Assembly (NCBI GenBank): GCA_015163855.1
Contig: JAAOIK010000010.1
Span: 1-64,000, forward strand
Direction of reading: 5' to 3'
DNA from: Pseudobdellovibrionaceae bacterium
GTDB lineage: Bacteria > Bdellovibrionota > Bdellovibrionia > Bdellovibrionales > UBA1609
Length of the DNA: 64,000 nucleotides
Each line of letters opens with the position of its first letter. Positions within the stretch are counted from its first letter, which is position 1. Shown in pieces: positions 1 through 64,000 of this stretch. The position numbers and the translations under genes are program-made. The notes beneath the pieces are model-generated. The model was not told where the DNA came from. It made no database searches and worked only from the letters and a program-made list of their open reading frames with translations.

Positions 1-18
1 AACCTTTTAAAATATGTT

Positions 19-1497
19 TTAACCTTTACTTTCCCCGTCGACTAATGGAAAACTTAGAAAAAAAGCCGTGTATTTTCCCTCAACAGAATCTACCGTTATT
101 GTTCCTAAAAATTTTTTCATTATATTTAAACTCATACTTAGGCCTAAACCTGTTCCTTGGTTTTTTTTTGTAGTAAAAAATGGAGTAAAAATTTGTGACT
201 GTATATGCTTGCTCATGCCCTTTCCATAATCTTTAATTTCTAAAATTGCCGACTTGCCTTTTTTAAAAGAACTAATGGTAATTTTATCCCCTGCGCTAAT
301 AGCCTGAATGGCATTAATAATAATATTAAAAATAACTTGCTGTATAAGCTGTCTAGACCCTTTAATGTTTAAAATATTTTTTTCTAAATTAACTAAATAT
401 GCCGATCGAGACAAAGCCACCTTAGACAAAGCAATAACATCTATCACCAATTGATTTAAATCAAAAACTTCAATGCTGTTGTTTTTATTAGAAAAGTTTT
501 TTAAATTTTCTATAATAGAGCGGCAACGCCAAGTTTCTGACTCTACTTCATTTAAGCTGTCTAATAGCTTTTTGTTTTTTGCAACTAATGGTTGTAAAAT
601 TTGAACCAGCCCTCTAATACCCGCCAATGGATTATTAAGCTGGTTAGATAATTGATTGGCCAAGCCTCCCAAAGCTTCCATTTTTTTTCTTTGTAATAAA
701 TCTTCTCTTAAAAGTAAAATTTTACTAATGTCTTTGTAGTGACAAAACCGCACCCAATCATTGTCTGTTGTTTTAATATTATAGTAAGAAGGTTCGTAAA
801 TATGGTCTTCTAATTTAATAACTGCCGCTTCTTGATACTTTTTTCCTGCAACTTCTTCTTCCTTTTGTTTTAAAACTTTTTTTAAATAATAGCTTTGTAA
901 CAAAGAGGTTTTAAAAATTTCGTTTTCTTTTATAAGAACAGAGTCAGAGTTTTCTATCAACATAGGGTCCATATTTTTTTCGAAAGATTGCTCCCATAAA
1001 AAACTAAAAAATGCTAATTTATTTTGTTCTTGAATTTGCAACAAACTTTTAGACAAACAATCGTGATACACAAAAAAATTGTTTTGTGTGTTGCTTTGCG
1101 CCAGCTCACCTTCGGAGTCTTCTAGGCACAAAACACAAGAGGGAGATAAAAAGGGTATAACCACTAAAGGTAATACCGGCCTTTTTAAAAAATCTCTTAA
1201 TAACTGCCCATAATTATCAGACCAAACACTTTGGTTAGCCAAGTTAAAAACGCCATTGATACTATCGTTTTTTATTTGTATATTTTTAGAGAAAGAAAAT
1301 TTTTTATCTAAATACATTTCTGTATGTATTTTTTTATTTTGAAAATAAATTAAATTTGTATTCCATTTAAAATCTGTATACAGCAAATATGCCTGTGTAT
1401 TTTTTTTCTTTAGCAACTTCTTTACAAAATATTGTAAAAAGTCTTCGTAGCTTTCTAAATGAAATATAGCTTTTAAGTCTGCCGATCTGGTGTTCAT
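19..1497 (-). CDS. Sensor histidine kinase with Asn in place of the phospho-acceptor His
   Basis: 492 aa, probably soluble (no clear membrane helix). The N-terminal ~270 residues are an unrecognised, sensor-like region. A HisKA-like helix follows, then a complete HATPase_c domain: the N-box (N-I-I-I-N-A-I-Q, about residues 388-396), the G1 box DYGKGM (about 424), an F-box FTPFFTTK, and the G2 box GTGLGLS (about 448-454). The H-box reads LSNQLNNPLAG where the family has (A)HE(I/L)NNPL, so the acceptor His is Asn285 (codon 643-645) and the next Glu is Gln286. The ATPase half looks intact, so the protein may bind or hydrolyse ATP without autophosphorylating, or act on a partner. No response regulator is adjacent in the window. 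The ATG start has only a weak Shine-Dalgarno sequence. Confidence 0.85.
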   Translation of the reverse strand: MNTRSADLKAIFHLESYEDFLQYFVKKLLKKKNTQAYLLYTDFKWNTNLIYFQNKKIHTEMYLDKKFSFSKNIQIKNDSINGVFNLANQSVWSDNYGQLLRDFLKRPVLPLVVIPFLSPSCVLCLEDSEGELAQSNTQNNFFVYHDCLSKSLLQIQEQNKLAFFSFLWEQSFEKNMDPMLIENSDSVLIKENEIFKTSLLQSYYLKKVLKQKEEEVAGKKYQEAAVIKLEDHIYEPSYYNIKTTDNDWVRFCHYKDISKILLLREDLLQRKKMEALGGLANQLSNQLNNPLAGIRGLVQILQPLVAKNKKLLDSLNEVESETWRCRSIIENLKNFSNKNNSIEVFDLNQLVIDVIALSKVALSRSAYLVNLEKNILNIKGSRQLIQQVIFNIIINAIQAISAGDKITISSFKKGKSAILEIKDYGKGMSKHIQSQIFTPFFTTKKNQGTGLGLSMSLNIMKKFLGTITVDSVEGKYTAFFLSFPLVDGESKG

Positions 1498-1528
1498 ATA
1501 AAGAAATATATAACAAACAAAATTTAAA

Positions 1529-1879
1529 TTAAGCTAGTTTTTTTTCTAATGGTTGAGCATCGTTTGCTTCTTTTTCTTCTAACAAAGATACTATTCGTTC
1601 TTCGCTGTGATAAATATCGTGCCATAGCAAATCACTTTTTTGAAAAACATTTTTTAGTTGTTCTTTTTCAAAACCTTCGTACATACCCATTTGTGTTTTA
1701 GAAAGGCTTTTTGCCATTTGACAAACTTGAACCAATTCTTCTAACAGCGTTCTTCTGCTTTTCGAAAACACTTCAAAGTTTTTTTGTAACCTTGGCTGAT
1801 TTAAAAATTGTTTACTCATTTCTGAAAATTTTTTCATTACTGCGTTTCTGTGTTCTAGCATGTATATAAAGTATTGCAT
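1529..1879 (-). CDS. Small helical protein of unknown function
   Basis: 116 aa, not recognised. It is charged, lacks a signal peptide or membrane helix, and is predicted by eye to be almost entirely alpha-helical, with heptad-like Leu/Met spacing (for example residues 40-60, RRTLLEELVQVCQMAKSLSK). The start is well supported: AGGAGA lies 5 nt before the ATG. The gene ends 31 bp before the start of the downstream histidine kinase on the same strand, so the two may be co-transcribed. A small helical partner of the kinase is possible but not shown. Confidence 0.65.
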   Translation of the reverse strand: MQYFIYMLEHRNAVMKKFSEMSKQFLNQPRLQKNFEVFSKSRRTLLEELVQVCQMAKSLSKTQMGMYEGFEKEQLKNVFQKSDLLWHDIYHSEERIVSLLEEKEANDAQPLEKKLA

Positions 1880-2063
1880 GTTTCTCCTTTGTAAAAATAT
1901 ACTGACACAAAATGGACAAAAAACAGAGTATAGTTTTTCTCGACCTTGGGAGGAATTAGTAAAAAAGCTAAAAAGATTAAGGGATTAAAACAGTGTCAAA
2001 AAACTATACAAGCCCTTTTCCCTTTAAAGGTCTAAACGCTTAAGGCTAGGTAAAGTCCAATAT

Positions 2064-2576
2064 TTATTGGAGTGTGTTGAAAAAGTAAGTAGCAGATAAC
2101 CTGCCGACGGGTTCTGTGGCTGTGCCTATCCAGCCTCGAACCTCTACTTTTACGCTATAACTATAATTAGCATTCTGTACATTCTCTTCTTTAGGCAGCC
2201 CATCTAAATATATTTCTCTAGCCTCTTCATTGCTTTTTGCCAATAATTCGTTTGGAAATATCTCTTTAACCTTTATACCTTCTTCAGTAAGAATTTGACC
2301 TACTCCAATATTAAAAACTTTTTCTGCTTTAGAGCTATTATTAGTAACCGTAAATCGAAGCCCCGCAATAGTAATTTTTTGGCTATGTTCGTTTTTTATT
2401 TGAAATTTAAAAGATATCCAGTTAGCTTTATAAACCTTTTTGTCTTCTGTAAAATCTTGATCCAAAACAAAAGGGCTTATGGGGCTAACCTGCATTTTTA
2501 ACAATTGTTTAGATTCGCCACAGGAAACTAAACTAAAGCTAACTATAGTTAGCAACATAGCAAGCGACTTTTTCAT
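2064..2576 (-). CDS. Putative lipoprotein, unknown function
   Basis: 170 aa. The N-terminus is a classical lipoprotein signal: Lys-Lys, a hydrophobic stretch, then the lipobox LVSC with Cys19 as the lipidation site, followed by Gly-Glu. No Asp at +2, so outer-membrane sorting is plausible. The mature part alternates hydrophobic and polar residues (ISFKFQIKNE, AGLRFTVTNNSS, YSYSVKVEVRGW), which suggests a beta-sandwich. No catalytic motif was seen. It stands alone, with about 180 bp downstream and 150 bp upstream free of genes. Confidence 0.6.
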   Translation of the reverse strand: MKKSLAMLLTIVSFSLVSCGESKQLLKMQVSPISPFVLDQDFTEDKKVYKANWISFKFQIKNEHSQKITIAGLRFTVTNNSSKAEKVFNIGVGQILTEEGIKVKEIFPNELLAKSNEEAREIYLDGLPKEENVQNANYSYSVKVEVRGWIGTATEPVGRLSATYFFNTLQ

Positions 2577-2723
2577 GCCCTTAGTCTAATAAAAAAACAA
2601 ATAAATAGCAACTTATTGAAAAATCACTACAAATTTTTCAAGACTTTAGCCCTTGCGCAAACTACATGCTAAAATGCAACACGGGTTACAAAAATGCCTT
2701 AAGAAATAAATAGGTTTATCGGC

Positions 2724-3365
2724 TTACTTGTAATATTCTTTGCCAATAACAACCTTGTCCCGCCCCTTACTGGTTCGCCACTGATTAGTGTCTCGCAAAG
2801 AATAAGAGCAGCCACAATACTCTTGTTTATAAAAATTTTCTTTTTTAGAAATTTCTAACATTCTTTGCGCTCCCCCTTTTTTTCTCCAATTAAAGTCCCA
2901 AAAACTTAAACCTTCATATTTGGCAGCTACACGATGCCCAGAATCATTAATTTGGTTATAATCTTTCCATCTAGAGATAGATAAAGATGAGGTATATACG
3001 CTAAAACCATTAGCCACAGCATATTGAGCCGTTTTTTCAAAACGCATATCAAAGCACACACTACAGCGAAGCCCGCGTTCTGGCTCGGCCTCTAACCCCT
3101 TGGTTTTTTGAAACCAGTTTTGGGAGTCGTAATCTCCATCTACAAAAGGTATGCCTAGCTTTTTAGCGAACCTAATATTTTCTTCTTTTCTAATTTCATA
3201 CTCTTTTTTGGGGTGAATATTAGGGTTGTAAAAAAAGATTGTCATCTTTCCTCCCGCCTCTAAAATCCCCTCCATCAACTCCCCCACACAAGGGGCACAA
3301 CAAGAGTGTAATAAAATATTGTCTGCAGGAAGCTTTAAGCTTGGACGATCAATACTATAAGTCAT
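2724..3365 (-). CDS. queH: Epoxyqueuosine reductase QueH
   Basis: 213 aa. QueH performs the last step of queuosine synthesis in tRNA, reducing epoxyqueuosine to queuosine, and replaces the unrelated QueG. Diagnostic features are the N-terminal LLHSCCAPC motif (about residues 18-26), the pair of cysteines in [11 protein letters not shown] (about 100-110), the [10 protein letters not shown] region, and the C-terminal QEYCGCSYS cysteines. In this family the Cys clusters hold an Fe-S centre and a metal pair. Length matches the family. The ATG is preceded by AGAGG at a good distance. The gene is isolated; no other que gene is in the window. Confidence 0.9.
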
Positions 3366-3618
3366 ACTTAATACCTCTGTTACCCAAGCCCTTAAGAAAG
3401 GCTTTTCCCCTCCAGCAAAGGCTTGCTTTATACATAGATAGCTATCTTATATTAGAAAAAAATACAATTTAATAGTATAAAAAATTCAATTATTTTGTTT
3501 ACAATTGTCAGCTAAAAAGCTGGGTGCTTTAGTTTAAACAAATAAATAAGCTAGCCTAAACACTATCTTAAAACAAAACTACAGAACAAATGTATTCTGT
3601 AAACATAAGGAGAGAAAA

Positions 3619-4608
3619 ATGAAGAAATCTATGTTAATCATAAGTCTATTGCTTAGCTCATTAATGACTTTTCAGGCATACGCTATAGACGGTACATATA
3701 TTAAATCCGATTTTAAAAAAATCGAATATGTTACTAGATGTCATCAAACAGAAAATCAAAAGAAAATATTTCAAGTGGGCTTTAAGGCATTAAGTGCTGT
3801 AACCTCAGAATTAAAAGGAAGTTTATTTCCAGCAGGAAATAGCAAAGACACTATTTTAGCAGAAATGCAAATTGCAACAACAAACCGCAACCGTCTTAAT
3901 CACTTTCTTTCGTACATAGATAGCTGGGTTGCCACAATGCAAGATGGTAACAGCTCAACACTAGACCTTACAGAAAAAGCTTATTCACCAAGAGGCTATT
4001 TGGTATTTTTAGGTGGAGCAAAAAATTTTGGAGCTTTTAAAAGCATAGGAGCTTCTGCTAATTTAGCTGTAATTATCGTGCCTCAGTGCCGAACAGTATG
4101 GGATAAAGAAACAGGAAAAATTATTGAAGAAACTTTATTGTCCGACGCTTCTAACTTTGATTTCGAAATAGCTATCAACCCTGCCATTGGCGCTGGAAAG
4201 AAAAAGGGAATGAGCATTGGCCAATCTCGCTTTGGTGTTGGTCTTATTTTTGACCCTAATCACAAGTTACATGCAGCCAAAGATTTTTTTGGAATAGGTG
4301 CAGCAGTGTCTAGAGCTAATGTTTTAGGAAACCTAGCTATTGCTGGAAAGTACTTTAAATCGGGTACAATTATAAATAAATATGCAAATTATTTTCCTTT
4401 TGTAATGGCTGGAAAAGCTATGGGCGTAGGAGTTTCTCAAGTGACTAACTGGGGAGGAGTGTCTTTTTTAAATATTACCACTTTAGCTAATGTTATTTTA
4501 AACCTAACACAGTCAGAAGCAGCAAAAATGCAAAACGATGTTAGGGAAGAATTTAAAAAAAGCTTAATCGAACTACAAGAACAACAAAACAAAACAAACG
4601 CAAAGTAA
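3619..4608 (+). CDS. Secreted protein of unknown function
   Basis: 329 aa with a clear Sec signal peptide (Met-Lys-Lys, a hydrophobic run, then probable cleavage after TFQAYA, about residue 22). The mature protein has one or two Cys and several glycine-rich hydrophobic stretches (for example about residues 125-150 and 210-245) that could be amphipathic strands of a membrane-associated beta structure. I do not recognise the family. The start is strongly supported by AAGGAGAG before the ATG. A Rho-independent terminator follows immediately, so it is probably a monocistronic unit. Confidence 0.65.
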   Translation: MKKSMLIISLLLSSLMTFQAYAIDGTYIKSDFKKIEYVTRCHQTENQKKIFQVGFKALSAVTSELKGSLFPAGNSKDTILAEMQIATTNRNRLNHFLSYIDSWVATMQDGNSSTLDLTEKAYSPRGYLVFLGGAKNFGAFKSIGASANLAVIIVPQCRTVWDKETGKIIEETLLSDASNFDFEIAINPAIGAGKKKGMSIGQSRFGVGLIFDPNHKLHAAKDFFGIGAAVSRANVLGNLAIAGKYFKSGTIINKYANYFPFVMAGKAMGVGVSQVTNWGGVSFLNITTLANVILNLTQSEAAKMQNDVREEFKKSLIELQEQQNKTNAK

Positions 4609-4615
4609 GTATCTT

Positions 4616-4648
4616 ATTTAGGTCACCAAAAGGTGGCCTAAATTTTTC
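4616..4648 (+). terminator. Rho-independent terminator of the 3619-4608 gene
   Basis: Stem TTTAGGTCACC / GGTGGCCTAAA (one G-T wobble) with an AAAA loop, followed by TTTTT. It begins 8 bp after the upstream stop codon. The stem also covers the stop codon of fahA on the other strand, but a T-tract exists only on the plus side. Confidence 0.8.
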
Positions 4649-5615
4649 TCACTTTTTGGTTAATCGTACCAAATAAGTTTTCTCCCGCTTCATTTTTCAT
4701 CTCTATTTTTATCTGGTCACCGTTATTCATAAAGGCCGTTTTAATAACTCCCTCATGAATTTTTTCTAACATTCTTTTTTCTGCCAAACAGCTGCTTCCC
4801 ATAGCCATGTCTTCGTTAGACACTGTGCCGCTGCCTATAATTGTTCCTGCTGTTAAATTTCTGGTTTTTGCAGCATGGGCAATTAGCTCTCCAAAGTGAA
4901 AATGCATAGCCGAAGCATTTGCCTTACCAAAAAACTCTCCGTTGTATTCTACAAGTAAGGGCAAGTGCACTCGCCCCTCTTTCCATGCCGAACCCAGTTC
5001 GCTAGGGGTTAAAGCAAAGGGTGCAAATGAGCTCGACGGCTTGCCATGAAAAAACCCAAACCCAGCCTTTAACTCATTGGGGATTAATCCTCTTAAAGAC
5101 ACATCATTAATTAAGACAATTAATTGAATATGGTTTAAAGCCTCTTGAGGAGTAATGCCCATGGGTACATCATTAACAATAACACCCACCTCTCCTTCAA
5201 AGTCAGTTCCATGGCTAGGGTCTATTTGTAAAATGTCCTCTGTGGGAGCAATAAAATTGTCGCCTCCGCCTTGATACATTAAAGGTACTGTGGCTAAAGT
5301 TTCTGGCAACGCGGCTCCTCGAGCCTGCCTTACTAATTTAATGTGATGAATAAAAGCCGAACCATCGGCCCACTGAAAAGTGCGTGGCATGGGGGAATGT
5401 AGGCTTTGTTTATCAACAACAAAACTATTTGTTAACTCGCCTTCATTTAGCTTTTTATACAAAACTTCTAACTGCGGTTTAATGTTTGCCCAGTCCTCCA
5501 TGGCTTCACGCAAACTAGCGGCAATGCCGGTGGCCTCTATGGCTTTTTTATTATCTTTGCTGACAACAATTAATGTACCGTCTTTAGAGTTAGATTTCTT
5601 TGTTGCTAATTTCAC
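4638..5615 (-). CDS. fahA: Fumarylacetoacetate hydrolase family protein
   Basis: 325 aa. The family hydrolyses fumarylacetoacetate to fumarate and acetoacetate, the last step of Phe/Tyr (homogentisate) degradation; related members act on other 2-oxo compounds. The FAH core is visible: DFEGEVGVIVND (Mg-binding acidic residues, about 139-150), LINDVSLRGL, the SSFAPFALTPSELG stretch, and GSGTVSNED (about 265-273). The start is GTG, supported by AGGAGG 5 nt upstream; the conserved order fits the ~330-aa two-domain bacterial form. It diverges from maiA, whose product makes its substrate, which strongly favours the homogentisate role. A 16-bp palindrome lies 50 bp upstream. Confidence 0.88.
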   Translation of the reverse strand: MKLATKKSNSKDGTLIVVSKDNKKAIEATGIAASLREAMEDWANIKPQLEVLYKKLNEGELTNSFVVDKQSLHSPMPRTFQWADGSAFIHHIKLVRQARGAALPETLATVPLMYQGGGDNFIAPTEDILQIDPSHGTDFEGEVGVIVNDVPMGITPQEALNHIQLIVLINDVSLRGLIPNELKAGFGFFHGKPSSSFAPFALTPSELGSAWKEGRVHLPLLVEYNGEFFGKANASAMHFHFGELIAHAAKTRNLTAGTIIGSGTVSNEDMAMGSSCLAEKRMLEKIHEGVIKTAFMNNGDQIKIEMKNEAGENLFGTINQKVRKI

Positions 5616-5664
5616 ATTGCCCTCCTAAGTGCTTATGCTTAAGTATCTCTTTAATAAAGTTGTT

Positions 5665-5680
5665 AAGCAAATATTTGCTT
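5665..5680. promoter_or_regulatory. Palindrome in the fahA/maiA divergent region (candidate operator)
   Basis: AAGCAAATATTTGCTT is a perfect 16-bp palindrome. It lies 50 bp upstream of fahA and 64 bp upstream of maiA. Its 12-bp core GCAAATATTTGC recurs at 13752-13763 in another divergent region. A shared dimeric repressor or activator is inferred. Confidence 0.5.
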
Positions 5681-5744
5681 ATAAAAATATAATAATTATT
5701 GCCAAAGCTTTGTCAAAACAGAGAGTTCGTTATAAGCTCGTTTT

Positions 5745-6383
5745 ATGACTTTATATAACTACTACAGAAGCTCTGCATCATACCGGGTACGAATAATCTT
5801 AAATTACAAAAAAATAGATTACAAGTATGTGCCTGTGCACTTAATCAATAATAACGGCGAACACCGGTCTGCAGAATACACAAAAATAAATAGCTTGCAG
5901 CAGGTGCCCAGCCTTGTGCATAACCAGCAGGTAATTACACAATCTATGGCCATTGCGCAATATTTAGAAGACATACAGCCCAAGCCCCAATTATTACCCA
6001 CCCCTCCCTTAGACAAAGCCTATGTGTTACAAATTTGTGAAATTATTAACTCTGGCATCCAACCTTTGCAAAATTTATCTGTTCTACAAAAAGTGCAAAA
6101 GAATTTTAAATCCGAAGAAGAAGCGGCTTTGTGGTGTCCATTTTGGATTAAAAAAGGCTTTGTGGCCTTAGAAAAAAAACTTCAAACAAAGTCTAATCAA
6201 TTTGCCTTAGGTAACACCGTTAGTTTGGCCGATGTGTTTATTGTTCCTCAACTTTATGCTGCTTATAGATATAATATAGATCTAAATGATTTTCCTTGTT
6301 TAAAAAAAATAGAAAGCAATACAAAAAACATAGAAGCATTTGCTAATGCTCACCCCAATCAACAGGTAGACTTTCCTGGATAA
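5745..6383 (+). CDS. maiA: Maleylacetoacetate isomerase (zeta-class GST)
   Basis: 212 aa. It isomerises maleylacetoacetate to fumarylacetoacetate with glutathione as cofactor, one step before FahA. The zeta-class active-site motif SSASYRVRI (residues 9-17) is intact, as is the thioredoxin-fold segment QQVPSLV...ITQSMAIAQYLE (substrate and glutathione binding). The all-helical C-terminal domain contains the N-capping stretch VSLADVFIVPQ. Length is normal for MaiA. No obvious Shine-Dalgarno sequence precedes the ATG. It diverges from fahA. The other enzymes of the path (HmgA, Hpd) are not in this window. Confidence 0.9.
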   Translation: MTLYNYYRSSASYRVRIILNYKKIDYKYVPVHLINNNGEHRSAEYTKINSLQQVPSLVHNQQVITQSMAIAQYLEDIQPKPQLLPTPPLDKAYVLQICEIINSGIQPLQNLSVLQKVQKNFKSEEEAALWCPFWIKKGFVALEKKLQTKSNQFALGNTVSLADVFIVPQLYAAYRYNIDLNDFPCLKKIESNTKNIEAFANAHPNQQVDFPG

Positions 6384-6387
6384 AATA

Positions 6388-7362
6388 CTATTGTAAGGGT
6401 TGCTTTTTTAAAACTAAACTTTGCAGCTCAAAGGCAAAGCGAAAAACTAGTAAAAACAAACTGGCCCCTACCGCTAAATGCAGCACTGCTAACAGGGGAG
6501 GTGTGTATAACAAAACATTGGCCACACCCAAGCTAAATTGTGCAAAAATACATAAAGCAATATAACCTATAAGCGAACTTTTTATAATAGGCTTTGCTTT
6601 AAAAAGAAAAAACCCAATTATCAATACGGTAACATAAGCCCCTAAGCGATGAATAACTTGTAAACCTATAATCCCTTTAAAGGTAGGTATAAATTGCCCT
6701 TGGCATAAAGGGAAGTCTGTACAAACTAAAGCGGCATAGTGGGAGGCCACTAAGCCACCCAATATAATTTGCACTCCAACCACAAACAAAACCACCCAAG
6801 AAAGATTTTTAATGCACTTTATTTTTTTTTGCAAAATTATAGCAAGCGGTAAAGGTTCTTTTTTCTCTATACTTTGCGTAGTCTTTATTTTTTTTACTAA
6901 ACTAGAATTTTGTAATAAAAATTTAGAAAAAATAGAGTCTTTGCTTAATAAAAAATAAATCCAAAAAGATAAAGATAAGAAGCTAGTTCCTAAGCTAAGG
7001 TGTGCTAGCACCACATAGGCGTGTAAATCCATCAAGACGGTTAACCCTCCTAATATAATTTGAGCCAGCAATACTATAAAAATAAAATACACTATGGTTT
7101 TGATTTTTAAAGAAACGGTTTTTGAAGCCAACAACCTTATGTTTAAATAAAAACTCACCAAACTAATAACCCCTGCTAAAGCACGATGCAAAAATTCAAA
7201 ATACACTTGCGGATGGTAGTCGGGGATAATTTGCCCAAAACACAGTGGCCAGTCAGGACAAGCTAATCCTGCATTCATTACTCTAACACTTGCCCCTAAG
7301 GTTACTAAAAATAAAATACCAAAACAAAGTATTTTGTATGCTGTTATGAATGATTTTGTCAT
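6388..7362 (-). CDS. ctaA: Heme A synthase (CtaA/COX15)
   Basis: 324 aa integral membrane protein with about eight helices in two homologous halves. It oxidises the C8 methyl of heme O to a formyl group, giving heme A for cytochrome aa3-type oxidases. Each half has a Cys pair in its first extracellular loop (GLACPDWPLC and ALVCTDFPLC). The four heme-ligand histidines expected in the family are visible in EFLHRALAG, VLAHLSLG, QVIHRLGAY and AVLHLAVGA. The start overlaps the end of ctaB by 4 bp, indicating translational coupling. No oxidase subunit genes are in the window. Confidence 0.92.
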   Translation of the reverse strand: MTKSFITAYKILCFGILFLVTLGASVRVMNAGLACPDWPLCFGQIIPDYHPQVYFEFLHRALAGVISLVSFYLNIRLLASKTVSLKIKTIVYFIFIVLLAQIILGGLTVLMDLHAYVVLAHLSLGTSFLSLSFWIYFLLSKDSIFSKFLLQNSSLVKKIKTTQSIEKKEPLPLAIILQKKIKCIKNLSWVVLFVVGVQIILGGLVASHYAALVCTDFPLCQGQFIPTFKGIIGLQVIHRLGAYVTVLIIGFFLFKAKPIIKSSLIGYIALCIFAQFSLGVANVLLYTPPLLAVLHLAVGASLFLLVFRFAFELQSLVLKKQPLQ

Positions 7363-8294
7363 TGAGCCCTTGCTGTAAAATAAAAAAGTAATTTATCCAA
7401 CACAGGCGCTGCTAAAAAAACTAAAAGACTAATATTAATCCACATAAAAAAAGGAGCTAATTGCCGCTTTCCTGTTGCCTTATTAATTTTCCATTCGTTT
7501 TTTAAACACATAGAAAAAAAATGAAAAAATTCGTAAAGTAGTTTAAAAGAAACGGGTATAACTAATAATAAGTAAAAATAACGAGAAGGAATGTAAACGG
7601 GAGCCAACAACGCCAAGCCTATATATATAAATGTATAAATTCCCATTTGGTATAAAGTGGTTTTGTCTCCGTAAATTACTGGCAAAACAGGAATGTTTCC
7701 TCGAGAGTAATCTTCTTTATAATGTAAAGCCAAATACCAAAAGTGAGGCATTTGCCATAAAAACATAATTAAAAATAAATAATATAGCTCTGAAGAAAAT
7801 AAAGCTCCCCCTCCCGCTACATAAGCCAAACATACAGGCATTGCTCCCGGAATAGCTCCAGGGACGGCGGCAAACGCCCATTTTTTTTTCCACCACAAGG
7901 TATAAAATCCGTTGTACAATAATAAACCGATTACTGCCAACACTAGAACTTCTTTATTTATAAGAAAAAATAAAAAAAAAGATATACTGGTTAAAAAAAT
8001 AGATAAAGACAAAGCCCAAGGAACCGAAACCGTTTTTAACACCAAGGGTCTTTGGCTGGTACGAAGCATTTTAGCATCTATGTGTACTTCTTGAACTTGG
8101 TTTAGTATAAAAATTCCTGAAGAAAATAAATACAAAGCTATAAAAAACAAAAGCATTGTGCCAAAATTTATTTCCGCCCCTACAGGAGTGGCACAGACAT
8201 AGGCTAAAAGCGCACTAATTAAAACAAAAACAACAATACGAAATTTACTTAAAACTAAAAAATCTTTTAAACAAAGCATGTGCCTTAGTGACAC
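7359..8294 (-). CDS. ctaB: Protoheme IX farnesyltransferase (heme O synthase)
   Basis: 311 aa UbiA-superfamily membrane prenyltransferase with about nine helices. It adds a farnesyl group to heme b, making heme O, the substrate of CtaA. The first prenyl-binding motif is intact: NQVQEVHIDAKMLRTSQRPL (about residues 66-85), matching the family pattern N-x3-E-x3-D-x2-M-x-RT-x2-RPL. The second conserved region contains MFLWQMPHFWYLALHYKEDY. The first possible start is GTG at 8294; an ATG at 8279 preceded by AAGG is equally plausible. It overlaps ctaA by 4 bp, forming a ctaB-ctaA operon. Confidence 0.92.
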   Translation of the reverse strand: MSLRHMLCLKDFLVLSKFRIVVFVLISALLAYVCATPVGAEINFGTMLLFFIALYLFSSGIFILNQVQEVHIDAKMLRTSQRPLVLKTVSVPWALSLSIFLTSISFFLFFLINKEVLVLAVIGLLLYNGFYTLWWKKKWAFAAVPGAIPGAMPVCLAYVAGGGALFSSELYYLFLIMFLWQMPHFWYLALHYKEDYSRGNIPVLPVIYGDKTTLYQMGIYTFIYIGLALLAPVYIPSRYFYLLLVIPVSFKLLYEFFHFFSMCLKNEWKINKATGKRQLAPFFMWINISLLVFLAAPVLDKLLFYFTARAQ

Positions 8295-8320
8295 AGCTCT
8301 TATAAAAAGACAATAATAAT

Positions 8321-8701
8321 TTAGTGGTTAACAGGTATTCGCTGACGGTTCATGGATTCTCTAAGCTCAGCACCTTCTAAACTTAAGCGGGCCCATGGGA
8401 TAGCTAGTAATCGCTCTTTCTCTATAGCCTCTTCGGTTTCTTCACACAAACCATAAGCGCCCGAATCAATTCTAGCTAAGGCATATTCAATTTCTTGTAA
8501 CCGCAATCTTAAGCGAGTGCTCATTCTTAAAAATTCTTCTTCGGCAAGTACCTTTACAGTTTGGTCGGCAATGTCGCCTCCCCTAGAATCTGCATAGCCC
8601 AATTGAGCTTTGGCACTATTTACTCTATTTAGACCCTCTGCTTTTAATAGCAAAAGCTGTTTTTTACATTCAGTGATAAACTTCTTAGATAATGCAGCCA
8701 T
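8321..8701 (-). CDS. DksA/TraR-family protein with a degenerate zinc finger
   Basis: 126 aa. Family members bind in the secondary channel of RNA polymerase and modulate initiation, often with ppGpp. An N-terminal coiled coil (about residues 5-80) leads to the family C-terminal signature around YGLCEETEEAIEKERLLAIPWARLSLEGAE. Classical DksA has four zinc-binding Cys; here only the Cys of GLCEE remains, so this is a Cys-poor variant that must fold without a C4 zinc site. It ends 26 bp before ctaB on the same strand. The start ATG is preceded by GGAGGC. Confidence 0.85.
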   Translation of the reverse strand: MAALSKKFITECKKQLLLLKAEGLNRVNSAKAQLGYADSRGGDIADQTVKVLAEEEFLRMSTRLRLRLQEIEYALARIDSGAYGLCEETEEAIEKERLLAIPWARLSLEGAELRESMNRQRIPVNH

Positions 8702-8955
8702 AATAGCCTCCTTGAACTTAAAGTTGTTTCGCTTGCTTGTTACATACTTAAACCGAAGATTTGTAAAACTTTCAATAGCTAAAACAAGAAAGTTACACTA
8801 AAATCAGTACTAAGGTCTAGTTTAGCCCGCTTTATATAAAATTAACTACGCAGTAGCATAAGCTACGCTTATTGCATTTGCCCCTCCAAAATGTCCTTAT
8901 TATTTTTGCTTATTAAGCTTGCGGCCTCTCTGCTAAAAAGAGTATCTTCGTTCTT

Positions 8956-9903
8956 ATGGTTATTAGTCTTTTATTGCTGTTACTTGGTTTTGCTTTGTTA
9001 GCCTTAGGGGCAGAAAGACTGCTTGAGGGTTGCCTAAGCCTTTCTGCTCGTTACAACATTCCCCATATTATAGTGGGGCTAGTTATTATCTCTATATGCA
9101 CCTCGGCACCAGAGTTTTTTAGCAGTTTAAAAGCCACCTACACTAGCCCAGACATTGCACTGTCTAATGTTTTAGGCTCTAACATTTTTAATATTCTTGG
9201 CATACTGGGAATAAGCTCCCTTTTACGCCCCATTAACACCCGCCCCTTAGAGTATGTAAAAGAATTAGTATTGTTAATATTTTCTGGCGTTGTGCTTATG
9301 CTTTTTTTAAATAAAAATTTATTTTTTAAATCCCCCTCCCCTAACCACTATATTATTACTCAAGTAGAGGGAGGCATTTTACTTTTAATACTAATAAGCA
9401 GTTTATTATATACGGCTTTAAAAAGTAAAAAAGTAGTCAGCACAGCTTTTAAGTTACCTTCTATATTTATAGAGCTTGGTTATATTGCTTTAGGAATTGT
9501 CTTGCTGATTATGGGGTCTAGATTAGCCATTAACCACAGTATTATTTTGGCTCGGTGGCTGGGGTGGAGTGAAAGTTTTATTGGCCTTACCCTAGTGGGC
9601 GTGGCCACCGGGTTGCCCGAGCTAATAACCTCTATAGTAGCTATTTATAAAAAACACTCTAGCATCGCCATTGGTGGTATTGTGGGTTCTAACTTATTTA
9701 ACCTACTAGCTGTTCTTGGAGGAGTAAGCCTTATTCACCCCATCGCTCCCACAAAAAACATCACACACCTAACAGATCTACTAGTTTCTATTTTAGCCGC
9801 CGTATTATTGCTTTTTACGATGTTATACAAAACTTCCATTTCTCGCATAACTGGAATTATTTACTTATGTTTATATATTAGCTTTATAGCGTGGAGATTA
9901 TAA
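8956..9903 (+). CDS. Calcium/sodium antiporter, CaCA family (YrbG-like)
   Basis: 315 aa inner-membrane exchanger with about ten helices formed by two inverted halves. Each half carries the alpha-repeat that coordinates cation: ISICTSAPEFFSSL...LSNVLGSNIFNILGILG (about residues 45-90) and VGVATGLPELITSI...IGGIVGSNLFNLLAVLG (about 210-260). The paired acidic residues (Glu in APEF and LPEL) and the G-S-N motif needed for Ca/Na exchange are present. The family exports Ca2+ in exchange for Na+ or H+. Its stop codon is one base before the phhA start, so the two are almost certainly co-transcribed, an unusual pairing. Confidence 0.88.
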   Translation: MVISLLLLLLGFALLALGAERLLEGCLSLSARYNIPHIIVGLVIISICTSAPEFFSSLKATYTSPDIALSNVLGSNIFNILGILGISSLLRPINTRPLEYVKELVLLIFSGVVLMLFLNKNLFFKSPSPNHYIITQVEGGILLLILISSLLYTALKSKKVVSTAFKLPSIFIELGYIALGIVLLIMGSRLAINHSIILARWLGWSESFIGLTLVGVATGLPELITSIVAIYKKHSSIAIGGIVGSNLFNLLAVLGGVSLIHPIAPTKNITHLTDLLVSILAAVLLLFTMLYKTSISRITGIIYLCLYISFIAWRL

Positions 9904-9904
9904 T

Positions 9905-11635
9905 ATGAAGCTTAACATCCCCCTCCACTTAAAACCCTATATTATTACACAAGAAACCTCGGCCTATACTCCCGAAGATCACGCCGTTTGGAGATTTACA
10001 CTAAGACAACTCACCGCTTTTTTAAAAACTCATGCTCATCCTTTTTATTTAGAGGGGCTGCGCAAAACAGGAATTACTGTAGAAAAAATACCCAGTATTA
10101 GTAACATAAACCAAGCTCTACAAAAAATAGGTTGGCAAGCTTGTCCTGTTAGCGGGTTTATTCCGCCATCGGTTTTTATGGAGTTGCAGTCTTATTCTAT
10201 TTTGCCTATTGCTGCAGAAATTAGAAGCGTAGAACATATTTTATACACCCCCTCTCCAGATATTATTCATGAAGCTGCAGGGCACGCCCCCTTTTTGGCT
10301 TGCTCCGATTATTCGGCCTATTTAAAAAGTTATGCCGGTGTGGCTAAAAAAGCTTTATTAAGTTGGGAAGATTTAAACTTATACGAAAAAATTAGAGACC
10401 TTAGCGATTTAAAAGAACGAAAAGACAGCACAGAAAAACAAATACAAAAAGCCGAGTTAGCTTTAAAACAGGCCGGCGAAAAGCTAAGCTTTACTTCTGA
10501 GGCCGCATACCTAGGAAGAATGAATTGGTGGACTGCCGAATACGCTTTATTTGGAGATATAAATAAGCCCACTGTTTTAGGGGCAGGCTTGCTGTCTTCT
10601 ATACTAGAGTCCGAAGATTGCTTAAAACCTGCGGTAAAAAAAATTCCTTTATCCATAGATTGCATAAACTACAACTATGATATTACAAAACCACAACCTC
10701 AGTTATTTGTTGCTAAAGATTTTAAAAATTTACACAACACTTTAAATGAATTTTCCAAAACTCTGGCTTGTAATGTTGGAGGCGACTATGCCCTTAACAA
10801 AGCCCAATCATCAAAACTAGTAAATACTATAGAGTTAAATTCTGGGTTACAAATTTCTGGAAAATTAACTAACAGCATTAACTGCAAAACCACGGGCTTA
10901 GCTGAAAGCAATCACAGTGCTATTTTTTTTAAACTAGAGGGGCCCACTCAATTGGCTTATAAAAACAAAGAGTTAAAAGGCCATAGTAAAAACTATCACG
11001 CCACTGGTTATAGCACTCCCTTAGGCACTGTTAAAAATATTGACTTAGCAAAAGCCTCCTCCAAAGAATTAAAAGAGTTAAATATAAAAGTGGGCCAAAA
11101 AGTTTTGCTAGCTTTTGACTCCAATATACAATTAACCGGTACTATTACTGACCTTTTATTTAAAGGCTCTCAATTGTTATTAATTAGTTTTGAAAACTGT
11201 TGTGTAAAGTACAAAGAGCAAATATTATTTGACCCTACATGGGGCGCCTTTGATCTTGCTGTGGGAACAAAAATTGTTTCTGTGTTTTCTGGCCCCGCCG
11301 ATACCGCGACTTACAATGTGGATGTAAAAACTCAACCACAATGTATTGCTAAGGCAAAGCCCAGCATTGAACAGCAAAACCGCTTTTTGCTATATGAAGA
11401 ATTGCAACATATACGACAATCTTTTTTGCAAAAAAACACGGTTACAAAAAATATTGATGCCCTTTTTGCAAAAATAAAAAATCAAAAACTACATTGGCTT
11501 GTTTTATTAGAACTTTATGAGCTTAGCGTTTGGAGCAACAGCCCTGTGCAAAGTGATGTGCTTTCTTTGTTAAAACATTTAGAGTTAAACACTCATGATA
11601 GCCGTTGCTTAAAAAGAGGGCTGAACACCGTTTAA
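9905..11635 (+). CDS. phhA: Phenylalanine 4-hydroxylase, long form with C-terminal extension
   Basis: 576 aa, about twice the usual bacterial PhhA length. It converts Phe to Tyr with tetrahydropterin and O2. The non-heme iron ligands of the aromatic amino acid hydroxylases are present: His122 and His127 in HEAAGHAPF, and Glu212 in WTAEYALFG. Between them is an inserted helical, Lys/Glu-rich segment (about residues 155-200). After residue ~260 a long extension of about 300 residues has no recognised motif; long forms of this kind are, from memory, known in Bacteroidetes and Bdellovibrio relatives. The ATG lies one base after the antiporter stop. It fits with fahA and maiA nearby in Phe/Tyr catabolism. 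Confidence 0.88.
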   Translation: MKLNIPLHLKPYIITQETSAYTPEDHAVWRFTLRQLTAFLKTHAHPFYLEGLRKTGITVEKIPSISNINQALQKIGWQACPVSGFIPPSVFMELQSYSILPIAAEIRSVEHILYTPSPDIIHEAAGHAPFLACSDYSAYLKSYAGVAKKALLSWEDLNLYEKIRDLSDLKERKDSTEKQIQKAELALKQAGEKLSFTSEAAYLGRMNWWTAEYALFGDINKPTVLGAGLLSSILESEDCLKPAVKKIPLSIDCINYNYDITKPQPQLFVAKDFKNLHNTLNEFSKTLACNVGGDYALNKAQSSKLVNTIELNSGLQISGKLTNSINCKTTGLAESNHSAIFFKLEGPTQLAYKNKELKGHSKNYHATGYSTPLGTVKNIDLAKASSKELKELNIKVGQKVLLAFDSNIQLTGTITDLLFKGSQLLLISFENCCVKYKEQILFDPTWGAFDLAVGTKIVSVFSGPADTATYNVDVKTQPQCIAKAKPSIEQQNRFLLYEELQHIRQSFLQKNTVTKNIDALFAKIKNQKLHWLVLLELYELSVWSNSPVQSDVLSLLKHLELNTHDSRCLKRGLNTV

Positions 11636-11654
11636 CACCGCTAATTATTTACAC

Positions 11655-12323
11655 CTAATTATTTAGTATAGCTAATAATCGTTGAATGAATGGCTTTGTA
11701 AAACCTTTTAAAAAAACCCAACGCTTGTTAGGCAACAATCTTTCGCTGTTTTTTGTCTTAGCCTTTTGTAGCGGTTCTTTTATCACCAAGGATAAGGGAG
11801 ATTGCTCTAACTCTTTTAACTCTATCTGCTTTTGGTCAATTTTATTTATCACGGCATAAGCCACGCCTTGTTTGCCTTGTATAATAAAGTCATTAACCTC
11901 ACCTATTAAGGCTAGTAAGGCCACCACTCGCCCAACAGGGTTCTTCCAAGCCCAGCGTCTAATTTTTTTAAAAATTAGGCCTACAAAAACTCCCACATCT
12001 AAGCCTAAATAATAATTATCCCATTTTTCTAAGTTCACTGCTAACACCTCCAACTGAGACAAAGAAAAAGTAGTCGAGCTAAATACTTGGCAATGTGGTT
12101 TTGCTTTTTTACTGGCACTTATACATTCTACAACTAAAAAATTTTGTTTGGTGTTTTCTATTGCAGGGTTTTGTTTGGTACTTTCTATTGCAGGGTTATT
12201 TATAGGTTGTAAATAATAAGTGATCAATTGCTGCGAAGACCGCATAGGGAAAGTCTTTAAGCCTGGAGTTCTAGCATAAATGGAGGTACAAAAAAAATAG
12301 ACAACAATAAAGACTATACGCAT
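11655..12323 (-). CDS. Exported protein of unknown function with a tandem peptide repeat
   Basis: 222 aa. It begins with a hydrophobic signal (about residues 1-17, cleavage likely after IYA). Residues ~45-65 hold two copies of a 9-residue unit, NPAIESTKQ and NPAIENTKQ, encoded by a 27-bp tandem duplication. Farther on is a hydrophobic segment (about 132-145, VGRVVALLALIGEV) that could insert in a membrane, and a basic C-terminus. I do not recognise the family. It converges on phhA with a 19-bp gap and no evident terminator. Confidence 0.55.
   Translation of the reverse strand: MRIVFIVVYFFCTSIYARTPGLKTFPMRSSQQLITYYLQPINNPAIESTKQNPAIENTKQNFLVVECISASKKAKPHCQVFSSTTFSLSQLEVLAVNLEKWDNYYLGLDVGVFVGLIFKKIRRWAWKNPVGRVVALLALIGEVNDFIIQGKQGVAYAVINKIDQKQIELKELEQSPLSLVIKEPLQKAKTKNSERLLPNKRWVFLKGFTKPFIQRLLAILNN
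12142..12195. repeat. 27-bp tandem duplication, two copies, in frame
   Basis: Units 12142-12168 and 12169-12195 differ at only two positions. They lie inside the 11655-12323 gene and encode the repeated nonapeptide NPAIE(S/N)TKQ. It looks recent. Confidence 0.9.
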
Positions 12324-12387
12324 TGGTAAGACTTTAACAAAATTTTACCAATAGGGCTTGCGTAAAAAAGAGTTTGTAATTATTTCA

Positions 12388-12400
12388 AGGGTCTGTCCCT
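12388..12400. repeat. Short REP-like palindrome AGGGTCTGTCCCT
   Basis: An imperfect palindrome (AGGG/CCCT arms) that begins 5 bp beyond the stop codon of the M14 carboxypeptidase, reading AGGGACAGACCCT on the gene's strand. Related motifs occur at 42138-42152 and 50419-50435, all in intergenic DNA. Confidence 0.5.
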
Positions 12401-12405
12401 CTTAC

Positions 12406-13647
12406 TTAATTTAAAACTCCGTAAGGGTTTCCGGCTTGTTCGATTAAATATAAAATAGGCTTAATGTTTGCTTTATACACTTTATCGATGACTCCCGCGC
12501 CAGGGTAAAAACCACCTCTCCCTGCACTTTGTTTTGGAGAAAGCTCAAAGGTAAAACAAAAAATACCATGTTCTCCATAAGCCCAATCGCAAGTGTCTCC
12601 CGAGGCAACATAAAGATCAGAAGCCTTCATGGGCTTATAATTGTTCCACTTAGCCATGGTTTGTGCCATGGTTTCAAAAACTTTTTGATCACGGCCTCCC
12701 ACCTGAGCATCTTTCCCTCCCCATGGGTACAAAATTAATTCTGAAAAGGTATGAAAAGAAAGTAAAATAGTAATGTTTTTATGCCCTTCTACAAAATTTT
12801 TAACCGCCACGGTTTCTGGCTCTGACAAGGGTTTAGGGCCCATAAATACATCACTACCCTCTTCTTTAGAAGAACCACCCGTCCCCCAACCAAAAGGATA
12901 ATTGCGATTAAGGTCTACCCCAAAGCTTCCTCTGGGATTTAAACTTCTGTTTTTTCTCCAATACTTATAATTTCGCCCCTCAATATCATACATAGAACCA
13001 TCGGCATTTAACATGGGTACAAAATAAATATCTCTAGTGTCTATCAACTGTTTAATTTTTTCGTCTTTAGAATAATTTTCTAACAAGGTTTTTAATGTCA
13101 TCATGGGAATTTCTACAGACAAATGTTCTCTAGCATGATGGGCTCCAACAAAAAAAATTCCTGGCAATGATTGGTTTGATGATTTTTTTGCGGTGATTCT
13201 AATTCCTGGAATCTCTCTTCCTGCTACCGTAGTCCCTAAAGAAAAACGACTAGAAATATCAGGAAATTGTTTTGCCAATGCATCAAGCTCTGTTACCACC
13301 TCTTTATAAGTGTGATATCTTTCATCGCCAGAAGGAAATTGGTCTCCAAAATCTATAGGAGGAAAAAACTGTGTTAAATTCCATGTTTTAGTAGATACAA
13401 TATATTTTGATAAATGCTTTTTAACCTGCTTAAGATCATAAGGGCTAACTACACTGTATATATAGTCTCCCTCTAAGCTGTCGGGATGCACAAAATTTGC
13501 AATTTCATTTCTTTGCTGTTTCGTTTTTGCTAAAAATTTTACGGTATGGCGTTGCCCATTATCAAAATAAGGCCCCTGATTAGCTTTTATCAAAAGATTA
13601 GCGCTAAAAAAAACCATTATAAAAAACACAAAAAAAGTACGCAACAT
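12406..13647 (-). CDS. Secreted M14-family zinc carboxypeptidase
   Basis: 413 aa from the ATG at 13647, chosen because GGAGGG sits 5 nt before it and the signal peptide begins there; a frame-compatible ATG 4 codons earlier contains that Shine-Dalgarno sequence. A signal peptide (to about residue 22) and a propeptide-like region precede the peptidase domain. Zinc ligands: HHAREH (His and Glu about residue 175) and the His of LLSFHTFSE. Catalytic Glu: FTFELSP. Substrate-binding GVDLNRNYPFGWG is intact. The protein should release C-terminal residues from peptides in the periplasm or outside the cell, as carboxypeptidase T does. Confidence 0.9.
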   Translation of the reverse strand: MLRTFFVFFIMVFFSANLLIKANQGPYFDNGQRHTVKFLAKTKQQRNEIANFVHPDSLEGDYIYSVVSPYDLKQVKKHLSKYIVSTKTWNLTQFFPPIDFGDQFPSGDERYHTYKEVVTELDALAKQFPDISSRFSLGTTVAGREIPGIRITAKKSSNQSLPGIFFVGAHHAREHLSVEIPMMTLKTLLENYSKDEKIKQLIDTRDIYFVPMLNADGSMYDIEGRNYKYWRKNRSLNPRGSFGVDLNRNYPFGWGTGGSSKEEGSDVFMGPKPLSEPETVAVKNFVEGHKNITILLSFHTFSELILYPWGGKDAQVGGRDQKVFETMAQTMAKWNNYKPMKASDLYVASGDTCDWAYGEHGIFCFTFELSPKQSAGRGGFYPGAGVIDKVYKANIKPILYLIEQAGNPYGVLN

Positions 13648-13751
13648 AAAACCCTCCATGATTGTAGTGCACGCCCAATGCTATAAAGTAAAAACCCGCC
13701 CTACAAACAAAGCCTTGCAAACTGGACTATTGGCCTAGACCTTTATTAAGC

Positions 13752-13763
13752 GCAAATATTTGC
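13752..13763. promoter_or_regulatory. Second copy of the palindrome GCAAATATTTGC (candidate operator)
   Basis: A perfect 12-bp palindrome, identical to the core at 5667-5678. It is 31 bp upstream of the first CAT-like gene and about 105 bp upstream of the carboxypeptidase, so it could control either. TTTGCTT followed by (A/G)TAA(T/A)AAAAA is shared downstream of both copies. Confidence 0.45.
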
Positions 13764-13794
13764 TTGTAATAAAAAATAGTGTTAATTTCAAAAA

Positions 13795-14442
13795 ATGTTA
13801 AAAGAAACATCCTCTGTTGCCAAAACTCGCCTTCCCCTTTTTTCTTTTTTTAGTGAATTTCAGCTACCACAGCTATGCTTAACTTTTACTGTTAAAGCCC
13901 CTAAAGAACTACTTTCCCTTTTAAATAAAAAGCAAATAAACCCTTCTCTCTTTTTAATGTTTTATCTTGCTAAAACTTCTTTGCATATTCCCCAGTTTCG
14001 CTTAAGAGAAAAAGCTGGCACTCTTATGGAGGTAGATTCTGTTACCTGTTCGTATTTAGTGCAAAGCCCCTTAACCCAAATTAATTTTTGCTACATTCCT
14101 TACCAAAATCATTTAAATAATTTTCTTGTGGAGGCTAAAGAGCAAGAAGATAAAGCCGCTAAGGCAGAGCATATTCAAACAAAACAAAATATTAAAAGCC
14201 CTTTAATAGAGGTGGTTGCCATGCCCCGCTTAAACATTACCTCTGCTTTAAGCCCTGTTCGTAATACTAAGGATATCTCTACACCTTTGTTCACTCTAGG
14301 GAAAATAGCACAACAAACCCATTGCACATCGTTTAGTTTAACTATTCGCACTCATCATGGTTTGGTTGATGGCCTGCATAGCGCACAATTTATAGATAGC
14401 CTACAAAATAATCTTACCCAATGGGTCTCTCAAAATAAATAA
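13795..14442 (+). CDS. Chloramphenicol acetyltransferase-fold protein with intact catalytic His
   Basis: 215 aa, the length of class A CAT (~215-220). The CAT catalytic motif HHxxxDG is present as HHGLVDG (residues 187-193), followed by the family helix HSAQFIDSLQ. The stretch PQFRLREKAG matches the CAT region 'pefR.R', and MPRLNITSAL occupies the place of the substrate-site P-W-x-S-F-T, though without Trp. The fold is trimeric with active sites between subunits. The divergence suggests a native acyltransferase substrate rather than chloramphenicol. The ATG has no clear Shine-Dalgarno sequence. The second paralogue starts 5 bp after its stop, so the two form a tandem operon. Confidence 0.75.
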   Translation: MLKETSSVAKTRLPLFSFFSEFQLPQLCLTFTVKAPKELLSLLNKKQINPSLFLMFYLAKTSLHIPQFRLREKAGTLMEVDSVTCSYLVQSPLTQINFCYIPYQNHLNNFLVEAKEQEDKAAKAEHIQTKQNIKSPLIEVVAMPRLNITSALSPVRNTKDISTPLFTLGKIAQQTHCTSFSLTIRTHHGLVDGLHSAQFIDSLQNNLTQWVSQNK

Positions 14443-14447
14443 CTGCT

Positions 14448-15119
14448 ATGCCTCACTTTACTAAAAACTCTATGCCTTGGTTTAACTTTGCTAAAACTGC
14501 AGAGTATGTAGTAATGTCTACTACCGTAGATATATGTATGTTTAATTTTATTCCTAAAGTGAAGGAACGAAAAATAAAGCCTGTACATTTTTTTCTTTAT
14601 GCTTTGTCTAAAGCGCAATGGGAAATTCCAAACTTTCGATTAAGAATAGAAAATGGAAAGCCCAAAGAAATAGATTCTTTAATTTGCACTTATCCTGTAA
14701 AAAATCCTCACATAGAACTTAATCACTCCATTATCAACTACCAACACGATAAAGGAATTGCCACATTTACAAAAGAAGCACTAAAAAGTGACCACATTGC
14801 CGTTAATGAAAAAGCCGCAGTGTCTGAACCTTTAACCTCCAATTGGTTTTTAGCTAGCATTGCTCCTTTTTTAGATTTTACATCCTCTTGCCCCACTGTT
14901 AATTATCATGGTTTTTGTTCGCCACTTTTTTTAGCTTCTCGATTTACTATTCAAGGCGACAGCCTTTCTTTTAAACTTAACTCCACCCTTAACTCCACCT
15001 TACTTAACCACTTTGACCTTCAAAACTTGGTTCAAAAATTTACAGATAATATTGCAGATGTAGACAAACTGACTAACAATAATGGTCACAAAAAACCCTT
15101 AAAAAACACTATCTCTTAA
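14448..15119 (+). CDS. CAT-fold paralogue lacking the catalytic motif
   Basis: 223 aa, a paralogue of the preceding gene and of CAT (FF.Y.L..A....P.FRLRIENG, and PFLDFTS at the substrate-site position). Where the upstream protein has HHGLVDG, this one reads NSTLLNH (residues 182-188), so the general-base His and the structural Asp are gone. The lost site coincides with an exact 12-bp tandem duplication (14976-14987 and 14988-14999) that encodes LNSTLNST. The reading frame is otherwise open to full length, so it is not simply decaying. It may be a non-catalytic subunit of a mixed trimer with the first protein; that is inference. Confidence 0.7.
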   Translation: MPHFTKNSMPWFNFAKTAEYVVMSTTVDICMFNFIPKVKERKIKPVHFFLYALSKAQWEIPNFRLRIENGKPKEIDSLICTYPVKNPHIELNHSIINYQHDKGIATFTKEALKSDHIAVNEKAAVSEPLTSNWFLASIAPFLDFTSSCPTVNYHGFCSPLFLASRFTIQGDSLSFKLNSTLNSTLLNHFDLQNLVQKFTDNIADVDKLTNNNGHKKPLKNTIS

Positions 15120-15142
15120 TTACAAGCTCCCGCTTGGGGCTG

Positions 15143-15171
15143 TTGCGAGTCATAGAGAATAGTGCTATAAA
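15143..15171 (+). promoter_or_regulatory. Sigma-70 promoter of the SRP RNA gene
   Basis: -35 TTGCGA (15143-15148), a 17-nt spacer, and -10 TATAAA (15166-15171) with an extended TG (15163-15164). A start 6-7 nt later coincides with the 5' strand of the SRP RNA helix. A 6-bp hairpin (AGCTCC / GGGGCT, 15125-15141) just upstream may end the CAT operon, but it lacks a T-tract. Confidence 0.75.
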
Positions 15172-15174
15172 ACT

Positions 15175-15280
15175 AGTGGTCGGGTCCCATACAATAGGGA
15201 GTTTGTGAATCCCCCAGGTTCGAAAGAAAGCAAGGGTAGTAAAAATTCTATGTGCTATGGGTAGCTCGATCGCTTATTTT
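15175..15280 (+). ncRNA. ffs: Signal recognition particle RNA (4.5S type)
   Basis: The conserved apical domain is visible: GTGAA, then CAGGTTCGAAAGAAAGCA (15216-15233), matching the SRP helix 8 pattern CAGGTCCGGAAGGAAGCA, with a GNRA-type loop. The long stem closes well: AGTGGTCGGG (15175-15184) pairs with CTCGATCGCTT (15265-15275) using three wobbles, and CCCATA (15186-15191) pairs with TATGGG (15256-15261). The RNA is about 100 nt, the short 4.5S form without an Alu domain, and ends at a T-rich run. It lies directly upstream of dnaX, its usual neighbour in many bacteria. It binds Ffh for co-translational targeting. Confidence 0.88.
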
Positions 15281-15309
15281 GCAATAAAAAAATAATGAAA
15301 AAGGTATAA

Positions 15310-16983
15310 GTGGCTTATGAAGTGATTGCGCGTAAATGGCGCCCCCTTAATTTTGATCAACTGTTAGGCCAAGAACATATTAGCCAAACTTTAAAAAATG
15401 CCATTACCAACAAAAGGCTTTCTCATGCTTTTTTATTTACTGGTCCGCGAGGAACAGGCAAAACCTCTGCCTCTCGCATTTTAGCAAAAACTTTACGCTG
15501 CGAAAACAATAGCAAACTGTCTAAAGCAGAACCTTGTAACGCTTGCGACCAATGCTTAAAAATTACTGCTGGGCAATCTTTAGATGTTTTAGAAATAGAT
15601 GGCGCCTCTAACAATGGTGTAGATGCTATTAGAGAAATAAGAGAAACCATAAAGTATATGCCCTCTTCAGGAACCTATAAGCTCTACATTATAGACGAAG
15701 TACATATGCTTTCTAATAGTGCGTTTAACGCTTTATTAAAAACTTTAGAAGAACCTCCCCCCCATGTTATTTTTATTTTAGCCACCACAGAAGTGCAAAA
15801 AATTCCCGACACTGTGCTGTCTCGCTGCCAAAGATTTGATTTTCGACGCATTTCTATTTCTGTTATTAGCCAACACTTAGAAAACATTTGTAAGCAAGAA
15901 AACATAACTCCCGATAAACAAAGTTTATTTTTAATTGCAAAACATGGCGAAGGTTCTATGAGAGATAGCCAAAGTTTATTAGACCAAGTAATAACCTTTA
16001 GCGGAAAAACCTTGTCCTTAGAAAAAAGTATTCAAATTTTAGGGCTCACCCCAAGAGAGTTGCTAAATCTTAGCTTAGAAGTGTTTGTAACCGCCGAGGT
16101 AGAAAAATCGAAAAGTCTTATTGAAAATTTATCTCAATCTAGCGTAGACCCTAAAGTGTTTTTAGGAGAGCTTATAGAAGAAATTAGACACTTGCTTTTA
16201 ATAAAAACCTGCCCCAGCAATGTAGAAAATCTTATTCCCTTAAGCGTAAATGACCAAGAGCACTTAAGTGGCGTTGCAAAAAAATTGTCTCATAAACAAA
16301 TATATTTTCTTTTTAAAGAGGCGTTAAACGCTTACGAAGACTGCTCTAAAATGCCTGACCCCTTTATGATTTTAGAGTTTTTTTTATTAAAGCTGCCTTA
16401 TCAAATTCATAATTTAGAAAACTTTTCAACAACAGTAGGCGCAACACAAACAAAATCTTTTGCTGCCCTAAATACAGCAGGGCCTAAAGCCTCTGCTGTA
16501 AAAAATAGCACGCAAACTCTTGATAAAAATAAAAACGCAACCATGGCTTCGGCCCCAACTAACTCTTTTAGCGAACAGCCCGATTTTGCTTATTATTGGA
16601 CTTCGTTAGTTAAAAAAATTGCCAGCATTAACCCTCCCCTTAGCAGCAAGCTATCGCATACTTTTTTACAAACCGTAGAAAATAAAATTATTAAAATTGG
16701 AGTTCCAAAAAGCCATGAATTTTTACTAGAAGAATTTTCTGATAAAAACTTTACGAAAAAATTAAAAAATTATATTAAAACCTTTTGGAATCGCGACTAT
16801 GATTTAGAGTTTTTTTTAAGCTATGCCACAGAACATCAAAAAAGCCTTAGTGGCCAAATACAGCAACAAGAGGAAGCCGAAACCACAGAGTTACAAAATA
16901 AAGTTGACCAAAATGATTTAGTTCAACAAATTAAAAAAGAGCTTGGGATTAATGTTAAAAGCATAAAAAAAATAAAAAATTAA
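15310..16983 (+). CDS. dnaX: DNA polymerase III subunit gamma/tau
   Basis: 557 aa AAA+ clamp-loader ATPase. Start is GTG at 15310 with AAAGG upstream; the N-terminus AYEVIARKWRP is the standard DnaX start. Walker A GPRGTGKTS (residues 45-53), zinc-binding Cys64, 76, 79 and 82, Walker B IIDEVHML, and sensor-1/arginine-finger region TTEVQKIPDTVLSRCQRF are all present. Domain III and a variable tail follow, with low complexity around residues 380-420. Length suits a tau-like product. No convincing frameshift site for gamma was found. It starts the conserved dnaX-ybaB-recR operon, 14 bp before ybaB. Confidence 0.95.
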   Translation: MAYEVIARKWRPLNFDQLLGQEHISQTLKNAITNKRLSHAFLFTGPRGTGKTSASRILAKTLRCENNSKLSKAEPCNACDQCLKITAGQSLDVLEIDGASNNGVDAIREIRETIKYMPSSGTYKLYIIDEVHMLSNSAFNALLKTLEEPPPHVIFILATTEVQKIPDTVLSRCQRFDFRRISISVISQHLENICKQENITPDKQSLFLIAKHGEGSMRDSQSLLDQVITFSGKTLSLEKSIQILGLTPRELLNLSLEVFVTAEVEKSKSLIENLSQSSVDPKVFLGELIEEIRHLLLIKTCPSNVENLIPLSVNDQEHLSGVAKKLSHKQIYFLFKEALNAYEDCSKMPDPFMILEFFLLKLPYQIHNLENFSTTVGATQTKSFAALNTAGPKASAVKNSTQTLDKNKNATMASAPTNSFSEQPDFAYYWTSLVKKIASINPPLSSKLSHTFLQTVENKIIKIGVPKSHEFLLEEFSDKNFTKKLKNYIKTFWNRDYDLEFFLSYATEHQKSLSGQIQQQEEAETTELQNKVDQNDLVQQIKKELGINVKSIKKIKN

Positions 16984-16997
16984 ACTAAGGATAAAAA

Positions 16998-17327
16998 ATG
17001 AAAGGTTCTAAAAATATGGCCGGTGGCATGCAACAAATGCTTAAGCAAGCCAATCAAATGCAAAGTCGCATGAAAAAAATTCAAGAAGAATTAAAACAAA
17101 AAACCTATTCTGCTAAGGCCGGGGGCGATGCCGTTTGCGTTAGTGTTTCGGGCGAATATTTATTATCTAAAATTAGCATTCAAGACGAGCTATTTAAAGA
17201 TGCCGACAGCGAAACGCTACAAGATTTAATTATTATTGCCAGCAACGAGGCTATTAAAGCTGCAAAAAAAGATTCGGAAACACAAATGAACCAAGTTACT
17301 GGCGGAGCTATGCCTGGTTTGTTTTAA
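16998..17327 (+). CDS. ybaB: YbaB/EbfC nucleoid-associated protein
   Basis: 109 aa. YbaB/EbfC proteins form DNA-binding dimers shaped like tweezers and are nearly always encoded between dnaX and recR, as here. Visible family features: the Met/Gln-rich N-terminal helix (MQQMLKQANQMQSRMKKIQEEL), the central strand region AKAGGDAVCVSVSGEYLLSKISI, and the C-terminal helix with GGAMPGLF. AAGGAT precedes the ATG. It lies 14 bp after dnaX and 5 bp before recR. Confidence 0.93.
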   Translation: MKGSKNMAGGMQQMLKQANQMQSRMKKIQEELKQKTYSAKAGGDAVCVSVSGEYLLSKISIQDELFKDADSETLQDLIIIASNEAIKAAKKDSETQMNQVTGGAMPGLF

Positions 17328-17332
17328 TATTT

Positions 17333-17953
17333 ATGCAACACATTCCTTCGCTACAAAACCTTATTAACGAACTTTGTAAACTTCCTGGCATTGGTGTTAA
17401 AACTGCACAAAGGCTGGCTTACTTTATTTTAAAAAATTCTTCTAAAAATATTCCTCCTCTAATACAGTCTTTACAAAATATTAAAGCCAATGTTCGTTTA
17501 TGTTCAAAGTGCTTTGATTTTACAGAGCAAGAAACAATTTGCTACACTTGCTCCAGCCCAAAGCGCAACCCCCAAAGCCTTTGCGTTGTTGAAGACCCCT
17601 CTGGTATTCAAAAAATAGAATCCGCTGGTGTTTACAATGGAAGGTATCATGTTTTACACGGCAGCCTTTCTCCTTTAGACGGCATTGGGGTAGATGATTT
17701 AAAAATTGCAGAACTTTTTAAAAGGATAGAGCAATCATTAACCACCCAACTACCTATTACAGAAATTATCTTTGCCTTAGACCCTGACCTTGAAGGAGAT
17801 ACCAGTATTTTATATATCTCTAAACAACTTCGCAATTACCCTAATGTTAAAATTACTCAGCTTGCCCATGGAGTCCCTGTGGGAGGGGATATTGAATACA
17901 TTAGCTATCGAACCTTAGCCAAGGCCTTAGAAAACCGAATAGATATTTCTTAA
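17333..17953 (+). CDS. recR: Recombination mediator RecR
   Basis: 206 aa, normal length. RecR works with RecO (and RecF) to load RecA at gaps. Order of domains: helix-hairpin-helix (LCKLPGIGVKTAQRLAYFIL, residues ~13-32), a four-Cys zinc finger (CSKCFDF...CYTC, about 57-75), the TOPRIM domain (SLCVVEDPSGIQKIE; ALDPDLEGDTSILYI), and the C-terminal ring-forming region (LAHGVPVGGDIEYI). It begins 5 bp after ybaB. Confidence 0.95.
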   Translation: MQHIPSLQNLINELCKLPGIGVKTAQRLAYFILKNSSKNIPPLIQSLQNIKANVRLCSKCFDFTEQETICYTCSSPKRNPQSLCVVEDPSGIQKIESAGVYNGRYHVLHGSLSPLDGIGVDDLKIAELFKRIEQSLTTQLPITEIIFALDPDLEGDTSILYISKQLRNYPNVKITQLAHGVPVGGDIEYISYRTLAKALENRIDIS

Positions 17954-18023
17954 AATCTACCTTAAAGAATAGATTTAGTACCAAAGCCTTGCTTTTTAAA
18001 AACAAAGTACGCTTTAATAAAAT

Positions 18024-18611
18024 ATGTCTTTTATTAATTATGTTGCTAATGAAATTACTTGCAAAATTGTATACTGCGGGCCTTCTTGTGCAGGTAAAAC
18101 TACCAACTTACAATGGATATACCATAACTTACAAAGCCAACAATCTAACGAGGTAATACAATTACCTTTTGACATAGAACGCACTTTATTTTTCGATTTT
18201 CTTCCCCTGGCTTTAGGCAAAGTTCAAGGGATTAATGTAAAGTTTCATTTATATAGCGTGCCTGGCGAATTGTATTTAAAACAAAATAGAAAAATTATTT
18301 TAAATGGAGTAGATGGAATTGTGTTTGTTGCTGATTGCTTGCCCGAACAAAAAAATAATAATATGGATTCTTTAAAAGATATTCAAGGCATTCTTTCAAG
18401 CCTTGGTTACAACATTAAAAACATGCCCTTTGTATTTCAATATAACAAAACAGACAGCCCTAATGCTTTAGATATTAACGAAATGCGGTTAAGCCTTAAC
18501 CGCAACCAAAATAAAGATTTTTTAGCCAAAGCTATAAAGGGAGAGGGAGTTTTAAATACTTTTAAAGGCATTTCTCAACTTATACTGGCGCAAATTCAAT
18601 CCAAAAGTTAA
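18024..18611 (+). CDS. mglA: MglA-type small Ras-like GTPase
   Basis: 195 aa, the size of MglA, the polarity GTPase that directs gliding motility and pilus polarity in Myxococcus and pilus-linked invasion in Bdellovibrio. P-loop GPSCAGKTT (residues 19-27), switch II region YSVPGELYLKQNRKIIL followed by NGVDGIVFVAD, and guanine-specificity motif QYNKTD are present. MglA-specific features include the CGPSCAGKTTNL start and the switch sequence VPG in place of the Ras DxxG. No MglB GAP gene is in the window. The stop codon overlaps the stop of the convergent VWA lipoprotein gene by 4 bp. Confidence 0.9.
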   Translation: MSFINYVANEITCKIVYCGPSCAGKTTNLQWIYHNLQSQQSNEVIQLPFDIERTLFFDFLPLALGKVQGINVKFHLYSVPGELYLKQNRKIILNGVDGIVFVADCLPEQKNNNMDSLKDIQGILSSLGYNIKNMPFVFQYNKTDSPNALDINEMRLSLNRNQNKDFLAKAIKGEGVLNTFKGISQLILAQIQSKS

Positions 18612-19846
18612 ATACTGCGCAAGCATTTGTAAGCTAGCTGAACCTCTGTCCCTCTGGGTAATTCTGGAGTAAATTTAAGTGTTTTTCCATGACGCGTAAC
18701 CTTCCCACTATAAGGTTTATACCTATTGGTCTTTGATGCCAAAGACACCTCTATTTTAGAATCGACAGGGACGCAATACAAAGGCAATTGTTCGCGGTAA
18801 GTTTTTAGGGAACGGGCAATCAGCCCCAGTCCTATTGGTGAATAGTACTGAGAAGCACAAATATCGCTCATTATTCCAGGCGACAGACCCGTGCCTTTTT
18901 TTAACTTTTCTGTTGGTTCTACTAACTTTGCATAGGTGTTAGCAGGGTGTGCGCAAGGAGCTCTGTAACAATTTTTGTCTTTAATAATTTCTTTTAAACT
19001 ACATTCTTTTACGGGTTCTCTGAGAGAATTTTTGCGGTAATATTTTCCACACAAGGCATTTTGTTCCTCTAAACATTTAGCGCCTTTACTGTCGTCTGGC
19101 ATTACCACAATAGCATTTACACTAAACGCTTTATTAGGGCTTACCTGTAAACCAACTTTAGACACTAAAGTTTCTGGCAAATTATATTCCTTTAAATTTT
19201 TTCCTCTAGAGTTTTCATCTTCGTCAGAAATAATAATAATCGAAAAGAATGAATGGTCTCTAAAAAAATAATTATAGCCTTTGTCTAAAAAAGAATTTAC
19301 CGCTTTAATACCACTTTCTTTTCCCGAAGGACATTTTGCAGGATTAAAACCGCTGCTCTCACAGTCTAGAGTTTCTTGTCGCTGAATAGTCTCTTGAAAC
19401 AAAGCCCCCGCATTTTCAGCATAATAAGGGTTAGAAGCGTCGTTACTAATAATATTATTTTTATTTCCAAAGGTTAATAATTTTCCTGCGTTGCGAGTAA
19501 CATCTGTGGTGATTATACCAATTTGATACGAAATACTTTCTCTGCCTAAGCTCTCTAAGTCTGCTAAAAATCGAGTAAAATTCTTGGCCATATTTCTTTG
19601 CTCTGCCGACATAGAGCCCGAATTATCTACAACAAATAATAAATCTACTCTACCTAAAATTGTTGTGGGATAAGAAAACTTTTGATATCCGTCATCAGTG
19701 TGCTTACAGGCAGGCGAACCATGAGCCCTACGCAATTGAGAACAAACAGGCCCCACGCCTTCTTCAAAGTTAACCTCACTGCAACCAACATATACACCAA
19801 AAGAAAAGCCCATTAATACTAGCGCTTTAAAAAACTGTCCCCACAT
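18608..19846 (-). CDS. VWA-domain lipoprotein
   Basis: 412 aa. A signal sequence ends at the lipobox VYVGC (Cys22), so the protein is lipidated. The von Willebrand A domain starts near residue 67: strand VDLLFVVDNSGSMS contains the MIDAS motif DxSGS, followed by helix AEQRNMAKNFTRFL and later IIIISDEDENS. About ten Cys, several closely paired (for example CGKYYRK..., CSLKEIIKDKNCYRAPC), suggest disulfides. Such proteins bind ligands through a metal ion at the cell surface; the partner is unknown. Convergent with mglA: the TTAA at 18608-18611 supplies both stop codons. Confidence 0.8.
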   Translation of the reverse strand: MWGQFFKALVLMGFSFGVYVGCSEVNFEEGVGPVCSQLRRAHGSPACKHTDDGYQKFSYPTTILGRVDLLFVVDNSGSMSAEQRNMAKNFTRFLADLESLGRESISYQIGIITTDVTRNAGKLLTFGNKNNIISNDASNPYYAENAGALFQETIQRQETLDCESSGFNPAKCPSGKESGIKAVNSFLDKGYNYFFRDHSFFSIIIISDEDENSRGKNLKEYNLPETLVSKVGLQVSPNKAFSVNAIVVMPDDSKGAKCLEEQNALCGKYYRKNSLREPVKECSLKEIIKDKNCYRAPCAHPANTYAKLVEPTEKLKKGTGLSPGIMSDICASQYYSPIGLGLIARSLKTYREQLPLYCVPVDSKIEVSLASKTNRYKPYSGKVTRHGKTLKFTPELPRGTEVQLAYKCLRSI

Positions 19847-19929
19847 AATTGACCCATGGTTTAAATATTTTTTTAACTAAATACTTTCTCTTTCATGTAA
19901 TTAATCGGTCAATTAATGAATTAAATAAA

Positions 19930-19967
19930 AAAATAAAAAAACCTAGACTAAATGCTAGAGGGTTTTT
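19930..19967 (-). terminator. Rho-independent terminator of tRNA-Phe
   Basis: On the minus strand AAAAACC...CTAG pairs with CTAGGTTTTT around a short loop, followed by a T-rich run. It lies about 38 bp downstream of the tRNA 3' end. The remaining intergenic DNA to 19846 is AT-rich and shows nothing else. Confidence 0.65.
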
Positions 19968-20005
19968 GCAACCACTGATTGTAAGTTAGTTTAAGAAAGA
20001 AGAAG

Positions 20006-20081
<76 letters not shown>

Positions 20082-20094
20082 ACAACAAGAACCT

Positions 20095-20123
20095 AATTTA
20101 CTAGCTCTGTCTATTAAGGGCAA
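20095..20123 (-). promoter_or_regulatory. Probable sigma-70 promoter of tRNA-Phe
   Basis: On the minus strand: -35 TTGCCC (20118-20123), a 17-nt spacer, -10 TAAATT (20095-20100). Each hexamer matches consensus at 4 of 6. The start would fall about 7 nt before the mature tRNA. Confidence 0.5.
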
Positions 20124-20167
20124 GCAAATTTCCTAAAAAATTAACTGGCTACTAAGTAAAAAAATAG

Positions 20168-20180
20168 GCTTTTTAAAAGC
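20168..20180 (-). terminator. Possible weak terminator after the PLP enzyme gene
   Basis: The self-complementary GCTTTTTAAAAGC starts 1 bp after the stop codon and is followed on the minus strand by CTATTTTTTT. The stem is short, so termination is uncertain. Confidence 0.35.
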
Positions 20181-20181
20181 G

Positions 20182-21336
20182 CTAACCTAAGGCTTGGCTA
20201 ATATCGGCCAACAAATCCTCTTTGTTTTCAATACCTATACTTAAACGAATAAGCGTATCATCAATACCCAAAGATGCTCTTTGCTCTTTGGGCACCGAAG
20301 CATGAGTCATAATACCTGGGTGTTGCGCTAAAGACTCTACCCCTCCCAAACTTTCTGCTAAAAAAAAGAGTTTTAAATTTTCTAAAAATTTACAAGCATC
20401 CTTAACGCCTCCTTTTATATAAAAAGAAACAACGCCGCCAAACCCGCTCATTTGTTTGCAGGCTAACTGGTGTTGTGGGTGATTTTTTAATCCTGGATAA
20501 ATAACTTTAGCCACTCTTTCGTGCTTTTCTAAAAAATTAGCCACACACAAAGCGTTTTCTTGGTGCTTTTCCATGCGCACTGCTAAAGTTTTTAAACTTC
20601 TTAGGGCTAAATAAGAATCAAAAGTGCTTGCTATAGCCCCTATAGAATTACTTAAAAAAGCGATTTGTTCTGACAAAGCTTTATCTTTAACTACAATAGC
20701 TCCTCCAATAATATCACTGTGCCCATTAATAAACTTAGTAACAGAGTGTACAACAATGTCGGCCCCCAAACTTAAAGGTTGCTGAAAATAAGGGCTCATA
20801 AAAGTATTGTCTACGGATAATAAAATATTTTTTTTATGAGCATGGTCGGCAATTTTTTGTATATCAAAAATTTTTAATGTTGGGTTAGTGGGCGTTTCTA
20901 ACCAAATCATTTTTGTATTGTCTTTAATAAAAGAGGTCCAGTCCTCTTTTGACAAATCTACAAAAGAAAACTCTAAACCTAATTTTTTAAATACTTTGTC
21001 AAATAATCGAAAAGTACCGCCATACATATCATCGCCTGCAATAATATGATCCCCTGGTTTTAATAAATGCAAAACCAAACTTGTTGCAGCCGAACCAGAG
21101 GCCAGCGCAAAACCAGCGCAACCCCCCTCAAGACTAGCTAAACAATCTTCATAAGCCTTTCGAGTGGGATTAGAGGTTCTGCTGTATTCATAACCCGTAT
21201 GTTTTCCTGGAGATTTTTGCACAAAAGTAGAACTCATATACACAGGAGTCATAACCGCCCCTGTTTCTTTGTCTGGTTCTTGCCCAGCATGAATAGCACG
21301 AGTAGAAAAGCCGAGTTTGTTTTTAGTGTTTTTCAT
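20182..21336 (-). CDS. Cystathionine gamma-synthase / gamma-lyase (PLP enzyme)
   Basis: 384 aa Cys/Met-metabolism PLP enzyme, fold type I. Signature elements: THAIHAGQEPDKETGAVMTPVY-like N-terminus, YSRTSNPTRKAYEDCLASLEGG (residues ~49-70, phosphate-binding Tyr/Arg), and the PLP lysine in SVTKFINGHSDIIGG (about residue 198). The family includes cystathionine gamma-synthase (MetB), which joins acylhomoserine and cysteine, and gamma-lyase, which reverses transsulfuration. Sequence alone cannot separate them; the N-terminus resembles MetB/CGL more than beta-lyase. No other met gene is nearby. Co-directional with uppP, 50 bp upstream. Confidence 0.88.
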   Translation of the reverse strand: MKNTKNKLGFSTRAIHAGQEPDKETGAVMTPVYMSSTFVQKSPGKHTGYEYSRTSNPTRKAYEDCLASLEGGCAGFALASGSAATSLVLHLLKPGDHIIAGDDMYGGTFRLFDKVFKKLGLEFSFVDLSKEDWTSFIKDNTKMIWLETPTNPTLKIFDIQKIADHAHKKNILLSVDNTFMSPYFQQPLSLGADIVVHSVTKFINGHSDIIGGAIVVKDKALSEQIAFLSNSIGAIASTFDSYLALRSLKTLAVRMEKHQENALCVANFLEKHERVAKVIYPGLKNHPQHQLACKQMSGFGGVVSFYIKGGVKDACKFLENLKLFFLAESLGGVESLAQHPGIMTHASVPKEQRASLGIDDTLIRLSIGIENKEDLLADISQALG

Positions 21337-21385
21337 ATTTCCCCTTTGTTGTTACTGCTTAATGATATAAAAAATTATTCTAATA

Positions 21386-22204
21386 TTACATAAGATATAT
21401 GCCAAGGATTAACAATAATAAATAGTACGAAAAGTAATACAATTTATCTTTAACTAAAATAGACTGCAAAGCCTTTAATACAACAAGCCCCACAAGAAAC
21501 GATACCATAAAGCCTACAAACATTTTAAACATAGAAACCGAAGTGTAAGACACCGTAGAAAACTCTAACAAAGACGCTCCTAAAATTACTGGCACCATTA
21601 AAGCAAAACTAAAAAATCCGGCCGTCAAAGGTGGCAAGCCCAACAGCCTGCCTGTAGCAATAGTTAATCCCGACCGACTTAACCCCGGAAAAACAGATAT
21701 GCCCTGCACGCAACCAATAAAAAAAGCTGCTTTTATACTTAAGTGATCTAAGCTAGATAGTAATAATTTTGAATTATGTTTTAAAGAAAAGTCCCCCTCG
21801 ACACTTCCTTCGCCTTGCCCAAAGCGTTTTCTTCCCCAATAACTAAATAATAAAACCACAGCAGTTATAAAAAAGAATACAGCAATTAATGGCAAATTAA
21901 AAACCATTGCCTGTACTGTGTTTTTTAATAACAAACCTATAACCCCTGTGGGAAAACAAGCTACTATAATGCACAACATAAATTTTTTATACTTACCAAG
22001 ATTTTTTAAAAACAAAAATAACACTTTTCTATAAAAAACCAAAACAGAAAGCACTGTGCCTAAATGCAAAACCAACCCTATTCCTAGCGCTTCTGAGGGG
22101 TTAAAGGAAAAAAAATTTTCTAACAAGGATAGATGCCCCGAACTAGATACAGGAAAAAATTCTGTTACCCCTTGCAATATTGCTAAAATAACTATGCTCC
22201 ACAT
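21386..22204 (-). CDS. uppP: Undecaprenyl-diphosphatase UppP (BacA)
   Basis: 272 aa membrane protein with about eight helices. It dephosphorylates undecaprenyl diphosphate outside the membrane, recycling the lipid carrier for peptidoglycan and O-antigen synthesis. Both family motifs are intact: GVTEFFPVSSSGHLSLLE (residues ~12-29, catalytic Glu and Ser/His) and FPGLSRSGLTIATGRLLGL (about 173-191, catalytic Arg). Length is normal. It sits between the Ser/Thr kinase and the PLP enzyme on the same strand with short spacings. Confidence 0.93.
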   Translation of the reverse strand: MWSIVILAILQGVTEFFPVSSSGHLSLLENFFSFNPSEALGIGLVLHLGTVLSVLVFYRKVLFLFLKNLGKYKKFMLCIIVACFPTGVIGLLLKNTVQAMVFNLPLIAVFFFITAVVLLFSYWGRKRFGQGEGSVEGDFSLKHNSKLLLSSLDHLSIKAAFFIGCVQGISVFPGLSRSGLTIATGRLLGLPPLTAGFFSFALMVPVILGASLLEFSTVSYTSVSMFKMFVGFMVSFLVGLVVLKALQSILVKDKLYYFSYYLLLLILGIYLM

Positions 22205-22243
22205 TCTTTAAAGCTACCTAAGGTTAGCTGTAAAAGCAAAGTC

Positions 22244-23470
22244 TTACCTTTTAAAAAAACTACTTTGCAAAATTAGCGGCGCTTTAGAGGGTACAAAAAA
22301 AGTGGCTTGCCCCTTATCTTGACCAGAAACCCACTGCATATGGTGCCAGCCTACCCGTAAGGATAAAGAAATAACAGGAGTGTACCCCACAAACACCTCG
22401 TCAATAAACACCTTTTTCCAACTGTCTGTAAAAATAGACAAGCTAGAGTAAGCTTGTGCAAACTTTAATGGCTTATTAATTGGAGAGGAGTAAGGCATAA
22501 ACATTAAAAAATTGGCGATAAAAAATAAATACAAAGATGATTTTAATAGGCTTTGTAACAGCGAAACTTTTATAATCTGCAGTGACTTTGGTAACCATAG
22601 GTTTAGTTTAAAAATAATCTTTCTAAGCCTCTCGTTTTTATCAGCCCCTGGAAATAAGTGAAAGTTTTCTATTTTTTTAGTTTTTTCTTGATGCTTTTGG
22701 CTTTGTAAAAAGGAATATGCAATTTTTTTACACAAACTTTTTACTTCTTCGTCAGAATAAAACCACTCCTGCAAGGCATTTTTTTTCTCTAAAAAAGCAG
22801 AGCTTCTTTCTTTTGGATTAGCACTTGTTAAGATATTAAAAAACTCTAAATCCTGTTTTTTTAATTCTATGCCCGAGCTTTGTAATAAAAGCTGTCTTAA
22901 GATACCTAAACTATATAAATCACTTTCATAGCAGGGTTGCTTTTCGTAAAATAGCTCTGGCGCACAAAATTTTGGGCTCGTGTACAAAACTTCTAAGCTT
23001 TCTCCCTGCACTCCAAAATCAATAAGCTTTAAACTCCCCTGCAAAGTAAATAAAATATTGCGTGGGTTTATATCTCCATGAGCAACTCCAAATTTTTGTA
23101 AATCGCTTAAGCCCCAATATAATTGTGTGCAAATACAGTTTATTTCTAAAATGGACAAAGAACCTTGATCTAATAAATTTTGTAAAGACACCCCTTCAAT
23201 ATATTCTAACACTAAGGCCGGCCGTCCTAATATCCACTCCCAGCCCAAAATACGAACACAATAGTTAGAAAAAATTTTGGATAAGCTTTCAAATTCCCTT
23301 TTCCAAATATCTGCTAAAACCTTAGATTTTAAAATTTTTAAAGCCATAACCTGAGATAAATTATGACTCTCATCGGCTTTTACGACCTTATAAACTTCGC
23401 TATGCAAGCCTTCTCCTATTTTAGCACAAACATTATAGGAAAAAGACTGAGGCTGAAATTTTTTAGGCAT
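22244..23470 (-). CDS. Membrane Ser/Thr protein kinase with a PEGA-like C-terminal domain
   Basis: 408 aa. The N-terminal Hanks-type kinase domain looks active: glycine loop IGEGLHSEVY (residues ~17-26), lysine in MALKILKS, catalytic loop HGDINPRN (HGD for HRD), metal-binding DFG, and APELFYEKQPCYESDLYSLG (APE and helix-F Asp). A transmembrane helix follows around residue 318 (SLYLFFIANFLMF), then a periplasmic region resembling a PEGA domain (VFIDEVFVGYTPVISLSLRVGWHHMQW). A kinase inside and a PEGA domain outside suggest sensing of the envelope. The gene ends a co-directional group with tadB-like and tadC-like genes. Confidence 0.85.
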   Translation of the reverse strand: MPKKFQPQSFSYNVCAKIGEGLHSEVYKVVKADESHNLSQVMALKILKSKVLADIWKREFESLSKIFSNYCVRILGWEWILGRPALVLEYIEGVSLQNLLDQGSLSILEINCICTQLYWGLSDLQKFGVAHGDINPRNILFTLQGSLKLIDFGVQGESLEVLYTSPKFCAPELFYEKQPCYESDLYSLGILRQLLLQSSGIELKKQDLEFFNILTSANPKERSSAFLEKKNALQEWFYSDEEVKSLCKKIAYSFLQSQKHQEKTKKIENFHLFPGADKNERLRKIIFKLNLWLPKSLQIIKVSLLQSLLKSSLYLFFIANFLMFMPYSSPINKPLKFAQAYSSLSIFTDSWKKVFIDEVFVGYTPVISLSLRVGWHHMQWVSGQDKGQATFFVPSKAPLILQSSFFKR

Positions 23471-23525
23471 AAGCCTTAATATTCAATAATTTAACCAAAA
23501 GACGGAAAAAACTATAAAAAAAAGC

Positions 23526-23927
23526 TTATTTCTGCTTTCTGTAACTTATTGTTTTTAATGAGTATTTTACCTTTTTAGCGCAATCCTTAGGTAAGCTTTT
23601 TAAGTCTAGCCCTAACAATTCCTTTTCTTTTTTTATTACAGTTACATTTTTTGCACACAACTGGCTTAATAAAGATAATCTAGCCTTTTTGGCCTTTAAA
23701 TTAACAGGAAAATACCTAGCCCATTGCACCTCTAACTTCCAACAATGGAGGGGGATGTGTTGCAATTGTACCTCTCTTTTACACAAAGCCAACAATCGCT
23801 TATTTTGTTTTTTTAAAAAAATATTTTTAGCATATTCTTTTTTGGTTTTTACGCCCAACAAAAACGAATGTTTGCTTTCCAACACCCCTTGCTCTTGTAG
23901 CAAAAGTAATAACAATAGCTTTTCCAC
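23526..23927 (-). CDS. Basic protein of unknown function in the Tad-like cluster
   Basis: 133 aa, not recognised. The first ~12 residues are hydrophobic (LLLLLLL) after Met-Glu-Lys and could be a short membrane anchor, but without a cleavage site. The rest is very rich in Lys and Leu (cationic), with scattered Cys. It lies 23 bp after the tadC-like gene and 55 bp before the kinase gene, on the same strand, so it probably belongs to that transcription unit. Possibly an accessory membrane protein of the same machine. Confidence 0.5.
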   Translation of the reverse strand: MEKLLLLLLLQEQGVLESKHSFLLGVKTKKEYAKNIFLKKQNKRLLALCKREVQLQHIPLHCWKLEVQWARYFPVNLKAKKARLSLLSQLCAKNVTVIKKEKELLGLDLKSLPKDCAKKVKYSLKTISYRKQK

Positions 23928-23950
23928 CTAAATCTCCTTTTGTGATAATT

Positions 23951-24379
23951 TTACGACAATTGGTTTAAAAAATTTTGCAATAATGGCCCAAAAAGTAGTA
24001 ATAAAAAAGCGGGTAATTGAAAAAACAACAAAGGAACTAACATAATATAGGGTAATTTAGATAATTGGCGGTGCGCCTGTCGCCAAGCTTCTTCAAATAA
24101 TTCTTTTTCTAAAGCTTTTAAAGGGGCATACACGCTTCTTCCCTGTAAGCCAAAATGCAATAGCTCGAAGAAACTACTTTTTAAATAGGAACTTTTTTTC
24201 TTTATTAATGCGTCTAAGCTAGCGCCCGACTCCCAATGTTGCAAAAATTCTCGCAATTCTAGCGCAAAAGCATCTGAATTTTCAAAAACCCACGTATTTA
24301 AACTTAATTTTAAGTAAACCCCTTGTTTTAGGCTTAAAGTAATATAAGAAGTGCAGGATAATATACTAGGTAGCTTCAT
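23951..24379 (-). CDS. TadC-like type II secretion F-domain protein, short
   Basis: 142 aa. The C-terminal half matches the end of TadC (T2SS F-domain): an amphipathic segment with FGLQGRSVYAPLKALEKELFEEAWRQAHRQLSKLP, then one helix PLLFFQLPAFLLLLFGPLL like the TadC pattern 'P.ll.fqlPafl.llfgP'. TadC proteins are usually ~300 aa; this one lacks the N-terminal membrane half, so it is a minimal version. Its role would be the inner-membrane platform of a Flp/Tad-type pilus together with a TadB partner. The 12-bp spacing to the tadB-like gene supports an operon. Confidence 0.6.
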   Translation of the reverse strand: MKLPSILSCTSYITLSLKQGVYLKLSLNTWVFENSDAFALELREFLQHWESGASLDALIKKKSSYLKSSFFELLHFGLQGRSVYAPLKALEKELFEEAWRQAHRQLSKLPYIMLVPLLFFQLPAFLLLLFGPLLQNFLNQLS

Positions 24380-24391
24380 AAATGCCTTATT

Positions 24392-25147
24392 TTAAAATTT
24401 CCACTTCCATTTTTTTCCATAAATTAAAACTAACAAAATTCCTGTAAAAAATAGTGCCACCGAAGATAAAATTAAAATTAAATGCTCAAAAAAATGGTAA
24501 TTAAAAATGGTATAAAGCAATAAACTTATAAATAACAACGCCATAATAATCGTTTGAGCATAAACCTGATAGGTAACATCCATATACTTTTTCTTTAAAT
24601 TATTAGTAAATTTTAACGATTCTTGATAATGTTTTAAGGTTTCTAAGGCTCGGTGCGGGCTTTTTTCTGCAAATTGAAGCTCTTTAATAAAATCTAAAAT
24701 ATACTTTGGATAACTAGCCCTAGAAGGCTGGTGCATTAAGATAATATATTGTAAAAGATGCTCTAATTGACCCCTAACATAGCCCTCAAACCGATTTGTA
24801 GCATAAATAACACCAGCTCTAAACGATTCTCCCAACTGTATTTTTAAAATCAAAATGTCTAAAAAAGATAGTAATATAATGTAAAATTGCTTTCTTTTAT
24901 AAATAGAAAATAGTTTCTCTATTAAGATAATTAATAAGCTGAAGCCATAAATCCACAAATACCAAAATATCATTTGGCTAAAAAAACCCATAAAAACAAT
25001 GCAACCGCCTATATATAAGGACACAAGGCCCGTTAAAAAAGAATTAGAAAAGTAGGATTTGTTTTTTAATGCTGTTAAAGTCCGAAATAAAACCCAATAT
25101 CCGAAGTATAAATGCAATCCATAAATGCTAAAGGAAAAAAAGTTCAT
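24392..25147 (-). CDS. TadB-like membrane platform protein
   Basis: About 251 aa from the ATG at 25147; an upstream TTG at 25177 is also possible and neither has a Shine-Dalgarno sequence. About five hydrophobic helices, three N-terminal (residues ~5-75) and two C-terminal (about 195-240). Between them lies a T2SS F-domain-like helical region (LLSFLDILILKIQLGESFRAGVIYATN...RGQLEHLLQ), similar to TadB, with the family's G-E-S-F-x-A-G feature. With the following tadC-like gene it would form the inner-membrane core of a Tad-type machine. No TadA ATPase, secretin or Flp pilin is in the window. Confidence 0.6.
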   Translation of the reverse strand: MNFFSFSIYGLHLYFGYWVLFRTLTALKNKSYFSNSFLTGLVSLYIGGCIVFMGFFSQMIFWYLWIYGFSLLIILIEKLFSIYKRKQFYIILLSFLDILILKIQLGESFRAGVIYATNRFEGYVRGQLEHLLQYIILMHQPSRASYPKYILDFIKELQFAEKSPHRALETLKHYQESLKFTNNLKKKYMDVTYQVYAQTIIMALLFISLLLYTIFNYHFFEHLILILSSVALFFTGILLVLIYGKKWKWKF

Positions 25148-25200
25148 ATTTTTATAAAACTGCAAAAATATATCCAACTACACTAAAGTTTATTTTTTTA

Positions 25201-25229
25201 TTGACGATTAGTGTTATAGGTTTCAGAAT
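25201..25229 (+). promoter_or_regulatory. Probable promoter of the lysine-repeat gene
   Basis: -35 TTGACG (25201-25206), a 17-nt spacer, -10 CAGAAT (25224-25229). The hexamers match consensus at 5 and 4 of 6. It sits 53 bp before the ATG, which itself follows GGGAGG, so an upstream TTG codon at 25201 is not a translation start. Confidence 0.45.
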
Positions 25230-25281
25230 AAAAAATAAGCCAGCACGAATGCAATTTAAAAAAAACTCCTGGGAGGATGTT

Positions 25282-25665
25282 ATGGCAGTAAAAAAGAAAA
25301 CAACTAAAAGAAAAGTTGTAAGAAAAAAAGCAACTAAAAGAAAAGTTGCTAAAAAGAAAGTAACTAAAAGAAAGGTTGCTAAAAAGAAAGTAACTAAAAG
25401 AAAAAAAGTTACTAAAAGAAAAAAAGTTACTAAAAAGAAGAAAGTAACTAAAAGAAAGAAGAAAGTAACTAAAAGAAAAAAAGTTGCTAAAAAGAAGAAA
25501 GTTACTAAGAAAAAGAAGAAAGTAACTAAAAGAAAAGTTGCTAAAAAGAAGAAAGTAACTAAGAAAAAGAAGAAAGTAACTAAAAGAAAAAAAGTTGCTA
25601 AAAAGAAGAAAGTTACTAAAAGAAAAAAAGTTACTAAAAAGCGTACTACTCGTAAAAAAAGATAA
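25282..25665 (+). CDS. Lysine-rich repeat protein, histone H1-like
   Basis: 127 aa. The start is the ATG at 25282, preceded by GGGAGG (25271-25276). Almost the whole protein consists of variations of KKVTKRK and KKVAKKK, so it is composed mainly of Lys, with Arg, Val, Thr and Ala. There are essentially no acidic residues. Such tracts resemble the tails of bacterial histone H1-like proteins (for example HctA/Hc1-type) that bind and condense DNA; a nucleoid role is inferred. The DNA is a degenerate short repeat. A strong terminator follows. The minus strand shows only a hydrophobic shadow reading frame. Confidence 0.75.
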   Translation: MAVKKKTTKRKVVRKKATKRKVAKKKVTKRKVAKKKVTKRKKVTKRKKVTKKKKVTKRKKKVTKRKKVAKKKKVTKKKKKVTKRKVAKKKKVTKKKKKVTKRKKVAKKKKVTKRKKVTKKRTTRKKR

Positions 25666-25710
25666 ATATATTTTTTTAACGAAACAAACACGCTGGCAAT
25701 TTTTAAATCA

Positions 25711-25741
25711 AAGGACTGTAAATTTACAGTCCTTTTTTTTT
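25711..25741 (+). terminator. Strong Rho-independent terminator after the lysine-repeat gene
   Basis: A perfect 24-bp self-complementary sequence, starting AAGGACTGTAAA at 25711, followed by a T-tract at 25733-25741. It is 46 bp after the stop codon. Confidence 0.85.
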
Positions 25742-25777
25742 GTTTACAGTGACTATTTTTAAGGTACTATAATAATA

Positions 25778-26155
25778 ATGAATGTAACTAGCTTTGATGC
25801 CACTACCGTTATTTCATGGATTGCAATAGTAATTCTTTCTTGTAGCTATTGGTTTCAAATATGGAAAATCCACATACATAAAGAAGTAAGAGATTTATCC
25901 ATGGTGTATCACATATTACTGGCCGTGGGGTTTGGGGTACTAACTTATACTGCTTGGAAAGAAGACTCTACCATATTTTTAGTAAAGCAAATTGCAACCA
26001 CTATCCCTGTACTTGTTATTATTGGACAAATTTTAGTTCACAAAAAAGATCACTGGCATGATGATAGTGATGAGTTTTGCGTTCAATGCTCTAGCGAAAT
26101 TGAACAAGATTGGAAATTTTGCCCCTACTGTGGACATGCAGGTACCTCGGCTTAA
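25778..26155 (+). CDS. PQ-loop (SemiSWEET-like) membrane protein with zinc ribbon
   Basis: 125 aa. Residues ~8-95 form three helices of the PQ-loop/SemiSWEET type: a first helix with SYWFQIWKI (FQ in place of PQ), then HKEVRDLSMVYHILLAVGFGVLTYTAW, then a third helix. Members are usually sugar or small-molecule transporters that work as dimers. The tail has a C4 zinc ribbon, Cys101-x2-Cys104-x10-Cys115-x2-Cys118 (CVQC...CPYC). The fusion is unusual. A perfect -10 box TATAAT (25768-25773) ends 4 nt before the ATG and no Shine-Dalgarno sequence is present, so the mRNA may be leaderless. Its stop overlaps the hbd stop by 4 bp. Confidence 0.7.
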   Translation: MNVTSFDATTVISWIAIVILSCSYWFQIWKIHIHKEVRDLSMVYHILLAVGFGVLTYTAWKEDSTIFLVKQIATTIPVLVIIGQILVHKKDHWHDDSDEFCVQCSSEIEQDWKFCPYCGHAGTSA

Positions 26156-26994
26156 TAAGAATAAAAGCCTTTTCCTGACTTTCTTCCTAACCAACCCGCC
26201 TCCACATACTTTACTAATAAGGGACAAGGAGTATATTTTCCTCCCCCTAAACCTGTGTCTAAAACTTCCATAATCGCCAAGCAGGTATCTAACCCAATAA
26301 AATCGGCTAAAGCCAACGGCCCCATGGGTTGATTCGTTCCTAATTTCATTCCTAAATCAATATCTTCCACGCTAGCCACCCCTTCGTGAAGGACAAAAAC
26401 GGCTTCGTTAATCATTGGCATTAAAATGCGATTGATAATAAACCCTGGCATGTCTTTGCTTGATTTTACAAAAACTTTTTCTAAGCTTTCTGCTAGTTGC
26501 TTTACTTTTAAAAAAGTGTCTTGAGAGGTTTGCAAGGCTTTAATGCCCTCTACCAACTTCATAATGGGAACGGGGTTCATAAAATGCATACCCATAACTT
26601 TGTCTGGTCTATTGGTATGCCCTGCAATTTTAGTAATAGAAATAGAAGAAGTGTTAGAGCATAAAATGGCTTCTGGTTTACAAATAGCATCTAGCTCTTT
26701 AAAAATTTTTAATTTTAAAGCAATGTTTTCGCTAACGGCTTCGATAACAAAATCGCTATTTTTTGCTGATTTTAAATCTTGCGCACAAGTGATTAAAGAC
26801 AAAATATTTTCTTTCTCTTTTAAAGAAATTTTTTCTTTTTTAATTAACCGGTCACAGCTAGTGGAAATACTATTTACTGCTGTCTCTAAAATTTTAGAAC
26901 TTTGGTCTATTAAAGTAACGCTGTGATTTTTTTGTGCTAAAACTTGAGCAATGCCCGAGCCCATTTGCCCAGCGCCAATAATAGAAATATTCAT
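26152..26994 (-). CDS. hbd: 3-hydroxybutyryl-CoA dehydrogenase
   Basis: 280 aa, the typical size of the short Hbd/PaaH form. It reversibly oxidises L-3-hydroxyacyl-CoA to 3-oxoacyl-CoA with NAD. Rossmann motif GAGQMGSGIAQ (residues 7-17), acidic NAD-binding residue in VTLIDQS, catalytic His in MGMHFMNPVP, and the partner Glu region FVKSSKDMPGFIINRIL are all present. The C-terminal domain contains DLGMKLGTNQPMGPLALADFIGLD. AAAGGG precedes the ATG. No thiolase or crotonase is adjacent. It converges on the PQ-loop gene with a shared TTAA stop. Confidence 0.93.
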   Translation of the reverse strand: MNISIIGAGQMGSGIAQVLAQKNHSVTLIDQSSKILETAVNSISTSCDRLIKKEKISLKEKENILSLITCAQDLKSAKNSDFVIEAVSENIALKLKIFKELDAICKPEAILCSNTSSISITKIAGHTNRPDKVMGMHFMNPVPIMKLVEGIKALQTSQDTFLKVKQLAESLEKVFVKSSKDMPGFIINRILMPMINEAVFVLHEGVASVEDIDLGMKLGTNQPMGPLALADFIGLDTCLAIMEVLDTGLGGGKYTPCPLLVKYVEAGWLGRKSGKGFYSY

Positions 26995-27009
26995 AACGAC
27001 CCTTTTCTA

Positions 27010-27594
27010 CTAGTTAGTGCATCTTGAAAATAAATCTTCATAAGGTATTATAAAATCTCCTAATGGCTTATAAAGCCCATTTTTAGTTTCAAAATTTATA
27101 ATCCCGCCTAGCCCCCTTCCATTATTCCAGTTCCCAGACTGTCCGCTGATAATAATCGTACCAAAGTTATCTTGCAAATAGGCTGCAAAGCGCCTAACAC
27201 AGCCATTATTATCTAGTTCTACATAAGGCCTACCGTACTTTCTTAGAGTGCTGCCCGGATTATAGTGCCTAAAAGTAGGGGCAAATACGCCTCTTTCGGT
27301 AGTTTGAAACTGGTCCTCGAATGCAATTTGAAGGGACCCTCCTGTAATATTACGACCAGAGTAACTTAGGCTTCCCTTAAAAAATATATCCGTAAGATTA
27401 TTACCCGGATTTCTTGGACCTGCTGGCCATAAAAAATCTATCGCAGAAGATCGTGAATAACTAACCCTGCCAGGAAAGGAAGATAAATCTACAGAAGATC
27501 GTTTTCCACGCTCGCCAAAAGAACCTCCACCAGAACCACCTCCACAAGATAATTGTGTCATTGCAATAATAGTTAAAAATATATATTTTATCAT
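27010..27594 (-). CDS. Small lipoprotein of unknown function
   Basis: 194 aa. The lipoprotein signal ends at LSC (Cys17), followed by a Gly/Ser-rich linker GGGSGGGSFG (residues 18-27). The rest is rich in Ser, Gly, Asn and Arg with many short beta-strand-like segments (SGRNITGGSLQIAFED, TFRHYNPGSTLRKYGR). No enzyme motif was seen. A good Shine-Dalgarno sequence precedes the ATG. The gene lies 15 bp after hbd on the same strand, so it may be in one unit with it. Confidence 0.6.
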   Translation of the reverse strand: MIKYIFLTIIAMTQLSCGGGSGGGSFGERGKRSSVDLSSFPGRVSYSRSSAIDFLWPAGPRNPGNNLTDIFFKGSLSYSGRNITGGSLQIAFEDQFQTTERGVFAPTFRHYNPGSTLRKYGRPYVELDNNGCVRRFAAYLQDNFGTIIISGQSGNWNNGRGLGGIINFETKNGLYKPLGDFIIPYEDLFSRCTN

Positions 27595-27696
27595 AAGTGT
27601 CTCCTTTAAATTATAAAACTATATTAAGGAGAAAGCTCGTTAAAAGCAAAACTTTTTTCTTCCCATAAGACAAAAGAAGTTCTAAACTAAAAAAGC

Positions 27697-28113
27697 ATGG
27701 CAAAAAAATTAAAACACCAAGAAGCAGCTATCGATGGAGATGCTTTGTTTCAAGACCTTCCCCTTGCTGTGGGCTTGTATGATGCCATGTTAAGCCTTAG
27801 AACTAGCGAAGACATTTCGCCCTCACAATTTCAAGACTACTCCAAATACAGAGAAGCCAGCATAGAAGAGCCCACAGAAGTTTGGCGCTCTATGAGTGGC
27901 GAACAAGACATTTTAGTTAGCTTTATTAAAGATTACTCCCTAGACAGTGTGGAGAAAAAATTTTGGTATATCGCGGTAACCTTAGAAGACTCGCAAGCTC
28001 AATCACACACTTTGTTGCTTTCTTTTCCCACTCGAGACCAAAATCTAGTACAGCGATACCAAAATGGTGAGCAAATTAATGTGGAAGAAATAGAACGAGA
28101 AGACAGTCATTAA
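27697..28113 (+). CDS. Conserved-looking cytoplasmic protein of unknown function
   Basis: 138 aa, acidic, no signal or membrane helix. The central region VWRSMSGEQDILVSFIKDY...KFWYIAVTLEDSQAQSHTLLLSFPTRDQNLVQRYQNG has a compact alpha-beta pattern. I do not recognise it. The gene is single and flanked by an inverted repeat after its stop. It has no clear Shine-Dalgarno sequence. Confidence 0.55.
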   Translation: MAKKLKHQEAAIDGDALFQDLPLAVGLYDAMLSLRTSEDISPSQFQDYSKYREASIEEPTEVWRSMSGEQDILVSFIKDYSLDSVEKKFWYIAVTLEDSQAQSHTLLLSFPTRDQNLVQRYQNGEQINVEEIEREDSH

Positions 28114-28133
28114 CAACAAAACTCTGTTGTTAA
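28110..28133. terminator. Inverted repeat between convergent genes
   Basis: TTAACAACA (28110-28118) and TGTTGTTAA (28125-28133), a perfect 9-bp stem. It covers the plus-strand stop and lies 4 bp from the minus-strand stop. Neither side has an immediate T-tract, although TTTTTTT occurs 12 bp later on the plus side. A weak bidirectional terminator is likely. Confidence 0.45.
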
Positions 28134-28137
28134 ACTA

Positions 28138-28401
28138 TTAATATTTTTTTGTTAAAGTTAGTAATTCGTCTGCTAAAAAGCTGACTTGCGATTGCGCCGT
28201 TTTTAACTGAACCAAAGAGTTTTGCAATGTAAAAAGTAATTCGTCCACAGAGCAGGCATGAAGGTTAATGGGCTTGGATGCAAAGTCTAAACTTGGCTTG
28301 CGCGCTGAAGAAATGCTTAAAAATTTTTCTTCTTCAGAAAAATTTAAAACCCTTTCTTGTGATACTACTAACGACAACTTAGACACTATAACTCCTAGCA
28401 A
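28138..28401 (-). CDS. Small protein of unknown function
   Basis: 87 aa. Moderately charged, with a helical C-terminal half showing heptad-like hydrophobic spacing (VDELLFTLQNSLVQLKTAQSQVSFLADELLTLTKKY), which suggests a short coiled coil. No signal or catalytic motif. It stands between a convergent gene and the protease gene 85 bp upstream. Not recognised. Confidence 0.5.
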   Translation of the reverse strand: MLGVIVSKLSLVVSQERVLNFSEEEKFLSISSARKPSLDFASKPINLHACSVDELLFTLQNSLVQLKTAQSQVSFLADELLTLTKKY

Positions 28402-28486
28402 GCCTAGCTTAGTATTAATTATAAGATTATAAAACTTAAATAATCTTACAATTTATATATCAAGTTTTGTGCCAAAAAAGTGTCTC

Positions 28487-29131
28487 TTATTTGTACTCAC
28501 AGTCTAAAGAGGCCTTATCTATACTAGACAGTTGGCGTCTTTGTGGCTGGGCGCCATAGGGTAAAACGGGGTTCATCACGCTTTCAGGGTCTTCTTTTAT
28601 GTGTTTTAAGCCCACAACATGTAATAACTCGTGAATATATAAAGACTTTAAATCCACACCCGATGGTTTAGCCACTTTTAAAAAAAAGTCATAAGCCGAG
28701 GCATTAATTATAACATCTGCCTCTATAATCGATGCCCCTCTCCAGCGAGTACGAGTTATAGCTTGTTTACTATGAAATTGTTTAGGCCATGTAGTGCTAA
28801 TCCAATAAATACCAGACTTTCCATCTTGTTCTATGGTTGCACTATTTCCCCAGGCTTTTTGCCATTTTAAAGAGGGCGTAACTCCCATTACTATATTAAA
28901 AAATATTTTATTGTGCTGTTTATGAATAGCGTCTACTGCCTCGGTTACAGCCTTTCGCTGCAGTTCATTAGTCCCGTCATCCATAAACAAGTTTATAGGC
29001 AAGTTATTCCATGCCACTCGCTGCCCTTTGTATTGAGAAAAGTTACAACCTTCTTCGGGGGACAAAAATATTCCCTCTAAACAAGAGCTTAAAAAGAAGC
29101 TGCATACTAATAGTATTAAAGGTGTTTTCAT
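28487..29131 (-). CDS. Matrixin-like zinc metalloprotease lipoprotein
   Basis: 214 aa from the ATG at 29131, chosen because the lipoprotein signal MKTPLILLVCSFFLSSC starts there; the longer frame would begin with a GTG 39 nt earlier. The zinc motif is HELLHVVGLKH (HExxHxxGxxH, metzincin) followed by the Met-turn SVMNP. The upstream region (NLPINLFMDDGTNELQRKAVTEAVDAI) resembles the strand and helix before the active site of matrixins. The protein is therefore a lipidated surface or periplasmic endopeptidase of metzincin type; substrate unknown. Confidence 0.8.
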   Translation of the reverse strand: MKTPLILLVCSFFLSSCLEGIFLSPEEGCNFSQYKGQRVAWNNLPINLFMDDGTNELQRKAVTEAVDAIHKQHNKIFFNIVMGVTPSLKWQKAWGNSATIEQDGKSGIYWISTTWPKQFHSKQAITRTRWRGASIIEADVIINASAYDFFLKVAKPSGVDLKSLYIHELLHVVGLKHIKEDPESVMNPVLPYGAQPQRRQLSSIDKASLDCEYK

Positions 29132-29289
29132 ACTAACCAGGTCATCGGCTACAATTAAAAAAATAGACACTAGCCTTAGTCATGTTTTTTTGAAATTTCT
29201 GTATAACAATTATACACCTGCCTGTTGTTAAAATATTTTACATAGTTCTTTGTATTGTTTTGAAACTAAAGCTTAAGAGAGAGGCCTAA

Positions 29290-29832
29290 ATGTCGATAGC
29301 TTTCATAGGAACAATAAGGAAACAGTATATGAAAGCACAAACATTCAGCCTAGAAAATAAAAGTACGCTACTCAGTTTTATTAATAAGGCGTCAGGCTTA
29401 CAAATAAAGAAAAGTACTAACGATTATATTATAATAGAGCAGTTAGAGGACAAAAGCTTTTTAAAAATTTTTTTCCATCACATTGACTATATTTCTTTTT
29501 CTAAAGATGCACGAAAAGAAAGTTATATCCAATTAAACTTTATTAACAATACTAAATGTATATTAACTAGTGATTTAATTGGCTTCTCTCCAGTAAAAAG
29601 TTTATTACTAAATAAAAACTCCTTGCCAGAAGTGGTGTCGAGCATAGATTTATTAAACATCCTTGAAGCCTTCGAAGCTAGTCTTCGCAATTCTGGAAAC
29701 TCGGAAGACTTTTTGTTTTTAAACCAAGTTTATAATGCGGTATTAAATGGCGGAAAAAAAGTAGGTATGGAGTGGAATTTTCACACACCTCACTTACATA
29801 GCTTGGGCCTTAGCTCGCAAACGCTAAACTAG
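29290..29832 (+). CDS. Protein of unknown function
   Basis: 180 aa, without signal peptide or membrane helix. The pattern is alternating alpha and beta (IIIEQLEDKSFLKIFFHHIDYISFSK; YIQLNFINNTKCILTSDLIGF). Two starts are possible: ATG 29290 (GAGAGG upstream) and ATG 29329, codon 14 (AAGGAAA upstream); the shorter form would give 167 aa. The stop is shared with mtaD on the opposite strand in a 4-bp CTAG. Not recognised. Confidence 0.5.
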   Translation: MSIAFIGTIRKQYMKAQTFSLENKSTLLSFINKASGLQIKKSTNDYIIIEQLEDKSFLKIFFHHIDYISFSKDARKESYIQLNFINNTKCILTSDLIGFSPVKSLLLNKNSLPEVVSSIDLLNILEAFEASLRNSGNSEDFLFLNQVYNAVLNGGKKVGMEWNFHTPHLHSLGLSSQTLN

Positions 29833-31199
29833 TTAATACTATTATGGGCCTGTTTAATTTTTAGCCGCATCTGTTCGGCTTGGTCCAAAATTTGGCTTAC
29901 ATTTACATTTAAAATATTGTTTTTAAATTTAATAACCTTTGCTCCACACATTACAAAATCCACCTCTAAGCCAGAGGCAGAATACACTAGGTGACTAATT
30001 AAATCTTCTAAAGGTCTTAGGTGAGGATAGTTAATATCTAAAGCAATAATGTCTGCAAACTTACCAGGCTCTAAACTTCCTAAATTATTTTCTTGCCCAA
30101 TGGCTTGGGCCGCGCCATAGGTCATCATATTTAGTAAGGCCTCTGAGCTTACACTTAAATTTTCTACATCTTGCAATTTGTGTAACTTAGCTGCAGTGTC
30201 CACCTCTCCCCACAGATTTAAGTTATTATTACTAGCTGCACCGTCAGTACCTAACCCCACAGCAATATTGGCTTCTAATAATTGTGCCAATGGCGCTCTT
30301 CCCGACCCCAACTTCATATTTGATTCGGGGTTATGCGATACTGCTGTTTTTGTATTTTTTAAAATTTGAATATCTTTTTCAGACAAATGCACACAGTGAA
30401 CAAATACCGCGTTTTTTCCAGTTAGACCTAAGTGATCTAGTCTCTCCACAGGAGTCTGTCCGTATTTTTTTTTAGACTCTGCAACTTCTTGCTCGGTTTC
30501 CGACACATGAATAAACACAGGCGTATTATGTAACTTAGAATAACCCGACACCTCTTCTAATAAATCATCACCACAAGTGTAGGGTGCATGAGGAGCTAAA
30601 CAAACAGTAATGCGGTTGTTGTTTTTATATATGTTTTGTAAACTCTCCACTCTTTCTACCCAACCTTCTCTTCCATCATTAATGGCTTCTCCTAAAAAAG
30701 CGCGCAAACCCATTTTGTCAAAAACTTTTGCCGCTTCGCTTTGATGAAAGTACATATCGCAAGCGGTGGTTGTTCCATTTTGAATTAATTCTAACAAAGC
30801 CAACTCTACTCCAAGGTTTACAAAGGGAGGGTCGACCATTTTTTCTTCTAAAGGTAAAATATTTTTAAACAACCAATCTTGAAAAGAAAGATCGTTAGCT
30901 AAGCCTCTAAATAAAGACATAGCTAAATGCGTATGGGTGTTAATTAAGCCTGGCATTACCACATGGTGGTTTAAATAAATAACACTTTTTTCTAAAAAAT
31001 CTTTTTTGCTTTTAATAGTTTCAAATTCTTTTAAAGAATAAATGGCTTTAATTTTTTCTTGAGCCACTTCAATAACTTTATCTCGTTCGATAAAAGCTTT
31101 ACCCTGCTTCATAGATAAAAACCTAGAGCAGACTAAATACTTTACTAAAGAAAAATCTTTTTCCTTTGAATGAACAACTGAATGAACAACGCTAGACAT
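29829..31199 (-). CDS. mtaD: 5-methylthioadenosine/S-adenosylhomocysteine deaminase
   Basis: 456 aa amidohydrolase. Family members deaminate methylthioadenosine, S-adenosylhomocysteine or adenosine at C6. Motifs: PGLINTHTHLAMSLFRGLANDL (metal His pair, residues ~83-105), HVSETEQEV (metal His with the following Glu), and the metal Asp in GLGTDGAASNNNLNLWGE. Length is normal. The start is supported by GGGGAAG. Codons 4-11 contain a 12-bp tandem duplication (31167-31190) that encodes VHSVVHS. A purine nucleoside phosphorylase lies 30 bp upstream on the same strand, giving a deaminate-then-phosphorolyse pair. Confidence 0.88.
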   Translation of the reverse strand: MSSVVHSVVHSKEKDFSLVKYLVCSRFLSMKQGKAFIERDKVIEVAQEKIKAIYSLKEFETIKSKKDFLEKSVIYLNHHVVMPGLINTHTHLAMSLFRGLANDLSFQDWLFKNILPLEEKMVDPPFVNLGVELALLELIQNGTTTACDMYFHQSEAAKVFDKMGLRAFLGEAINDGREGWVERVESLQNIYKNNNRITVCLAPHAPYTCGDDLLEEVSGYSKLHNTPVFIHVSETEQEVAESKKKYGQTPVERLDHLGLTGKNAVFVHCVHLSEKDIQILKNTKTAVSHNPESNMKLGSGRAPLAQLLEANIAVGLGTDGAASNNNLNLWGEVDTAAKLHKLQDVENLSVSSEALLNMMTYGAAQAIGQENNLGSLEPGKFADIIALDINYPHLRPLEDLISHLVYSASGLEVDFVMCGAKVIKFKNNILNVNVSQILDQAEQMRLKIKQAHNSIN

Positions 31200-31229
31200 A
31201 AAGCTTCCCCATACAACTATTAAAGTCGG

Positions 31230-32078
31230 TTACACTAAGTTTACTAATGCATTTAAAATTTTATGTGCCGATTGCTTAGAGGCTTCTATTACTAAATTAT
31301 GCTCTAAAGCTTTTTGGTCTCCTAAACCACAAGCCATATTGCTAATTAAGGATACCCCCGCCACAGTAGCCCCTAAATGATTTAGGGCTATGCTTTCCCA
31401 AACGGTAGACATTCCCACAGCTTGCAAATTCCAAGAGGCAAACAGCCTCACTTCTGCAGGAGTTTCAAAACTTGGTCCGCTTAGGCCTAAATACACCCCT
31501 TCATTAACCTCTAAGTCTTCTTTTTTAAGAGAATTTTTTACGGCTTTTGTAAGAGCTTTGTCATAACAAGAACTTAAATCTAAAAATCGAGGGCCTAAGG
31601 CTACATTGTTTTCATCTGTTGGGTTAGGGCCGTGCAAAGGGTTTTTTCCTGTTAAATTAACATGGTCATTTATTACCATTACCGATCCTACAGAAAATTT
31701 TTCTGTTAAACCGCCAGCCGCATTAGTTAAAATAAACTTTTTTGTTCCTGCCATTGCTGGCTCGGTAACGGTTTTAACCACTAGCTTAGAGTCTAAACCT
31801 TCATAGCCATGCAACCTTCCCACTTGTATGCAAATAGTCGCTTTGGTTTTTTGATTTTCAAAATAATAATAAGCTCCGCCATGCCCCTCCACAGAAGTAG
31901 CACATAAACCAGGAACTTCTGCAAAGTTTAGTACCAGCTTTTCTTTCCACACCTCAGAAAAACGCTGATCTTGCTTTAAGCTATTAAGGGCTTGCCCATA
32001 ACCTGAGCCCAAAACAAAATGAACTTCTGGAATATTAATATTGGCTTTTTTATACTCTGATTTTAAAAATGCACTCAT
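31230..32078 (-). CDS. Purine nucleoside phosphorylase (trimeric PNP type)
   Basis: 282 aa, the size and type of trimeric PNP/MTAP. It splits purine nucleosides with phosphate into base and ribose-1-phosphate. Features: GSGYGQAL (phosphate loop, residues ~24-31), GHGG and RLHGYEG (phosphate-site His and Arg), TNAAGGL, NDHVNLTG, GPSFETPAEVRLF (base-site Glu), VGMSTV, and SLISNMACG, with Asn in the position that favours 6-oxopurines (inosine/guanosine) over adenosine. This suits the product of the adjacent deaminase. Shares a unit with mtaD. No clear Shine-Dalgarno sequence. Confidence 0.88.
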   Translation of the reverse strand: MSAFLKSEYKKANINIPEVHFVLGSGYGQALNSLKQDQRFSEVWKEKLVLNFAEVPGLCATSVEGHGGAYYYFENQKTKATICIQVGRLHGYEGLDSKLVVKTVTEPAMAGTKKFILTNAAGGLTEKFSVGSVMVINDHVNLTGKNPLHGPNPTDENNVALGPRFLDLSSCYDKALTKAVKNSLKKEDLEVNEGVYLGLSGPSFETPAEVRLFASWNLQAVGMSTVWESIALNHLGATVAGVSLISNMACGLGDQKALEHNLVIEASKQSAHKILNALVNLV

Positions 32079-32153
32079 AGCTAAAGCTTTTAGTACATTT
32101 TGTAGACTTAATCAACAAAAGAGAATTTTTTTTGTTGGCCTTCTTAAACTTTC

Positions 32154-32858
32154 TTAAAGATTTTTTTTAAATTCTAAAGACTGCAAGTTCCCTTGCCTGT
32201 CTACACTAACAATAGCCCTACCTACAGCCTCTTCCCCTTTAAACAAAATATAAACTTTTCCCTTTTTGTTAAATCGAGCCAGTTTTAAGGTTGTAAATTG
32301 TACTGCCCATAATCCTTTGTGCTTTTTTACAAATCGAGCTGCGCTAGCAATTTGGATAAACTTTCCATTAGAGGAAATCGCTTTAATAAATAAACCTTCT
32401 GTTTCTACAGTGTAACGGCCACGCAGGGATCCAAAAATAAAACCCTCTAACTGGCTTGGCTGCTTTGCCACACTGGCCACTCCTCGCTTTGATCCACTTA
32501 AATAGGCTTCCATGCTAGCTAAACTGCGACCAATGCTACTAGCCAAACCGCGGCCTTCCTTTTTAGAGTCGTTAGTAGATAACCATAGTGATTGCACTCC
32601 AACAGTTAGTACAATCATTCCCAATAAGGTAGAAATAACACGACCGCCTAAAACCGCTTTAAATTTTTGATCGGCGTCCAAAGCTTTTTTAATGCTGGTA
32701 GTTTTAGAACCCGGAAAGTTAACTATGTTTTTTACTTCTTTATTTTCTGCTTCTTTCGAAGTAGCGCTTGCTTTCGTTTTTGAAGAAGGTTCGCTAAAAG
32801 TGCTGTCTGTTTTTTTTATTTTTTCTGAAAAATTGATAATATTACTTTTGTTACTCAT
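32154..32858 (-). CDS. Membrane-anchored protein of unknown function
   Basis: 234 aa. A charged, Ser/Lys-rich cytoplasmic N-terminus (residues 1-72) precedes one transmembrane helix (VISTLLGMIVLTVGVQSLW, about 73-92). The remaining ~140 residues are outside and appear beta-rich (GLFIKAISSNGKFIQIASAARFV, KVYILFKGEEAVGRAIVSVDRQG). The topology resembles anti-sigma-factor or FecR-like proteins but no motif confirms this. Same strand as PNP and aconitase. Confidence 0.55.
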   Translation of the reverse strand: MSNKSNIINFSEKIKKTDSTFSEPSSKTKASATSKEAENKEVKNIVNFPGSKTTSIKKALDADQKFKAVLGGRVISTLLGMIVLTVGVQSLWLSTNDSKKEGRGLASSIGRSLASMEAYLSGSKRGVASVAKQPSQLEGFIFGSLRGRYTVETEGLFIKAISSNGKFIQIASAARFVKKHKGLWAVQFTTLKLARFNKKGKVYILFKGEEAVGRAIVSVDRQGNLQSLEFKKNL

Positions 32859-32938
32859 ACCAAGCTAACGGCACAAGTAAGCAAAAGCTAAATAATAATT
32901 TTACAGTTCTAGCCTATAGGCTATGCAAGGTTTTTTAA

Positions 32939-35203
32939 TTATTTACGCAAATAGTTTAAAGCCGAACCTGCCCAAAACCATTTAATTTGTTCTGTGTTTA
33001 AAGAGTGTACTAATTCCACCTCGTTTTTAGTATCATCTTCGTGAGTAATGGATAAAACCATGTTTTTTCCCTCTGCTAACTCAGCAATATTTTTAATACA
33101 CATGGTGTCTTTTTCTTGAATTTTATTATAATCCTCAAGGTTTAAAAAAGTAAAAGGCAACACTCCCTGTTTTTTTAAATTGGTTTCATGAATTCTAGCA
33201 AAACTTTTTGCAATAACAGCCACCGCTCCTAAATGACGAGGTGTCATGGCTGCATGTTCTCTACTACTTCCCTCTCCATAATTTTCATCGCCAATAACTA
33301 CCCAAGGTTGATTGTTGGTTTTGTAAAATCTAGCAATTTGTGGAAGGGGAAGAGACTCTTGTCCATTTAATAAATTATTTCCTTTCCCCGGGGCAGAGGT
33401 GTACACATTATTAGCCCCAATTAACAAGTTGTCAGAAATGTTATCTAAGTGTCCTCTAAATTTTAACCATGGCCCTGCGGGGCTAATATGATCTGTGGTG
33501 CACTTTCCCTTAACCTTACATAAAACTTTAATGTTTTGATACTCCACAGGCTTTCTTTCAAAAAATGGAGTTAGTAATTGCAAGCGCGTCGACTTTGCGT
33601 TAACCGCCACCTTTTCTTTTTTTCCACTGGGCTTTTGAAACGATTGCATGTCTACAACAAAACCATCTGCAGGCAACTCTTCGGCTTGAGGGGCAACAAA
33701 TTTAAATTCTTCTCCGTTATCTTTGGTAATGCTGTCTCTTTGAGGGTCAAAATCTAAACGACCAGACAAGCCCATGGCCATTACCATTTCGGGGCCGGCA
33801 ATAAAAGAAAGCGTTTCGGGATTGCCGTCATTTCGCGACTTAAAGTTACGATTAAAACTACTAACAATGGCATTTACTTTTCCTGGTTCAATATCTTTTC
33901 GATTCCACTGGCCAATGCAAGGCCCGCAAGCGTTGGATAAAACCACAGCGCCCACCTCTTCTAAAACTTTTAACTGACCATCTCGAGAAATGGTTTTTTT
34001 TATTTGTGAAGACCCTGGAGAAATAAAAAACCCTGACTTCATTTTTAAACCCGCAGCCAAAGCTTGTTTAGCCAAGTGCGTGGCTCGACCCAAATCTTCA
34101 TAAGAAGAATTGGTGCAAGAACCAATTAAGGCTACAGATAATTTTTCTGGCCATTGGTTGTCGGCAATTTCTTTTTTTAATTCACTTAAAGGTCTGGCCT
34201 TATCTGGACTATGAGGCCCCACAATATAGGGTTCCAATTCGGATAAATTAATTTCTACCACCTCGTCAAAATATTTTTCTGGATTTTTTTGAACCTCTTT
34301 GTCGGCTTGCAATAAAGTGGCATGCTCTTCTGCTAAACTAGCCAAGTCACCCCGCTCTGTGGTTCGTAAATAAGTAGCCATTCGTTTATCGAAAGGAAAA
34401 ACCGAGCAAGTGGCCCCTAGCTCTGCACCCATATTAGTAATGGTAGCTTTGCCCGTACAACTAATCGACTCGCAACCGTCTCCAAAATATTCTATAATTT
34501 TGTTTGTTCCACCTTTAACAGTTAGTAAGCCACATAGTTTTAAAATAACATCTTTGGCCGAGCTCCATGGTTGTAGTTTTCCTGTTAACTTTACTCCTAG
34601 TAAGCGAGGGGCTTTTATTTCCCAATCTAAGTCTGCCATTACATCCACAGCATCAGCGCCCCCAACACCTACGGCTAGCATACCTAAACCTCCCGCATTG
34701 GGAGTGTGCGAATCGGTTCCAATCATTAAGCCACCAGGAAAAGCGTAGTTTTCTAAAACCACTTGGTGAATAATCCCCGCCCCTGGTTTCCAAAAATCAA
34801 TATTATATTGCGAAGCCGATGCGGATAAAAAGTCATACACCTCTTTATTTTCTTGAAAAGTCACAAGCATATCTTTTGACTCCCCTTCTTCTGCTCTAAT
34901 TAAATGGTCACAATGAATGCTTACAGGTACTGCGGCCTCTTCTTTTTTAGCTAACATAAATTGCAACATAGCCATTTGCGCCGTAGCATCTTGCATGGCC
35001 ACACGATCGGGGTTTAAAAACACAAAACTTTCTCCTCGTTTTACAGAGCGCAAAGAAGGCTCGTCAACATTGGCCATATGTCCAAAAAGAATTTTTTCTG
35101 CATAGGTAAAAGGGCGGTTTAAAGTTTTTTTAGCTAAAGTTATTTTTTTATTGGCTTGTTCATAAACAGATTCTACAAGGTGGATTGCTGTTTTTATAGA
35201 CAT
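32939..35203 (-). CDS. acn: Aconitate hydratase (mitochondrial-type)
   Basis: 754 aa from the ATG at 35203, which follows AGGAG (35214-35218); a longer frame would add 22 residues that do not match the family. TCA cycle enzyme interconverting citrate and isocitrate. The 4Fe-4S ligands are visible in IGSCTNSSYEDL and NACGPCIGQW. Conserved parts include LIGTDSHTPNAGGLGMLAVGVGGADAVDVM, GYTCRFPFD-like residues, GPWLKFRGHLDNIS and GDENYGEGSSREHAAMTPRHLG (swivel domain). The length matches the mitochondrial aconitase class (~750-780), not AcnA (~890). Confidence 0.93.
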   Translation of the reverse strand: MSIKTAIHLVESVYEQANKKITLAKKTLNRPFTYAEKILFGHMANVDEPSLRSVKRGESFVFLNPDRVAMQDATAQMAMLQFMLAKKEEAAVPVSIHCDHLIRAEEGESKDMLVTFQENKEVYDFLSASASQYNIDFWKPGAGIIHQVVLENYAFPGGLMIGTDSHTPNAGGLGMLAVGVGGADAVDVMADLDWEIKAPRLLGVKLTGKLQPWSSAKDVILKLCGLLTVKGGTNKIIEYFGDGCESISCTGKATITNMGAELGATCSVFPFDKRMATYLRTTERGDLASLAEEHATLLQADKEVQKNPEKYFDEVVEINLSELEPYIVGPHSPDKARPLSELKKEIADNQWPEKLSVALIGSCTNSSYEDLGRATHLAKQALAAGLKMKSGFFISPGSSQIKKTISRDGQLKVLEEVGAVVLSNACGPCIGQWNRKDIEPGKVNAIVSSFNRNFKSRNDGNPETLSFIAGPEMVMAMGLSGRLDFDPQRDSITKDNGEEFKFVAPQAEELPADGFVVDMQSFQKPSGKKEKVAVNAKSTRLQLLTPFFERKPVEYQNIKVLCKVKGKCTTDHISPAGPWLKFRGHLDNISDNLLIGANNVYTSAPGKGNNLLNGQESLPLPQIARFYKTNNQPWVVIGDENYGEGSSREHAAMTPRHLGAVAVIAKSFARIHETNLKKQGVLPFTFLNLEDYNKIQEKDTMCIKNIAELAEGKNMVLSITHEDDTKNEVELVHSLNTEQIKWFWAGSALNYLRK

Positions 35204-35351
35204 AGGTCTTATTCTCCTGTTTTTGTTATTTCTAAATGCTTTCGTTTTGACTTTAAACGAATATAGCAATAAACTTGTAGCACTCTTGTAGGGAAAAGGC
35301 TATAAATTTTATGCACTGCCTTACAGTAAAAAATAAAAACCAAAGGCTCTC

Positions 35352-35909
35352 ATGTTTAAAAAAAATCTATTTGCTGTTTTTGTATTTGCCACTGTTAATG
35401 TAGCTTTAGTTAACCAAAGCTTTGCAGGTTGGTTTATAGAACCTTATTTAGGCTATGAGGCGGGGCTTGCAATCTTAACGCCAATACCCACAGGGCCAAT
35501 AGATTCTTCTTCCGGTTTATTAGATAACCGTATTGACGGAATGTTTTTTGGAGCTCGAGTTGGTTATAATTTTTTAAACTTTGTGGGAGGCCTAGAACAC
35601 TCTTTATCTAAATCGCAATGGAAAAAAGAAGCGATTTCGCCACAAGATAGTTTTGTATTTGCAGGCCTTGGACTTCCAGGAATTCGATTACTGGCTGCTT
35701 TCGGTCTAAGCCATAAATTTCAATTTAAAACTATTCCTTTTTCTGGAAAAAGTTATAAGTTAAGCCTAGCCTTTACAGGAACTCCCTTTATTAATATTAA
35801 TATAGAATATTTATGGAGAAAGTTTAACAAACGTAATTCTGTAACTGTCTCTAGTGCTAACAATTCTCATAAAATGTTACGAATGAATATTAGCTTACCC
35901 TTACCGTAA
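35352..35909 (+). CDS. Outer-membrane beta-barrel protein
   Basis: 185 aa. Signal peptide to about residue 25 (cleavage after QSFA). The mature part starts WFIEPYLGYEAGL, typical for OmpW/OmpA-like barrels, with alternating residues in several strands (GMFFGARVGYNFL, IRLLAAFGLSHKFQF, YKLSLAFTGTPFININIEYLW). Ends with a strand closing on LPLP. About eight strands fit. The exact family is not determined. Convergent with glpD 22 bp downstream. Confidence 0.75.
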   Translation: MFKKNLFAVFVFATVNVALVNQSFAGWFIEPYLGYEAGLAILTPIPTGPIDSSSGLLDNRIDGMFFGARVGYNFLNFVGGLEHSLSKSQWKKEAISPQDSFVFAGLGLPGIRLLAAFGLSHKFQFKTIPFSGKSYKLSLAFTGTPFININIEYLWRKFNKRNSVTVSSANNSHKMLRMNISLPLP

Positions 35910-35931
35910 ATCTTTTATTGCAAGTAAGCCC

Positions 35932-37548
35932 TTAATGTAATTTTATTCCACAGTCTTTAAAGTATTTTGCTAAAGACTGTTTTTGTTTTTCTAATTCTTC
36001 GCTAGTCCAAAAGTATTTATGAGCAAACAAGGCTTCCACTTTGCACAACACCTTTGTTGTTAATTTTTGTCGCATATCTAAGGTCGTGTGGTATTGAAAA
36101 AAATCGGACAGATAAAAACACATTCCTTTTTCTATAGCATCCGCGGCTGCACTAATTACATCCTTGGGTGACTCAAGATTAGGTAAAGTGTCTAGCTTTT
36201 TTTGAGAGGTTTTTTTTATGCTTTTATTGGCTTTGTAAATATGATTTATAATGTCTTTTGACATTTTTCTATGAGTGGTAAACTTGCCTCCAACAACCAT
36301 GCTTACATGCTGTGCAACTAAACCAATCCAATGTTCTCGACTTTTAACTCCATTGGATTTATTGGTAGTTGCAACCAGGGGGCGAACTCCCGAAAAATAA
36401 GACACGCAATCTTTTTTTTGTAAATTTTTATTAGGAAAAAAGGCATTAACTTCGCTTAACAAATATTGAATATCTTCTTCTTCTGTTTTTGCCAAACTAG
36501 GGTCTTTGTAAAAAGGCGTCTCTGTTGTTCCCACTAAAGTATATTCTCCGCTGGGAATTACAAAAATAATGCGCCCGTCTTTGTTGGAGTTTATAACTAT
36601 GGCTTCTTCACAAAAAAGCCGCTCTTTTTTTATATACACATGAGAGCCTTGGCTTAAACTTAAAAAAGGCTTCCAGTTAGAAAATAATTTTTTTCCTACA
36701 ATGTCTGTCCAAGGGCCTAGGCTTAAAAGTACATGCTTGGCCGTGATGGAAAAGTTTTGATTTAGCAATTTATCATACACTTGTATTTTATTTACTGCTT
36801 GAGAAGGGTTTTTTGACGCGTTAGTTTTGGTGGACTGTTCTGCGTTAGCGTTGGTGGGTTGTTCTGCGTTAGTTTTGGTGGTCTGTTCTGCACTGGCTAC
36901 AGTTTCGATTTTTATTACCTCAGAATAATTACTTAAAACGGCTCCCTGCTTATGGGAGCTTAATAAATTAGCCCGAGTTACTGCTACATCATTCATTTGT
37001 GCATCTGTATATAAAAACGCACCTTGTAGATTTTCTGCTTTTAAGTGCGGGTATTTTTTTAAAATTGCTTTTGTATTTAAAAAAGTATGTTTTCCTCCCT
37101 TAAACAAAGACAAACAATCATACAACCAAAACCCCAAAGACATTTTCCACTTAGGAATTCGATCGCCTTTATATATTGGAAAAACAAACGGCAACTTTTT
37201 TACCAAATGTCCATTATGCTTTAGTAACCAACTTCGCTCTTTTAAAGATTCAAAAACCAACTTAAAATCCCATTGCTCTAAGTAACGCAAACCTCCATGA
37301 ATTAATTTACTAGTTCTAGAGCTGGTGCCTGACCCAAAGTGTGAAGCCTCTAAAAGGGCCACCTTTAAACCTGCGTGGCTGGCCTGATTAACAAAGGCTG
37401 TGCCAACAATCCCTCCCCCAACCACCACAATATCAAACTCTTCTGTGGTCAATAGCTCTCTATTTAGCTGTCGGCGGGCAAAATTAAAGCTTTCCAAATT
37501 TAGCTTATATTTTTTTTCTAAGGTTTGTATTTTTAAAGTAAAGGACAT
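35932..37548 (-). CDS. glpD: Glycerol-3-phosphate dehydrogenase (GlpD) with repeat insertion
   Basis: 538 aa FAD enzyme oxidising sn-glycerol-3-phosphate to dihydroxyacetone phosphate at the membrane. FAD motif FDIVVVGGGIVGTAFVNQASHAGLKVALLE (residues ~37-66), GTSSRTSKLIHGGLRYLEQWDFKLVFESLKERSWLL, and the C-terminal IPSGEYTLVGTTETPF...SGVRPL are typical. Between residues ~215 and 245 an extra segment consists of three near-repeats of an 8-residue unit (AEQTTKTN, AEQPTNAN, AEQSTKTN), probably a surface loop. glpK lies 3 kb away on the same strand. Confidence 0.92.
   Translation of the reverse strand: MSFTLKIQTLEKKYKLNLESFNFARRQLNRELLTTEEFDIVVVGGGIVGTAFVNQASHAGLKVALLEASHFGSGTSSRTSKLIHGGLRYLEQWDFKLVFESLKERSWLLKHNGHLVKKLPFVFPIYKGDRIPKWKMSLGFWLYDCLSLFKGGKHTFLNTKAILKKYPHLKAENLQGAFLYTDAQMNDVAVTRANLLSSHKQGAVLSNYSEVIKIETVASAEQTTKTNAEQPTNANAEQSTKTNASKNPSQAVNKIQVYDKLLNQNFSITAKHVLLSLGPWTDIVGKKLFSNWKPFLSLSQGSHVYIKKERLFCEEAIVINSNKDGRIIFVIPSGEYTLVGTTETPFYKDPSLAKTEEEDIQYLLSEVNAFFPNKNLQKKDCVSYFSGVRPLVATTNKSNGVKSREHWIGLVAQHVSMVVGGKFTTHRKMSKDIINHIYKANKSIKKTSQKKLDTLPNLESPKDVISAAADAIEKGMCFYLSDFFQYHTTLDMRQKLTTKVLCKVEALFAHKYFWTSEELEKQKQSLAKYFKDCGIKLH
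36818..36889. repeat. 24-bp tandem repeat, three copies, inside glpD
   Basis: Units 36818-36841, 36842-36865 and 36866-36889, near-identical, all in frame. They encode AEQxTxxN. A copy-number-variable minisatellite is likely. Confidence 0.9.
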
Positions 37549-37576
37549 ATATATAAACCTTAAAGGATTTTATAAA

Positions 37577-38317
37577 ATGCCTCAATTTAATTTATCAGAT
37601 ATTAAAAAAAAAATAGACACTGCCTTAACCAAAGCACAAGACCCTGTTGCCGTTTTTGATGCCGACGGAACGGTTTGGTCTGTTGATGTGGGCTTTGGCT
37701 TTTTTCACTACCAAGTTCAGCAAAATTTACTACCCACTTTAACCGAAGGTGCTAAAGCAAAGCATCAAGAGGAATATGAAAACTTAGAAACCCGCCACAA
37801 AGCGCTTTTGTGGCTAGCCCAACTTAATAAAGGCGTTCCTCTTGCAACGCTACAACAATGGGTTAAAGACTATGTGGCAAGCATTGCACCCATACCCTTT
37901 ATTCCCGAACAAGTAGAATTAATTAATTATTTACAAGAAAAAAAAGTAAAAGTTTTTATAGTTACCGCTTCTGTAAAATGGGTTGTGGAGGTGGCTGCTG
38001 CACTTTTAAATATTCCGCCCGAACAATGCATTGGAGTAAAAACAGAAGTTCATGACGGAATTATTACCGACATTCAATCTGGAGAAATCACTTGGGGAGA
38101 TCAAAAGTTAGTGGAGTTATTAAAACACACTAACGGAGTTAAACCTTTGTTGGCTTCGGGAAATAGCATGGGCGATTTGGCTTTACTAGAAAATGCTAGC
38201 GCCGTTTCTTTGGCGATTTCGAAAGCGACTTTGGAGGATACTACTGAAGAAAATCTTGAATCGGAAGCAAAATTGCTTTCTATTGCAAAGGCTAAGGGGT
38301 GGTTTTGGTTGGGGTGA
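37577..38317 (+). CDS. HAD-superfamily phosphatase (phosphoserine phosphatase-like)
   Basis: 246 aa. The start at 37577 follows AAAGGA; the longer frame to 37400 would run through the glpD start and is not credible. HAD motifs: I, VFDADGTVW (nucleophile and acid/base Asp, residues ~23-31); II, VTASVKWVV (Thr/Ser); III/IV, LLASGNSMGDLALLEN (Asp pair). The cap sequence between motifs I and II is helical, as in the SerB/HAD-IB group. The substrate is not determined. Divergent from glpD; the next gene begins 3 bp after its stop. Confidence 0.82.
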   Translation: MPQFNLSDIKKKIDTALTKAQDPVAVFDADGTVWSVDVGFGFFHYQVQQNLLPTLTEGAKAKHQEEYENLETRHKALLWLAQLNKGVPLATLQQWVKDYVASIAPIPFIPEQVELINYLQEKKVKVFIVTASVKWVVEVAAALLNIPPEQCIGVKTEVHDGIITDIQSGEITWGDQKLVELLKHTNGVKPLLASGNSMGDLALLENASAVSLAISKATLEDTTEENLESEAKLLSIAKAKGWFWLG

Positions 38318-38320
38318 TGG

Positions 38321-39298
38321 GTGGTTTTGGTGCGAGGTAAAGATATTTACTACCAAGTCTATGAAAGCTCTGCTAATTTTTCTAACTCTGAAAGCTCTGC
38401 TAACTCTTTTGCAGATAAAACAAAAAATTTAGTTTTACTACACGGGTTTATGGGCTCAACCTTAGACTGGAACCCTTTAGTTAACTTTTTACTAGCACAA
38501 TTGTCAGGGCCTTTAAAAATTATTTCTATTTTACTTCCGGGGCATACTCAAGAAGTGTCTAATTCTTTAAAAAATAATATTTCCACAGGCGATTTTAGCA
38601 AAATTCAAAACCTCGTTAATAGCTCTAATAACTCCTTGTCCAAATTAGCCCAGCAAGTTTTAGAAATTCAAAAAAAAGAAGAGGCTTTAGATTGTCACTA
38701 CCTAGGTTATTCTATGGGAGGACGATTGGCCACGGAACTTGCAAACTTAAACCCTCGTACAGAAACTTTAATTTTAGAATCTAGCTTTACGCATTGGGAA
38801 AACAAAGAGGCGCAAAACTTAAAAAAGAAGGAAGACTGCTTTTTGCTAAAACCTTTATTAAGTTTAACAGATAACTTTAAAAAAGAAGAAAAAATCGGTA
38901 GCGAAAGCAAAGACGATTTGTTGCACAAAAATTTTAAATCTTTTTTATTAAATTGGTATAATTTAAATTTATTTAAAGGCTTAGATCAAAATAAAAATTT
39001 TTCTTTATTATTAAAAACGCGCATGCAACAAAATGTTAAGCATTTGCACGAAGCCTTGCAGGCTTATAGCTCTAGCACTGTAAATTCTTATTTAGATGTT
39101 TTAAAAAAACTGCACTGCCCTGTTTTTTATATTTATGGTGACACGGACACTAAGTATAAAGCTATTGGCTTAAATTTAAAAAAAATAATTTCTTCTGTTA
39201 ACTTGCAAGAAATTAAGAATGCTAGCCATAATACTCACTTTCAACAAGCTTTGCATTTTAACCAAACGCTATTAAATATATTAAAGTTGAATTCTTAA
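38321..39298 (+). CDS. Alpha/beta hydrolase, MenH-like
   Basis: 325 aa. Oxyanion-hole motif VLLHGFMGSTLDWN (residues ~38-51), nucleophile elbow LGYSMGGR (Ser about 130), acid Asp in YGDTDTKY and His in ASHNTHFQQ. The GYSMGGR motif is typical of MenH (SHCHC synthase of menaquinone synthesis), but the family is broad. The start is GTG at 38321, 3 bp after the HAD stop, with GGGG upstream. Residues ~15-32 hold a 27-bp duplication (ESSANFSNS, then ESSANSFAD), which suggests that this N-terminal stretch tolerates change. A menaquinone role is only a suggestion. Confidence 0.78.
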   Translation: MVLVRGKDIYYQVYESSANFSNSESSANSFADKTKNLVLLHGFMGSTLDWNPLVNFLLAQLSGPLKIISILLPGHTQEVSNSLKNNISTGDFSKIQNLVNSSNNSLSKLAQQVLEIQKKEEALDCHYLGYSMGGRLATELANLNPRTETLILESSFTHWENKEAQNLKKKEDCFLLKPLLSLTDNFKKEEKIGSESKDDLLHKNFKSFLLNWYNLNLFKGLDQNKNFSLLLKTRMQQNVKHLHEALQAYSSSTVNSYLDVLKKLHCPVFYIYGDTDTKYKAIGLNLKKIISSVNLQEIKNASHNTHFQQALHFNQTLLNILKLNS

Positions 39299-39314
39299 AC
39301 CTTGGTTTAAAAAT

Positions 39315-40607
39315 TTATTTTTGCATTAAAGCTTCAATCTCTGCTATTTCTTTAGGGGCTTTAGCACTTAACACTAAAGCTTTTCCCTCGGTAATAACCA
39401 CATCGTCTTCAATTCTTAAGCCCATGCCTCTTAATTCTTTAGGGGCTGATTCGTCATTAAGCGGAATATATATTCCCGGCTCCACAGTGATGCACATATT
39501 TTTTTGAAACTTGTGTAAAGCTTCGGGGCCGTCATCGTGAACATCACTTCCTAACCAATGGCTAACTCCATGAGGATAATATTTTTTGTATAATTGTTTT
39601 TCTGTGATTTCTGATTTTTCTTGTTTAAGTAATTTCAAGTTTTTCATTAAGTCGATTAATTTATCCACCGAGTAATCTTGCATCTCTTTTAAAGATTTAT
39701 TAATTTTTGCAAAGCTAATTAATTCTTTTTGAATTTTTAAAAGTTCGCCATAAACCTCTTTTTGAATGTTGCTAAACTTTCCATTAATAGGCATTACTCG
39801 AGTAACATCACCTGCGTAATAGTTATACTCTGCCCCCGCGTCCACAGTTAATAGCTCTCCATTTTTGCAAACACTATTGTTTAAAGTATAATGCAAACAA
39901 GTGGCATTGCTTCCACCAGCAACAATTGCCCCATAAGCTTCTCGGTCAGAACCATGCTTCATAATTGTGTTTAAAAAAACACCATATAGCTCTCGCTCAT
40001 TTATTTCTGGCTTACAGGCTTTCATAATGGCAATATGGCCAAAGGCGCTAATGTCGGCCGCTTTTTGTAAATAACTAATTTCTGTTTCTGATTTTACAGC
40101 ACGCAATTGGTTAAATAAAATTCTTGCATCCAAAAGGTCTTGAACCGCTTGCCCCTTTTTTGTATGACCAATTTTTCCGCGAAGGGTTTTTATTTTTTCA
40201 TCTATCTCTGTATTTTTTCCAAAACTATAATACATTTTTTTAGAGGTACTTAACAAAGAAGGCATTATTTTAAAAAAATCTTCTATATCGTAAACTTCTT
40301 CGGCTAAACCTTCTTGTTTGGCTTTTTGTATTCCGTAAAGCTCCCCCTCCCAAAGTTCTTTAACAGGGTTTTTTTTCTGTAAAAATAAAACGCTTTCTGG
40401 AACTTGGCCAGGTCTAAACACAAAAATAGAATGCTCTTCTTCAAATTGCGTTAAGTAATAAAAACAACTATCTTGTCTAAAGGGGTGTGCAACATCTTTA
40501 TTGCGAATATGATTTTTAGCAGAGCCCACAACTAAGCAAGAATTTTCTTCCATTAATTGCTTAGTTTTTTTTAATCGATTTTTAATTTCCATGGTAAATT
40601 CTAGCAC
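39315..40607 (-). CDS. pepP: Xaa-Pro aminopeptidase (M24B)
   Basis: 430 aa, the usual length of PepP. It cleaves N-terminal residues followed by proline. N-terminal domain region RQDSCFYYLTQFEEEHS is typical. Metal ligands in the pita-bread domain: LTVDAGAEYNYYAGDVTRVMP (two Asp, about 252 and 263), HGVSHWLGSDVHD (His), VEPGIYI (Glu) and LRIEDDVV (Glu). The first possible start is GTG at 40607 with AAAGG upstream; an ATG at 40592, without a Shine-Dalgarno sequence, is the alternative. Either one overlaps glpK by 11-26 bp, so the two are coupled. Confidence 0.9.
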   Translation of the reverse strand: MLEFTMEIKNRLKKTKQLMEENSCLVVGSAKNHIRNKDVAHPFRQDSCFYYLTQFEEEHSIFVFRPGQVPESVLFLQKKNPVKELWEGELYGIQKAKQEGLAEEVYDIEDFFKIMPSLLSTSKKMYYSFGKNTEIDEKIKTLRGKIGHTKKGQAVQDLLDARILFNQLRAVKSETEISYLQKAADISAFGHIAIMKACKPEINERELYGVFLNTIMKHGSDREAYGAIVAGGSNATCLHYTLNNSVCKNGELLTVDAGAEYNYYAGDVTRVMPINGKFSNIQKEVYGELLKIQKELISFAKINKSLKEMQDYSVDKLIDLMKNLKLLKQEKSEITEKQLYKKYYPHGVSHWLGSDVHDDGPEALHKFQKNMCITVEPGIYIPLNDESAPKELRGMGLRIEDDVVITEGKALVLSAKAPKEIAEIEALMQK

Positions 40608-42081
40608 ACTTAATCGCCTTTTTCCAACGGCCTAAAGTGGCCTTTCTTGCAGAACTGGTCATTTTGTTTACAAATACCTTGTCTGGTTTACAAAACTTTT
40701 TAATTTCTGACAAATTGTTCCAGTAACCCGAGCCTAGGCCTGATAAAAAGGCTGCTCCCTTAATAGTGCTTTCTACATTTTTTAAACGAATAATTTTTTT
40801 ATTTAAATAATTGCTTTGCATTTGTAGTAGTAAATTATTTTTACTAGCCCCTCCATCTACTTGTAAAAACTTTAACGATAAACCCAAGTCTTCTTCCATG
40901 GCTTTTAATATATCCACATTTTGTAGGGCCAAAGCTTCTAGACAGGCGTAAGCCATATTGCCTTGGCTAGTTCCTCTGGTTAAACCTAAAAACATTCCCC
41001 TTACATTGGGCTGCCAATATGGAGCACTTAAACCATTAAAGGCTGGAATAAAAACCACGCCATCAGCGCTTTTTGCTTTTTTGGCCAAAGCTTCTATTTT
41101 TTCGCTACTATTAAAAAATTGTAATTTGTCTTTTAACCACTGAACACTGGCTCCACAAATAAAGGCCCCTCCCTCTAAGGCGTACACGGCTTTTTTTTCA
41201 CCCTTAAACTGCCAAGCCACAGTGGTTAGTAATTTATTTTTAGAGCGAACTTTTTTATTTCCTGTATTTAATAAAATAAAACTTCCTGTGCCGTAAGTGC
41301 ATTTTGCTTCGCCTTTTAAAAAAGCACCTTGTCCAAAAAGGGCAGCCTGTTGATCGCCTGCCACTCCCGTAATCGGAATACCTTTAGGTAATATTTTTAA
41401 ACCCTTCGTGACCCCAAACAAACCTGTGCTTTCGATGATTTGTGGTAAAGTTTTTTTGGAAACTTTAAATACTTTTAATAACTCTTTATCCCACTTTAAA
41501 GTATCAATGTTCATTAACTGTGTTCTTGAGGCGTTGGACACATCGGTTTTAAAACTTGCACCACCAGTTAATTTGTAAATTAAAAAAGCATCTATTGTGC
41601 CTATTTTTAAATGTTTATTATTTTTTATTTTAGAGGAGTTTTTTAAAAGCCAGTGCATTTTAGAGGCCGAAAAATACGGGTCTATAGGAAGGCCTGTTTT
41701 TTTATAAATTAGTGATTCTAAATTTTTCTTTTTTAGCTGCTTGCAAAATTTTTCTGTTCTTCGACATTGCCAAACAATGGCATTGCTTAACGACTTTCCA
41801 GTTTTCCCATCAAAGGCCACCACCGTTTCTCTTTGGTTAGTAATGCCAATGGACACAATATTACTTGCTAAAACGCCTGACTTTTTTAAAACTTGCTTTA
41901 CTCCCCAAACAACACTTAGCCAAATCTCTTCGGGCCTATGCTCTACCCAGCCGGGTTTAGGAAAAATTTGTAAAAATTCTTTATTGGCTTGCGCAACAAT
42001 ACTGCCTTTATGATTAACTAAGGCCACAGTAGTTCCTGTTGTACCTTGGTCAATAGCTAAAATATATTTTTGCACACTCAT
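40582..42081 (-). CDS. glpK: Glycerol kinase
   Basis: 499 aa, normal length. It phosphorylates glycerol, feeding GlpD. FGGY-family motifs: ATP phosphate loop AIDQGTTGTTVALVN (residues ~8-22), glycerol-site residues NQRETVVAFD and WQCRRTEKFCK, and the C-terminal LQVDGGASKNNLLLQMQSNYLN. Sugar-kinase signature GVVFIPAFNGLSAPYWQPNVRGMFLGLTRG is intact. The N-terminal Met follows AAATGTTTGT without a Shine-Dalgarno sequence. No glycerol facilitator GlpF is in view. The gene overlaps pepP downstream. Confidence 0.95.
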   Translation of the reverse strand: MSVQKYILAIDQGTTGTTVALVNHKGSIVAQANKEFLQIFPKPGWVEHRPEEIWLSVVWGVKQVLKKSGVLASNIVSIGITNQRETVVAFDGKTGKSLSNAIVWQCRRTEKFCKQLKKKNLESLIYKKTGLPIDPYFSASKMHWLLKNSSKIKNNKHLKIGTIDAFLIYKLTGGASFKTDVSNASRTQLMNIDTLKWDKELLKVFKVSKKTLPQIIESTGLFGVTKGLKILPKGIPITGVAGDQQAALFGQGAFLKGEAKCTYGTGSFILLNTGNKKVRSKNKLLTTVAWQFKGEKKAVYALEGGAFICGASVQWLKDKLQFFNSSEKIEALAKKAKSADGVVFIPAFNGLSAPYWQPNVRGMFLGLTRGTSQGNMAYACLEALALQNVDILKAMEEDLGLSLKFLQVDGGASKNNLLLQMQSNYLNKKIIRLKNVESTIKGAAFLSGLGSGYWNNLSEIKKFCKPDKVFVNKMTSSARKATLGRWKKAIKCARIYHGN

Positions 42082-42137
42082 ACAAACATTTTAAACTGGG
42101 TATAGCAGTTTTTACAACCTATAAAAGTATTTGAAGA

Positions 42138-42152
42138 GAGACCCTGTCCCTA
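42138..42152. repeat. Short REP-like motif after the peptide permease gene
   Basis: Reads TAGGGACAGGGTCTC on the gene strand, overlapping the stop codon at 42150-42152. Related to motifs at 12388 and 50419. Degenerate. Confidence 0.4.
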
Positions 42153-43175
42153 AATGACTTTTTTAGAATCAAAGGCGTCTCTTACGCCCTCGCCAATAAA
42201 ATTAAAAGCCATGATAGAAATAAACATGGCCAAAGAAGGGTAAATGGCTAACCACCAAGCTACGGTAAATTGCTCTTTTCCTTGGCGTAAAAGTTCGCCC
42301 CAACTAGGAGTGGGGGCTGGTAATCCAAAACCCAAATAATCTAAAGTAGCAAGTCCCGCAATACTTCCTGCAATAACAAAAGGGGAAAAAGTAATAATTG
42401 GCACTAAAGCATTGGGCAAAATATGGGTAAACATTAAGCGAAAAGTACCTCCCCCCATAGCGCGAGAACTTTCTACAAATTCGCGGTTTCGTAATTTTAA
42501 AAACTCGGCTCTCATGTAAATAGAAATGCCCATCCAACCAAAAAATACAAAAAATCCTACTAACAAAGGAAAGCTTGCTCCAAAAATAGACACCATAATA
42601 ATTAATAAAAATAACCCTGGTAAGGATTCTATAATTTCTACAAACCTTTGCCCAATTAAATCCACCCAACTTCCAAAAAAACCCATAAGTGCACCTAAAA
42701 AAACACCAACTATGTAGCTAGTCACCCACACCAACAAAGCAAACCCCAAACTATAACGAAGGCCATAAACTAATCGCGCAAGCACATCTCGACCCCTATC
42801 ATCAGAGCCCATCCAATGCGAAGAGCTGGGTGATGCGGGATAGCCCTTTAACGCTTTATCCGTTTCAAAAGGGTTCCACTTAATTAGTGGCCAAATCATT
42901 TTGGTATCAGGATTTTGTTTTTGTAACTTTCTATAATCCATAACAAAGGCTTTGTTTTGATTAAAGGTTGAGGGGTGATAGGTTTTTACTACCGGAAAAT
43001 AAACACTGCCCTTATATATCAACGCTATGGGTTTATTGTTTACCCAAAACTCTGCGGTAACACTAATAAACATCATTAACGCTACCAGCGCCAAACCAAA
43101 AACAGAACGCTTCGAGGCAAAAAATCGCCGCAAGCGCTTTAATGACTGTTCGTTTTTAATCCATTTTTCTAACAC
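42150..43175 (-). CDS. Peptide ABC transporter permease (OppC/YejE-like)
   Basis: 341 aa. Inner-membrane subunit of an oligopeptide importer, third gene of a three-gene set. The N-terminal helix (about 26-46) precedes a soluble insertion with HPSTFNQNKAF and SHWMGSDDRGRDVLARLVYGLRYSL, the OppC/DppC signature, then five helices. The EAA loop is MRAEFLKLRNREFVESSRAMGGGTFRLMFTHILPNALVPII. Start is GTG with AAAGGA. ABC ATPase genes are not in the set, so they lie elsewhere. Confidence 0.92.
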   Translation of the reverse strand: MLEKWIKNEQSLKRLRRFFASKRSVFGLALVALMMFISVTAEFWVNNKPIALIYKGSVYFPVVKTYHPSTFNQNKAFVMDYRKLQKQNPDTKMIWPLIKWNPFETDKALKGYPASPSSSHWMGSDDRGRDVLARLVYGLRYSLGFALLVWVTSYIVGVFLGALMGFFGSWVDLIGQRFVEIIESLPGLFLLIIMVSIFGASFPLLVGFFVFFGWMGISIYMRAEFLKLRNREFVESSRAMGGGTFRLMFTHILPNALVPIITFSPFVIAGSIAGLATLDYLGFGLPAPTPSWGELLRQGKEQFTVAWWLAIYPSLAMFISIMAFNFIGEGVRDAFDSKKVI

Positions 43176-43199
43176 ACTGGTCCTTTGATAAATTACATT

Positions 43200-44237
43200 T
43201 TATTTAAAGTTCATACGAGGGTCTACTATGACATAAATAATATCACTGATTAATCGACCCACTAGCGTTACACAACTCGTAATAAATAATAACGCCATAA
43301 TAACATTATAGTCTCTATCTAAGGTGGATTTAAAACCCAAAAGGCCAATTCCATCTAAGTTAAATATTTGTTCGATAATTAAAGAGCCTGCAAAAAAAAC
43401 ACCAATAAAACCACCAATACCCGTTACTACAGGGATTAATGCATTTCTTAAAGCGTGTTTATAAATGACCTTGCGTTCGTCTAAACCTTTAGCTCTAGCG
43501 GTTCTAACATAATCTTTTTTTAACTCCCCTAGTAAAGAGTTTTTCATTAGTAAAGATAAAACCGTAAAGCCACCAATCATGTAACAAATTAAAGGTAAAA
43601 TAAAATGATGAATGCGATCTTGTACTTTTCCCCAAAACGATAAGTTATAATATTGGTCAGAGTACAAGCCTCCCAAAGGAAACCAATCTAAAAACGAACC
43701 TCCTGCAAAAAAAATTAAAAGCAAAATTCCTAGCATAACAGAAGGGATAGAATACAACACAAACAAACTTCCCGAAGCCGCAAAATCAAAAGCCGTGCCT
43801 TCTTTTACTGCCATACGAATACCCAGGGGGATACTAATTAAATAAGTTAATATTAAAGAGATTACTCCAAATTGCACAGACACAGGAAGCTTGCTAATAA
43901 TTACATCAATAACAGGCTCTTCATAAGAAAAACTTTCTCCAAAATCTAAGGTAAGAATATTTTTTAACCAAATAAAATAACGAATATGAACGGGCTTATC
44001 AAAACCATATTGTTTTTTTAAAGCCGCAATAACCTCGTCAGACACTCCATAATTAGAATTACTTGTGGAGGTGGCCGAAGCTTCTCCTCCCGAAGAAGTA
44101 TTTCCAAAACGAATTTCTTTTAACCTTTGTTCTACGGGGCCACCTGGGGCTGCGTTAATAATAAAAAAAGAAACCAAGGTGATTCCTATAAAAGTAGGGA
44201 TCATCATTAAAAGGCGCTTAAGAATATATTTAAACAT
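43200..44237 (-). CDS. Peptide ABC transporter permease (OppB/YejB-like)
   Basis: 345 aa, six helices. N-terminus MFKYILKRLLMMIPTFIGITLVSFFIINAAPGGP is a textbook OppB start. A Ser/Thr/Gly-rich insertion (residues ~45-65) of the YejB type follows, then FDKPVHIRYFIWLKNILTLDFGESF. The EAA loop is KDYVRTARAKGLDERKVIYKHALRNALIPVV. It lies 24 bp before the OppC-like gene and 18 bp after the binding-protein gene. The YejB type of insertion suggests the microcin C/peptide-type importer subclass. Confidence 0.93.
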   Translation of the reverse strand: MFKYILKRLLMMIPTFIGITLVSFFIINAAPGGPVEQRLKEIRFGNTSSGGEASATSTSNSNYGVSDEVIAALKKQYGFDKPVHIRYFIWLKNILTLDFGESFSYEEPVIDVIISKLPVSVQFGVISLILTYLISIPLGIRMAVKEGTAFDFAASGSLFVLYSIPSVMLGILLLIFFAGGSFLDWFPLGGLYSDQYYNLSFWGKVQDRIHHFILPLICYMIGGFTVLSLLMKNSLLGELKKDYVRTARAKGLDERKVIYKHALRNALIPVVTGIGGFIGVFFAGSLIIEQIFNLDGIGLLGFKSTLDRDYNVIMALLFITSCVTLVGRLISDIIYVIVDPRMNFK

Positions 44238-44255
44238 AAATTAAAAAGTTTTTTT

Positions 44256-45866
44256 TTACTCTGCTTTTGCTTTCCAAAAATCTGTACCTATACTATATTT
44301 ATAAGTGGGTTTTTTCATATCCATACGACCAGTATGCCCATATAGAGTGTATTTATCATTAAACAAAAAAACATAAGGGGCATCGTTAGCAATTAGCTCA
44401 AAAACTTTTCTAAAAATGCGTATGCGTTTTTTTCTGTCAGAAATTAATCGCCCTTTTTCAATAAGATTATCCACTTGTTTATTGCTATAGCTGATAAAGT
44501 TAGAGCCACCATTTTTACTGCTAGAAGAGTGCCATATTTGTTTAGGGTCTATTTCAATACTGCCCGACCAGCCTAACATAACGGCTTCGAATTTTTTTTC
44601 ATCTAAAGCTTTTACAAAAGAATTCCACTCCACTTGTTTTAAAACAACATCAATCCCTTCTTTTTTTAAGTCTTCTTTATATATAGTTAAATATTTTTCA
44701 GAAGCTGCGCTTGCAAACAATAAAGTAAATCGAAACGGCGTTAATTTTCCATTAATATTTTTTTCTAAAATTCCATCTTTGTTAGAATCTTTCCAGCCTG
44801 CGGACTTTAATAACTTTGCTGCTTTTTTAGAAGAAAACTCTAACGGCTTTACGCGAGGCGAAGCGTAATCACTTTGTATGTACCATGGGCCTGTGGCCAA
44901 AGTACTCATGCCGTGTTTAAATTTTTTGTTCATTAAGTCTCGATTCATTAAATGCGTTAAAGCTTGTCTTACTTTTTTATTTTTAAACATTGGCTTTTGT
45001 AAATTCCACCCAACAAAACCAAAACCCTTGCCTGATTTATTAGCCACTTTTTTTGCAAATACTTTAGTTCCCCAAGGTTTACCTTTGGTTTTTTTTACAA
45101 ACTGGTCTGCAGTTAAGCCCACAAAGTCAATTTTTTCTTTTTTTAAAGATTCAAATCGTAAATTTTCATCTCGAATAATTCGAATAAAAATGCGATCAAA
45201 TTTATAAGCTTTCGATAAGTATTTTGTTTTATGTCCCCACCACTTTTTATTTTTCTTTAATGTAATAGAGCGCCCTTTGTCGTACTTTCCTAAAATATAG
45301 GGGCCACTTCCTAAAATCACTTTATTCAGTTTCTTTTTTGGATCTTTGTAAAAATGCTTAGAAACAATTTGCATACCTGCAATAATGCTTAAATTTTGAA
45401 AATAGCGCTTTTTAATATAAAACCTAACTACTAGCGGAGAAATTACCTTTACCGATTTTATATTTTCGTAATAAGGTCTTTGATGGGCCGCCTTAAATGC
45501 GTCATCCATAATAGCATCAAAGCTAAATTTTACATCTTCTGCTGTTAAGGGTTTTCCGTCATGAAACTGTACCCCTTTTCGTAAATAAAAAGTGTAGTAC
45601 TTTTCTTTTGGCCCAACTTCATAACGCTCTGCCAGGCCTGGTTTTAATTTATAATTATTAATATTGCGAACTAACAAAGTATCGAAAACATAAACCTGCA
45701 CCTGGCTAGAATATGTATCAGAACTAGAAAAAGGGTTAAGGGTAGTGGGTTCGGCAGAAAAAGCGATGTAAAAGGTTTTTTCCTTCTTAGTTACGCTGTT
45801 TTTATTGGTAGATTTAGAGTTACAGCTTATCACACTTGCCAGCGCGAGTAATAATAGTAATTTCAT
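44256..45866 (-). CDS. Peptide ABC transporter substrate-binding lipoprotein
   Basis: 536 aa. Lipoprotein signal with lipobox VISC (Cys15), then a linker. SBP family 5: AFSAEPTTLNPFSSSDTYSSQVQVYVFDTLLVRN and RYEVGPKEKYYTFYLRKGVQFHDGKPLTAEDVKFSFDAIM are standard for DppA/OppA-type peptide binding proteins. C-terminal half has the second lobe with SIEIDPKQIWHSSSSKNGGSNFISYSNKQVDNLIEKG. AAAGGA precedes the ATG. It heads the operon with OppB- and OppC-like permeases. Confidence 0.93.
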   Translation of the reverse strand: MKLLLLLALASVISCNSKSTNKNSVTKKEKTFYIAFSAEPTTLNPFSSSDTYSSQVQVYVFDTLLVRNINNYKLKPGLAERYEVGPKEKYYTFYLRKGVQFHDGKPLTAEDVKFSFDAIMDDAFKAAHQRPYYENIKSVKVISPLVVRFYIKKRYFQNLSIIAGMQIVSKHFYKDPKKKLNKVILGSGPYILGKYDKGRSITLKKNKKWWGHKTKYLSKAYKFDRIFIRIIRDENLRFESLKKEKIDFVGLTADQFVKKTKGKPWGTKVFAKKVANKSGKGFGFVGWNLQKPMFKNKKVRQALTHLMNRDLMNKKFKHGMSTLATGPWYIQSDYASPRVKPLEFSSKKAAKLLKSAGWKDSNKDGILEKNINGKLTPFRFTLLFASAASEKYLTIYKEDLKKEGIDVVLKQVEWNSFVKALDEKKFEAVMLGWSGSIEIDPKQIWHSSSSKNGGSNFISYSNKQVDNLIEKGRLISDRKKRIRIFRKVFELIANDAPYVFLFNDKYTLYGHTGRMDMKKPTYKYSIGTDFWKAKAE

Positions 45867-46020
45867 AACTTTTCCTTTTACATTTATCTATTTATTTTTC
45901 TTCTCAATATTTCCTTCCCACCAACAGAAGATTACACTTTGAACCATAAATATCAAGCCATACCGCCTTACACTAAATCACTGTTTGCAAAGTCTTTAAA
46001 AAATAGGCAAAATCAAGCCT

Positions 46021-46614
46021 GTGTCTTCTTTAAATAAAACAAATTGGTACTATCAAAAATTTAAAAAATACTTAAGCAACAAGTACAATAAAGAAATTTT
46101 ATTTTTTTTATCCATATTAGAGGCCATTATCTTCCCCTTTCCCATTGATCCTCTTTTAATAGGAATGGGTGTACTAAAACCCAAAAAAGCTTGGGCCTAT
46201 TCTTGGATAGTTGTTGCAGGCACCGTTACGGGCGCTATCATAGCCTATGCATTGGGCTTGTGGGGTTGGCAGTACATAGAGGGCTGGGTTTATACTTATC
46301 TTTTTAGCCCAGAAAAAGTACAAATTATTACTAAACAATTTCACAGCCATAGCTTTTTGGCTTTATTTTTAGCCTCTTTTACTCCCATTCCCTTTAAAGT
46401 CTTTACCTTAACCGCGGGAGCTATTAAAGCTCCCTTTGTTCCTTATTTATTCGCTTGCATTGTAGGTCGCATATGCCGTTTTGTTCCTCAGGGCATTTTT
46501 ATGCACTTTTATGGCAAAAGGGCTGGTGTATTTTTAGAAAAATACTTTAATGCCATTAGTTTGGGCATAGGCGCTATACTACTTCTTGTTTTTTTTCTTT
46601 GGAAGTATCTGTAA
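46021..46614 (+). CDS. DedA-family membrane protein (YqaA-like)
   Basis: 197 aa. Starts with GTG at 46021. About five helices in the SNARE-associated/DedA domain: FLSILEAIIFPFPIDPLLIGMGVLKPKKAWAYSWIVVAGTVTGAIIAYALGLWGW, then SFLALFLASFTPIPFKVFTLTAGAI and RFVPQGIFMHFYG. The acidic Glu and Asp in the re-entrant loop and the FTPIPFK motif are typical of this family, whose members are thought to flip phospholipids such as C55-P or PE. Followed by the ureohydrolase gene 48 bp later. Confidence 0.82.
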   Translation: MSSLNKTNWYYQKFKKYLSNKYNKEILFFLSILEAIIFPFPIDPLLIGMGVLKPKKAWAYSWIVVAGTVTGAIIAYALGLWGWQYIEGWVYTYLFSPEKVQIITKQFHSHSFLALFLASFTPIPFKVFTLTAGAIKAPFVPYLFACIVGRICRFVPQGIFMHFYGKRAGVFLEKYFNAISLGIGAILLLVFFLWKYL

Positions 46615-46662
46615 GGCACAAGCTTCTTGCTTTTTTTTACAAAAAGTCTTTAATAAAAAACT

Positions 46663-47673
46663 ATGATCACTGGAGAAAACCTTTTTGCACAACCTAGCTC
46701 TTACAAAACCGCTTTGGTGGTGGTGCAGGCGGCTCCGTGGGAGGTAACCTCCTCTTATGGAGGGGGAAGCTCCTTAGGCCCCAAGAATATTGTTCAAGCC
46801 AGCTCGCAATTGGATTTTTTTAATTTTGCTAAAAAAAATGAGCCCAAGCCCTTTGTTTATATGCATAAAATCGACCCCGAGATTTTAACATTAAGTCGTA
46901 GCTTGCAAAAAGACGCGCAAAAAATTATGCAAGCTTGCGGGGCACATGGCGACAATCCAATAGACAGTTCATTGTCTACACTACAAAAAAAAATTAACTC
47001 CGAATCAGAAAAGTTGAATAATACAATTTACAACAACACCCTTAAAACCTTAGAAGACAAAAAAATTCCAGCCCTATTGGGAGGAGATCATTCGGTATCT
47101 TTTGGAGCTATTAAAGCCTGTTTAAAAATCTATAAAAATTTAAGCATTTTGCATATTGATGCCCATGCCGATTTACGAAAAAACTACCAAGGCTTTGCCC
47201 ACTCGCACGCCTCTATTATGTATAATGTTATGGAGCTAAGTACTAACCCTGAAAAACTATGCTCGGTGGGCGTTCGTGATTTTTGCCAACAAGAATACGA
47301 TTATTTTCAAAAAAAAGAAAATATTAAAATATTTTTTGACGAAGATTTAAAAACCGCTAGCTTTCAAGGAACTTCTTGGGCCAAACAATGCGAAGCAATT
47401 ATTTCTGAACTTGGCGAAAATGTTTATATTTCTTTAGATGTAGACGGGCTTCAGCCCAGCCTTTGCCCAAACACAGGAACTCCCGTCCCCGGAGGATTAA
47501 GTTACAACCAATTTGTGTTTTTACTAGCTACACTTTCTAAACACAACAAAAAAGTGGTGGGCTTTGATTTGTGCGAAGTCAGTTGCGGAAGCTCCACTTC
47601 CCAATGGGATGCAAATGTGGGGGCTAGATTATTATTGAAAATGTGTTTGGTTTGCCATAATCAAATGCTGTAA
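46663..47673 (+). CDS. Ureohydrolase (agmatinase/arginase family)
   Basis: 336 aa Mn-dependent hydrolase. Manganese ligands are all present: GGDHSVSFG (His), HIDAHADLRKNYQGFAHSHAS (Asp, His, Asp) and SLDVDGLQPSLCPNTGTPVPGGL (two Asp). The family includes agmatinase (SpeB), arginase and formiminoglutamase; the exact substrate cannot be read from the sequence. The N-terminal ~100 residues are variable. It converges with ispA and overlaps it by 42 bp (47632-47673), an unusually long tail-to-tail overlap. Confidence 0.85.
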   Translation: MITGENLFAQPSSYKTALVVVQAAPWEVTSSYGGGSSLGPKNIVQASSQLDFFNFAKKNEPKPFVYMHKIDPEILTLSRSLQKDAQKIMQACGAHGDNPIDSSLSTLQKKINSESEKLNNTIYNNTLKTLEDKKIPALLGGDHSVSFGAIKACLKIYKNLSILHIDAHADLRKNYQGFAHSHASIMYNVMELSTNPEKLCSVGVRDFCQQEYDYFQKKENIKIFFDEDLKTASFQGTSWAKQCEAIISELGENVYISLDVDGLQPSLCPNTGTPVPGGLSYNQFVFLLATLSKHNKKVVGFDLCEVSCGSSTSQWDANVGARLLLKMCLVCHNQML

Positions 47674-48579
47674 ATACTGTGTGTCGCCCGACAAACCCTG
47701 CAAACATTGCAAGGCTTTTTCACTATCCTCTTTTAGCTGTTTTTTAACAAAGGCTTTGTCGCCCTGTTTATCTACTAAATCATCTGCCCATTGAAACGCT
47801 CTTCCTAAATACATAGAAAAATTCAATAACTTTTGTTCTGCTTGGCTTTCTATTTTTTCTTCGCCCTCTTTTGCCTTTTTATAAATACTAACTACTCCGC
47901 ATACCGAGGCCTTAATTAAGGCTCCTGTTTTTAATTCGTTACAGGTTTTTCGAGGCATGGACGGAAAGCTGTTGTCTTTTTTATCATTGGGTATTTTTTT
48001 ATCTAAAACTAAATCCCCCACTTGCCCTAACATCATTGCGCTAGAACCTGTGGCATTGATAATTTCTGTAATTAACGACACACACAAATTTGAAGATTTT
48101 ATTGTTGGTGATTTTAAGTCGAAGGGCTTTAAGCCCCGCATCTCTAAACCTTGTGCCCCTGCACTAGAAAAATATTTGGTCAACACCGAAAAGGCTTCTA
48201 CCAAAAGGCTATTGCCCGACAACAAAGCCAAGGCTTCGCCAAAAACTTTATGATTACTTGGCTTACCTCTTCTTAGGTCATCATTATCCATGCAAGGCAA
48301 ATCGTCGTGAATTAAAGAAAAATTGTGAATCATTTCTACAGACAAAGCCCACGGCAAAACGCTTTTGTAATTTAAACCCAAAGCTTTGGCCACATAAATA
48401 CTTAATAAAGGGCGAAAGCGTTTAGTTTTAGCAAGCAAAGTGTAAGCAACAGCCTCTTTTAGTCGTGCCTGTGGAGCAGTTTTTTGACTAAATGTGGTTT
48501 CTATATATTGAAAAGCAAAGTGATTAAACTCTTCGATAAAAAATAAATCTTCTTTGTTGGGAAAGTTAAGCATTGTCAT
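47632..48579 (-). CDS. ispA: Polyprenyl synthetase (farnesyl/geranylgeranyl diphosphate synthase, IspA)
   Basis: 315 aa. Two aspartate-rich motifs: FSLIHDDLPCMDNDDLRRGKPSNHKVFG (first, residues ~88-115) and QWADDLVDKQGD (second), which bind Mg and the diphosphates. TGALIKASVCG is the conserved region before the second motif. It condenses isoprenoid units to C15, or perhaps C20. It is encoded with xseB and xseA upstream in the order xseA-xseB-ispA, the common arrangement. The start ATG is at 48577-48579; a second ATG 2 codons later is possible. Confidence 0.93.
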   Translation of the reverse strand: MTMLNFPNKEDLFFIEEFNHFAFQYIETTFSQKTAPQARLKEAVAYTLLAKTKRFRPLLSIYVAKALGLNYKSVLPWALSVEMIHNFSLIHDDLPCMDNDDLRRGKPSNHKVFGEALALLSGNSLLVEAFSVLTKYFSSAGAQGLEMRGLKPFDLKSPTIKSSNLCVSLITEIINATGSSAMMLGQVGDLVLDKKIPNDKKDNSFPSMPRKTCNELKTGALIKASVCGVVSIYKKAKEGEEKIESQAEQKLLNFSMYLGRAFQWADDLVDKQGDKAFVKKQLKEDSEKALQCLQGLSGDTQYLQHLIMANQTHFQ

Positions 48580-48613
48580 TATTGGATAATTATAAAAGTA
48601 AGTGGTTGCGTTT

Positions 48614-48823
48614 TTACAGGTCTTCTATTTTTGCTTGCCCTTGCTCATTAACTGCTACTAATTTTTGCACCTTTATTTCTGCCTTGCTTAGTTGGTCTTG
48701 GCATTCTCTAGAAAGCTTAACCCCTTTTTCAAATTGTTTTAAAGAGTCTTCTAAAGATAATTTACCTTCTTCCATTTTAGAAACTACTTTTTCTAAGTCT
48801 TCTAATTTTTTTTCAAAACTCAT
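48614..48823 (-). CDS. xseB: Exodeoxyribonuclease VII small subunit
   Basis: 69 aa, normal. MSFEKKLEDLEKVVSKMEEGKLSLEDSLKQFEKGVKLSRECQDQL is the standard XseB pattern: two helices with the conserved LEDSLKxFExGVxL turn. It binds XseA as multiple copies. AAGGGAGAG precedes the ATG. It ends 34 bp before ispA and begins 14 bp after xseA. Confidence 0.93.
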   Translation of the reverse strand: MSFEKKLEDLEKVVSKMEEGKLSLEDSLKQFEKGVKLSRECQDQLSKAEIKVQKLVAVNEQGQAKIEDL

Positions 48824-48837
48824 GTCACTCTCCCTTT

Positions 48838-50184
48838 TTATTTGCTTGTTTTATTTACTTGTTTTTTTTCGTTTGTTTTTATTATTTTTTTTACTTCCAC
48901 TTGTAGGTGTGCATCACTTAATTGCGCTAGTAACAAGTCTCCTTTTTTTACTTGAGAGGTTTTTTTTACCAAACTTCCCTGTTCATCTGTTAGCAAACTA
49001 TAACCCCTAGATACTACTTTTAATGGGCTTAAGGAATCTAAAACAGCATTAAAAGTATTTATTTTTTGCTTTTGCTTTTGCAGTGTGTTTTTTATTAATA
49101 AATCTAAACGATGGCGAAGCTCATCACACCTTAGGCTGGCCTGCTGCAAAGCGGTTTGCGGGTTAATTACTTTTGCCTCTAATTGTAATAGTTTTTCTTT
49201 TTTTCTTTGTAGTGTGGATTGAAAACTTTTAATTAACTGTAGCTTTAAAAAATTAATTTTTTCTAATAGCTCTAAGCTATTTTTTACCACCAGCTCGGCA
49301 GCCGCCGAAGGAGTGGGAGCTCGCAAGTCGGACACAAAATCTAAAATACTAAAATCTATTTCGTGCCCCACGGCAGAAATTACCGGTATGGACGAGGCAA
49401 AAACAGCTCGAGCTAAAGCTTCGTCGTTAAAAGCCCATAAATCTTCTAGCGAACCGCCTCCCCTTCCCATAATAATCACATCGACATTTTTTAAAAATGT
49501 TATTTGTTTAAAAGCCTTAAGCAAAGACGCAGGGGCTTTTTCGCCTTGAACTAACGCGGGGATTAGGGTGACTTTTATATTGCGCGCTCTTCGCTGTAAA
49601 ACATTTAACATATCTTGAAGCGCTGCTCCTGTGGGAGAGGTAATTAAAACCACATGCTGAGGGTACGGGGGTAAGGGCTTTTTATTTTCTTGTAAAAACA
49701 AACCCTCTGATCGCAATTGGTTTTTTAGTTGTTCAAAGGCTAGTTGCAAAGCACCTAAACCTTGCGGTTCCATATGCTCGCAAAATAATTGGTAGGTGCC
49801 GCGTGGTTCGTACACGCTTAATTTTGCTTTTACTAAAACTTCCATTCCGTCTTTGGGCTTAAACTTTAATTTAGAATTATAACCACGAAACATCACCACT
49901 CTAATTTGTGACTTACTATCTTTTAAACTAAAATAATAATGCCCCGAGGAGTGAGCTACAAAGTTAGAGATTTCGCCCTTAATATAAAGGTTGGGCAAGT
50001 CACCCTCTAATAAAGAACGAATATAAGCGTTAAGGCTAGATACAGAAAAGGCAGTTGGCTTTTGTGCAGAATTCGTTTGGTTTTCTGCATCTTTACCGCT
50101 TTGAGCGTTTTTAGTATCTTTATCGCTTTTAAGGTTTTCTGTGTCTTCGGCGCTTTGGGCATCTTCAAAACTTAACTGGCTCAT
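48838..50184 (-). CDS. xseA: Exodeoxyribonuclease VII large subunit
   Basis: 448 aa. With XseB it degrades single-stranded DNA to short fragments. The N-terminal region (residues 1-42) is Asp/Asn/Lys-rich and includes short repeats of the type DAEN/DTKN. An OB-fold follows: NLYIKGEISNFVAHSSGHYYFSLKDSKSQIRVVMFRGYN (about 63-102). The catalytic core contains ITSPTGAALQDMLNVL, IIMGRGGGSLEDLWAFNDE and SAVGHEIDFSILDFVSDLRAPTPSAAAEL. The C-terminal coiled coil ends in SRGYSLL, the conserved end signature. Confidence 0.94.
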   Translation of the reverse strand: MSQLSFEDAQSAEDTENLKSDKDTKNAQSGKDAENQTNSAQKPTAFSVSSLNAYIRSLLEGDLPNLYIKGEISNFVAHSSGHYYFSLKDSKSQIRVVMFRGYNSKLKFKPKDGMEVLVKAKLSVYEPRGTYQLFCEHMEPQGLGALQLAFEQLKNQLRSEGLFLQENKKPLPPYPQHVVLITSPTGAALQDMLNVLQRRARNIKVTLIPALVQGEKAPASLLKAFKQITFLKNVDVIIMGRGGGSLEDLWAFNDEALARAVFASSIPVISAVGHEIDFSILDFVSDLRAPTPSAAAELVVKNSLELLEKINFLKLQLIKSFQSTLQRKKEKLLQLEAKVINPQTALQQASLRCDELRHRLDLLIKNTLQKQKQKINTFNAVLDSLSPLKVVSRGYSLLTDEQGSLVKKTSQVKKGDLLLAQLSDAHLQVEVKKIIKTNEKKQVNKTSK

Positions 50185-50552
50185 AGCCTTGGTGATAGCA
50201 AATTTTTAAAAAAAAGGCACGAGAATTTAGATAAAATTATTTTCTGCTTTTTTTGGACCCTACGGCAGGGCTAAAGACCGCTTTTGTTGAGTGGCTTATT
50301 TTTGTTTCAATGTGAAACAAAACAGGGCTTTAGTTTAAGGTTCTCTGTTTTTTTTCCGATTGTATTGTTAGGATTAATAACCTTCTGTGGCGTAATTTTA
50401 AAGCCTATAATATTAATTCAGGGGACTGTCCCTGGTGGTGGTGTGTTATGCTTAGCTATGTCTAAGAAACCTAAAACTATCATATGGTCGCCCACTTAAA
50501 GCAAAGGCTTTAAGAAAACCACAGAAGGTATTTTTTATTCTTAGGAGTTGCT
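50185..50552. other. Intergenic region without a supported gene
   Basis: 368 bp. It holds CCCT-ACGGC-AGGG (a small hairpin near 50260), the REP-like motif at 50419-50435 and AGGAG (near 50543) as the Shine-Dalgarno sequence of the next gene. A 71-codon open frame at 50284-50499, starting with TTG, has no independent support. A 13-codon ATG frame (50458-50499) follows the REP-like motif. Confidence 0.6.
50419..50435. repeat. REP-like palindrome CAGGGGACTGTCCCTGG
   Basis: Near-perfect palindrome (CAGGGGAC / GTCCCTG) in intergenic DNA. Related to 12388 and 42138. May be a fragment of a REP-like element. Confidence 0.5.
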
Positions 50553-52052
50553 ATGAAAGGTTTCAATAAAAAATGGATACTTTGTTTTTTAAGTGTGTTT
50601 GTGGTTACTGAGTTTGTGGCTGCTCGGGGTATAGGTGACGATTCTATTAAATTAGTATTAAACAGCACCTCAGACGCAGAAGCGCTTGTTAAAAAGTCCT
50701 GCGAAGAGCGGCAAGAAACTAGAGCAAAAAAGTTCAGAACGGTATGTAGGTTGTATGGCAAAAGCATTGGTCAAAAGAAAAGTGACGCTAAAGAATGCGA
50801 AGAACAAATAAAAAAATGTGAGGCTATAAAAAATTTCTCCTTAAACGACGGTGAAATTGAAAGCCTGTTTAAAGGTAAAGAGAAAAGCGAAATTGAAGAC
50901 TTGCAAAAATGGAAAAAGAACCTTGACGAATTACAAGCAGAAGAGGAGCCAGATAACTCTGAAAATAAAACAGAGATTACAGAGCTTGAGGCAAAAATAC
51001 ACAAAAATGGAATTTCTAAATACTGCCCTTTGGCTGAGGCTTACATAGATCACCAATACCAAAAAGAAAAAGAGAGCAACAAAGACGAGGTGAGCGAAAA
51101 AAGAAAGAAAATAGAAAAAATAAAAGACTCTATTGAAGAGCTAAAAACTAAAAAAAATGTGGCTATGAGCAACAGAGATGACGAAATCTTTCAGCTAAAA
51201 GAAGACGGCGCCAAAAACGATCGAAAATACTTAAAGAGTATAAAAAACTTAGAGAAAACAACCAAAGACAAAATAACTAAACTGTTAGAGAGCGTAGAAC
51301 AAAATCGTAAAACTGTTCAAGGTATAGATTTAGCAATACAAGAACTACTAGTCGAAGAAAATGATGTAGCCCTTAAAAGAGAAGAGCAGTGTTACAAGCA
51401 GTCCACACTGGCTTTAAAAAAGTACAGAGAAGACCGAGTAGAAAGAGTGCTTAATGGCACTAACCATGTCTCTTTTTCCACTTTGTTAAAAAGAGCAAAG
51501 ACTAGCCAAAAAACGAGAGACCGCCGGTACAGACAAAAAAAACAAGCCCAGTGCCTTAACGCCCCTAGCAAACAAAAACGATTAGCTTTTGAACACAAAA
51601 GATTTTTAACCAAGAAAAAAGCCTTAAGAAAAGCCCAAGAGGCAGAAATTAAAAAAATGAAAGAAGCTTCGGCTAGCCAAGCAAAAATTGACCACGAAGA
51701 GCATATCGAAAGGGGTGAGTTAATAGAGGCAAATACTAAAGTTATGGCCGCTTTATCAGAGCAAGTGGGCTTAAAAGCTAAAGAGTTTGAAAGAAAAATT
51801 CAAAACTTTGATGAAAAAATTAAAAACAAGCAAGGCTTACTAAATACAACCATCGATGAATTAGGCGAACTTGAACATTCTGACCTTGCCAAACAAGCAG
51901 CACTTATAAGTAGCAAAAAGAAAAGGGATTATAAAAAAATTAAGGCTATTGAAACCTACACCACAGCGGCAGAAACCCTTACCGAGTTTAATGAGGAGGG
52001 CACAATCGACTGTGCCTCTGCTGCTAGCCAAGCCGGTGAGGCGCGTAGGTAG
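50553..52052 (+). CDS. Secreted coiled-coil protein of unknown function
   Basis: 499 aa. A signal peptide (to about residue 24, after EFVAA) leads to a mature protein that is extremely rich in Lys, Glu and Arg and almost entirely helical. Several heptad stretches are clear (about 100-135 and 165-260: IEKIKDSIEELKTKK, LIEANTKVMAALSEQ). Six or more Cys are spread in the N-terminal 150 residues (CEERQE, CRLYGKS, CEEQIKKCEA, CPLAEA), probably disulfide-bonded. I do not recognise it. AGGAG precedes the ATG. It is the first gene of a same-strand region leading to PBP1A. Confidence 0.65.
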   Translation: MKGFNKKWILCFLSVFVVTEFVAARGIGDDSIKLVLNSTSDAEALVKKSCEERQETRAKKFRTVCRLYGKSIGQKKSDAKECEEQIKKCEAIKNFSLNDGEIESLFKGKEKSEIEDLQKWKKNLDELQAEEEPDNSENKTEITELEAKIHKNGISKYCPLAEAYIDHQYQKEKESNKDEVSEKRKKIEKIKDSIEELKTKKNVAMSNRDDEIFQLKEDGAKNDRKYLKSIKNLEKTTKDKITKLLESVEQNRKTVQGIDLAIQELLVEENDVALKREEQCYKQSTLALKKYREDRVERVLNGTNHVSFSTLLKRAKTSQKTRDRRYRQKKQAQCLNAPSKQKRLAFEHKRFLTKKKALRKAQEAEIKKMKEASASQAKIDHEEHIERGELIEANTKVMAALSEQVGLKAKEFERKIQNFDEKIKNKQGLLNTTIDELGELEHSDLAKQAALISSKKKRDYKKIKAIETYTTAAETLTEFNEEGTIDCASAASQAGEARR

Positions 52053-52144
52053 CGTCCCCTAACCAATGTCGCCACATCGCGTTACACCCTCTAAAACCCA
52101 CCTACAGCCTTGTCTTTCTAACCTAGCTTAACTACATTCTGAAG

Positions 52145-55100
52145 ATGTCACAATCTTCAGAAAAAACCACCTCCTTAATTAAAGAAAAATATCTGTTAGT
52201 AAGACAAAAACTTACCCCAGATAACTTGCCGCCTTTTTTTAAATGGTTATTTTACTTTGTTAAAAATACTAGCCGCAAACAACGATGGGTAACCGCTATT
52301 GGCCTTAGTTTATTTACTGTGCTTGTGCTGTTTTATGTTTTCCTGCAAGCCTACTTAACCTTGCCACAAATGATAGGCCTTGAAGACTATAAACCTTTAG
52401 AAATGTCACAGGTTTTGGATCGTAAAAATAATCTTGTGGCTCATTTTTTTAAACAAAAAAGAGTGGTTGTCCCCTTTGAAGACATACCCGAACATATGAT
52501 TCAGGCCGTGATTGCAGCCGAAGATGCGCAGTTTTTTCAACACTCTGGTATTAATTATAAAGCCATCTTTCGAGCGCTTTTTGCCAACATTCGTGCAGGT
52601 AAAAAAGTGCAGGGAGCCTCTACCATTACACAACAAGTGGCAAGAAGCTTGCTTTTAACCAGAGAAAAAACTTATATTCGTAAATTTAAAGAAGCCATTT
52701 TAGCAAAACGAATGGAGTCTTCCTTAACCAAAGAAAATATTTTATATTTATATTTAAATCAAATTTACTTTGGCCAAGGAGCTTATGGAATAAAAGTGGC
52801 GGCTCGCACTTATTTTCACAAAGATATAAGCGACATTTCTATTGCAGAGGCTGCGATTTTAGCAGGGTTACCCAAAGCTCCCAGTGCCTATTCCCCCTAC
52901 CGCCACCCTAAAAAAGCAAAAAATCGACAAACTTATGTTTTATCGCGAATGTTAAAAGAGGGTTTTATAACCGAAGAACAGCAAGAAAAAGCCATCAATG
53001 AAGAAATTAGCATTTATGCTTTAAAAAGTACAAACCTTGCCCCTTATTATGTGGAGCAACTACGGCAAGTTTTAGTAAAAAACATTGGGGAAAAAGCCTT
53101 GCTAGAACAAGGAGTAAGTATTTATACAGGCTTAGATTTAAAAGCCCAGCAAAGCGCACAAAAAGAAATACAAAAAGCTTTAAAAGCTTTAGATAAACGA
53201 CAAGGTTTTAGAGGTAGCTTAAGCAACTTACAAGAATTTGCAAAAATAAAAGAATTTTTAGATCAACAGCGCACTGATATTATTTATAAAAAAACAGAAA
53301 AAAAAATACTACTTCCTAGCGGTGAGTTTAAACCCTTAGCAGAATTAAACTTACAAACCATTGAAAATTTAACTTCCACAACACCTCCCCTACCTTCTTA
53401 TTTAGAGCCCGAAGATGTGCTACAAGCCGTAGTTACCGACATTGATGACCAGTGGGGTTTGGTGAAAGTTTGGGTGGCCGAAGCCCAAGGCATTATAGAT
53501 ATCGAATCTATGAAGTGGGCAAGAGTTCCCGATCCTAAAACATTTTATACCTTACAAGAAATAAAAAAACCCTCCCAAGCTTTAAAAGTGGGTGATGTTA
53601 TTTTAGTAAAGATTGCAGCCTCTGTATTTTCTTCTTCTGATTTAAATAAAAAAATTCGTAAATATAATGATAATTATTATTCAGACCAAAATAAACCTTT
53701 AGTATTTTTTAACACTTCTACAAAAAAAGAAAGTGTGTTCAAAAAGCCTCTTGAAGAAACAGAAAGTTTAATTTCCTTACACCCCTACAATCACAAAAAC
53801 ATAAACTTAAAACAATTAACCAGTCGTTTTATAAAAGTGACTTTAGAACAAAAAACTCTAGTTCAAGCGGCCTTACTTTCTTTTGATCAAAAAACAGAAG
53901 AACTTATTGCTTTGGTTGGTGGAAAAAATTTTAAAACTTCTAAGTTTAATCGCTCAATACAAGCTAAGCGGCAAACAGGGTCGGCCTTTAAACCTTTAGT
54001 GTACTTGTCAGGCTTTGACAAAGGCTATCGCCCCAACAGCTCTCTTTTAGACGCAGCTTTAATTTTTAAAGAAGCCACCGATGCCACTGAAGAAAATTTA
54101 GAGGGCCAAAATACTAATGCTACAAAAAAAATTAACACTAAAGAAAATGCTTTATCTGCTACCGAAACAAAAGACTTGCCTGAAGAATTAGAAGAAAAAG
54201 AAGCAGAGGTTTGGAAACCAAAAAATCATTCTAAAAAATTTATTGGAGATATTTTATATCGCAACGCTTTAATACGCTCGATGAATGTTCCTAGCGTTCG
54301 ATTGATTGAAAAACTTGGGGTTAAGTGGGTAGAAAAATACGCTAGGCGCTTAGGGATTTTTAGCCCTTTAAATTCTGACTTTACCTTAGCCCTAGGTTCC
54401 AGTGCCATTACTTTATACGAAATGACTCGCAGTTTTTCTCATATTGGTCGATTAGGAAAACGCATTCGACCTATTTTAATTCATAAAGTTTTATCCAAAC
54501 AAGGTGAAATTCTGGCTCAAAATATACGGATAACCGACACTTTAAAACGATACACTAGCCACTTTGAACAAAAACAAGAGTCCTTACGATTGGCTTATTT
54601 ACAATACCAAAAAGACAAAATCATTTACGAAAATTATCAAAAAAATCAAACTAACACCTCTTTAAAAAATACAGACGCTCAAAAAGCTCCCCAAAAACCA
54701 CAGGCTTGGGTAAGCTTAGAAACTCCTGACGGACAAAGCTTTCGCGCTAACTTAGAAAAAGAACCCCCTTTATATTTTAAAGACCCCAACCAACTTTTAA
54801 AACCAACCACCGCCTACCTTGCATTAAGCTTACTAAAAGGTGTGGTGTCAGACCCTCATGGTACCGGCCGTAGAGCACAAATATTAAATCGTCCCACCGC
54901 AGGAAAAACGGGAAGCACTAACTCATATTATGATGCCTGGTTTACAGGGTTTACTAATCAAATTGCCACTGGCGTATGGGTTGGTTTTGATAACGAAAAA
55001 ACTTTGGGCCGAGGGGAAGTGGGTGGCCGCGCCGCTTTACCCATTTGGATAGGTTATATGATGAGTGTTCACGAAAATTTGCCAGTAGAAAATTTTTCTG

Positions 55101-55348
55101 TCCCCGAAGGAATTATATTTATAAACATTGATAACAAAACTGGAAAGTTAGCCACTACACAATCTAAAGAAGTAGTACAACAAGCTTTTTTAGAAGGGAC
55201 AGAGCCCAAATCCATTGGCGATAATTGGAAAGTTAACGAAAACCCCACAGAACAAGATGGCACAGAAAAAAAATCACCTTCTGCTTTAGAAAATGAAGAA
55301 CCTAGCTCGGAAGATAGTGACTTTTTTAAAGAAGAGTTATCAGAATAA
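52145..55348 (+). CDS. mrcA: Penicillin-binding protein 1A (bifunctional)
   Basis: 1067 aa. One N-terminal membrane helix (about 50-75). The glycosyltransferase domain has AVIAAEDAQFFQHSGINYKAIFRA (catalytic Glu), GASTITQQVARSL, KILELYLNQIYFGQGAYGI-like ENILYLYLNQIYFGQGAYGIKVAARTYF and LAGLPKAPSAYSP. The transpeptidase domain has SAFKPLVYLSGF (SxxK), RSMNVPSVRL (SxN) and AGKTGSTNSYYDAWF (KTG). Between SxxK and SxN is a low-complexity insertion, and before the KTG box another Gln/Lys-rich stretch, which explain the length above the usual ~800-850 aa. The acidic C-terminal tail is disordered. uvrA starts 13 bp later. Confidence 0.93.
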   Translation: MSQSSEKTTSLIKEKYLLVRQKLTPDNLPPFFKWLFYFVKNTSRKQRWVTAIGLSLFTVLVLFYVFLQAYLTLPQMIGLEDYKPLEMSQVLDRKNNLVAHFFKQKRVVVPFEDIPEHMIQAVIAAEDAQFFQHSGINYKAIFRALFANIRAGKKVQGASTITQQVARSLLLTREKTYIRKFKEAILAKRMESSLTKENILYLYLNQIYFGQGAYGIKVAARTYFHKDISDISIAEAAILAGLPKAPSAYSPYRHPKKAKNRQTYVLSRMLKEGFITEEQQEKAINEEISIYALKSTNLAPYYVEQLRQVLVKNIGEKALLEQGVSIYTGLDLKAQQSAQKEIQKALKALDKRQGFRGSLSNLQEFAKIKEFLDQQRTDIIYKKTEKKILLPSGEFKPLAELNLQTIENLTSTTPPLPSYLEPEDVLQAVVTDIDDQWGLVKVWVAEAQGIIDIESMKWARVPDPKTFYTLQEIKKPSQALKVGDVILVKIAASVFSSSDLNKKIRKYNDNYYSDQNKPLVFFNTSTKKESVFKKPLEETESLISLHPYNHKNINLKQLTSRFIKVTLEQKTLVQAALLSFDQKTEELIALVGGKNFKTSKFNRSIQAKRQTGSAFKPLVYLSGFDKGYRPNSSLLDAALIFKEATDATEENLEGQNTNATKKINTKENALSATETKDLPEELEEKEAEVWKPKNHSKKFIGDILYRNALIRSMNVPSVRLIEKLGVKWVEKYARRLGIFSPLNSDFTLALGSSAITLYEMTRSFSHIGRLGKRIRPILIHKVLSKQGEILAQNIRITDTLKRYTSHFEQKQESLRLAYLQYQKDKIIYENYQKNQTNTSLKNTDAQKAPQKPQAWVSLETPDGQSFRANLEKEPPLYFKDPNQLLKPTTAYLALSLLKGVVSDPHGTGRRAQILNRPTAGKTGSTNSYYDAWFTGFTNQIATGVWVGFDNEKTLGRGEVGGRAALPIWIGYMMSVHENLPVENFSVPEGIIFINIDNKTGKLATTQSKEVVQQAFLEGTEPKSIGDNWKVNENPTEQDGTEKKSPSALENEEPSSEDSDFFKEELSE

Positions 55349-55361
55349 AGCACACTGTAAT

Positions 55362-58199
55362 ATGATTGAAGTTATTAAGGCGAAACAAAATAATTTAAAA
55401 AATATAAGTATTAAAATTAAAAAAAATACTTTTACGGTTATTTGCGGTCCCTCTGGTTCGGGAAAATCGTCTTTAGCTTTTGACACTTTATATGCAGAGG
55501 GGCAACGATTATACATTGATAGCTTACCCAACTATACTAAACAGTTTTTTAAAAAAGCGCTTAAGCCAAAAGTAGAAAATATTCTTAACATTCCTCCCAC
55601 CATTGCCTTAGAACAAAAAAATACTGTGCAAAATAGTAGAAGTAGCGTAGCCAGCCTTAGTGGAGTTAGCGCTAATTTACAATCGTTATTTGCTCGGCTA
55701 GGAACAGCTTACTGCCCTACCCACAAAGAAGCTTTAACCGCTTACTCTGCAGATTTAGCCTGTTCGTTTGTTATTAACCACTTAGATAAAAACATGGGGG
55801 TTTATGTACTAATTCCCCTGCTAGAGGAAGTAAAAAATATTGCTCAGCTAAAGTTGGCCTTAACCACCGACGCCCTTACCCGCCTATGCCAATTAAGCAA
55901 AGATAAAAAGCAAATAGTGTCTTCTTTTAAAGTAGAGCAATTAACCAAAAAACAATCAAAAAATTTATACATTGTAATGGATCGCGTGTCGCTAAACGAA
56001 GATCCTAAACAACTTAAATCTCGGCTGCGTGATTCTATTCAAAGTGCTTATCATTATTTTATTAAATACAATCCTTCTTCTATATTTTCTCAATGCTTAA
56101 TATTTAATAATAACAGCGAAAAAAAGGGCTCTAAAAAATCTGCATTCAAGGCCCTTAAACTAACGGAGAACTTAACTTGTTCGCAATGCGATTATCAAAT
56201 GTCGCAAATACAAACGCATTTTTTTAACCCGCAAAGTGCTATTGGAGCTTGCCCTTCTTGCTCTGGGTTTGGACACACTTTAGAAATTGATGAAAAAAAA
56301 ATTATACCCAACTCTCAGCTAAGCATTTACGAAGGGGCTATTGCTCCACTAAATATGCCTAGTGCTGTAAAAGATTTTAGAAAACTAAAAAAGTTTTGTG
56401 AAGAAGAAAATATCGACCTCCACACTAACTGGAAAGACTTAAAAGTTTTTGAAAGAAAACTAATTTGGGATGGCAGTAAAAAATTTTTTGGAATCAAGGG
56501 CTTGTTTAAATACTTAGAAACTAAAAAATACAAAATGCATGTTCGTATTTTTTTATCTCGATATAAAAGCCCTTGTTTATGTAATACTTGCCACGGAGGC
56601 GCCTTAAAAACCGACTATCTTAATATTTTTATTCAAAAACATTCGATATCTGATATTTTAAATCTTCGCGTAGAAGAAGCTTTGCAATTTATTACTCAAT
56701 TGCAAAAAAAACAAAACTTATTAAAAGCAACCGATGCACAGCAAGGTGCGGTGGTTATTAAAAAATTAAAAAATGATTTAACTTATTTAAACAATTTGGG
56801 CTTATCTTATTTACATCTAAATCGACTTACCAAAACCCTTTCTGGAGGAGAGTTTCAGCGCTTAAATTTAGCAAAACAAATTTCTACTCAACTATCAGAC
56901 AGTTTATATATTTTAGATGAACCCACAATAGGCTTGCACCCTGCCGATACCGATAAAATTATCAACGCCTTAAAAAAAATAAGAGAACAAGGCAATACCG
57001 TTGTTGTGGTAGAACACGACCCCGAGGTAATTTCTAATAGCTCGCACATAATAGAAATGGGGCCAAAATCGGGTATTCATGGTGGGGAGGTTATTTTTTC
57101 GGGAAATACAAAAGATTTTTTAAACTCCTCTAGCCCCACAGCAAAAGCCTTAGTTCACGCCCCTGCCCTGCACGCCAAACCTCGCCACTTAAAAAAAGTA
57201 AAAAAAATAAAACTGCTAGGTTGCCATGGACATAATTTAAAAAATATTAATTTAGAAATACCTTTAAATCGTTTTACTTGTGTAACGGGAGTTAGTGGCT
57301 CTGGAAAATCTTCGCTAATCACACAAACTTTTCTTCCCGCCCTTGAAGCTAAGTTAAAACAAGATTTTAAAATTAGCCTACCTCACAAAGAACTTCTTAA
57401 TTACGAAAACATACAGTCGGTTTATTTCATTAATCAAAAGTCTGTGTCTGGCACCCAAAGAAGTAATTGTTTAAGTTACTTAAAAATATATGACACTATT
57501 AGAAAGCTGCTAGCTAGTACCAAAAAGGCTCAGTTATTAAAATTAAGTGCTTCGCATTTTAGTTTAAATGTAAATGCAGGACGCTGTGAAACTTGCGAAG
57601 GCTTAGGCTTTATTACTGTAGACATGCTATTTATGGATGAGTTAAAAATTACCTGCGAAGACTGTAAGGGCAAAAAATTTAAACCAGAGGTCTTAAGCGT
57701 TAAATTTCAAGGCCACAATATATTAGATATACTAAATATGAGCGTAGCCGAGGCGTTAAAACTTTTTTCTGCTTACCCTAAAGTTACCAAAGCGTTAAGA
57801 TTATTAGAAACCGTGGGTTTGGATTATATTTCTTTAGGGCAAAACTCTAAAAATTTAAGCGGAGGAGAAAATCAACGCTTAAAAATTGCAAAAGAATTAC
57901 AGTCTAGCCTTGGCGCCAATAACTGTTATATATTAGATGAACCTAGTACGGGCTTACATTTTTATGAAATTAGTTTATTAATAAAAGTAATACAGAAATT
58001 AGTAGATGCTGGAAATACAGTGATTGTAATTGAGCATAATTTAGAGATTATTAAAAATGCAGACTATGTGGTCGACATAGGCCCTAATGCAGGAGAAAAA
58101 GGTGGAGAACTAATATTTCAAAATACTGTTAATAATTTACTAAAAGAAAAAAATAACTTAACCGCTAAACATTTAAAAAAATATATAAATAACCAATGA
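55362..58199 (+). CDS. uvrA: UvrA-family excinuclease ATPase, divergent
   Basis: 945 aa from the ATG at 55362. Two ABC ATPase halves. First: NLKNISI..., Walker A CGPSGSGKSSLAFDTLYAEGQ, signature LSGGEFQRLNLAKQ, Walker B LYILDEPTIGLHPAD. Second: GVSGSGKSSLITQTFL, LSGGENQRLKIAKEL, LDEPSTGLHFYEI. Zinc modules: CSQC...CPSC (about 275-305) and CETC...CEDC in the second half. Divergent points: P in GPSGSGKSS, and no RTPRSNPATYTG segment before the second domain. This could be the main repair protein or a UvrA-like paralogue. The stop overlaps the ABC exporter start (ATGA at 58196-58199). Confidence 0.82.
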   Translation: MIEVIKAKQNNLKNISIKIKKNTFTVICGPSGSGKSSLAFDTLYAEGQRLYIDSLPNYTKQFFKKALKPKVENILNIPPTIALEQKNTVQNSRSSVASLSGVSANLQSLFARLGTAYCPTHKEALTAYSADLACSFVINHLDKNMGVYVLIPLLEEVKNIAQLKLALTTDALTRLCQLSKDKKQIVSSFKVEQLTKKQSKNLYIVMDRVSLNEDPKQLKSRLRDSIQSAYHYFIKYNPSSIFSQCLIFNNNSEKKGSKKSAFKALKLTENLTCSQCDYQMSQIQTHFFNPQSAIGACPSCSGFGHTLEIDEKKIIPNSQLSIYEGAIAPLNMPSAVKDFRKLKKFCEEENIDLHTNWKDLKVFERKLIWDGSKKFFGIKGLFKYLETKKYKMHVRIFLSRYKSPCLCNTCHGGALKTDYLNIFIQKHSISDILNLRVEEALQFITQLQKKQNLLKATDAQQGAVVIKKLKNDLTYLNNLGLSYLHLNRLTKTLSGGEFQRLNLAKQISTQLSDSLYILDEPTIGLHPADTDKIINALKKIREQGNTVVVVEHDPEVISNSSHIIEMGPKSGIHGGEVIFSGNTKDFLNSSSPTAKALVHAPALHAKPRHLKKVKKIKLLGCHGHNLKNINLEIPLNRFTCVTGVSGSGKSSLITQTFLPALEAKLKQDFKISLPHKELLNYENIQSVYFINQKSVSGTQRSNCLSYLKIYDTIRKLLASTKKAQLLKLSASHFSLNVNAGRCETCEGLGFITVDMLFMDELKITCEDCKGKKFKPEVLSVKFQGHNILDILNMSVAEALKLFSAYPKVTKALRLLETVGLDYISLGQNSKNLSGGENQRLKIAKELQSSLGANNCYILDEPSTGLHFYEISLLIKVIQKLVDAGNTVIVIEHNLEIIKNADYVVDIGPNAGEKGGELIFQNTVNNLLKEKNNLTAKHLKKYINNQ

Positions 58200-59959
58200 A
58201 ATACACTATACAATTTATAAAAAAAGAACTTCTGCAATTTAAACTAATTTTTATTTTTGCACTGCTTTTGGGTGTTATTTCGGGGGTAGCAAAATCTGCC
58301 TCTCCGTATATTATTAACCAGCTAATGAACTCTGTTTGGACTACAAACAATTACAGCCTAAACTACTCTATTATCATGTGCTTGTTGTTTTCTCTTACCT
58401 GGGTTATTTCGGCAGTTGCTCGTTTTTTTAACACTTTTATTATTGCCAAATTAACAGAAACCCTTATGGCTAAATTAAAGCAAAAGATATTTAATGCTTG
58501 CGTAAACTTAAACCCCAGTCTTTTTTTACAAAAATTTCCTAAAGGCGCAAGTTCTATCCTTAGTCAGTCTTTAGGTGATTTACAAATTATCTCTGCTGGA
58601 ATAAACAATTTATCCACTATTTTTAGGGAGCCTTTTTTATTATTATTTTCTGCCATCTATATTATATATATAGACTGGAAGCTGCTAGCCTTACTGGCTG
58701 TTGTGTTTCCTTTAATTTCTTTTTTAAACAAAAAATTTATCTATTTATTAAAAAGCCAAAATCATAGCAATTTAGAATTACAAGAAGATGTAACACAAAA
58801 CCTAAAAGAAGGCCTTGAGGGCCTAAGAACTATTCACAGCTTTGATTTACAAGAAGAGCTAACAAACAATTTTAAAACTAAAGTAGTTTCTTTTTTAAAT
58901 ATGCAAAAAAGAATTTTTAAAAAAGAACTTGCCATCTCTCCATTGTCAGAAATTTTTATGTCCCTAAGCATGAGCATAATTCTTTTGTATGTCGGACACC
59001 AAATTATGCAAAAACACCTAAGTATTGCCGACTTTACTTCTTTTTTATTTGCCGCCACTTTACTGCAAGCCTCCTTTAAACAGTTACAAACCGCTATGTT
59101 AAGGCTTCAAAAAGTAGAGGTGGCCTTAGAGCGACTAGCAACTTTGTTTGAAAAAACTTCTAATAACGAACAGCTAGCTAATAAAAAAACAAAACCACTA
59201 AAGCCTTGGTCGAGCATAAAAATCAATAACTTGTCCTACACCTATCCCAATAGCAAAAACCCTGCTTTAAAAAATATTAACTTTGAGTTGAAAAAAAATA
59301 CAAGCCTTGCCATTGTTGGCGAAAGTGGTTCTGGCAAATCGACTTTGGTTAAACTAATTCAGGGGTTTTTACCTCCCCAACAAGGAAGTATTTATTTTGG
59401 CGAACAAAATATTGCCGAAGTTTCTTCCAAAGAACTATTGTCTAATATTAGTTTGGTAGACCAAAATATTTTTTTATTTTCCGCAAGCATTAAAGAAAAT
59501 ATTCTTTATGGAAACATACAAAAAAAACACGACGCCAACTTAGAAGAAGATATTATTTCTGCCGCAAAGCTGGCTGATGCGCATCAGTTTATTACAGAAA
59601 AACCCAAAGCTTATAATAGTTTTTTAAATGTAGAGGGTAATGAACTTTCTGGAGGGCAAAGACAAAGGTTAAATATTGCTCGTGCTTTATTTAAAAATGC
59701 TCCCTTACTTATTTTAGACGAAGCCAGCAGCGCCTTAGATGCCAAAAGTGCCGAAGCTATACAGTCCACAATAGATAAACTAATACCTCACACCACAAGC
59801 CTAATTATTACTCATAAATTGCACTCTTTAAAAACAGCAAACCATATTATTGTATTAGACAAAGGTTCTGTTGCCGAACAAGGCAGCCATGCGGAGTTAA
59901 TGCAAAAAAAATCCCTATACTTTCGTTTAGCAGTAAAACAAGGCATTAGCTTAGACTAG
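58196..59959 (+). CDS. ABC exporter, MsbA/lipid A-type (half-transporter)
   Basis: 587 aa. Six-helix membrane domain (about residues 10-310) with the PLSEIFMSLSMSIILLYVGHQ motif, then the ATPase: Walker A GESGSGKSTL (about 373-382), Q-loop (VDQNIFLFSA), signature NELSGGQRQRLNIARALF, Walker B LLILDEASSALD and H-loop ITHKL. Homodimeric exporter, like MsbA or multidrug types. It overlaps uvrA by 4 bp (ATGA), so translation is coupled. The transcription unit ends in the giant hairpin at 59964. Confidence 0.88.
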   Translation: MKYTIQFIKKELLQFKLIFIFALLLGVISGVAKSASPYIINQLMNSVWTTNNYSLNYSIIMCLLFSLTWVISAVARFFNTFIIAKLTETLMAKLKQKIFNACVNLNPSLFLQKFPKGASSILSQSLGDLQIISAGINNLSTIFREPFLLLFSAIYIIYIDWKLLALLAVVFPLISFLNKKFIYLLKSQNHSNLELQEDVTQNLKEGLEGLRTIHSFDLQEELTNNFKTKVVSFLNMQKRIFKKELAISPLSEIFMSLSMSIILLYVGHQIMQKHLSIADFTSFLFAATLLQASFKQLQTAMLRLQKVEVALERLATLFEKTSNNEQLANKKTKPLKPWSSIKINNLSYTYPNSKNPALKNINFELKKNTSLAIVGESGSGKSTLVKLIQGFLPPQQGSIYFGEQNIAEVSSKELLSNISLVDQNIFLFSASIKENILYGNIQKKHDANLEEDIISAAKLADAHQFITEKPKAYNSFLNVEGNELSGGQRQRLNIARALFKNAPLLILDEASSALDAKSAEAIQSTIDKLIPHTTSLIITHKLHSLKTANHIIVLDKGSVAEQGSHAELMQKKSLYFRLAVKQGISLD

Positions 59960-59963
59960 GTTC

Positions 59964-60101
59964 TTTTGTTCAGGGTGGGGAGAGCGCCAAAAGGTTAGAC
60001 TCTTTTGCGACTCAGCCCGAAGGGATGCCTGAGCAAAAGAGCCTAACCTTTTGGCCCTCTCCCCACCCTGAACAAAAAAGCCTAGCCTTTTGGCGCTCTC
60101 C
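59964..60101. repeat. Giant hairpin with about 49-nt arms plus a third direct copy
   Basis: Arms 59964-60014 and 60029-60077 are complementary with two mismatches and a 2-nt bulge. The loop contains the small hairpin CCC-GAA-GGG. A third copy of a 28-nt part occurs at 60074-60101, in direct orientation with the second arm. The arms are GC-richer than their surroundings. It begins 4 bp after the ABC exporter stop. In one frame the two direct copies read PEQKSLTFWPSP / PEQKSLAFWRSP, but this is a repeat artefact. Confidence 0.92.
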
Positions 60102-60183
60102 AATTTATATAAAGTCGTTTAGTTTTTTTACAGTCCTGTCGATTATATTTACAACAACACAGAATAAAGAAATAAAGGGAAAT

Positions 60184-61722
60184 ATGAATTGGACAAATGT
60201 CGACAGCACTCATGTAATCGCTAAACTAAAGGGTTTATTAAAGTCTTGGTGGAACATAGAGGTTTTATTGGTAGATAACAACGGGGTTCTGCATGATACA
60301 AAAGTAGACTCAATGCTGGGTCATTTAAAACCGATTTTAACTCACAAAACTTTTTTAAAAAAAATAGAGTCAGTTAATTTAATTGCGATAAAAGAATTAA
60401 AGCATCTTAATAAAGATTATATATATAAAGAAGCTCATCATATGGGGCTAGAAAGTTTACACATTCCTATTAAATTTAATAAAGAGGTGTTAGGCAGTGT
60501 TGTTGCTGTTGGCTTTAAACATCAAGCTTCTGAGGTGTCTAATACTCTTCAATACCTATCTTTAAATGATAAGCAATTAAGCCAATTGTCTGCGGGGCTT
60601 CGCAACATTGCTGATTTAGAAAATAATCACCTTGTGGATATATTAAATTCGATTGCAGAAGAAATTCAATTAGTTTATGCAGAATTATCTAGCAAAGAAA
60701 AAATCTTATCAGAAATTACAAAAGAAGATTCTGTTTTTCGATATGGAAATATGATTGGTTCTTCAAAAAAAATGAAAGAACTTTATGAAGTTTTAGAAAA
60801 AATTAAATCGGCAAACAGTAGTATTTTAATTCAAGGAGAAAACGGAACTGGTAAAGAGCTGATTGCCCATTGCATTCATCAAAGTTCACAAAGAAAAAAC
60901 AAAGCCTTTGTAATACAAAACTGCTCTGCCTTAAATGATAATTTATTAGAAAGTGAACTTTTTGGGCATGTAAAAGGTAGTTTTACGGGTGCTCATGCAG
61001 ATAAAAAAGGTTTGTTTGAAGTCGCCAACAATGGCACGTTTTTTCTAGACGAAATTGGTGATACCAGCCCTAGTATGCAAGTAAAATTACTGCGCGTTTT
61101 GCAAGATGGCACTTTCCTTCCTGTGGGAGGAACTGAAACCAGAACCACCAATGTAAGAATTATTGCTGCCACCAATAAAAATTTAGAAAAAATGGTTGAA
61201 GAAGGAACTTTTAGAGAAGACCTTTATTACCGGTTAAATGTAATTAGTTTGCGCGCTCCTGCGCTTAGAGACCGTTCTTCTGATATCCCTATTTTAGTAA
61301 CTTATTTTTTAAATCAGCAAATGAAAAAAAGTAAAAAAAATATTTTAATGTCTAAAGTAGCCATAGATAAGTTGCAACATTACTCGTGGCCAGGAAATGT
61401 GCGTGAGTTACAAAATGAAATTGAAAGAGCTGTGGTTTTATGTTCAAGCATAGGTAAAATTAATGAAAGCGATTTGTCTTTAAAAATTACCCATCACACC
61501 AATGACACGATTTTAGAAAATAAAAACATTAACGCCTTATCTCATTTTTCAGGAAAACTAAAAGATGCCTTAGCTAGTTTGGAAAAACAAATTCTTCAAG
61601 AGGGCTTGCGAAAAACGGGCGGAAACAAATCTAGACTTTCTAAAGAATTAGGAATTAGCCGAGCTAACCTAATTATGAAAGTAGAAAAGTATGGATTAGA
61701 AGTTAAGAAAAAAGCGGTTTAA
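60184..61722 (+). CDS. Sigma-54-dependent transcriptional activator
   Basis: 512 aa from the ATG at 60184, preceded by AAGGGA; the longer frame would run through the hairpin repeat. The N-terminal ~190 residues are a sensor region (WWNIEVLLVDNNGVLHD) reminiscent of PocR/GAF-type ligand domains, without a receiver Asp. AAA+ domain: Walker A GENGTGKE (218-225), GSFTGA loop (265-270, for GAFTGA, contacting sigma-54), Walker B FFLDEIGD, and arginine-finger region FREDLYYRLNVI. The Fis-type HTH is at the C-terminus (LRKTGGNKSRLSKELGISRANLI). Target promoters not identified. Confidence 0.9.
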   Translation: MNWTNVDSTHVIAKLKGLLKSWWNIEVLLVDNNGVLHDTKVDSMLGHLKPILTHKTFLKKIESVNLIAIKELKHLNKDYIYKEAHHMGLESLHIPIKFNKEVLGSVVAVGFKHQASEVSNTLQYLSLNDKQLSQLSAGLRNIADLENNHLVDILNSIAEEIQLVYAELSSKEKILSEITKEDSVFRYGNMIGSSKKMKELYEVLEKIKSANSSILIQGENGTGKELIAHCIHQSSQRKNKAFVIQNCSALNDNLLESELFGHVKGSFTGAHADKKGLFEVANNGTFFLDEIGDTSPSMQVKLLRVLQDGTFLPVGGTETRTTNVRIIAATNKNLEKMVEEGTFREDLYYRLNVISLRAPALRDRSSDIPILVTYFLNQQMKKSKKNILMSKVAIDKLQHYSWPGNVRELQNEIERAVVLCSSIGKINESDLSLKITHHTNDTILENKNINALSHFSGKLKDALASLEKQILQEGLRKTGGNKSRLSKELGISRANLIMKVEKYGLEVKKKAV

Positions 61723-61724
61723 CT

Positions 61725-61760
61725 AAAGGGCGGGTTAATTTTTACCCCTCCCTTTTATAA
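61725..61760. terminator. Probable bidirectional terminator
   Basis: AAAGGG / CCCTTT with an inner GGG / CCC, closing a T-rich loop, followed by TTTTATAAATATAATTTT on the plus strand. It lies between the convergent sigma-54 activator and the barrel gene. Confidence 0.5.
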
Positions 61761-61772
61761 ATATAATTTTTT

Positions 61773-62534
61773 TTAAAAGTAATATCTGGCAGAAAGCTGA
61801 ATAGTAGTGATGTCTTTTACATTGAGGCGTTCGTCATTAAGTGAATCAAATTCTTTAACAGAAGAAAGGGCTTTTTTTACGCCAAGATAGTGAAGTACCT
61901 CTAAACCAAAAGATACTTTTTTTATGGGGAAAAAATCTATTCCCAGCCCCAAAGCCCATAGCCCTATTTTGCTTGTCGCCGGATCCTCAAGAAAACCCTC
62001 TGCACAATCACTGGCCTTACACATATTATTTTCTGTAATTTTAATAAAAGAATATCCTGCTACAACATAGGGCATAAAATGCCTTTTTCTATCAATAGAT
62101 TTGCGGACCTTCAGTAAGGTAGAAAACGAAAGTCCCGTGTTAACAACATACTTTGAATTATCATCTACAAAATCTTTTATATCTAGGTTAGAATAACCAA
62201 AAAAGGCTCGCCCCTCTAGACTTACAAAAGAATTAAAATGATAAGCCCCTGACAAACCAAAAGGCTTAATAGTATAGTCTGCCTTTTTTCCAACAGGGCT
62301 CCCTGCAAAAACACCCACAGACCAGTTAGATTTATTTCGCAATGCTCGCATTTGTCTTCTGTAAAAAGATTTATAGGCTCTATACTTTAACGCTCGTTTT
62401 CTTGCTGCGCGTTTTCTTGCTGCTTTTTTCTTTTTAAAAACAGAAGATCTTTTATGTTTTTTTGCAAAACCACTGTCCACATAAGAAACACTTACTAAAC
62501 TAAAACATAATAAACTAAATATTATTTTTTTCAT
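61773..62534 (-). CDS. Outer-membrane beta-barrel protein with a basic N-terminal segment
   Basis: 253 aa from the ATG at 62534, which follows GGAGAG and starts the signal peptide; the in-frame TTG 12 nt earlier is not a start. After signal cleavage (about residue 24, SGFA) come about 45 residues with some 25 Lys/Arg (KKHKRSSVFKKKKAARKRAARKRALKYRAYKS). Then a barrel of about eight strands: WSVGVFAGSPVGKK, YHFNSFVSLEGRAFFGYS, HFMPYVVAGYSFIKI, IGLWALGLGIDFFPIKKVSFGLEVLHYL, and the C-terminal aromatic strand TTIQLSARYYF. The strongly basic part is unusual. Confidence 0.72.
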   Translation of the reverse strand: MKKIIFSLLCFSLVSVSYVDSGFAKKHKRSSVFKKKKAARKRAARKRALKYRAYKSFYRRQMRALRNKSNWSVGVFAGSPVGKKADYTIKPFGLSGAYHFNSFVSLEGRAFFGYSNLDIKDFVDDNSKYVVNTGLSFSTLLKVRKSIDRKRHFMPYVVAGYSFIKITENNMCKASDCAEGFLEDPATSKIGLWALGLGIDFFPIKKVSFGLEVLHYLGVKKALSSVKEFDSLNDERLNVKDITTIQLSARYYF

Positions 62535-62554
62535 TTTACTCTCCAAGGATTAAT

Positions 62555-62581
62555 TTGACGAATCTGTACATAGAGTATAAA
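62555..62581 (+). promoter_or_regulatory. Possible promoter of tnaA
   Basis: TTGACG (62555-62560) and TATAAA (62576-62581), spaced 15 nt (17 nt to TAAAAA at 62578). A five-codon frame MKITN (62608-62625) lies after it but has no Trp, so it is not a TnaC-type leader. Confidence 0.4.
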
Positions 62582-62641
62582 AAAGCATTAAATAAACAAT
62601 ATAAATAATGAAAATCACTAACTAAGGACTAGGTCAACACT

Positions 62642-64000
62642 ATGCAAGATAACTTTAACACTATTATTGAACCCTTCAAAATAAAAATGGTCGAAGCCAT
62701 TAACATGAGTAACAAAGAAGAAAGAAAACTCTTTTTAAAAAAAGCCAACTATAACTTGTTTCTACTTAACTCCAATGAAGTTATTATTGATTTACTAACC
62801 GACAGCGGAACAGGGACTATGTCTTCTAAACAATGGGCTGCCTTAATTGATGGTGACGAGTCTTATGCGGGAAGTCGATCTTACCACGAAATGAAAGATG
62901 TTGTTTATCAACTAAGTAAAATGAAGCACATTTTCCCCACACATCAAGGCAGAGCTTCGGAGCGTATTTTATTTTCTTGTATAGTTAAAAAAGGCGTAAG
63001 CATTATTCCAAACAATACTCACTTCGATACCACTCGGGCGAATATTGAATACTTGGGAGGCAAGGCCGTTGATTTTACTAAAGGCACAGAAGACCCTATT
63101 TTTAAGGGCAATATGGATTTGGATTTATTAAAAGATTGCTTTGAAAAAAATCAAAAAAATATTCCTTTATGCATGATCACTATTACTAATAATTCTCGAG
63201 GAGGGCTGCCCGTTTCTTTAAAAAATATTAAAGAAACTAAAGCCTTGTGCGATCAATTTAATATTCCCTTATTTATAGACGCTTGTCGCTTTGCAGAAAA
63301 TTCTTACTTTATTCAGCAATACGAAGAGGCTTATAAAAACAGTAGCATTTTAAAAATTATTCAAGACACCTTTTCTTATTGTGACGGGTTTACTATGAGC
63401 GCAAAAAAAGATGCCATTGTAAACATTGGAGGCTTGCTGTGTCTTAACGATGATACCTTGGCAGAAAAAGTTACCAATCAATTAATTTTAACCGAAGGCT
63501 TTACCACTTACGGTGGCTTGGCAGGAAGAGACATGGCCGCCATAGCTCAAGGTTTAAAAGAAGTTCAAGACGAAAGTTACTTAAAATACCGCATTGTATC
63601 TACTAGATACCTAGGCGAAGCCATTAAAAAAATAGGTATTCCCATTATAGAACCCATAGGCGGACACGCTATTTACATTGATGCAAAAAAAATGTTGCCT
63701 CATATACCTCCCACACAACTACCCGCCCAAGCCCTGGCCTGTCACTTATATGTTGAGGGAGGTGTTCGCAGTGTAGAAATTGGTTCTCTTATGTTTGGAA
63801 AGTGGGACGATAGTTTACAAAAAGAAATTTCGCACGACATGGAACTTTTACGGCTAGCCATTCCGCGCAGAACTTATACACAAAGTCATATTGATTATGT
63901 AATTGAAACTTTTGAAAGAGTATATAAACAAAAACAAAATATTAAAGGCTTACAAATTACCAAACAAGCCTCTTTGTTAAGGCACTTTTCTGCACATTTA
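62642..64000 (+). CDS. tnaA: Tryptophanase (partial, runs off the end)
   Basis: 453 codons are visible; E. coli TnaA has 471, so few residues are missing. PLP-dependent beta-eliminating lyase that splits Trp to indole, pyruvate and ammonia. Conserved: LLTDSGTGTMS, DESYAGSRSY, PTHQGRASER, PLP lysine Lys256 in MSAKKDA, YGGLAGRDM, GGHAIYIDAKK, and LRLAIPRRTYTQSHID. The related tyrosine phenol-lyase can be separated by two specificity positions: TnaA-type Asp129 (FDTT, TPL has Thr) and Ile380 (EIGS, TPL has Arg). This favours tryptophanase. Only a weak Shine-Dalgarno sequence is seen. Confidence 0.88.
   Translation, partial: MQDNFNTIIEPFKIKMVEAINMSNKEERKLFLKKANYNLFLLNSNEVIIDLLTDSGTGTMSSKQWAALIDGDESYAGSRSYHEMKDVVYQLSKMKHIFPTHQGRASERILFSCIVKKGVSIIPNNTHFDTTRANIEYLGGKAVDFTKGTEDPIFKGNMDLDLLKDCFEKNQKNIPLCMITITNNSRGGLPVSLKNIKETKALCDQFNIPLFIDACRFAENSYFIQQYEEAYKNSSILKIIQDTFSYCDGFTMSAKKDAIVNIGGLLCLNDDTLAEKVTNQLILTEGFTTYGGLAGRDMAAIAQGLKEVQDESYLKYRIVSTRYLGEAIKKIGIPIIEPIGGHAIYIDAKKMLPHIPPTQLPAQALACHLYVEGGVRSVEIGSLMFGKWDDSLQKEISHDMELLRLAIPRRTYTQSHIDYVIETFERVYKQKQNIKGLQITKQASLLRHFSAHL

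Follow-up and report, generated by a model that had tools for sequence, protein, structure and literature searches.

A putative dispersed palindromic element with a shared hairpin tip and local arms in a Pseudobdellovibrionaceae genome

Introduction

The palindromic elements of Rickettsia (RPEs) and Wolbachia are about 100-150 bp long and occur between genes as well as in-frame inside protein genes, and what mobilises them is unknown (PMC2229807). RPEs are grouped into families of repeats that are 105-146 bp long and carry inverted repeats at their ends, and an excerpt of PMC6649704 describes these repeats as losing identity over time. The same excerpt reports that Nematomorpha mitochondrial genes contain near-perfect long inverted repeats in coding sequence, which are apparently maintained. 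REP and REPIN sequences, on the other hand, are short imperfect hairpins that are intergenic and often stand in opposed pairs (PMC3733652). It is an open question by what route RPEs and similar bacterial palindromes spread, and why some long palindromes remain perfect. Template switching between the two arms of an inverted repeat has been described to leave two marks, homogenised arms and inverted spacers (PMC8604942), and it can both form and preserve hairpins (PMC8794818). Among the open-licence papers searched, none described such elements in the present bacterial group, which is weak evidence of novelty.

In this study we analyse a long hairpin in a stretch of 64,000 nucleotides (the window), the genome that carries it (the host, G000, 95.5% complete) and the genome of the one further species of the genus that was sampled (the sister, G001). 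Both genomes are fragmented drafts, and host and sister are ~80% identical. The hairpin belongs to a family that resembles RPEs in that small palindromes are found both between genes and in-frame in genes (here menD and valS). It shares with REP and REPIN sequences the short imperfect hairpins, intergenic and often in opposed pairs, and with the Nematomorpha repeats, as the excerpt presents them, the near-perfect long inverted repeats in coding sequence that are apparently maintained. There are differences from each of these systems as well. Whereas RPE families share repeats of 105-146 bp, the copies described here have a ~28-nt tip in common and their arms are local; and whereas RPE repeats lose identity according to the excerpt, the arms here stay matched. 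The copy number is low compared with REP sequences. The palindromes of Nematomorpha are mitochondrial and have much longer arms, and the excerpt mentions no conserved core.

Results

The window hairpin and its neighbourhood

The hairpin lies between an ABC exporter gene and a sigma-54-dependent activator gene, both as stated in the preliminary description of this DNA. The following features were located:

58196-59959, + strand: ABC exporter gene, upstream of the hairpin
59953-60008, + strand: left arm, which overlaps the 3' end of the exporter gene (ORF end 59959) by its outer 7 nt
60007-60034, + strand: conserved core, the hairpin tip GCGACTCAGCCCGAAGGGATGCCTGAGC, common to other copies
60016-60024, + strand: inner CCC-GAA-GGG tip hairpin
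60033-60088, + strand: right arm, 91% complementary to the left arm
60067-60101, + strand: second unit of a direct repeat (the 'third copy'), the first unit being 60028-60062
60184-61722, + strand: sigma-54-dependent activator gene, downstream (Pfam Sigma54_activat), start by the RBS-like AAAGGGAAAT

The mechanical ORF start of the activator (60025) falls inside the hairpin, and its likely start is 60184. An inverted-repeat search gave the two 56-nt arms with a gap of 24 nt between them; their inner ~49 nt have few mismatches, in agreement with the preliminary description. When 59953-60101 was folded, we obtained -55.1 kcal/mol for single-stranded DNA and -95.0 kcal/mol for RNA, each with a z of -11.4 and each equalled by 0 of 200 shuffles. 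No second inverted repeat of similar length and perfection was found in the 64-kb window. The very long near-perfect hairpin that had been noted before is thus borne out, and the same holds for its inner CCC-GAA-GGG hairpin and for its differing base composition, with a G+C content of 53.5% vs 35% in the window and 31-35% in the flanks. In other copies the inner tip stem covaries or has a longer loop. A third copy of the arm had been noted too: it comprises 29 nt (60073-60101) with 90% complementarity to positions 59979-60007 of the left arm, and it belongs to a direct repeat whose units are spaced by 39 nt and 89% identical. We read it as part of the right arm that was duplicated locally.

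In the sister genome the same exporter and activator are separated by a stretch of ~1.3 kb without the window hairpin. A small gene with flanking direct repeats CAATCTTCATTTGCTATTTAAAGC... (G001:C21, L048 230-330 and 1220-1370) replaces the hairpin at this place.

A small family in two congeners

When the hairpin was used as a query against the host genome, six further places were found, each of them matching the tip alone. The copies have a core in common, an imperfect hairpin of 28 nt at the tip with the sequence GCGACTCANCCCRAAGGGNTGCCNRAGC or a variant of it. There are 7 occurrences of this core in the host and, with up to three mismatches, 8 in the sister; it is absent from the reversed control and from all 57 further genomes of the family and order that were searched. 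A search for the exact core pattern in the GTDB genome collection gave a single match, in the Bdellovibrionales MAG contig JAAOIH010000002.1. A covariance model (R2) found about 13-15 copies in the host and about 16 in the sister, approximate numbers that were taken from filtered model searches. In two further models, R1 and R3, one or two core-adjacent pairs are shifted by a single column; the intended structure underlies R2 and the pair counts. The R2 copies include other tip loops, and three of them have a tip that is ~32 nt longer. Such a longer, C-rich tip stands between CAGCCC and GGGATG in the host copies L080, L088 and L082, the last of which (G000:C10:65669-65756) lies 1.7 kb past the end of the window.

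Many copies per genome were seen in the two congeners only, with R2 in 141 genomes of the order and with R3 in 369 genomes of the phylum, where no further multi-copy genome was found. One plausible copy was noted in a genome of another genus (G063), where an unrelated stem of ~40 bp has TTCAGCCCGAAGGGATG as its tip. Other candidates were rejected: a match in G234 is a plain hairpin, and the matches L096 and L097 look like chance. Phage and plasmid records gave no match to the element and viral contigs no core; two viral matches to the bare inner hairpin lack the matched arms. Judged from sequence, the host genome contains about 14 copies of a small, dispersed, non-coding and genus-restricted element, with at most one apparently convincing relative elsewhere in the phylum. 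The hairpin singled out in the preliminary description is therefore neither unique nor without relatives in another genome, and an assembly artefact is a poor account of it (see Discussion).

A shared tip on private arms

Outside the core the stem measures 27-51 nt in intact copies, and two copies are decayed. The proximal 12 nt of the stem are loosely alike, with 47% identity between copies. The distal arms (positions 15-30) are 33.5% identical between copies vs a chance expectation of 32%, and within each copy they are 95% complementary. Across 17 copies, 15 of 22 pairs show changes on both sides; the cells with such both-sided changes number 81 vs 21.7 in shuffles, and slid controls collapse. 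What all sites have in common, as read from the aligned copies, is a ~28-nt imperfect tip and about 10 bp of proximal stem, and the distal arms read as site-specific and self-complementary. Two pairs of copies lie close together in the sister (176 nt apart in L043, 163 nt in L047); the members of each pair carry identical unusual tips in opposite orientation on unrelated arms, as would be expected if the core, and not the arms, was copied.

Insertion sites and the origin of the arms

At the junction of glnQ and a permease gene the host carries a hairpin (L038); in the sister the two genes overlap there and no hairpin is present. The permease coding sequence contributes its final ~23 nt to one arm of L038, and the permease C-terminus reads YLETYLQRESLS in the host vs YLEKYLKKENL in the sister. 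The other arm is an inverted copy of the permease end and lies within spacer DNA that is absent from the sister. By this comparison of the two junctions, one arm at glnQ/permease duplicates, in inverted orientation, host gene sequence that lies beside the insertion. Two in-frame hairpins are present in valS of the sister and none in valS of the host; the sequence coding for SFESDKL forms arms of both hairpins, and their outer edges run into conserved host sequence, which supports an origin of the arms from host sequence at this site. The arm of the asd copy spans about the last ten codons of asd, and a host origin is possible there. At the window copy the arm takes in no more than 7 nt of the exporter gene. 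A clean host origin of an arm is limited to one site, glnQ/permease.

In both species menD contains an in-frame copy. Most copy positions are not common to host and sister. This comparison of occupied and empty sites covers two species, and gain vs loss is unpolarised by an outgroup. Insertion into pre-existing palindromes was considered and rejected: at four empty sites any stems stayed within what shuffled sequence gives. Two of these sites, groES and recQ, have short stems that could be scars of loss. The search for flanking target duplications that had been suggested for this hairpin gave no clean one, and what looks like a duplication is in inverted orientation.

Matching of the arms in orthologous copies

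In menD, host and sister differ at 5 pairs that have changed on both sides and at 0 that have changed on one side, with 36 pairs unchanged. In the host copy 6 of the 47 pairs no longer match, so that the matching is not absolute. Orthologous copies at rpsB and recA show a pattern like that of menD, judged by eye, and in the orthologues L044 and L056 the core is flipped within orthologous arms. Both-sided arm changes (menD) and spacer inversion (L044/L056) between orthologues, both to be expected from template switching, were thus found. The likeness to published template-switch inverted repeats consists in both-sided changes, homogenisation and spacer inversion (PMC8604942, PMC8794818). Those cases, however, concern existing inverted repeats without a common sequence, whereas here a conserved core tips every repeat. 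As there is no obvious reason for selecting pairing in a coding gene, we favour a mutational explanation.

Discussion

We consider it somewhat probable that the hairpins are copies of a dispersed palindromic element whose local arms originated as inverted target duplications and are kept matched by template switching. In such a process the core would arrive at a new site as single-stranded DNA or via a replication template switch. The folded 3' side of the core might then prime synthesis back along the target strand, by which the flank would be copied into a perfect second arm, an inverted target duplication. Later arm-to-arm template switching during replication would keep the arms matched and might occasionally flip the core and leave part of an arm duplicated, as in the 'third copy' of the window hairpin. 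The element seems to be tolerated between genes and, in-frame, within genes. A more far-reaching version, in which a core of ~28-50 nt disperses itself by foldback-primed target copying and every insertion makes its own matched arms from host DNA, is put forward tentatively. If it were true, this would be a palindromic element that is defined by its tip alone and that has an inverted instead of a direct target duplication. The sharing of only the tip, together with local arms and with an arm that at one site is taken from the adjacent gene, separates dispersal from palindrome formation, and both become testable.

In its behaviour the element appears closest to RPEs, yet we do not file it as one, because the arm sequence is not common to the copies and the likeness is one of behaviour. 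RPE hosts belong to a different phylum. An RPE-like family should also conserve the whole element and its inverted repeats between copies, and this is not seen in the distal arms, whose identity is close to chance.

An alternative, which we regard as unlikely, is that the copies encode a functional RNA with a conserved tip, a protein-binding or processing site, on long stems, acting as a stabiliser, processing signal or regulator; the compensated changes would then reflect selection on RNA. The strong covariation, the conserved internal loop and tip, and the positions kept in both species upstream of rpsB, after recA and between tRNA genes are in line with such a role, as is a T-run that follows the recA copy. 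However, the core is co-directional with, opposed to or convergent with neighbouring genes, and copies stand in-frame inside menD and valS; mixed orientation and copies within genes together argue against one common RNA role. Most positions differ between the two species, and the both-sided changes without one-sided intermediates in menD lie inside a coding gene. No Rfam family was found at threshold, and searches with gathering and permissive thresholds gave only chance matches to miRNA-type hairpins. If template switching does keep the arms matched, perfect stem covariation in bacterial DNA need not signal a selected RNA structure.

Besides a processed RNA, the preliminary description had suggested a mobile palindromic element of MITE or REP type. 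Of its options the mobile palindromic element has the best support, from the dispersed copies, the species-specific occupancy and the in-frame copies. An ordinary MITE or REP it does not appear to be, since the distal arms are private to each copy and the host has no match to a Y1/RAYT transposase. We therefore think it rather improbable that the arms are diverged ancestral terminal inverted repeats of a conventional element mobilised by a transposase in trans. It is true that the copies are short, non-coding, dispersed, both intergenic and intragenic and found in both orientations, that the proximal stem is partly conserved and that some G001 copies have 64-72 nt in common. But arms at chance identity with a conserved tip are the reverse of what terminal inverted repeats would show, and at glnQ/permease host coding sequence forms one arm. 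Conserved terminal ends were not found, nor was a consistent direct duplication in empty-site alignments between these two species of ~80% identity, and no GTAG or CGTC tag is conserved at the palindrome foot in the family alignments. A RAYT-linked REP was rejected as well: G000 gave no RAYT (Y1_Tnp) match, and the palindromes on either side of the single RAYT of the sister are of another kind, GGGTCAGGTACACCCC.

A terminator of unusual strength for the ABC exporter had been suggested too and is highly doubtful: a strong GC-rich stem does follow directly after the exporter stop codon, but at the window locus the stem is not followed by a T-run, a scan for terminator-like sites gave none, and the same core is found within genes and upstream of genes. 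The least credible account, an assembly or amplification artefact (an inverted chimera) in a metagenome-assembled genome, is very unlikely, for although both genomes are fragmented drafts with some copies near contig ends, orthologous hairpins with diverged yet compensated arms stand in a second assembly (menD, rpsB and recA), every tip carries the conserved core and the copies inside genes keep the frame.

Several other observations were made along the way. In the sister, a ~360-nt hairpin-bearing segment near a contig end is duplicated with 92% identity (G001:C20, L041 4004-4369 and 5923-6264), and the second copy has lost most of its arm complementarity. Genomes from other families of the order, G037 (L094 and L098) and G085 (L095), contain perfect hairpins that share the tip TTTTTGCGACTCA / GCGACTCAG with the family and have different outer arms (AAGGTNC...GNACCTTTT). 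The palindrome GAGGGTCAGGTACACCCC, which flanks the single RAYT/Y1 transposase gene of the sister (G001:C35, L101 1303-1878), also flanks an apparent BrnT/BrnA-type toxin-antitoxin pair downstream of groEL (L039 6343-6398 and 7106-7161). Finally, the window itself contains Rfam matches to 6S RNA (50376-50534) and to the bacterial small SRP RNA (15178-15274).
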